DNA from: a virus
Reading direction: 5' to 3' (one strand)
Virus record (IMG/VR): IMGVR_UViG_3300028384_000350
Coordinates: 1 to 23,715 of that record
Length of the DNA stretch: 23,715 nucleotides
Positions within the stretch are counted from its first letter, which is position 1, and each line of letters opens with the position of its first letter. Under the pieces are notes generated by a model that made no database searches, was not told where the DNA came from, and was given only the letters and a program-made list of their open reading frames with translations. The position numbers were made by a program, and so were the translations under genes. Shown here in pieces: positions 1 through 23,715 of this stretch.

Positions 1-22
1 GGACGATGAAATCCCATTTTGA
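1..22 (+). CDS. ssb: 3' end of probable single-stranded DNA-binding protein (partial)
   Basis: Only the last six codons and the stop lie in the window. Frame 2 reads DDEIPF followed by TGA at 20-22. An acidic tail ending in (D)D(D/E)IPF is the hallmark C-terminus of bacterial and phage SSB proteins, where it docks partner replication proteins. The nearby exonuclease and nuclease genes fit a replication region. The next gene starts 8 bases after the stop. With so few residues this rests entirely on the tail motif; the upstream sequence would settle it. Confidence 0.6.
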
Positions 23-30
23 GGTGCGTG

Positions 31-249
31 ATGTCTGATTCAAAAAGGCTCCGTGCAATTTGCAATAATTGTGCGTTTTTCTTACCGCAAAAGATTGAAA
101 AACCTCATTCCGGTTCTTGCTCGAGATACCCGAACAAAATCGGATCGCGCGACAATCTTGATTTTTGTGGCGAGTTCAAATCTTATGAGGCTTGGCATGG
201 ATGCAAGATGGCTTGGCCAGAAATGTTTGGGGAATTTTCGCATGTCTGA
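31..249 (+). CDS. Small zinc-ribbon-like protein, four cysteines
   Basis: This encodes 72 residues. The ATG at 31 is chosen over an in-frame ATG at 19 because GAGGTG lies at 21-26, a good ribosome binding site. The protein has a CNNC pair near residue 11, then a GSC and an FCGEF motif, giving a C-x2-C...C...C pattern that could bind one zinc ion. Short proteins with this Cys layout and a closing CGEF-type motif are familiar from many phage early regions, but I know of no assigned role. Its 3' end overlaps the next gene by 8 bases, so the two are probably co-translated. Confidence 0.75.
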   Translation: MSDSKRLRAICNNCAFFLPQKIEKPHSGSCSRYPNKIGSRDNLDFCGEFKSYEAWHGCKMAWPEMFGEFSHV

Positions 250-490
250 TCCAACAATCAACATCAACTTTGATGCCTCGAAAGATGATCTTTACATCAT
301 AATTCATGGCATGGATTACAAGCTGACAAACAATCGTTTGAAAATGATGATGATGGAAATGGACGATGAAACATTTTCTAAGTTTGATAAAGAGAACGAT
401 CGCATCAGAGAATTGCAAGAAATTTTCACCGGCAACTTTAAGGAATTGCGAGAACTTGTCGGTGGTAATTTTAACAAAACCATGAATTGA
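242..490 (+). CDS. Hypothetical early protein, helical C-terminus
   Basis: This encodes 82 residues from an ATG at 242 that overlaps the stop of the zinc-ribbon gene; the tight overlap decides the start. The first 35 residues look like beta strands, followed by a Met-rich stretch with four Met in a row and a charged, probably helical C-terminal half. I recognise no family. It is the last gene before the rightward terminator at 520-552. Confidence 0.65.
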   Translation: MSDPTININFDASKDDLYIIIHGMDYKLTNNRLKMMMMEMDDETFSKFDKENDRIRELQEIFTGNFKELRELVGGNFNKTMN

Positions 491-519
491 CCGGTTTGCG
501 GCTTGAGCCGGTCAATCTT

Positions 520-552
520 AACCTCGGGGTTTCGGCTCCGAGGTTTCTTTTT
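520..552 (+). terminator. Rho-independent terminator of the left rightward operon
   Basis: An 8-bp perfect stem, AACCTCGG (520-527) with CCGAGGTT (538-545), encloses a 10-base loop and runs into a T-rich tract at 544-552. It lies 30 bases after the stop at 490 and touches the stop codon of the convergent exonuclease gene. A second perfect 8-bp hairpin just upstream (487-514, TTGACCGG/CCGGTCAA) has no clear T tract for the + strand; it may act on leftward transcripts. Confidence 0.8.
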
Positions 553-1219
553 ACCAACCAACCGCAACCATTCGGTTGTGAATCTCTCGAACGCGCATCA
601 CATCATCGCGGCAATATTCGGCGATTTTGGCGTGTTCGCCATTGGCCCAGGCATCCGCCACCATCGACCCATCAAACCCATCTTTGCCCTTGATGCCCAG
701 GATGTCGCATAGGTCATCGAGTGCAACGCGGTTTCCTGACCCCGCCCACATGACCATTGTGTCATGGATTTTCTTGTCCCAGGGTTTCGGATCGCGTGGC
801 ATCATATGCGCTCCAGGCAACTTGACCCCGAGTGCGATCGCGCGTTTGCGTAGGAACCCGATGTCAAAACCGATGATGTTGTGACCGACCAGGGTTTCCG
901 AATGATATTTGTCGAGATCGTTGAAAAAGGCCATCAACAATGGTTTTTCTTCCTCGAGGCTCGATGCGTGAAAACATTTTATTTCACCGTCATTTTTTGC
1001 CCATGCAATGGTGCAAATGTGTCCTCGGCCACCATCAAACGAGGATTTGGAAAACATCTCTCTCGCGGCCGTTTCTGCGCTCTCTGCATACCATTTTTCG
1101 ATCGACTCCGGTTTCTTTATCGAGGCCGGTGGTTTTACCTTGCCCAAACACCGCTCGAGGTATTCGGGTGATTGGCTTGGTATTGTTTCCAAATCGAAAT
1201 AAACGAAACGATCATCCAT
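551..1219 (-). CDS. DEDDy 3'-5' exonuclease (PolB exonuclease-like)
   Basis: This encodes 222 residues and is predicted to remove nucleotides from 3' ends during phage DNA replication, repair or recombination. RNase H-fold exonuclease motifs are in order: Exo I FDLET (D9, E11), Exo II HNIIGFD (D119) and Exo III Y202-CRD-D206, the DEDDy form. The layout resembles stand-alone exonucleases related to the PolB proofreading domain (PF10108 type). The start at 1219 is preferred over 1261 because it overlaps the upstream stop (ATGGATGA) and follows a GGGAA box. It is the last gene of a three-gene operon with the nuclease and RHH protein. A partner polymerase is not in the window. Confidence 0.85.
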   Translation of the reverse strand: MDDRFVYFDLETIPSQSPEYLERCLGKVKPPASIKKPESIEKWYAESAETAAREMFSKSSFDGGRGHICTIAWAKNDGEIKCFHASSLEEEKPLLMAFFNDLDKYHSETLVGHNIIGFDIGFLRKRAIALGVKLPGAHMMPRDPKPWDKKIHDTMVMWAGSGNRVALDDLCDILGIKGKDGFDGSMVADAWANGEHAKIAEYCRDDVMRVREIHNRMVAVGW

Positions 1220-1631
1220 GATATTTTTCCCACGCCATAATTTCCCGCGCCATATACGCAAACCCCTCGAGGCTTACGAAAACCAACCCATCCTCATTGT
1301 ATTCGACACCAGACATCGCGCCTATGGCATCCCATCCAACCGCAACTTGAATTGGTTTTCGATCGAACTTGAAAATCACGCATGGATATTTTCCGGATGC
1401 GTTGGCCGCGTCTGTTGATTGTTGCCACCATGCCGGCATAAACGACCCGCCTTTGTATCGCTTGCACTCGATCGAGAATGGCCAGGATTCCAACCTGGTC
1501 ACAAGATCGGGTTGATTGGCTTGCCTTTGTTGCTCGAATGGATTGCGATCGAACTTGATGCCCAATAAACCCTCGAGTTCTCTTGCAACATCACGTTCGA
1601 AACCTGCCCCTTTTGTTTTTGGATTAGCCAT
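1212..1631 (-). CDS. PD-(D/E)XK nuclease, possible Holliday junction resolvase
   Basis: This encodes 139 residues. An N-terminal helix FERDVARELE (from residue 11) is followed by P41-D42-L and then IECK (E55, K57), the PD-(D/E)XK nuclease signature with a D-x12-E-x-K spacing. This compact layout is common in phage resolvases of the Hjc-like or VRR-NUC-like kind, so branched-DNA cleavage is likely, though a DNA-repair or restriction-type role cannot be excluded. The start at 1631 is chosen because ATGGCTAA overlaps the stop of the RHH gene; the longer reading frame to 1700 would run far into that gene. It overlaps the downstream exonuclease by 8 bases. Confidence 0.75.
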   Translation of the reverse strand: MANPKTKGAGFERDVARELEGLLGIKFDRNPFEQQRQANQPDLVTRLESWPFSIECKRYKGGSFMPAWWQQSTDAANASGKYPCVIFKFDRKPIQVAVGWDAIGAMSGVEYNEDGLVFVSLEGFAYMAREIMAWEKYHG

Positions 1632-1815
1632 TTTTTTCATCCGCCTCATCGACCACCGGTTGATAATCCGGCAAATCGATTCCGTATTGTCGCAATCCAT
1701 CGATCAAGAATTGTTCGCAATGGACGTTCATGGGAACGCGGGTGTCCTTTTTGAGCCGGCGCATTCCGTTGATAACATCGTCGCGAATGTTCACTAAAAA
1801 ATTAGAATATGGCAT
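1624..1815 (-). CDS. Ribbon-helix-helix (Arc/CopG-like) regulator
   Basis: This encodes 63 residues. The predicted fold is a short strand NFLVNIRDDV, helix A around residues 15-26, a turn, and helix B from about residue 29 to 45 (FLIDGLRQYG), as in Arc/CopG/MetJ repressors, which dimerise and bind operators through the strand. GAGGA sits just before the ATG. It is the first gene of the leftward early operon, next to a divergent promoter pair rich in inverted repeats, so autoregulation and control of the rightward early operon are likely but inferred. Confidence 0.65.
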   Translation of the reverse strand: MPYSNFLVNIRDDVINGMRRLKKDTRVPMNVHCEQFLIDGLRQYGIDLPDYQPVVDEADEKNG

Positions 1816-1841
1816 TTTTCCTCACTCCATTATTTGTGGCG

Positions 1842-1869
1842 AGAATATCAAACATTGTCCCGAGGTCAA
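1842..1869 (-). promoter_or_regulatory. Sigma-70-like promoter for the leftward RHH/nuclease/exonuclease operon
   Basis: Read on the minus strand, TTGACC (1869-1864) is followed by a 16-base spacer and TATTCT (1847-1842). The expected start near 1835 gives a leader of about 20 bases before the ATG at 1815. It is back to back with the rightward promoter; their -35 boxes are 9 bases apart. Confidence 0.6.
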
Positions 1870-1878
1870 TAAAACATG

Positions 1879-1907
1879 TTGACGAATATATATTTCGCCA
1901 ATATTCT
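1879..1907 (+). promoter_or_regulatory. Sigma-70-like promoter for the rightward small-gene operon
   Basis: TTGACG (1879-1884), a 17-base spacer and TATTCT (1902-1907) match a bacterial housekeeping promoter. The expected start near 1914 leaves a leader of about 26 bases before the ATG at 1940. The spacer contains CGAA/TTCG arms around an AT run (1883-1897). Confidence 0.65.
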
Positions 1908-1939
1908 CGGCCTCACAAACTGAATAAGGATTGAATAAA

Positions 1940-2065
1940 ATGAGCAACTTGAAAAAATTCATCACCATGATCGAGGAATTTGAACGCGACCTTGGAATTT
2001 GGGGTGACATCCTTGGCGGTGTTTGCCTGGTCGCCATATTCGTTGGCCTCTTTGTGTTGGTGTGA
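1940..2065 (+). CDS. 41-residue single-TM microprotein
   Basis: ATG at 1940 follows AAGGA (1926-1930) at 9 bases spacing. The product has a charged N-terminal helix (residues 1-18, with IEEFERD) and one hydrophobic segment from about residue 24 to 41, ending GLFVLV right at the C-terminus. This suggests a small N-in inner membrane protein. It is the first gene of the operon and so would be expressed first. I recognise no family; small early phage membrane proteins sometimes alter host membranes or block superinfection, but nothing here proves that. Confidence 0.65.
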   Translation: MSNLKKFITMIEEFERDLGIWGDILGGVCLVAIFVGLFVLV

Positions 2066-2068
2066 TCG

Positions 2069-2284
2069 ATGTTCTTTCAACGCAAGAAAACATCGCCGCC
2101 CATGCGCATCAAACCGCATGTTGTGCCGGCGTATATGTTGCAAGAGGCCGCATCCGCGTTGCCCTCGGAACAACTGTGCAACGCCGTATATACCGCCATC
2201 GCTGACAAACGCGATGTGCGCCCCGAACATATTGAAATCTTGGCCAACCGCCTCGGACGCTTGGCGCATGAAAGGAATCGATGA
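2069..2284 (+). CDS. Hypothetical early protein
   Basis: This encodes 71 residues, starting 3 bases after the previous stop. The N-terminus is basic (FFQRKK...MRIKPH); the rest looks helical. No motif is recognised. The ribosome binding site is weak, so translation is probably coupled to the gene before it. The stop overlaps the start of the next gene (ATGA). Confidence 0.6.
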   Translation: MFFQRKKTSPPMRIKPHVVPAYMLQEAASALPSEQLCNAVYTAIADKRDVRPEHIEILANRLGRLAHERNR

Positions 2285-2664
2285 TGGATTTATTCACTTA
2301 TGCAAAACCCAAAACCCGCAAGGATGAACTCGAGGATGCGGCGAAAGAGTTCCACCGACAACACCCCAAGGTTTGGTCGTTGTTCATCAAATTCACCCAC
2401 GAAATGATCGATCGCGGTTTCAACAATTATTCCGCCCATGCCATATTCGAACGCATTCGGTGGGAAACCGACCAGGCGGATGATGAGGGTCGATCGACAT
2501 TTAAGTTGAACAACAACCATCGCTCGTTTTATGCGCGTTGGTATATGACCGCATTTCCCGAACATCGCGGGTTTTTCCGACTCCGCGCAATGACCAGTGA
2601 AAACGATCCGGCAAAAGATTTGCCCGAACTAACACCCCAGGATTTCCCATATGTCGAACAATGA
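2281..2664 (+). CDS. Conserved phage protein of unknown function (FHxxHP...RIRWE type)
   Basis: This encodes 127 residues (126 if the second ATG at 2284 is used). It carries FHRQHPKVW (from about residue 24), a FERIRWET motif (about 58-65), FKLNNNH (about 75-81) and FYARWYM (about 84-90). From memory this combination is typical of a protein widespread in phages and prophages of proteobacteria, often in early or replication regions, with no established activity. The conserved His, Arg, Trp and Asn residues suggest nucleic acid binding or an enzyme, but that is conjecture. Confidence 0.75.
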   Translation: MMDLFTYAKPKTRKDELEDAAKEFHRQHPKVWSLFIKFTHEMIDRGFNNYSAHAIFERIRWETDQADDEGRSTFKLNNNHRSFYARWYMTAFPEHRGFFRLRAMTSENDPAKDLPELTPQDFPYVEQ

Positions 2665-2860
2665 TTTCGCAATGGCGGTGAATGATGCCGCTCGATCAAA
2701 ACATCAACTGGATTCTTTGAATCGTCAATATGCGGCCTTGCAATCTAAGGCCCACAAACAACGCAACGAGATTGCGCGATTGAACCAATTCATCGAGGAA
2801 ATCCAAAAGGAAAATCAAAAACTATTGGCACAAATCAGATGGATGAAAGGCGAAACATGA
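2651..2860 (+). CDS. Small coiled-coil protein
   Basis: This encodes 69 residues, almost entirely predicted helix. From about residue 16 to 64 hydrophobic Leu/Ile residues recur in heptad-like spacing among Gln, Lys and Glu, which suggests a dimeric or trimeric coiled coil. The start overlaps the upstream stop by 14 bases, with AGGA at suitable distance. Function unknown. Confidence 0.65.
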   Translation: MSNNDFAMAVNDAARSKHQLDSLNRQYAALQSKAHKQRNEIARLNQFIEEIQKENQKLLAQIRWMKGET

Positions 2861-3087
2861 TTGCGTTGAAACGTGACGAAACCGGCCTTTGGGTGTCCCC
2901 TGGCGGTGATGTGTGGTTCGAGGCTAGGGATTGCCCCCATTGCCTCGGAACCGGTGTTGTTGAGATCGATGTCCCTCGGCCTCATTCACCGACCCGCGAT
3001 GTCGGGGTGATCGATGTCGGGGTTGGATCATGCCAGGAATGTGAGGGATTGGGTGCAATCGTAAAAGAGGATGAAAACGATGAGTGA
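2857..3087 (+). CDS. CxxCxGxG zinc-knuckle protein (DnaJ-like Cys motif)
   Basis: This encodes 76 residues. The ATG at 2857 is preferred over 2839 because it overlaps the previous stop (ATGA) and follows AAGG. The N-terminal half is beta-like (GLWVSPGGDVWFE). Two motifs follow, CPHCLGTG and CQECEGLG, about 36 residues apart. Two C-x2-C-x-G-x-G repeats form one zinc site in DnaJ-type domains. There is no J domain, so it is an isolated zinc module, perhaps binding a protein or RNA partner. The tail is acidic. Confidence 0.7.
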   Translation: MIALKRDETGLWVSPGGDVWFEARDCPHCLGTGVVEIDVPRPHSPTRDVGVIDVGVGSCQECEGLGAIVKEDENDE

Positions 3088-3223
3088 TAAAAAGAATTAT
3101 TCCGCGCCGGTGGTGGCTTCCGGATTTTGGGTTGGCTTTGCCCTATTGATGATTTTCTTTTGGGGTGAACCCGATCTCAAGGATGCTTTGATTGATTTCT
3201 TGATGAGAAACCAATATAATTGA
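3080..3223 (+). CDS. 47-residue single-TM microprotein
   Basis: ATG at 3080 overlaps the upstream stop (ATGAGTGA). The product has a polar N-terminus, a hydrophobic segment from about residue 11 to 28 (GFWVGFALLMIFFW) and a short charged C-terminus. It is the last gene of the operon, 46 bases before the terminator hairpin. The overlap and clean TM pattern support it. Function unknown. Confidence 0.6.
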   Translation: MSDKKNYSAPVVASGFWVGFALLMIFFWGEPDLKDALIDFLMRNQYN

Positions 3224-3236
3224 CGAACCATGCAAA

Positions 3237-3255
3237 TCAATACGGCCTGTATTGA
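3237..3255. repeat. Short inverted repeat between convergent operons
   Basis: TCAATAC (3237-3243) and GTATTGA (3249-3255) form a perfect 7-bp stem with a 5-base loop. It has no T tract on either strand. It may help stop leftward late transcripts leaving 3265, but this is weak. Confidence 0.4.
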
Positions 3256-3264
3256 ATACCCAAA

Positions 3265-3450
3265 CTAAGCCCCGCCATCATTGGTGGGGTTTTCTTTTAC
3301 GACCTCGAGGGTGGGTTTCTTTTTGACGCTCTCGAGCAATTTCACAACCATGTCGAGGCGATCGGATTCTGGCAACCAAAACTCGGCAATGGTGGTGCCA
3401 TTGGCCGTGATGCGAATTTCGCCGTTATCTCTCACCTCGACGCTTGTCAT
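3265..3450 (-). CDS. Small hypothetical protein after the endolysin
   Basis: This encodes 61 residues. The ATG overlaps the endolysin stop (ATGA at 3450-3447). The first 27 residues alternate like beta strands (VEVRDNGEIRITANG); a helix around residues 30-43 and a polar tail follow. It is the last gene of the late operon. Its final codons double as the terminator stem of the opposite operon. No family recognised. Confidence 0.6.
   Translation of the reverse strand: MTSVEVRDNGEIRITANGTTIAEFWLPESDRLDMVVKLLESVKKKPTLEVVKENPTNDGGA
3270..3298 (+). terminator. Rho-independent terminator of the rightward early operon
   Basis: CCCCGCCA (3270-3277) pairs with TGGTGGGG (3282-3289), with one G-T wobble and a TCAT loop, followed by TTTTCTTTT (3290-3298). 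This is a strong + strand terminator. It lies inside the last codons of the antisense gene 3265-3450. Confidence 0.85.
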
Positions 3451-4262
3451 CCGATCATTGCCGCGAATGTTTTCGGCCCAACAATGCCATCAACAACCAA
3501 ACCGTTTGCCGCTTGCCATTTCTCGACCGCTTGTTTTGTGACCAGGCCAAAGATGCCATCGGCATCCTCACCAAGTTTTTCCTGGATTTGTTTCACTCGA
3601 TCGCCGGTCGATCCAACTTTCAACAAAATCGGCGATGGTTTCATCGTGTAGGTTCCGCCCAGGATTCCCAACGCTCGATGATAGTGATGTTTTCGATCCG
3701 CCAGGCCGATCTTTCCGCCATTGATTTTGCGGGTGGCTTTCTCGATGTCATCCGACATTCCATTCAAACCGTTCACCTTCCAGAACCAACATGCGGCCTC
3801 GAGTGCGCCCTCTTTGGTGAATAGATATTCGAGAGTTCGTTCTACCGATCGACCAATCGAATCTGCGAATCCGGTGGTGTTGTTTCGACCGGTGAGTTGG
3901 ATCGCCCCTTTTCCTCGGAACAACCACCCATCTCCGGATTCAATGTCGCCGTTGCCCATGCGATTAGCATATACGACATTAGCAATGCGTTGAGGATCAC
4001 GATGGAAATCATTCGCTTCCCTTCCGGCGTTCTTAAAATATTTCGGGAATACCGCATTCAAACCCTTTGCGCTGTAATTGAGATTTTCCTCGAGAACGCG
4101 AAAGTTGAGCGATTCATGGCCGCATTGGGCAAAGAACATCGCCATTCGATTTGGTGAATCGATTTCGTATTTTGGCAAATATTGCATAAACAACCCATGC
4201 CATTCCTCGAACTCTCGATTGCCCTCGATCAACTGTTTTGTTTGCTCCAACGTTAAGTTCAT
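3447..4262 (-). CDS. Endolysin: GH19 chitinase-like domain plus peptidoglycan-binding domain
   Basis: This encodes 271 residues that would cleave the peptidoglycan glycan chain at lysis. The GH19-like catalytic domain spans about 5-205: AQCGHES (H49, E50, with E50 the likely catalytic acid) and the family hallmark GDGWLFRGKGAIQLTG (residues 110-125). A PG_binding_1 type domain follows at about 213-270 (LKVGSTGDRVKQIQ..., DADGIFG, DGIVGPKT). There is no signal peptide, so it needs the holin to reach the wall. The start at 4262 is preferred over 4328: it follows GGAA directly after the upstream stop, whereas the longer frame overlaps that gene. Confidence 0.9.
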   Translation of the reverse strand: MNLTLEQTKQLIEGNREFEEWHGLFMQYLPKYEIDSPNRMAMFFAQCGHESLNFRVLEENLNYSAKGLNAVFPKYFKNAGREANDFHRDPQRIANVVYANRMGNGDIESGDGWLFRGKGAIQLTGRNNTTGFADSIGRSVERTLEYLFTKEGALEAACWFWKVNGLNGMSDDIEKATRKINGGKIGLADRKHHYHRALGILGGTYTMKPSPILLKVGSTGDRVKQIQEKLGEDADGIFGLVTKQAVEKWQAANGLVVDGIVGPKTFAAMIG

Positions 4263-4263
4263 T

Positions 4264-4752
4264 TTAATTCCCTTCCTCGATGATGAAATTGAGGTTTTCA
4301 TGCGCCGGATAAGTGACGATGTGTTCACCTTCCGGACAATTATATTTGATTTGCCCTAGCAATGTCGCCTCGCCCAATGCGACCTGGTACATATCCATTT
4401 CGCGGATATAGACGCGATAACCAAATCGATCGATGGTATCGCTTGCCGGCCCTGAGAACTTGGCCACCGATGGCGTTGCCGGAAACACAACGAAATCGGA
4501 ATCGCGGATTTCGACCGTGAATCCGATGACCTCGCAATCATCACGCAACTTTTGCCTGGCAACGATCACGCGAAACCCCTCATCGATCGGCCCATTGCTG
4601 ATTTCAAAGTGTTCCGGCGACCATTCCAGGATCGGACGATCGAACCAATCCCATCCGAGTTTTCCGGATAGGGTGACACCGCCACTGATCGCGGCGATGA
4701 TTGCACCGCCGGCGGCGGCGATGCCCTTGATATGATCGAACCCGAAATTCAT
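4264..4752 (-). CDS. Membrane-anchored protein with beta-rich C-terminal domain
   Basis: This encodes 162 residues. The start at 4752 overlaps the holin stop (ATGA) and is preferred over the longer frame to 4935. One hydrophobic, Ala/Gly-rich TM segment lies at about residues 8-29, followed by an approximately 130-residue domain of alternating strands. There are only two cysteines (DDCEV and YNCPEG), both in the C-terminal domain, which could pair if that domain is periplasmic. It sits between holin and endolysin. A role in envelope disruption is possible, but I recognise no family and see no lipobox or typical spanin features. Confidence 0.65.
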   Translation of the reverse strand: MNFGFDHIKGIAAAGGAIIAAISGGVTLSGKLGWDWFDRPILEWSPEHFEISNGPIDEGFRVIVARQKLRDDCEVIGFTVEIRDSDFVVFPATPSVAKFSGPASDTIDRFGYRVYIREMDMYQVALGEATLLGQIKYNCPEGEHIVTYPAHENLNFIIEEGN

Positions 4753-5102
4753 TTCTTGCCGAAAAACCTCGAGACTGACCGGATGCCCACGCTTGCACTC
4801 ACAACGGCTCCCAAGGCCACCTGATACCACTGCGGCATCACCTCGAGTGCGGCAAACCCATCCGACACCACTTGCCGCCCCCAATCGCCGCAAAACGCCA
4901 GGATGAGAGGGATCGAGAACAACAAAGTGATCCATTCATCTTTCCAGGAATTTTCGGTCGCTTTGATTGCCGCTAAATCCCAATCGATTTCGCCGGTGAG
5001 TTGCTTCTTTTTGATTTCCGCCTCGGTGAGTTTGATGGCCGTTTTCGAATCAATATATGATTTCGCCAATCCGCCCAGGCTTCCCAGGATTTGCCCGATC
5101 AT
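4749..5102 (-). CDS. Holin, similar to GTA-type three-TM holins
   Basis: This encodes 117 residues that would form lesions in the inner membrane and release the endolysin. The N-terminal 50 residues are an amphipathic, charged helix region (AEIKKKQLTGEIDWD). A WKDEWITLLFSIPLILAF segment (53-70) is the first clear TM; WYQVALGAVVSASVGIRS (92-109) is the second. The KDEW...LLFSIPL...WY...G(I/V)R pattern matches from memory the holin family described from gene transfer agents (PF11351 type). The start at 5102 overlaps the upstream stop (ATGA); the frame open to 5276 is not used. The endolysin lies two genes downstream. Confidence 0.75.
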   Translation of the reverse strand: MIGQILGSLGGLAKSYIDSKTAIKLTEAEIKKKQLTGEIDWDLAAIKATENSWKDEWITLLFSIPLILAFCGDWGRQVVSDGFAALEVMPQWYQVALGAVVSASVGIRSVSRFFGKK

Positions 5103-5296
5103 GATTTCACCTCTTTGCCCATCCAAATCGCAAACGATCCGGTCATCGCCCCTGTTACCACCGAAATCAATCCCGCTTGCGCGGTTGATAAATCGGGCTG
5201 TGATAATGCCCATTCCAGGCATCGAATATACATGATTGTCATCACCAACATCATAAGACGCGGCAACACTTTCCATTCATCAAGTTTGGTCGCCAT
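5099..5296 (-). CDS. Small two-TM membrane protein, possible holin partner
   Basis: This encodes 65 residues with a hydrophobic segment around 12-31 and a second around 40-60 (AGLISVVTGAMTGSFAIWMG). GAAAGG lies upstream of the ATG. The tight overlap with the holin gene (ATGA) and two TMs suggest a second holin or antiholin-like membrane protein of the lysis cassette. Similar short proteins occur in other phages beside lysis genes, but I cannot name the family with confidence. Confidence 0.65.
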   Translation of the reverse strand: MATKLDEWKVLPRLMMLVMTIMYIRCLEWALSQPDLSTAQAGLISVVTGAMTGSFAIWMGKEVKS

Positions 5297-5402
5297 TGTT
5301 TAAGTACCTTTCCGCGATTTTTCGATCGCTCGTAATTATAACAACAAATCCGGTTTCAGAATAGACCGCCCAACGCATCGGCCCGATTTGCTTCATTTTC
5401 AT
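5280..5402 (-). CDS. 40-residue hypothetical protein in the lysis cassette
   Basis: A short reading frame starts directly after the stop of the preceding gene (TGA 5405-5403, ATG 5402; a second ATG at 5396) and ends inside the next gene with 17 bases overlap. It reads like a compact alpha/beta peptide (RWAVYSETGFVVIITSDRK) and fills what would otherwise be the only sizeable gap in this part of the operon. The GGTGA just upstream is a modest ribosome binding site. Probably real but unproven. Confidence 0.5.
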   Translation of the reverse strand: MKMKQIGPMRWAVYSETGFVVIITSDRKIAERYLNNGDQT

Positions 5403-5864
5403 TCACCAACGGCCCTGGCCTTTTCCGATGAACCACAACGTGAACGCCATCCCCGCAATGCCCAGGATGACAATGATTCCGCCAACGACCCACTCGATGA
5501 TTGTTTGTTTCTGCTGTTCGGCGGCGATCGCTTGCGCTCGACGTTTCTTTCTGGCCTCGACCTCGAACTTGATGAAATCATCTTTCAACCCTGGCCGGCC
5601 ATATAGTTGCAACGCCGACATCAACTCTTTTCGTTGTTGGCGCATCTTTTCGATGGCCATAAATTCCTCGAAATCGTTGGTATCTTTGCCGGCAAGTTTT
5701 GACCAAACCGAGTTTTTCTTTCGATCGCCCCGCGCCCTTAATTGTTCCTCGGCTCCGATCATGTCACCGATTTGATTGGCGCATGACATAATATCACGAC
5801 CCGCGTTGATCGTGGCTTTTACGGTTGCGAATGCGGCATTGAACGCGGCAAGTTCGGCGATCAT
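5403..5864 (-). CDS. Conserved phage protein with C-terminal TM segment
   Basis: This encodes 153 residues. AAGGGTG before the ATG at 5864, and overlap with the upstream stop, fix the start; the frame is open to 5972. Residues 1-35 are Ala-rich helix (AELAAFNAAFATVKATI); a long charged helical middle follows (MRQQRKELMSALQLYGRPGLKDDF near 93-116); a TM segment spans about 127-147 (VVGGIIVILGIAGMAFTLWF). Similar proteins with an xYGRPGLxDDF-like motif are familiar from marine phages near lysis genes, with no established function. It is likely a C-tail-anchored inner membrane protein. Confidence 0.7.
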   Translation of the reverse strand: MIAELAAFNAAFATVKATINAGRDIMSCANQIGDMIGAEEQLRARGDRKKNSVWSKLAGKDTNDFEEFMAIEKMRQQRKELMSALQLYGRPGLKDDFIKFEVEARKKRRAQAIAAEQQKQTIIEWVVGGIIVILGIAGMAFTLWFIGKGQGRW

Positions 5865-6037
5865 TTTTTCACCCTTACAAATTTTGGACAAGCCGCGTCT
5901 GGATGAATAATAACACGATATGGTTTTGAATAATACCGCCGAGAAATAGAATAAGGCGCGTAATAAATACACGCCTTATAGAAACCGAGTTTCCAGGATT
6001 GGCCGTATAAGACCAGGGACAACGCGAGTTCGATCAA
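5861..6037 (-). CDS. Small hypothetical protein with proposed TTG start
   Basis: The frame is open from 6139, but upstream of 6037 it fully overlaps the preceding gene in another frame. The best start is TTG at 6037-6035, whose TTGA overlaps the upstream stop at 6036-6034, as in other junctions here. This gives 58 residues: a hydrophobic N-terminus (IELALSLVLYG), then a Tyr- and Arg-rich part (YYAPYSISRRYYSKPYR) and a basic tail. It may be membrane-associated. No family recognised. Confidence 0.5.
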   Translation of the reverse strand: MIELALSLVLYGQSWKLGFYKACIYYAPYSISRRYYSKPYRVIIHPDAACPKFVRVKK

Positions 6038-6225
6038 CTCATTTTCATGAGTATCGATCCGAGCATGAGGATAATTGCACCGGCCACCGAGATCATGATG
6101 GTTTCGATGCGTTTGATTCGAATGATTGTCTCGCGCCACCGTTCATCGACTTGTGTCTCAACTTTGGTGACTCGAGGTTCCAAATCATCAATCCGCTTGT
6201 GCGCTTCCGCCGTTGTCCTCGCCAT
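6034..6225 (-). CDS. Small coiled-coil plus TM protein, XhlA-like layout
   Basis: This encodes 63 residues. Residues 5-38 form a charged helix (EAHKRIDDLEPRVTKVETQV); residues 42-60 form one TM (IMISVAGAIILMLGSIL). This helix-then-TM layout resembles small lysis-associated proteins of the XhlA type, though similarity is only architectural. AGAGG lies 7 bases before the ATG, inside the upstream gene, with which it overlaps by 38 bases. Confidence 0.65.
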   Translation of the reverse strand: MARTTAEAHKRIDDLEPRVTKVETQVDERWRETIIRIKRIETIMISVAGAIILMLGSILMKMS

Positions 6226-6427
6226 CGTTATCCTCTTGGCTCATTATAGAGGCCACAAGAGCCTCTGAGAATGCTTTTTCCAACATCACGCCCTGATCCA
6301 TGTCAAAACGTGCTTGCGCTTTTCTCTGCTTTGCTGCGTTGATCTGATCGACCATATAACGCTGTTGATCGGTGAGATCGTTTTCGATGTCAAATTCCCG
6401 ATCGTCGATTTTTATGGTTGCCGCCAT
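6188..6427 (-). CDS. Small hypothetical protein, DUF6447-like N-terminus
   Basis: This encodes 79 residues after a strong AAAGGAAAG site. It begins with a beta hairpin (ATIKIDDREFDIEN) followed by a helix (TDQQRYMVDQI), a layout that recalls short phage proteins of the DUF6447 kind. The tail is acidic and low in complexity. Role unknown. It sits between tail-fibre-associated genes and the lysis cassette. Confidence 0.65.
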   Translation of the reverse strand: MAATIKIDDREFDIENDLTDQQRYMVDQINAAKQRKAQARFDMDQGVMLEKAFSEALVASIMSQEDNDGEDNGGSAQAD

Positions 6428-6445
6428 TTTTCTTTCCTTTTTAGT

Positions 6446-6805
6446 TTACGCCCAAGGCGCGGTTTGAGTTCGTGTTGGTGGGTTCTTTTGCTTTGCAATA
6501 TTGCGTTCGTGACCCGCTTCCCACTCATCACAATCAACGCCCCTGCCATCGGCGGCATTTGCATCGATTGCCGCCTTTGCCCAACCAACAACATCAGACT
6601 CGCTCAAATCTGCAAACGCGGTGAAATTAGAAAGATCGCTTGTGTCGATTGAGATTTGATTCTCTGATGTGATTGAATAGGTGTTTTCGCCAACGGTTTC
6701 GCTCGATGTCAAACGCCAAACAACCGAATAAACAACATCGGTTTCGCCATCTTGATCTCTGGTTTGCAAATCGGAATCAACCGTCCAAATGTGTGTGACT
6801 GCCAT
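6446..6805 (-). CDS. Conserved tail-region protein of unknown function
   Basis: This encodes 119 residues with AAGGAACC ahead of the ATG at 6805. The first 55 residues are beta-rich (THIWTVDSDLQ, DVVYSVVWRLTSS), then a helical stretch (ESDVVGWAKAAIDANA) and a polar tail. The strand-then-helix layout recurs in small proteins found after tail fibre genes in marine phages; a structural or fibre-associated role is plausible but not shown. Confidence 0.65.
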   Translation of the reverse strand: MAVTHIWTVDSDLQTRDQDGETDVVYSVVWRLTSSETVGENTYSITSENQISIDTSDLSNFTAFADLSESDVVGWAKAAIDANAADGRGVDCDEWEAGHERNIAKQKNPPTRTQTAPWA

Positions 6806-6817
6806 TTTTTCGGTTCC

Positions 6818-7102
6818 TTATGTATTTTGCGCATCCATTGCGGTTTTGTACGCGGTGCGAACTGCATCCGTCCAAACTGCATTGCAAATTGCTTGCACCT
6901 CTGCGCTTTCGCCGCTGATGTCTGTATTCGACCACGTTGCCGGATCGCCGGATTTTTCACAGCATTCTAAAATTCTGCGAGAATATGATGCGGAAACTTC
7001 CTCACCGTCATCATAAATTATTCTTGCGGTTCGAATTTGAACGTTTTTGTGTACGCCAACAACCTCGATTCGATCCTCAATCGTGCTTTCTGTTAATGCC
7101 AT
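6818..7102 (-). CDS. Hypothetical protein downstream of tail fibre
   Basis: This encodes 94 residues after a strong AAAGGAG site. It starts with strands (DRIEVVGVHKNVQIRTARIIYDD is split here by a turn near residue 18), then two helices. It has three cysteines, two adjacent (ECCEK). The neighbour just downstream has a similar size and layout, so they may work as a pair. No family recognised. Confidence 0.6.
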   Translation of the reverse strand: MALTESTIEDRIEVVGVHKNVQIRTARIIYDDGEEVSASYSRRILECCEKSGDPATWSNTDISGESAEVQAICNAVWTDAVRTAYKTAMDAQNT

Positions 7103-7153
7103 CTATTTTTTCTCCTTTGATGTTTGGACTGTCCGACCCATGATCCACATGGG

Positions 7154-9409
7154 TTAAGTTGTTTTATAGGTAAATTGACCTGCGATTACTCCTGTTTGGA
7201 ATGCGCTAGGGTAATTCAGCACACCCCCGCCGGTGCCATAAAGGTATAATGCCGTCTGATTATAAATACCAAAACTGATTTCATCTGCGGATGCCGATGT
7301 CAAAGCAGACGAACGCATAAGCCTTCCGCCTTGGTAATCTTGGTTTAACCCGCTTTTACCTGTAAACGGCACAGTAAACCGTAAATTTGACCCAGCACCG
7401 CCAGAAACGGTGATATTTAAATAAAAATAAACCTGACAGAGATCACCGATTTTTGTATAATATGAGGCACTCGAGTTTATAGTGAGACCAGAAGTCCAAC
7501 CATAAAAGTTTGGACTCCAACTCCCTTCTTCATAGTCATTTAAGGTGTTGACCGCTGCATAGGTGAGGCCATTCCCAAGAGTAATTCCCGCTGATGCAAT
7601 GAATGTTTTATTGGGAATAAATCTCCCCGCCTCAACCATGTTGGTTCCATCATTGACACGAAACGACATAACACTCGCGGGGCCACTGAAATCGTCACGA
7701 ATGCTAGTTAATTCAACCGGACAATCTTGGGTATCGTGATACGCTGTTAATCGCAAAAATGGGCTTGTGTTTGATGCCAAATCAAATTCTCTTGCGGGTG
7801 TTTTTATGCCGATTCCGACCTTGCCGTCATGAGTAATCCGAACTTTTTCGGTCATAGTCTGATTCGATGGCGTACCGGTCGAGGTATGGAATGCCAATCC
7901 GATTCTGTCTGCATCGGAATCGGTTTGAACTGATGAAATTGTTGCACCAGACCGGCGCGATGAGCCATCCGCCTTGCCGAATGCTATTGTTGCTTGATAG
8001 TTTCCATCTCCAGATGTTCCCCCAGACCGCACAAACAACGCCTCTCCGGCGTGTGTGTCTGTGCTAAAGGTGGGTGCGCCTGTGCCTTGAATGTATAACC
8101 TCGCACCTGGGCTTGATATAGCTGCACCGATAGTTGCGTTCCCCGCATTATCAATCCGCATACGCTCGGTGGGCGAGGAATTTCCGTCCTCGGTTGTCCA
8201 AAACGTCAATCGTCCAGGCATGTCATCAGTGCCGGCTGTGCCATCGACCTCGCCCATAATGTTTGCGGCAACTGATAGCATATCAGTACCATCATCACCC
8301 ATGAACGTGATCGCACCAAGATCATCTCCGGAATTGACAACGGTTCCAGGCGATCCGTTCGTTGTGCTTCTGGATTTTGAAAGATTTATCGTTACGCCAC
8401 CGCCGCCATTGTTGAACCGCGAAAGTTCCATTCCGGATGTGTCGCTTGTTAAACCTGTGATTTGGAAATGACGGCCTTGATTGATTGATTGGTCATGCCC
8501 GATCAAAACACGCCCATCTGCGTCAATTCTCAATCTTTCGCCGCTGTAATTTCTAAAAACAAACGGCCCATCGCCGGTGACGCCACCCCAAACAATTTGA
8601 CCGCCCTGGCTTGCGGTGGCCGGCCCAAACTTAATTGATGCCGGTTTGGTTGTATCTTCTTCGTTTATGATGATTGCGCTTCCGGCATTTGTCCAGGAAT
8701 TGGAACCACCGGCATCATTTGAAACGTTTAAGGTTGCGCTCGGACTCGACGTTCCGATTCCGACCTCATTATTCGTTGCATCAACAAAAAGAGTGTCGGT
8801 GTCGAACGCCACATCACCCGAGATTCCGCCGGAAAAACTTGCGGTTGCCGGAACCGACAATGTGTCTCCCGCCGCATCACCGATCGTGACGTTGCCGGTC
8901 ATCGTGACATCGGATGCCTCGCCGGAAACGTTCAAGAACCGTGAATCCGCATCGGCCTTGGAATAAACGTCCAGGTTTGTTCGCGCTGCCGCCGCCGTTG
9001 TTGCACCGGTTCCGCCTTGTGCGATCGCAACCGTTCCGGCAACCGATGCCGCGCCACCGATGTTGACGTTCCAAGATGTGAATGTTCCCGATCCGGCGTA
9101 TCCAACCGCATCCACAACCAGGGTCGTTCCGGAATAGGATGTGACAATACAATCCATGAAATTCGTCGATGGTGCCGCCGCATCCGCGATCCGCAATGGC
9201 GTTCCGGCCTGGTATGGTTTCGCGGATTCAACCGTGAATGTCTTTGATCCGGTTCCGATCGAGTTCGAGGTTGTCGATGTCGAATTGTAGATGTCGCCGG
9301 CGTGTGTGACGAAATCCTCAAACGCATCCGGCAAACCTTCAACGTAATTTGTCCCCTCGAAATCGGCGAGGGTGTAAGTGCGACCGTTTAGTGTGACCGG
9401 ATATGCCAT
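7154..9409 (-). CDS. Tail fibre / receptor-binding protein
   Basis: This encodes 751 residues; AAGAGGAAAC lies before the ATG. The N-terminal ~120 residues probably attach to the tail tip. IAQGGTGATTAAAARTNL (129-146) is a classic fibre junction motif. The shaft is low in complexity, Gly/Ser/Thr-rich and beta-like, with recurring (V/A)xIG segments at about 216 (VGIGTSSPSATL), 301, 426 (ATIGAAISSPGARL) and 531 (VGIGIKTPAREF). A C-terminal domain begins at LNDYEEGSWSP (623) and runs to the end with strands and Tyr-rich loops; DYEEGxW-type domains end many marine phage fibres. No intramolecular chaperone motif is evident. Base use toward the 3' half is more AT-rich than in neighbours, suggesting domain exchange. 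Confidence 0.85.
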   Translation of the reverse strand: MAYPVTLNGRTYTLADFEGTNYVEGLPDAFEDFVTHAGDIYNSTSTTSNSIGTGSKTFTVESAKPYQAGTPLRIADAAAPSTNFMDCIVTSYSGTTLVVDAVGYAGSGTFTSWNVNIGGAASVAGTVAIAQGGTGATTAAAARTNLDVYSKADADSRFLNVSGEASDVTMTGNVTIGDAAGDTLSVPATASFSGGISGDVAFDTDTLFVDATNNEVGIGTSSPSATLNVSNDAGGSNSWTNAGSAIIINEEDTTKPASIKFGPATASQGGQIVWGGVTGDGPFVFRNYSGERLRIDADGRVLIGHDQSINQGRHFQITGLTSDTSGMELSRFNNGGGGVTINLSKSRSTTNGSPGTVVNSGDDLGAITFMGDDGTDMLSVAANIMGEVDGTAGTDDMPGRLTFWTTEDGNSSPTERMRIDNAGNATIGAAISSPGARLYIQGTGAPTFSTDTHAGEALFVRSGGTSGDGNYQATIAFGKADGSSRRSGATISSVQTDSDADRIGLAFHTSTGTPSNQTMTEKVRITHDGKVGIGIKTPAREFDLASNTSPFLRLTAYHDTQDCPVELTSIRDDFSGPASVMSFRVNDGTNMVEAGRFIPNKTFIASAGITLGNGLTYAAVNTLNDYEEGSWSPNFYGWTSGLTINSSASYYTKIGDLCQVYFYLNITVSGGAGSNLRFTVPFTGKSGLNQDYQGGRLMRSSALTSASADEISFGIYNQTALYLYGTGGGVLNYPSAFQTGVIAGQFTYKTT

Positions 9410-9422
9410 GTTGCGTTTCCTC

Positions 9423-10274
9423 TTAAATTAGTTCCTCAACCTCAATCAATCGACCATAAAAGTCCAAGGCCGAATTGGTGATCGGTTGGGTTTGCCTGAT
9501 CCTACCATAAATGTTTTGCGTGATCCATGTTGATGCATCGGTCGGTTGCGGAATAACCAAAATATCCTTGGAAATACCGCGCAAGCGATCGATCTGGTTG
9601 AACACATTGCCGAAAATCTCGTTCTCCGGCAAGTTAATCAATTCAAATCTCATCACACGATAACGTTCAACCTCATCAACAAAGGTTTGACCACCGCGCG
9701 ATTTTGTGACCCGCGATTCATCCACAAATTCAAATTGAACGCCGTTGGCATAGTTGACCGATGGTCGATATGCCGGCCCCGCAATCAATCGACCCGCTTG
9801 CAAATATCCGGCATCATTATTCGCGTCCGAAATATCGATCCGCAAATATCGCGCTTGAACCGCTGTGTCCAAAACGTCAAATGATGAAACCGTATATTCC
9901 GCCGCAACCTCGGGGTTCAATCGACCACCCCATTGAAACACGCCCCAAGGCAACGTGCCAAATTCCTCAACAATCGGCCAGGCATCAACGGTGCCTGAAT
10001 CATAGACTGTTGTTGAGAAATCGGACACTGTAGACAACCGCCACCGGATCGTTCCGGTTTGTGAGATATTATGCCGGATCAATGCCACAAATTCGGTGAT
10101 CCGTTGTTGGCCAAAATCAACATCGATTTGCGCCGTTGTTTGTGCATTCCGCCAAATCTTAACGATTTGTTGATCTTGCAAGTTTGTGATCGGCAAGGTT
10201 GCAACCGCATCATCAACCGTGATCGTTCCCGAGTCGGAATAATTGGTTGATGAAATTATCATATTGTTTGACAT
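9423..10274 (-). CDS. Tail tip protein with discoidin-like beta-sandwich
   Basis: This encodes 283 residues. The N-terminal region (about 15-155) resembles a jelly-roll of the discoidin/carbohydrate-binding kind: KIWRN...IDVDFGQQRITEFVALIRHN, a surface loop, then ARYLRIDISD. The C-terminal half holds GRLIAGPAYRPSVNY and a strand-rich region ending at a Pro-Gln loop. Proteins like this recur next to hub and fibre genes of siphophages. It probably joins the hub to the fibre. The ribosome binding site is weak (GGGG), 3 bases separate it from the upstream stop, so coupling is likely. Confidence 0.7.
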   Translation of the reverse strand: MSNNMIISSTNYSDSGTITVDDAVATLPITNLQDQQIVKIWRNAQTTAQIDVDFGQQRITEFVALIRHNISQTGTIRWRLSTVSDFSTTVYDSGTVDAWPIVEEFGTLPWGVFQWGGRLNPEVAAEYTVSSFDVLDTAVQARYLRIDISDANNDAGYLQAGRLIAGPAYRPSVNYANGVQFEFVDESRVTKSRGGQTFVDEVERYRVMRFELINLPENEIFGNVFNQIDRLRGISKDILVIPQPTDASTWITQNIYGRIRQTQPITNSALDFYGRLIEVEELI

Positions 10275-10277
10275 TGC

Positions 10278-11783
10278 TTAACCCCACAACTCCAATTCGA
10301 CCTCGTTGTTTGCGGCATCCTCAACGATCGAGATCACGCGAAACAATTTGCCACTGTCGAGATTATAGCGATTAAACGTTATTTTTACCACATCATTCAA
10401 TTTCAATGTGTAAGGTTGAGTCTTTACCATGATTCGATAAAAATCGCGCTGCGCTTTATAGATGTTCAACAACCTGGTCGCCTCGGTTGATGCCGGTGAT
10501 GACTCGGCAAAGAGGCCATTCACAATCAACGCTGTGGAATTTGGATAGGGTGTTTGAACGTTTGTGTCGGTGGCAATCTCAACATTGGCATCACGAACCA
10601 GGAAATCACGTTGCGCCGTTGTGATCGATGCATCAAAATCCGATTCACTCATCACGCGGTGATTCTTTTTATAATCAACTCGAACCTGGTAATTTGGAAC
10701 CGCCGAGGCAAGGCGAGTGATTTCGATGATGTTGGTTGAATCAAACTCGGCATCGGCCGAACCGGTTGCAAGTTCAACGCGGCCAACCTGGAATAAACCA
10801 TCACGATCGAACCCATAAAAACCGCCAACCGTGTTGATGATCCGATCAAGAACATCCGCCACCGTTGTCATGTTCCGATCATAAACGCCAATGGTTGACG
10901 AATTGGCCGTGTTCAATGCGGTGAATGATGCGGTGTCGAAATCCCCTGGATAAGTAAAACCGGCATGATCTTCGACAATGTGTTGAATAATATCCGCCGC
11001 GGTTTCGAGATATGTACCATCGACCTTGGAACCCTTTACATCGGCCGTGATGATGCCAGTTGGTGCCGCAACTAGGGTGAACCGCCCATTGGTCAAATCG
11101 ACCGTGTAATCGGTTGTTAGGGTCAACGCAACGCCGCCCTGGTAAACCGCCGTGATTGCCTCGATGTCGCCATCATGCACCTGGTAAACGTAATTGGTTG
11201 AATCCACCAACACTGGCTCGATGTTGTAAACCTCACCATAACAATGAGGTTTTGGTTGGTTCGCAAGATCACTCGATCCCTCATTGCCACCGGTGCCGGC
11301 GTAAAGTGTGTCTGGATAATCGACCACAAAATCGTTCTGGTCATCCCGCAAGATGATCCGAATAAACAAATCATCGAACTCGATCGAATGCGCCTGGCCA
11401 TCGAATATGGTGAAATAATATTGTAAGGCCGCGCCGGATTCACCAACTCGAACCTCAACCGAACGGCCATCCCAGGCATATCCCGCCCAATCATCGAGGC
11501 CACCATCGGCATTGGTCATCACGATTTCGCCAAATCCAGGTTGCGAGAATCCGCCGATTTTACCCGAGGAAAACATCGATCTCGAGAATGAGATCGGTTC
11601 AACCAATCGAGGCTCGAACAATGTGTTCGCCGGTGATTCCGTTGGTGAGGTCACAAATCCCTCGCCGGAATAATACAACGTCAACTCGGTTGAGGTTGCG
11701 ACATTGTACGGTTTCACGATCAACAAATATTTTTTGTTGGCATAGGGATTGGCAACGAGTTCCGCGAGTGTTGTTGCAACCAT
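10278..11783 (-). CDS. Tail tip / baseplate hub protein
   Basis: This encodes 501 residues. Its position directly after the tape measure, and its strand-rich content (GFGEIVMTNADGGLDDW around 105, WDGRSVEVRVG around 127, then repeated beta blocks), suit a central tail-tip hub. Near the C-terminus, LKLNDVVKITFNRYNLDSGKLFRVISI is typical of hub proteins that carry an OB/LysM-like closing domain. It corresponds by position to lambda L/J-region proteins. The ATG overlaps the tape measure stop by one base (TAATG). Confidence 0.7.
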   Translation of the reverse strand: MVATTLAELVANPYANKKYLLIVKPYNVATSTELTLYYSGEGFVTSPTESPANTLFEPRLVEPISFSRSMFSSGKIGGFSQPGFGEIVMTNADGGLDDWAGYAWDGRSVEVRVGESGAALQYYFTIFDGQAHSIEFDDLFIRIILRDDQNDFVVDYPDTLYAGTGGNEGSSDLANQPKPHCYGEVYNIEPVLVDSTNYVYQVHDGDIEAITAVYQGGVALTLTTDYTVDLTNGRFTLVAAPTGIITADVKGSKVDGTYLETAADIIQHIVEDHAGFTYPGDFDTASFTALNTANSSTIGVYDRNMTTVADVLDRIINTVGGFYGFDRDGLFQVGRVELATGSADAEFDSTNIIEITRLASAVPNYQVRVDYKKNHRVMSESDFDASITTAQRDFLVRDANVEIATDTNVQTPYPNSTALIVNGLFAESSPASTEATRLLNIYKAQRDFYRIMVKTQPYTLKLNDVVKITFNRYNLDSGKLFRVISIVEDAANNEVELELWG

Positions 11784-13249
11784 TATGAACGCGCTCCCGC
11801 AAGTTGACCCGCCGCCATCATCCGCGACATCTGCCGGCGCAATGTGATGATTTCGTCTTTCATATCATTCACCGCGCCAATAAGTTCTGATGCGTTGCCC
11901 TTGATGGGTGCGATCGTTCCGTCACGTTGCGGAATGAACATTTCTGGCCCACGTTCTCCCACCTTTACATTGTCGCCGGCGTGAACGTTTGCACCGTTCA
12001 TCGCGGCCAAATATGGCGAGGCTTCGTTGTAAAGTGTTTTGAATCGTGCCGCTCGATCCTTTTCATAATCGCCGCCGCTGTTAGCCATTCCGCCGGTGAT
12101 GCCGAGAATCTTTTCGGCCAATGCGGATGATAGGCCATCGACAAACGTATCCTTGGCCAACTCGATCCCGACCGATGTGGCGATTGCGCTCATATTACCC
12201 GCGCCAAGAATACCCGCCGCAAACGATTCCGAGATTCCGGCGGTGATCGAACTCACCAATCCAGAACCACCGGCAAGGTTTCCGATGATGGCTGACCCAA
12301 CACCAGGCAAAATGAACCCTGCGGCAAGACCGGCAATGGTCATCAGATCACCGCCCATGATGCCCTCGACCAAATTCTTGATCCCCTCGGCAACCTTGCC
12401 AATCACTTTGCCAATCGCATCAACAATGCCTTTCACCGCGTTTGCGATGCCTTTTAGAATGTCGCCAATGAAATCGAAAATGCCACCAAGAAAAAATCCT
12501 GGTGTCACTGATTCCATCACTCCGGCATCGATCGACATTCCGCCGGTTGGCATTTGACCCGCGTTGACCGCATCAAAGAACCCTTTGCCGAACTTGGAAA
12601 CGCTCGATGCCTGGATGACATATTCGCCGGATGAAACCCGCGCCAAAACATCATCCGCCTTTGGCCCACCAGAACCAGGAACCAAACCACCATCCGCAAA
12701 TTCTAAGGTCGGGAAAATCTTGCCCAAGAAATTCAAACCGGTGGTGATAACCGCTTTCGCCGCAAGATCGGCCAAACCCTTTTTGATGGCGTTGGTGAAT
12801 GTTGAGAAATCAACCTTGCCGGTCATAAAGAAATCGGACAACGTATCTTGTAATGATGAGAATGTCGTTCCGGTGAGATCGGCCATATTCGCCGCATTAT
12901 CGGAAATCGAATTGTAATAATCTTTGACACCCTTGATCGCACCCGCGCCGAATGTCTTTTCGTTCTCGGCGTTATAATCGATGGTCGCGTCTTTGATGTC
13001 CTTGATGATGCCTTTGTATTCATCACCGGTGATAATACCGGCCGCGAATGCTTTCTCCGCGATCTCCTGGCGATCCTTCAAATCCTCGAGGGTTGTGTCG
13101 AGGCCAAGAGCCTCTTTCGCCAATGTGTTCAAGGTTGTTTCCATTTCCTCGAACGTGATGATTCCGGCCGCAACCATCGTTTGCAACGCGGCCTTTTCAT
13201 CCTTCAAGGATGTGATCGCAGTCTCAACCGGCGCAACCTTTTCTTTCAT
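11783..13249 (-). CDS. Tape measure protein, C-terminal part (separated by frame change)
   Basis: This is the C-terminal part of the tape measure, which sets tail length and enters the cell with DNA. The first ATG gives 488 residues, but the frame is open upstream to 13333, adding 28 residues that read naturally into the N-terminal piece (PVEGVGGALDESTISTSDF). No start codon or ribosome binding site precedes ATG 13249, so independent translation is unlikely. Features: charged helices with two AAGIIT repeats (about 31 and 69), a lambda-H-like segment (SSLQDTLSDFFMTGKVDFS near 148-166), FADGGLVPGSGGPKADDVLARV near 197, and hydrophobic Gly-rich stretches (280-400). See the N-terminal part at 13297-14547. 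Confidence 0.8.
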   Translation of the reverse strand: MKEKVAPVETAITSLKDEKAALQTMVAAGIITFEEMETTLNTLAKEALGLDTTLEDLKDRQEIAEKAFAAGIITGDEYKGIIKDIKDATIDYNAENEKTFGAGAIKGVKDYYNSISDNAANMADLTGTTFSSLQDTLSDFFMTGKVDFSTFTNAIKKGLADLAAKAVITTGLNFLGKIFPTLEFADGGLVPGSGGPKADDVLARVSSGEYVIQASSVSKFGKGFFDAVNAGQMPTGGMSIDAGVMESVTPGFFLGGIFDFIGDILKGIANAVKGIVDAIGKVIGKVAEGIKNLVEGIMGGDLMTIAGLAAGFILPGVGSAIIGNLAGGSGLVSSITAGISESFAAGILGAGNMSAIATSVGIELAKDTFVDGLSSALAEKILGITGGMANSGGDYEKDRAARFKTLYNEASPYLAAMNGANVHAGDNVKVGERGPEMFIPQRDGTIAPIKGNASELIGAVNDMKDEIITLRRQMSRMMAAGQLAGARS

Positions 13250-13296
13250 CGCATCGAGTGCGGCATTGAAATCACTTGTTGAGATTGTGCTTTCGT

Positions 13297-14547
13297 CTAA
13301 CGCACCGCCAACACCCTCAACCGGAGTGTTGCGTCATTTGAAAGGATCGATTGGTTTGTGAACTCGGTTTCTTTGTTGAAATCCGAAATCGCATCGGTGA
13401 CGCTCAACAATTCAAGGCCAAGTGCGGCCTCGGCGGTTTCCAACAATGAGGTGAATTTAATCTTTTCGCCGAGTGCCTGGATGCTTGCTTTCAATTCCTC
13501 ATTGAATGCCGCAACCGCGATGCCCCCTGCGGCCGCTGCACCGCCCAAGAGCAACAAGTTCCCTTTGGTGGCTTTCATCACCGTTGCAATGATGGAAAGG
13601 GTGATCTGCGCCCTTGCAATCGCCTTGGCGAACTTAATGACCGAGTTGGCCGTTGCGATCACTTTCTTGATGACCACAATACCAAACACAAGATCGAGGA
13701 TGTCAAACAATGTGTCGGCATTACTGAAAACAAGTTTGAGGCCGGCGGTGAATAACATCAACGCCTTGGTCATCTTGTCCGAGATCAACTTGGCCAACGC
13801 ATCATTCCCATCGATGAACGTTGTCAATTCCTTGATCGATTCCGCCAATGCTCGACCAAATCCGGCCTCACCAATCGAGAACATGAATCCATCAACGGTG
13901 TCCCGCAAGTTGGTGATTGCACCGCCCAGGGTTGCCGCCTGACGCGCTGCACCGCCGGCGAACTGTAGTTGCGCAATTTCGGTGAGTGCATCGATGATTG
14001 AATCGGAATCGTTATTGATGACCTTGGTGATGTCACCCATTTTGAGGGTGAGTTGATCGCCCTCTTTCGATGCCTTAATGCCGAACTCTTTCAATCGCTC
14101 GAACTCGCCAACCGAGGCATCCGCCACCGCTTCCGCGAATTGCATAATTGATTTTGATGTACCGCCGGAAATATCGGCGAATGCCATCAACTGTTTCTCG
14201 GTTGGCTTGATGCCTTGGGCAACCAAGAGGTTGAACGAACCAACAACCTCTTGCAATGAGAATGGCGTTTGCTTTGCGAAATCTTGCAAAATCTTGAACG
14301 CGCCATCCGCGTTTTCAACTGATCCGGTGAAAGTTACGAGCGAGGCTTTAAGGCTTTGAAACTCTTTGTTGACGTTCACAAGGTCACGAACAAACGCGCC
14401 GGCGAACACTGCACCCAGTGCGCCGGCAACTTTTGCAACGTTTAGAAACGCCGTTTCAACTTTACCAAGGTTCGATTGTAAAGTTCGAAACGCTCGAGCC
14501 GTTTCATCTCTTGCGGTTAATCGGGTTTCTAGCCTGTTGGTTGCCAT
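13297..14547 (-). CDS. Tape measure protein, N-terminal part
   Basis: This encodes 416 residues. The start TNRLETRLTARDETARAF and the phrase FRTLQSNLGKVE are typical of phage tape measures that begin with a helical domain. Residues 90-190 contain FAKQTPFSLQEVVGSFNLLVAQGIKP, a known TMP_2-like region, and several hydrophobic helices follow (about 265-345, including LLLLGGAAAAGGIAVAAF). The frame ends at TAG 13299-13297, about 35 bases after the C-terminal frame opens. Joined, the two parts give about 930 residues; at roughly 1.5 angstrom per residue, the known rule for siphophages, the tail would be near 140 nm. The ATG lies inside the GT frame. Confidence 0.85.
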   Translation of the reverse strand: MATNRLETRLTARDETARAFRTLQSNLGKVETAFLNVAKVAGALGAVFAGAFVRDLVNVNKEFQSLKASLVTFTGSVENADGAFKILQDFAKQTPFSLQEVVGSFNLLVAQGIKPTEKQLMAFADISGGTSKSIMQFAEAVADASVGEFERLKEFGIKASKEGDQLTLKMGDITKVINNDSDSIIDALTEIAQLQFAGGAARQAATLGGAITNLRDTVDGFMFSIGEAGFGRALAESIKELTTFIDGNDALAKLISDKMTKALMLFTAGLKLVFSNADTLFDILDLVFGIVVIKKVIATANSVIKFAKAIARAQITLSIIATVMKATKGNLLLLGGAAAAGGIAVAAFNEELKASIQALGEKIKFTSLLETAEAALGLELLSVTDAISDFNKETEFTNQSILSNDATLRLRVLAVR

Positions 14548-15069
14548 TCTTTTTCATCGCCTGTCGCTGTCGATCGGCTTGAATTTGAACGTAAACCGAC
14601 CATTCCAAAAACTCATCAACCGACATTTCCGATTCGATTTGCTCGACCGTCTTGCCTAGTTTATCAGCGAGAAAAAACTTGAACTGTCGTTCCTCGCTCT
14701 CCCTTAGTTTTTTTCCAAATCCTCAACAACCGAACCCATGATTTGGTTCGCAATTCTCGCAAGAACCGTTGCGTCAACTTGACTCCGCAACGTTGATTTG
14801 TCGCTGATCTGGAAAATCTTGTTCCCTTCCTCATCAAGAGCCTTGAGAACAAGAACCTCGGCAAGTGCATCGGCCTCGGATTGATTCTTAACCGCGAATT
14901 GCAACTTGCCTTGGTCTTGCAACGTAAAAGGTCGAGCGTAAAACACAAAGGGATTTCCATCATCATCCGCCCATTCCGGAACCACAATTTCCTTGATGGG
15001 TTGATTTTGATAGTGATTCTTTGCGCGATCGATCACGCTCAAACCTTGGGATTTTGAATTAGCCGCCAT
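14504..15069 (-). CDS. Tail assembly chaperone GT (programmed -1 frameshift product)
   Basis: A -1 slip on A AAA AAC (14713-14707) lets ribosomes pass the G stop and continue in the -1 frame to TGA 14506-14504, giving 188 residues: 121 from G plus 67 from T. The T part reads LADKLGKTVEQIESEMSV then DEFLEWSVYVQIQADRQRQ, a close match to T domains, which recruit tail tube protein while G binds the tape measure. The T frame has no start of its own near the slip. It overlaps the tape measure start by 44 bases. Two products in fixed ratio are expected. Confidence 0.85.
14666..14713 (-). promoter_or_regulatory. -1 ribosomal frameshift signal: heptamer plus stem-loop
   Basis: On the minus strand, A AAA AAC (14713-14707) lies in the exact zero-frame phase (gaA AAA AAC TAA). 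Eight bases later AGCGAGGAA (14698-14690) can pair with TTTCTCGCT (14674-14666), a 9-bp stem with one G-U and a 15-base loop. A slippery heptamer, 5-9 base spacer and stem is the standard stimulator layout. Confidence 0.85.
14704..15069 (-). CDS. Tail assembly chaperone G
   Basis: This encodes 121 residues, counterpart of lambda gpG, which helps tail tube protein assemble around the tape measure. AAGGA lies before the ATG. The N-terminal half has a strand-rich region (IKEIVVPEWADDDGNPFVFYARP), the second half helices (QDQGKLQFAVKNQSEADALA). The final codons GAA AAA AAC TAA form the slippery site for the GT product. It lies between tail tube and tape measure, as in nearly all siphophages. Confidence 0.85.
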   Translation of the reverse strand: MAANSKSQGLSVIDRAKNHYQNQPIKEIVVPEWADDDGNPFVFYARPFTLQDQGKLQFAVKNQSEADALAEVLVLKALDEEGNKIFQISDKSTLRSQVDATVLARIANQIMGSVVEDLEKN

Positions 15070-15080
15070 GATTCAAATCC

Positions 15081-15473
15081 TTATGAAACTGTTGTTTCAG
15101 TTAGTGCGCCGGTGCCTTGGAATGAGATCGATGCCTCAACCATACCGTCGAACGATGCCGAGATTGTGCGGCCGGTGATAATAACCGTTCCACTCAACTT
15201 GTGATCGCCTGTGGTGTTACCTTCGAACTGAACGTTCAACGTCACCTCTGAACCAACGGTCAATGCGCCTTGGCCTGATGAGTCGGTGTCATCAAAGAAC
15301 ACATCCGCCGAACCACTGAATGTTTTCAATGATGTTTTGTATGTGCGCGATGTGTCGCCCATTGCTGTATCTTCTAGGGTGTCCATTGTCTCATCGATTG
15401 AGTATGAACGAACCTCGGCAACCTGGTCTGAACCGACCAAGATCACCCCATCACTACCGGTGAATGTAGCCAT
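15081..15473 (-). CDS. Tail tube (major tail) protein
   Basis: This encodes 130 residues that polymerise to form the tail tube. The sequence is almost wholly beta-like with typical major tail protein features: an N-terminal strand ILVGSDQVAEVRSYSI, a loop DTMDTLEDTAMGDTSRTYKT, KTFSGSADVFFDD and a C-terminal VEASISFQGTGAL, as in the TP901-1-like tube family. It comes just before G/GT, the usual position. AGGA is present at good distance. It is probably among the most expressed tail genes. Confidence 0.85.
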   Translation of the reverse strand: MATFTGSDGVILVGSDQVAEVRSYSIDETMDTLEDTAMGDTSRTYKTSLKTFSGSADVFFDDTDSSGQGALTVGSEVTLNVQFEGNTTGDHKLSGTVIITGRTISASFDGMVEASISFQGTGALTETTVS

Positions 15474-15476
15474 TTA

Positions 15477-15647
15477 TTAATCCTCGCTTTCAAGGGTTTC
15501 GGGTTTCGCGGCCTTTTTGGTCGCCTTTGGTTTGGATGATCGGGGTGAGTCCGTCCATCCTTTGGCCTCGAATGAGTCCAAATCTTGTGCGTTTATCGTG
15601 ATCGGCGATCCGCCGCTCGGTGGATAAACTTGGATTCTTTTTGCCAT
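15477..15647 (-). CDS. Small protein before the tail tube gene
   Basis: This encodes 56 residues from ATG 15647 to TAA 15479-15477, 3 bases before the tube gene. It starts RIQVYPPSGGSPITINAQDLDSFEAKGW, a compact strand-helix unit, and ends in a Lys/Ala/Ser-rich tail. The pattern V-Y-P...A..L..F...GW recurs in short head-tail region proteins of phages. A similar short domain plus basic tail is seen in the 70-residue gene at 16427-16639. It fills a gap of 190 bases and lies in tight spacing with both neighbours. Confidence 0.65.
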   Translation of the reverse strand: MAKRIQVYPPSGGSPITINAQDLDSFEAKGWTDSPRSSKPKATKKAAKPETLESED

Positions 15648-15663
15648 GTTTTCAGTCTCCTAT

Positions 15664-16104
15664 TTAATAGACCGTTTCGGCATCGGTTTCTTGTGTAGAA
15701 TACACGATTTCAAAAATAAATCGACCCACAACAACCGGCCGTTCGCCATCTCCGGCAAAATCGGCCTCGAATGAAACCAACCTTGTGTCCTTGGCATTTC
15801 CGCCCCTGGTGAGGTCGGTGGTCATCGCCGCCTCAACTTCCGCCGCAATCGTATCGAGAACATCATCCGCAACCGCGCTTTCAACATACGCCTCGACTGA
15901 CACCTCGAGCGACCGAATAAGACCTCGCGGCGGCTTGATCGTTTGAGCCTCAATCGTTTCGCTCGAGGTGTAGACACAAAGGCCAGGCATTTTGGCACTC
16001 TGTATTGGATAAACTCTTGATGCGAAAACATTCGAACCGGTCGTTGTTAAACCGGTCAATGTTGTTTCGATGTCGTCGCGGATAAGTTTCCGAATATGCG
16101 CCAT
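15664..16104 (-). CDS. Tail terminator / tail completion protein
   Basis: This encodes 146 residues after GGAGAAAG. It begins with a helix IRKLIRDDIETTLTGL and follows with RVYPIQSAKMPGLCVYT and EVSVEAYV(E), the alpha/beta layout of lambda gpU-like terminator proteins, which cap the tail tube and join it to the head. Order (joining protein, terminator, tube, G/GT, tape measure) supports this. The ATG lies directly after the upstream stop (TAAATG). Confidence 0.75.
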   Translation of the reverse strand: MAHIRKLIRDDIETTLTGLTTTGSNVFASRVYPIQSAKMPGLCVYTSSETIEAQTIKPPRGLIRSLEVSVEAYVESAVADDVLDTIAAEVEAAMTTDLTRGGNAKDTRLVSFEADFAGDGERPVVVGRFIFEIVYSTQETDAETVY

Positions 16105-16416
16105 TTATACTTTCTCCAATGCCAAGGTGGTCATTCCGGTTCCATCATGATCCACAACGCGGATCGTGTAGTTTGTGGAATTTACCACCAACGCATCGCC
16201 CTCGACTGCGCTTGAAACATCATTTGTTCGACATAAAAATCGAGGTTGGCGAACGGCCATCGGAATGTTGCCACCCGCGTCAACCTCAACGATGTCATTG
16301 TCAAAAATACCGTTGACGGTCGATGCCGATCCACCGGTTGGCGTATATGTCGCCGCGACACCGAAATCCTCGATGCCAACAAAAACCGCAAGATCGTCAA
16401 GAGATTCAACCGCCAT
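16105..16416 (-). CDS. Head-tail joining protein (gpFII-like)
   Basis: This encodes 103 residues after AAGGA. It is small and beta-rich: DFGVAATYTPTGGSAS, VNGIFDND, FLCRTNDVSSAVEGDALVVNSTNYTIRVVDHDGTG (interrupted by turns). The pattern GD.lvv...YtIr.....DGtG is a hallmark of lambda gpFII/Gifsy-2-like head-tail joining proteins. It sits after the head genes and before the tail terminator as expected. Confidence 0.75.
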   Translation of the reverse strand: MAVESLDDLAVFVGIEDFGVAATYTPTGGSASTVNGIFDNDIVEVDAGGNIPMAVRQPRFLCRTNDVSSAVEGDALVVNSTNYTIRVVDHDGTGMTTLALEKV

Positions 16417-16426
16417 CGATCAATCC

Positions 16427-16639
16427 TTATTTTTTCGCCTTAGAGCGAGTTTTCGCCTTTGGTGTGTCCGATGTGCCTAGACCAACCGAACGGTCACTCT
16501 TGGCCGCTTTCTCGGCCTGTGGAATGCCTTTTCCGGTCGCCATCAACATCGAGGCCAATGCGTCATCAACATCAACGACCGCGCCGACATCATGTGCCTG
16601 GCCCTCGATCACTGTCCCGCGAATAAGTTCAATTTTCAT
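16427..16639 (-). CDS. Small head-region protein with basic tail
   Basis: This encodes 70 residues. The first 40 form a small strand-helix unit (IELIRGTVIEGQAHDVGAVVDVDD then ALASMLMATGKG, broken here by a turn); the last 28 are Lys/Ser/Ala-rich. Proteins with a G...G..v.v....A..l...G.a pattern are common after capsid genes in phages. No enzyme motif is present. It may be a head completion or decoration-like factor. Confidence 0.65.
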   Translation of the reverse strand: MKIELIRGTVIEGQAHDVGAVVDVDDALASMLMATGKGIPQAEKAAKSDRSVGLGTSDTPKAKTRSKAKK

Positions 16640-16660
16640 TTATCAAATCCCTGATTGGAA

Positions 16661-16682
16661 AGAGCGGGGTTTCCCCCGCTCT
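16661..16682 (-). terminator. Strong stem-loop just after the capsid gene
   Basis: On the minus strand AGAGCGGGG (16682-16674), a GAAA tetraloop and CCCCGCTCT (16669-16661) form a perfect 9-bp stem 8 bases after the capsid stop. Only three T follow, so it is probably a partial terminator or a 3' stabiliser of the capsid mRNA rather than an end point. Confidence 0.65.
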
Positions 16683-16689
16683 CATTGGC

Positions 16690-19377
16690 TTATGTTGTTA
16701 GGTCAAGGATCGCCGCGAATGATTCCGCGTGGCGAACCGCAACATCAACATCTTGGAACATTGAGATGCGAGTCGTTCCCGCCGCTGATCCTGTGTAAGG
16801 ATCGACAAGAACATCCAGACCGCCAAACATGCCGATCATCAACTCGCTGAAGTTACCAAAGATCAATGCAGAACAAACGCCGCTTGATGTGCCTTTTGTT
16901 AGGTCACTTGGAACCAGGTTCGATGATGCGACATCGTAGCCCATAACCGTTCCATTTGGATCCATGATGAAGTTGCCCTCAACACCTGACGCTTGTTTCG
17001 AGATTGTACGCATTGATGCAACAACTTTTGGGTTTGTTAGGAACGCCATGTTCCCGCCCATCGCGTTATCAACCGCAACCTCTTTTTCTAGGTCAACAGT
17101 TTTTGCGTATGTCAATGCACCGCCGTTTGTACCGATCGCAACTGAACCGATTCCGGATGTTTGCGTGATACCTGTCGGTTCATTTGATCCACCGCCCTCG
17201 ATGGCAACCTCATCGATTTTCGCTGCGAACTGGCGCAACATGTCATCGCGGATAACTTGCTCAACTGATGGATCAGATTGCATCATCAATTTGCGAGACA
17301 AATCGACATATTGTGCAACTGTTTTTGGTGACATTGTGATCTGGCGGAATGTTGGTGCGCCCTCTGAACCAGGTGCCGCATTCTCCGCAACAAATCCAAC
17401 CGCTGTTTTTGCATTCAACGCCGGAATTGCAACATCGCCGGAAAGGCCGCTCATCATCCGTGCGCCAAGGCTTGCTGTCACTAGCGTTGGACGTAGCGCA
17501 TCAACGAACTCACCGCCAAGGTGATCGGTTGGCTTCAAGAAACCACCGGCCGAATCTGTGCCAACTGTTAGGTCACGTTTGAAAATGTCGCTTGGTACAA
17601 AGAAACCACGCGCGTCTTTTCCTAGACGTTTTGCGATTTCGTCTGAAACCTCACGCTCGAAACCGCCAATGTCACGACCCGCGGCCGCATTGCGGAATGC
17701 GCGCATCAATGAATATTCTTGGCGTTCTTGAACGTTTAGATCAAGGTTGTCCGGTGTTGCGATTGGTTCATCTGCTGATGCAACGGCCAACATGCCGCGG
17801 AATTGCTCAACTGATAGACCGCCTTTGATTGCCTGGTTTGCAAGGTCGCGCTTGTTTTTTGCTGCGCCTAGTTCCAGGATTTCGTTCACAGTTTTGGCGT
17901 ATTCTGCGCGAGCGTTCGCCTCAACCGCTTGAATGTCTTGTTCTGACATGGTTGGTTCCTTTCTTTCGGCTTCTGCCGGAATAGGGGTTGGGGTTTGATC
18001 GATTTCGGCATTGCGGTTCGTTCCCACCGAGTCATCGGCCGGAATCGAAACAATGCTTGCCTCGAAAGGTTTCCACGAACGAACTCGATAGGTGTTCCCA
18101 CCTTCCGCTTTTTCGTCTCGCTCCATACGCCCGATTTGATATCCGATCGAAACATTGTTTCGAACACCATCACGAACGTCATCGTAAATTTCGCTTCCAA
18201 GTTGGCCTTTACTAAACCGAACCGTCGCGCGTAGTCTCCGCGCCGAGGAATCGAGATTTACCGATTCGACAACCCCGATTTGACGCTCGGGGTCATGATC
18301 GAGCAACAAAGGTGCGTTGCCCGAGTTTAAGAATGAAAGATCGATTGATCGATCTGTGTGATCCAGGATTTCCACCCCGAATGAACGCTCAACCGCTTTC
18401 TCACTCGAGATTGAGATCGACATCCGGCGATCATCCTCGGAATCAATTTCGGCATCCATCCGCGTTGCGAACTTGCGAGTTTCCAGTTCGACCGGTGCCT
18501 CGCGTTCTTCTTCGTCTGGTTTATAACCGTTTTCGGCATCAACCTCGACATCGCCCTCGACCATATCGGATTTGCCAAACTCGATGATGTAGGAATCATC
18601 GGTTTCGGTCACGTTTTTGATGTGACGTTGTTCATCCATTTTTCTTTCCTCATCTTGGCCTTTTGTCGATTCCGGATGTCCTTCCGGCAAAAGGTCGGTG
18701 TCGTGCTTGCCGCCCTGGAAACGTCCATTTCGCAAACAGAATAACAAAGAATTGACTCTCGCGAAAGCCCACTGTTCCGGCGATGTCACCCCAGGCCGAA
18801 CCGAACCAGGGTTTGTTTTATATGCGCCAATGCCTCGCAAATAGGATTCGGCCAACATTCCAAGGGTTGCGCGTTTGGTTGGATCGTCGCCGTGTTCCTC
18901 GTTGTGTTCCTCAACTTTATTCTCGAGGCTCTTTCGTGCGGTGTCGGTCAAATCATCGATCGCCCGATCTTTTTTGCCCTCGAGTTTTTTCACCAACTCG
19001 AGAACGACATCTTTCATTTTTTGTTCGCCCAGGTTGCCGATAACACCCCATTTGATCTGAGCAATCACGCCGGCAACGTTCGACAAATTCGGCTCGAGTT
19101 CGCCCGATGCGAATTGTTCGCCATCGCCGAAATGCCTTGCCGCCCATGCCTCGCGCTCTTTGATCCAATCCAAAACCCCCTCGGTTTCGGAACCCTCTCG
19201 CGCTCGACCCCACAAAACAAACGCATCATTCCCTCGAACGTTTCCGCCGGCTCCCCAAACCTCGGGATTGAACTCTTTGATGTTCTCGGCAAACCCTCGA
19301 TCAAATTGCGGATATTCCGAGTTGCGCAATGAAATTTTGAGATCATCGCCCTTTTTAGGGAAATCAGTTGCCATCAT
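16690..19377 (-). CDS. Head polyprotein: N-terminal unknown domain, S78 prohead protease, HK97 major capsid protein
   Basis: One uninterrupted frame of 895 residues. Module 1 (1-246): conserved-looking domain with WIKEREAWAARHF (about 70-82), AGVIAQIKWGVIG (about 101-113) and a C-terminal block with GAYKTNPGSVRPGVTSPEQW and KHDTDLLPEGHP; function unknown. Module 2 (247-476): S78-type protease with LLLDHD (His361), NNVSIGY (Ser410) and FEASIVSIPA (about 438-447). Module 3 (477-895): delta-like helical region, then the HK97 fold from TVGTDSAGGFL onward. GAGGGGG precedes the first ATG (second ATG at 19374). GAGGAA before M247 and AAGGA before M477 suggest that modules 2 and 3 are also translated on their own. 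Confidence 0.9.
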   Translation of the reverse strand: MMATDFPKKGDDLKISLRNSEYPQFDRGFAENIKEFNPEVWGAGGNVRGNDAFVLWGRAREGSETEGVLDWIKEREAWAARHFGDGEQFASGELEPNLSNVAGVIAQIKWGVIGNLGEQKMKDVVLELVKKLEGKKDRAIDDLTDTARKSLENKVEEHNEEHGDDPTKRATLGMLAESYLRGIGAYKTNPGSVRPGVTSPEQWAFARVNSLLFCLRNGRFQGGKHDTDLLPEGHPESTKGQDEERKMDEQRHIKNVTETDDSYIIEFGKSDMVEGDVEVDAENGYKPDEEEREAPVELETRKFATRMDAEIDSEDDRRMSISISSEKAVERSFGVEILDHTDRSIDLSFLNSGNAPLLLDHDPERQIGVVESVNLDSSARRLRATVRFSKGQLGSEIYDDVRDGVRNNVSIGYQIGRMERDEKAEGGNTYRVRSWKPFEASIVSIPADDSVGTNRNAEIDQTPTPIPAEAERKEPTMSEQDIQAVEANARAEYAKTVNEILELGAAKNKRDLANQAIKGGLSVEQFRGMLAVASADEPIATPDNLDLNVQERQEYSLMRAFRNAAAGRDIGGFEREVSDEIAKRLGKDARGFFVPSDIFKRDLTVGTDSAGGFLKPTDHLGGEFVDALRPTLVTASLGARMMSGLSGDVAIPALNAKTAVGFVAENAAPGSEGAPTFRQITMSPKTVAQYVDLSRKLMMQSDPSVEQVIRDDMLRQFAAKIDEVAIEGGGSNEPTGITQTSGIGSVAIGTNGGALTYAKTVDLEKEVAVDNAMGGNMAFLTNPKVVASMRTISKQASGVEGNFIMDPNGTVMGYDVASSNLVPSDLTKGTSSGVCSALIFGNFSELMIGMFGGLDVLVDPYTGSAAGTTRISMFQDVDVAVRHAESFAAILDLTT
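17949..17961 (-). promoter_or_regulatory. Internal ribosome binding site and start for the major capsid protein
   Basis: AAGGA (17961-17957) lies 7 bases before an in-frame ATG (17949-17947) at residue 477. MSEQDIQAVEANARAEYAKT is a typical start of an HK97-type capsid delta domain. It would give a free 419-residue capsid protein in the large excess needed for assembly. Confidence 0.7.
18639..18651 (-). promoter_or_regulatory. Internal ribosome binding site and start for the protease module
   Basis: GAGGAA (18651-18646) lies 6 bases before an in-frame ATG (18639-18637) at residue 247 of the polyprotein. The following MDEQRHIKNVTETDDSYIIE is a natural start for a prohead protease. It would give a 649-residue protease-capsid product. 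Confidence 0.65.
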
Positions 19378-20863
19378 CGTCCCCCTCGGGTTCTTCCATC
19401 GCCGGCATGAATTTCATCGGCCCATAACCGGATTGACCACCGCCGAACGGTTGGAATGCAATCTCGATGCCGCGCTCATCCGCCATTTGTTTCTCGAGAA
19501 CGATTTGATCCATCACATCGGCAATGTCGCGGCCATATTGATTGGCCACATCTTGCATCGACAAAATCCCCGAATTGAGGCCGATCACCGATGCATTCAT
19601 TTCACGTTGTGGATCGACCCAGGCAAACCCACGGCCTCTAAACTCCACATTGTCGGCGAACTTATCAAACCGCGTTGGCGGCAATGGGATCGAACCGTTG
19701 TCCATCGCCGCAAACAACCAGGCGCGGAAAACCGGTTGAACAAAATGCTCGATCATAAAATCGTGCAAAACTTTGTAAAAATCCCGATCCTCGAGTGCGC
19801 CTTGGCGGATCGAGGAATATGATGTTTGGGTCAAATCATTCGCCAATGATGCATATGAAACGCCCAACGCCGATGCGACACCGCGCAAGATCGCGCGTTC
19901 GAAATCGGCAAATGTGTTGGCGTTCGATGATGGATCGAATGATTTGAAATCGACACCTGGCCCAAGTTGATGAAACGTTCCTGGCTCCGCTTCCATGATC
20001 GGTGTGTAGGTGTTTTCAATATCATCGCCAACAAAATCATCGCCCGATGGCGTTGTGAAAAATCCCATCTTGGATGCCGAGATTCTTTCGTTGACCAATA
20101 CCGCCTCGCGCATACCGTTCAACTGTTTAAGAGGCGAAACCGCCGCCGCCATCCAGGGAACACCGCGCGTTTGCTGCGCTCGTTCCGGCAAGAATATATG
20201 TAGAATTTTATCGGCCGTGATGCGCGTTCTCCGCGTTGCCAGGCTCGATGTGTATTCATTGTCCCCAGGATGCGCGGTCAATAGGTGATAGGCAACCGGT
20301 TTGTGGAATCGATCGATCTCAACACCCATTCGAATCTTGTTGCCATTCGCCAAGGTTTCGTTGTGGTTCTCATCCAACAAATCAACCTCGAGAAATTCGA
20401 TCGCAAATCCGAAATCGTTTTGTGGATAGTTGACCAGGCGAACCAACAATTCACCATCACGCGCCAATGCCTCGGCCGCAAACCGTTGCGCATCTTTCCA
20501 AGAATACCGGCCATCAACCGTGCAATTCCCCTTGCGCGACCAGGCTTTGAATGCGTTCTCGATGATCGTGTTGCCTGGCGCATCGAACGTGCCGTTCGCA
20601 TTCTTGGCCTTAACTTGCAACGAAATCCCTTTTTCACCAACAACATTGGTGCGGATTAGCTGCATAAACCGCCGCGCATATTCATCATTTCTGGCAAGAT
20701 CGCGGCAACGGTATCGAATCTGTTGCAATGCCGCCTTGATTTCTGAATCGGCGGATCGGCTCGATGCTACGAAATCCGAAAACAAACGACCGCCTTGCGC
20801 GGCCTTATATGAGCGGCGTTTCGTTGGTTTGGTGTTCCTTTTCAAAAAATCAAAAACGCCCAT
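19364..20863 (-). CDS. Portal protein, lambda gpB family
   Basis: This encodes 499 residues; the portal forms the dodecameric ring through which DNA is packaged and ejected. Matches to lambda-type portals: RSADSEIKAALQQIRYRCRDLARNDEYARR (interrupted here by helices, about 37-65), NVVGEKGISLQ (about 74-84), LARDGELLVRLV (about 131-143), FLPERAQQTRGVPW (about 226-239) and LGVSYASLANDLTQ near 340. The C-terminus is acidic (EEPEGDDDGN). Size is in the usual range of 480-540. It lies between a gpW-like gene and the protease/capsid polyprotein, which it overlaps by 14 bases. Confidence 0.9.
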   Translation of the reverse strand: MGVFDFLKRNTKPTKRRSYKAAQGGRLFSDFVASSRSADSEIKAALQQIRYRCRDLARNDEYARRFMQLIRTNVVGEKGISLQVKAKNANGTFDAPGNTIIENAFKAWSRKGNCTVDGRYSWKDAQRFAAEALARDGELLVRLVNYPQNDFGFAIEFLEVDLLDENHNETLANGNKIRMGVEIDRFHKPVAYHLLTAHPGDNEYTSSLATRRTRITADKILHIFLPERAQQTRGVPWMAAAVSPLKQLNGMREAVLVNERISASKMGFFTTPSGDDFVGDDIENTYTPIMEAEPGTFHQLGPGVDFKSFDPSSNANTFADFERAILRGVASALGVSYASLANDLTQTSYSSIRQGALEDRDFYKVLHDFMIEHFVQPVFRAWLFAAMDNGSIPLPPTRFDKFADNVEFRGRGFAWVDPQREMNASVIGLNSGILSMQDVANQYGRDIADVMDQIVLEKQMADERGIEIAFQPFGGGQSGYGPMKFMPAMEEPEGDDDGN

Positions 20864-20866
20864 CTC

Positions 20867-21451
20867 TTAAAACCTCGCCTTGATCGTTGCGCCGGTCGAT
20901 TTTCCTCGGCGAACGCGCTCTTTTCGTTTTTCCATTGATAACTCGTTTCGATAATAATCTCGCCACCTCAAAAGATCATCGATCGAAAGTTTGACCAGGG
21001 AACGCCCATTGATCGAATAATTGGCAACATCGGCATCGGCTCGATTCTGCAAAACCGCCTCGATTTTATCGACCATGATTTCGGCATGGGTTCGAGGGTC
21101 AACGTTGTTGACATCGAGATCAACGATTGCCTCGAATGTTCCGCGCTCGAGAACCAACCGCTCCGAATCCGAGTTGCGAGTGATTTCAAGTTGCCAATGA
21201 TAATAACCCGCATTGAAATCCGCCGATGTTGCGGAATCGACGGTGAACAAATAATCATCGCCGGACGCGGTGCCGGTCAACTTGATTTCGCTTGCGCCCC
21301 CGCCGGTGATCCTGGCAACATATGCGGCGGTGAAAAGGTTGTTGGGATAATCTGCCCCAATGTCGGTGCGCTTCCATTGAATGAAATCACCGACAACAAT
21401 CTCGAGGGGTTCCGTTGTCGGTGCATTTGCGGCATCAAATAAATTCGCCAT
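20867..21451 (-). CDS. gpW-like head-tail connector fused to an N-terminal beta domain
   Basis: This encodes 194 residues. Residues 1-115 are strand-rich (EIVVGDFIQWKRTD, KLTGTASGDDYLFTVDS, GYYHWQLEITR). Residues 120-194 are helical with a small hairpin: AEIMVDKIEAVLQNRAD, YSINGRSLVKLS, DDLLRWRDYYRNEL, then a basic tail. The second part resembles the gpW/DUF6148-type connector, and the position between TerL and portal matches lambda W. The N-terminal beta domain is longer than lambda gpW (68 residues). GGAG precedes the ATG. The fusion reading is inferred. Confidence 0.65.
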   Translation of the reverse strand: MANLFDAANAPTTEPLEIVVGDFIQWKRTDIGADYPNNLFTAAYVARITGGGASEIKLTGTASGDDYLFTVDSATSADFNAGYYHWQLEITRNSDSERLVLERGTFEAIVDLDVNNVDPRTHAEIMVDKIEAVLQNRADADVANYSINGRSLVKLSIDDLLRWRDYYRNELSMEKRKERVRRGKSTGATIKARF

Positions 21452-21457
21452 CGATCA

Positions 21458-23347
21458 TCATCTCCAAGAGTTCACAAAACCGCCGCTACCTGGTCGCCGC
21501 GTTGGTCGTGATGGCCTCGCCGGTGTTGCCGCCGGTTCAACCGAAATCGTTTCCTCTGGTTCCTCGCTCCGCTCTGCCGCCTTGGCGAAACGATTTGCCA
21601 AACTGTTCAAATTGAGATTCATGATTCCCAACGCTGCGATCGCATAAACGCGGCAATCAAGAGCCTCATTTCGAGGTCGGGTTTGTACCCATTCCCGCCT
21701 CTTATAACCTTTTCTAAACCGAGTGACCATCTTTTCCGCTGTAAGCTGCGCAAAATACTCATCCGCTCGACCCTCGGGGAAATGACAAAATCCCGGCCCT
21801 GGTTCTCTGATTTTCAATCTCGAATAAACCAATTCCTTAATTCCATCAACGCCGATTGGGAACAGTCTAACAGATTGCCGATTGTTTTTCGAGGGTTTTC
21901 CCACTTGGGGTTTTCCCTCGCCACCAACGCCCTTGATTGCGAACACTCTCCGCCCCTCTCGAGGCTTTACAAAGGTATAAACCGCATTTGTGTGATGACC
22001 ACCCGAGTCAATACATGCGCATCGGATCGGCATCTCAATTCCTCGAGGATGATCCCAGGTTTCCGACAAAACCGCGTCGAGTTGCCCCCAAACTTGCGGC
22101 GATGATGGATCACCATAAATCACCCGATAATCCAACGACCAGGATTCTTGATCTCGGCCCCATCCAACGATTTCAATCTCGAGTCGATCGTCTTGCGTAT
22201 CGATGCCGGCCGTAATGAGAACGCATTCATCCGGCAAAAACTCTTTTTCGAATGAATCTTTGCCTGGAATATCATCCTCATCAACGCCATCGCCTTGAAC
22301 CTCGAATGTTTCGCCCAAATAAGTGTTTGTCCAAACCTTTAACATTTCCGGCAATTTCTTTGCCTTCAAGAAATCTCGAACCGCATCCTCGAGCGTGATC
22401 CAGGGTGAATAGATTCCCGAAATTTGGAAACCGGCGATGCCATGAAAGTTTTGGGTCGGTTCCCAATATCCATTCCGAACCGCCTTGTTTTTCTCGGCAT
22501 CCGACCAAAACGTTCCGCAATGATCGCAAACATATCCGGCCGTTTCCGGTCGATCCTTTTGCCATTGGACGTTTTTCCATTCTAGGGTTTGCGCCTCATC
22601 GCAATGTGGACATCGAGCGAAATATCGCCGTTGATCGCTTTGCAAATAGCGTTCCTCGATGATCGATGCGCCTTTGTTGGTCGGTGTCGAAACCATCAAA
22701 ATCTTGCGGTTCCAAAATGTCGCGGATCGTTTTCGCGCAAGTTCGATCGGATCACCTTCCGATCCAGACGATGCCGGAAAGCGATCTGTTTCATCCAACA
22801 AAACAATTCGGATCGGCCTCGAGGCAAGTTGCGCCGGCGAGTTCGCACCAATCATCGATATTCGACCACCTGGAAAATTCTTTTGCAATGTTGTGTTTCC
22901 ACTGTCCCGCGCTCGAGGGTCTTTCACTTTCCCTTTTAAACATGGGGTGTCGCGCAACATCGGTGCCAATCGATCTTTCGAAAATGTCTCGGCCATGCCT
23001 TTGTGACCGGTGGGTTGGACAACCAAGATCGGTGCCGGATCGTTGGCGATGTGATAACCAATAACATTCAACAACACCTCGGTTTTTCCAAGTTGCGCCC
23101 CCGCCTGGACAACGATCTCATTCACCGATGGATCACTCGCCGCATCCATGATGCCGCGCAAATATTCTGTGCGTTCAGTGTACCATCGACCAGGTGCCGC
23201 CGATGCCTCAGACGATAGCCGCCTTTCGAGGTCGGCCCACTGGCTTACGCTTAGTTTTGGCGGCGGGTTTAGGGTTTGTATTGCCACCTTCGCCGCTTCC
23301 CTCATTGCCTCGATCATTGTCGGGTGCGACTTCGATTTTAGGGTCAT
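21458..23347 (-). CDS. Terminase large subunit, lambda gpA family
   Basis: This encodes 629 residues; it is the motor and nuclease that cuts and packages phage DNA. The N-terminus has LSVSQWADLERRLSSEASA and PGRWYTERTEYLRGIMDA, as in gpA. The ATPase has QAGAQLGKTE (Walker A-like, about 81-90) and IVLLDETD (Walker B, about 181-188). A zinc site CPHC (246-249) and CDHC (274-277) follows. The nuclease part carries AGIDTQDDRLEIEIVGWG (D383) and NEALDCRVYA near the end. ATG 23347 is chosen: GAGGAA lies about 10 bases upstream; a TTG at 23356 is an alternative. It overlaps the small terminase by 140 bases. Confidence 0.9.
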   Translation of the reverse strand: MTLKSKSHPTMIEAMREAAKVAIQTLNPPPKLSVSQWADLERRLSSEASAAPGRWYTERTEYLRGIMDAASDPSVNEIVVQAGAQLGKTEVLLNVIGYHIANDPAPILVVQPTGHKGMAETFSKDRLAPMLRDTPCLKGKVKDPRARDSGNTTLQKNFPGGRISMIGANSPAQLASRPIRIVLLDETDRFPASSGSEGDPIELARKRSATFWNRKILMVSTPTNKGASIIEERYLQSDQRRYFARCPHCDEAQTLEWKNVQWQKDRPETAGYVCDHCGTFWSDAEKNKAVRNGYWEPTQNFHGIAGFQISGIYSPWITLEDAVRDFLKAKKLPEMLKVWTNTYLGETFEVQGDGVDEDDIPGKDSFEKEFLPDECVLITAGIDTQDDRLEIEIVGWGRDQESWSLDYRVIYGDPSSPQVWGQLDAVLSETWDHPRGIEMPIRCACIDSGGHHTNAVYTFVKPREGRRVFAIKGVGGEGKPQVGKPSKNNRQSVRLFPIGVDGIKELVYSRLKIREPGPGFCHFPEGRADEYFAQLTAEKMVTRFRKGYKRREWVQTRPRNEALDCRVYAIAALGIMNLNLNSLANRFAKAAERSEEPEETISVEPAATPARPSRPTRRPGSGGFVNSWR

Positions 23348-23618
23348 ATGATGCAAGTTCCTCTAGGCAATCACGAACGGCCTTGTCGATAATATCTCGA
23401 ACCTCGCCGATCTCGGTTTGTTTCACTAACATTGGCGCAAGGATCGTCGGCATCGATAACAGCCTCGATTTCATGTTGGCCAACACATCCGCCCAAACAT
23501 CCTGGACATCGGACGCGGCAACATATTCCCGCCGCGCCTTTGCAAGTTCCATTTCGGCCAACGCCGTTTCGATCTGCAACTTTCGCGTTCTCGCGGTTTC
23601 ATAACTAGGTGATGCCAT
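23208..23618 (-). CDS. Terminase small subunit, Nu1-like, with C-terminal AT-hook
   Basis: This encodes 136 residues; the small terminase recognises the packaging site. YETARTRKLQIETALAEMEL and REYVAASDVQDVWADVLAN are typical of Nu1-like subunits. The tail from about residue 95 is low in complexity and ends KRKPVGRPRK (123-132), an AT-hook that can bind AT-rich minor groove. The start at 23618 follows GAGG at 5 bases; ATG 23621 and TTG 23666 are alternatives. The last 140 bases double as the start of TerL in another frame. No N-terminal winged-helix motif was clear, so DNA recognition may rest partly on the hook. Confidence 0.75.
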   Translation of the reverse strand: MASPSYETARTRKLQIETALAEMELAKARREYVAASDVQDVWADVLANMKSRLLSMPTILAPMLVKQTEIGEVRDIIDKAVRDCLEELASYDPKIEVAPDNDRGNEGSGEGGNTNPKPAAKTKRKPVGRPRKAAIV

Positions 23619-23715
23619 CATATCCTCGGTATATGCCTCGTATATATTATTATTTGGCTTTTCCAAAATTGCAAATCCAATCGAAAAAATCGACCGTCAA
23701 AATACGCTAAGTGTT

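Follow-up and report, generated by a model that had tools for sequence, protein, structure and literature searches.

The head gene described here, an 895-codon open frame on the minus strand (19377-16690), is most probably a nested, carboxy-coterminal gene with two and perhaps three products, and we put the probability of this reading at roughly 0.87. The window, i.e. the whole stretch of DNA that was analyzed, comprises 23,715 bases of an IMG/VR record, and its contig is a siphovirus related to the roseophages CRP-821 and CRP-822. The frame is open throughout, start signals within it are conserved, and its codon usage switches to high-expression codons at the capsid ATG. From these sequence comparisons we infer the actual products, their ratio, their co-assembly and their cleavage. 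Translation from codon 1 would give a rare 895-aa precursor consisting of an amino-terminal module (module 1), a protease and a capsid protein. An internal Shine-Dalgarno (SD) sequence and ATG at 17949 would account for the bulk of the capsid precursor, a 419-aa protein made up of the delta domain and the HK97 fold, and a start at 18639 might add a protease-capsid form of 649 aa. Since the capsid C-terminus is common to all forms, a few long subunits could co-assemble with many short ones and would bring the protease, together with module 1, into the prohead. There the protease would cut itself away and would also remove the delta domains.

The fusion gene (16690-19377, minus strand) lies within a series of head and tail genes. 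Genes for the terminase large subunit, a connector protein and a lambda-type portal are found upstream, and the portal gene (19364-20863, minus strand) overlaps at its 3' end with the first 14 nt of the fusion gene. Downstream are a head closure or head-tail attachment protein (16105-16416, minus strand) and genes for tail terminator, tail tube and tape measure. Two adjacent minus-strand ORFs, 11783-13249 and 13297-14547, match the C- and N-terminal parts of tape measure families, respectively, which would fit either a tape measure divided over two genes or a break in the frame.

The earlier note, made from the letters alone, had read the frame as an unknown domain, an S78 prohead protease and an HK97 capsid protein, and profile searches recovered this organization on the minus strand, which the note had left unstated. 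Peptidase_S78 of Pfam was found at residues 349-451 (E 2e-10, 41.5 bits with a cut-off of 21) and Phage_capsid at residues 621-889 (E 7e-36), and the capsid region matches PDB entry 8gta at the sequence level (E 9e-32). Fused protease-capsid genes are already known, as the note had also remarked, and residues 308-890 match phrog_617, 'major head protein' (E 1e-139). The score against NCBIfam NF045541, 145.6 bits with a cut-off of 525, places the window protein outside this exact family. The AlphaFold2 model of the whole 895-aa frame is of modest confidence (pLDDT 65).

A total of 80 IMG/VR loci were collected as relatives. Module 1, protease and capsid occur together in 84 uncut ORFs from all collected loci, some of which overlap, and the isolate CRP-821 carries a comparable fused CDS of 975 codons including the stop. 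A sequencing or assembly artefact as the source of the fusion was thus ruled out by dozens of contigs and an isolate frame. The note had named, as a finding that would count against it, homologues with separate genes only and a fusion that is an artefact; some relatives do encode module 1 and protease as one gene and the capsid as another, and dozens of fused forms exist beside them. The three-part form is common, and protease-capsid fusions as such are already known. More distant two-part fusions of protease and capsid are found in VP882, phiHAP-1, RcCronus, FoX5, S-LBS1 and R4C. The R4C capsid fusion gave no matches when used as a query against viral contigs. An alignment of distant fusions was used to find a second, largely separate set of 52 further lineages.

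The evidence is strongest for the capsid start. An in-frame ATG at residue 477 (17947-17949, minus strand) is the putative start of the 419-aa capsid precursor, and is preceded, as the note had pointed out, by the SD sequence AAGGA. This sequence (17957-17961, minus strand; dG -5.6 kcal/mol) lies 7 nt from the ATG. This SD is moderate in strength and is equalled at 6 of the 25 other in-frame ATGs of the window. The protease ends in a conserved PAD/VGVGR motif and is followed by a variable linker; this linker contains a Met in nearly all relatives of the first set with the capsid junction read, not all of which are independent. An internal start was scored when an in-frame ATG in the protease-capsid linker was accompanied by an SD with dG <= -5 kcal/mol, and the expectation was taken from the same ORFs. 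By this measure the ATG with SD is present in 18 of 23 lineages (4.4 expected, P 4.5e-11) and, after the protease, in 39 of the 52 further lineages (9.3 expected, P 3e-23), where lineages are 70% clusters and are not phylogenetically independent. Compared with synonymous recodings that leave the peptide unchanged, the capsid SD is also stronger, by a mean of 2.0 kcal/mol (60 of 68 lineages, P 9e-10), a signal that is strong only as a pooled shift and weak lineage by lineage (combined P 0.003-0.006). The control of 285 upstream Met codons gave a shift of 0.04 kcal/mol, i.e. none. Folding of the mRNA at the capsid ATG is weaker than in the rest of the frame (-5.0 versus -10.9 kcal/mol, 61 of 68 lineages), which is in part due to the composition of the linker.

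Exceptions are present among the relatives. The fusions of S-LBS1 and S-CBS3 possess the capsid ATG and lack the SD, and three protease-capsid fusions (L188, L219 and L245) have no Met within 60 codons after the protease end motif, where only ATG starts were scored. Taken together, the comparisons strongly support a nested translation of the capsid from residue 477. The capsid ATG with its SD is internal, in frame and conserved, and it lies at a domain boundary, as expected of a gene of the lambda C/Nu3 kind. In the AlphaFold2 model it falls in a low-confidence linker (455-478), and the ATG of residue 247 falls in another (240-253), so that the 'exact' placing of both ATGs at module boundaries in the note agrees with the predicted structure. 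No report of internal capsid starts in protease-capsid fusions was found in the part of the open-access literature that was covered.

Codon usage provides a second line of evidence. In the window, a two-segment codon model gives a log-likelihood ratio of 65.0 at codon 503 and 63.4 at codon 477, with a shuffle maximum of 41. The same model detects no second break within residues 1-476 or within the capsid; the best split inside residues 1-476 reaches 26.4 versus a shuffle average of 30.7. Across the relatives the break clusters near the capsid ATG, and it is significant in 42 of 54 fusion ORFs versus 5 of 79 other long ORFs. In the second set only 25 of the 52 lineages show a significant break, 16 of them within 40 codons of the capsid ATG. 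The direction of the switch was scored with high-expression codons, namely C-ending codons for F, Y, H, N, D and I and CGY codons for Arg. The capsid part is richer in C-ending codons in 17 of 19 lineages and in CGY Arg in 16 of 19, and the second set gives 49 and 48 of 52, respectively. Terminase, portal and tape measure of the window resemble module 1 and the protease in codon usage, and the tail tube is nearest to the capsid. The switch lends indirect support to an excess of the putative shorter product.

Two other causes of these signals were considered. One is that the capsid is a foreign module acquired by recombination, the codon break reflecting its origin and not its expression. Capsid swaps are real: three relatives (L023, L024 and L027) are about 90% identical to the window through module 1, protease and the first ~50 capsid residues and about 40% identical thereafter, which is a capsid swap with the junction near residue 525, in the delta domain. 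However, the codon break of L023 stays at -4 to +13 around the capsid ATG, away from the swap, and this disfavours recombination as its cause. Moreover, a neutral swap would give a random direction, whereas the direction is toward high expression in almost all lineages, and relatives with a separate capsid gene show a similar codon difference (16 of 20). We consider the recombination origin scarcely credible. The other is an internal promoter or mRNA processing that over-expresses the capsid, with the internal SD-ATG serving a shorter mRNA. It would account equally well for the codon switch and for the SD-ATG, but promoter-like matches in the region are at chance level, and the coding strand has none immediately before 17949, as judged from sigma-70-type motifs only. 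An internal sigma-70 promoter was thus rejected, and this explanation as a whole appears improbable.

Nested translation may also extend to the protease. A second in-frame ATG lies at residue 247 (18637-18639, minus strand) and would start the 649-aa protease-capsid product; its SD sequence, GAGGAA (18646-18651, minus strand), has a dG of -6.3 kcal/mol, and both elements are present as the note had described them. In the window's own cluster, Met247 and the SD are found in 27 of 27 members. Across 10 clusters the protease junction has a Met in 8 (2.4 expected) and a Met with SD in 4 (0.26 expected), and in 8 of the 10 the SD outscores recodings that preserve the peptide (P 0.035). On these comparisons the start at 247 is probably in use in the clade of the window and is not universal.

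The note had proposed nested translation of three products, which would set protease:capsid stoichiometry. With starts 1, 247 and 477 all used, the ratios of module 1, protease and capsid would be set separately; this reading extends the dual-product one and does not exclude it. The part concerning the capsid start has strong comparative support, and the part concerning the protease start is plausible for the window's own cluster and patchy elsewhere. The phage CRP-823 provides a further point in its favour, since a 1-nt insertion there leaves module 1 in a separate, overlapping ORF and splits off the protease-capsid part. The insertion lengthens a T run by one T compared with CRP-821 (L003, 4332-4372) and may be a real variant or a sequencing error. 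Three products are possible and not established, because Met or a good SD is missing at the protease junction in some relatives and because the codon usage of the window shows no break at residue 247, the best split within residues 1-476 scoring below the shuffle average. We give the full set of three products an even chance.

A true polyprotein, in which the 895-aa protein alone is made and autocleavage yields capsid and protease at 1:1, is the opposite case. One continuous frame is kept in dozens of relatives, and the protease module (residues 247-476; 17950-18639, minus strand), with its S78 domain preceded by a low-confidence stretch at 261-315, has the active-site-type residues H361 and S410, invariant in an alignment of 26 sequences; both facts fit such a polyprotein. 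So does the need for cleavage, which must occur in any case: the R4C shell chain whose structure is solved (8gta) has 268 residues, lacks both protease and delta, and starts at the equivalent of window residue 611. The R4C capsid gene (L097, vBDshSR4C_006) is a 629-aa protease-capsid fusion with an SD of -9.5 kcal/mol and an ATG at residue 189, and the structural paper reports 415 copies of this protein, its main text making no mention of a protease (PMC10276861). The polyprotein leaves unexplained, however, why a conserved SD-ATG, low mRNA structure and a codon switch lie inside the frame. In addition, a rough volume estimate, which assumes an inner radius of 190-230 A, indicates that with 415 full-length copies the filled fraction of a T=7 prohead interior would be about 0.64-1.13, so that a prohead built from full-length protein only is unlikely. 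We regard the polyprotein as very unlikely.

In the nested gene, the capsid precursor would consist of two parts. Residues ~477-600 (17578-17949, minus strand) form a probable delta, or scaffold, domain, which is helical in the AlphaFold2 model (helices at 479-585, followed by a low-confidence stretch at 601-623) and ends close to the start of the 8gta chain. Residues ~601-895 (16693-17577, minus strand) correspond to the mature HK97-fold region by Pfam and 8gta. By analogy, the protease would remove the delta domain in a maturation of the HK97 type.

Module 1 (residues 1-246; 18640-19377, minus strand) was described in the note as a leading module with no known role, and this description still holds; the module is no orphan, being widespread and also present on portals and on unfused proteases. 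It forms the C-terminus of portal proteins of ~700 aa in some relatives (e.g., L135 and L090). In others (L140, L178 and L159), which encode the capsid separately, it stands at the N-terminus of the S78 protease, and in Salinibacter phages it occurs within an 852-aa protein whose gene precedes a separate capsid gene. Profile searches with module 1 returned a weak similarity to DUF5824 and nothing informative from PHROGs. The similarity involves the C-terminal block GAYKTNP...SPEQWA...DTDLLP, with 21.9 bits to PF19141 (E 2e-4, residues 174-213) against a cut-off of 25 bits, which some relatives pass (e.g., L140 with 29.6 bits). Structure prediction, a check that the note had proposed, gave an all-helical model (pLDDT 85, pTM 0.55) with no solved relative. 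No informative match to module 1 was found in the PDB, by sequence profile or fold, or in PADLOC; the fold matches in BFVD were to phage proteins, among them XkdF-like and ChaB-annotated ones and prohead proteases. Judging from where the domain occurs, the most probable role of module 1 is that of an accessory domain for head assembly, acting near the portal. In these cases it sits between portal and capsid, which hints at a function where portal and scaffold meet.

The phrog_617 and NF045541 fusions (VP882, phiHAP-1, RcCronus, R4C, FoX, S-CBS3) share with the window the S78 protease followed by the HK97 capsid in one gene and a similar gene order, and differ from it in that the window protein has the extra N-terminal module. 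Roseophages of the CRP-822 type (CRP-821, CRP-406, CRP-811) have the head-gene order and a homologous fusion in common with the window. CRP-821 possesses the DUF5824-like half of module 1 together with protease and capsid; the shared part is ~43% identical, and the N-terminal half of its module 1 is of another type. In the paper on these phages the gene is named capsid, and there is no mention of a protease or a fusion (PMC12629253).

A fused protease-capsid gene raises a problem of stoichiometry, as hundreds of capsid subunits go into a shell for which few proteases suffice, and a conserved internal start would solve it without separate genes. In lambda gpC/gpNu3 and herpesvirus UL26/UL26.5, a protease gene also encodes a shorter product, in frame and with the same C-terminus, that is made in excess; the long form takes the protease into the prohead, and the nested product is the scaffold. 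Here, in contrast, it is the major capsid protein, including the predicted delta domain, that would be nested. HK97 gp4 and gp5 are likewise a protease and a delta-domain capsid, with delta acting as scaffold, but they are encoded by separate genes, whereas the two are fused in the window. If nested translation is true, the annotated capsid start is wrong or incomplete for a large phage family, including R4C with its solved capsid structure, and these phages would provide a straightforward, testable example of a minor capsid subunit whose N-terminal extension carries an enzyme cargo inside. The presence of module 1 on portal or protease points to an unstudied assembly domain. A more tentative proposal, which we think rather doubtful, is that most 'protease-capsid fusion' genes give two or three products with a nested capsid, and that module 1, migrating between portal and protease, would anchor a few long subunits at the portal and thereby start prohead assembly and position the protease.

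Several relatives differ in the composition of this region. Three fusions of ~1120-1180 aa (L058, L061 and L077) carry an extra stretch of ~240 aa, partly Cys-rich, between module 1 and protease. In two others (L033 and L038) the N-terminal module is replaced relative to window residues 1-275, while protease core and capsid are mostly 75-95% identical. In Salinibacter phage 12_10, a gene for a Cas12f/TnpB-like OrfB transposase (L092, 3173-4417) lies inside the head gene region.
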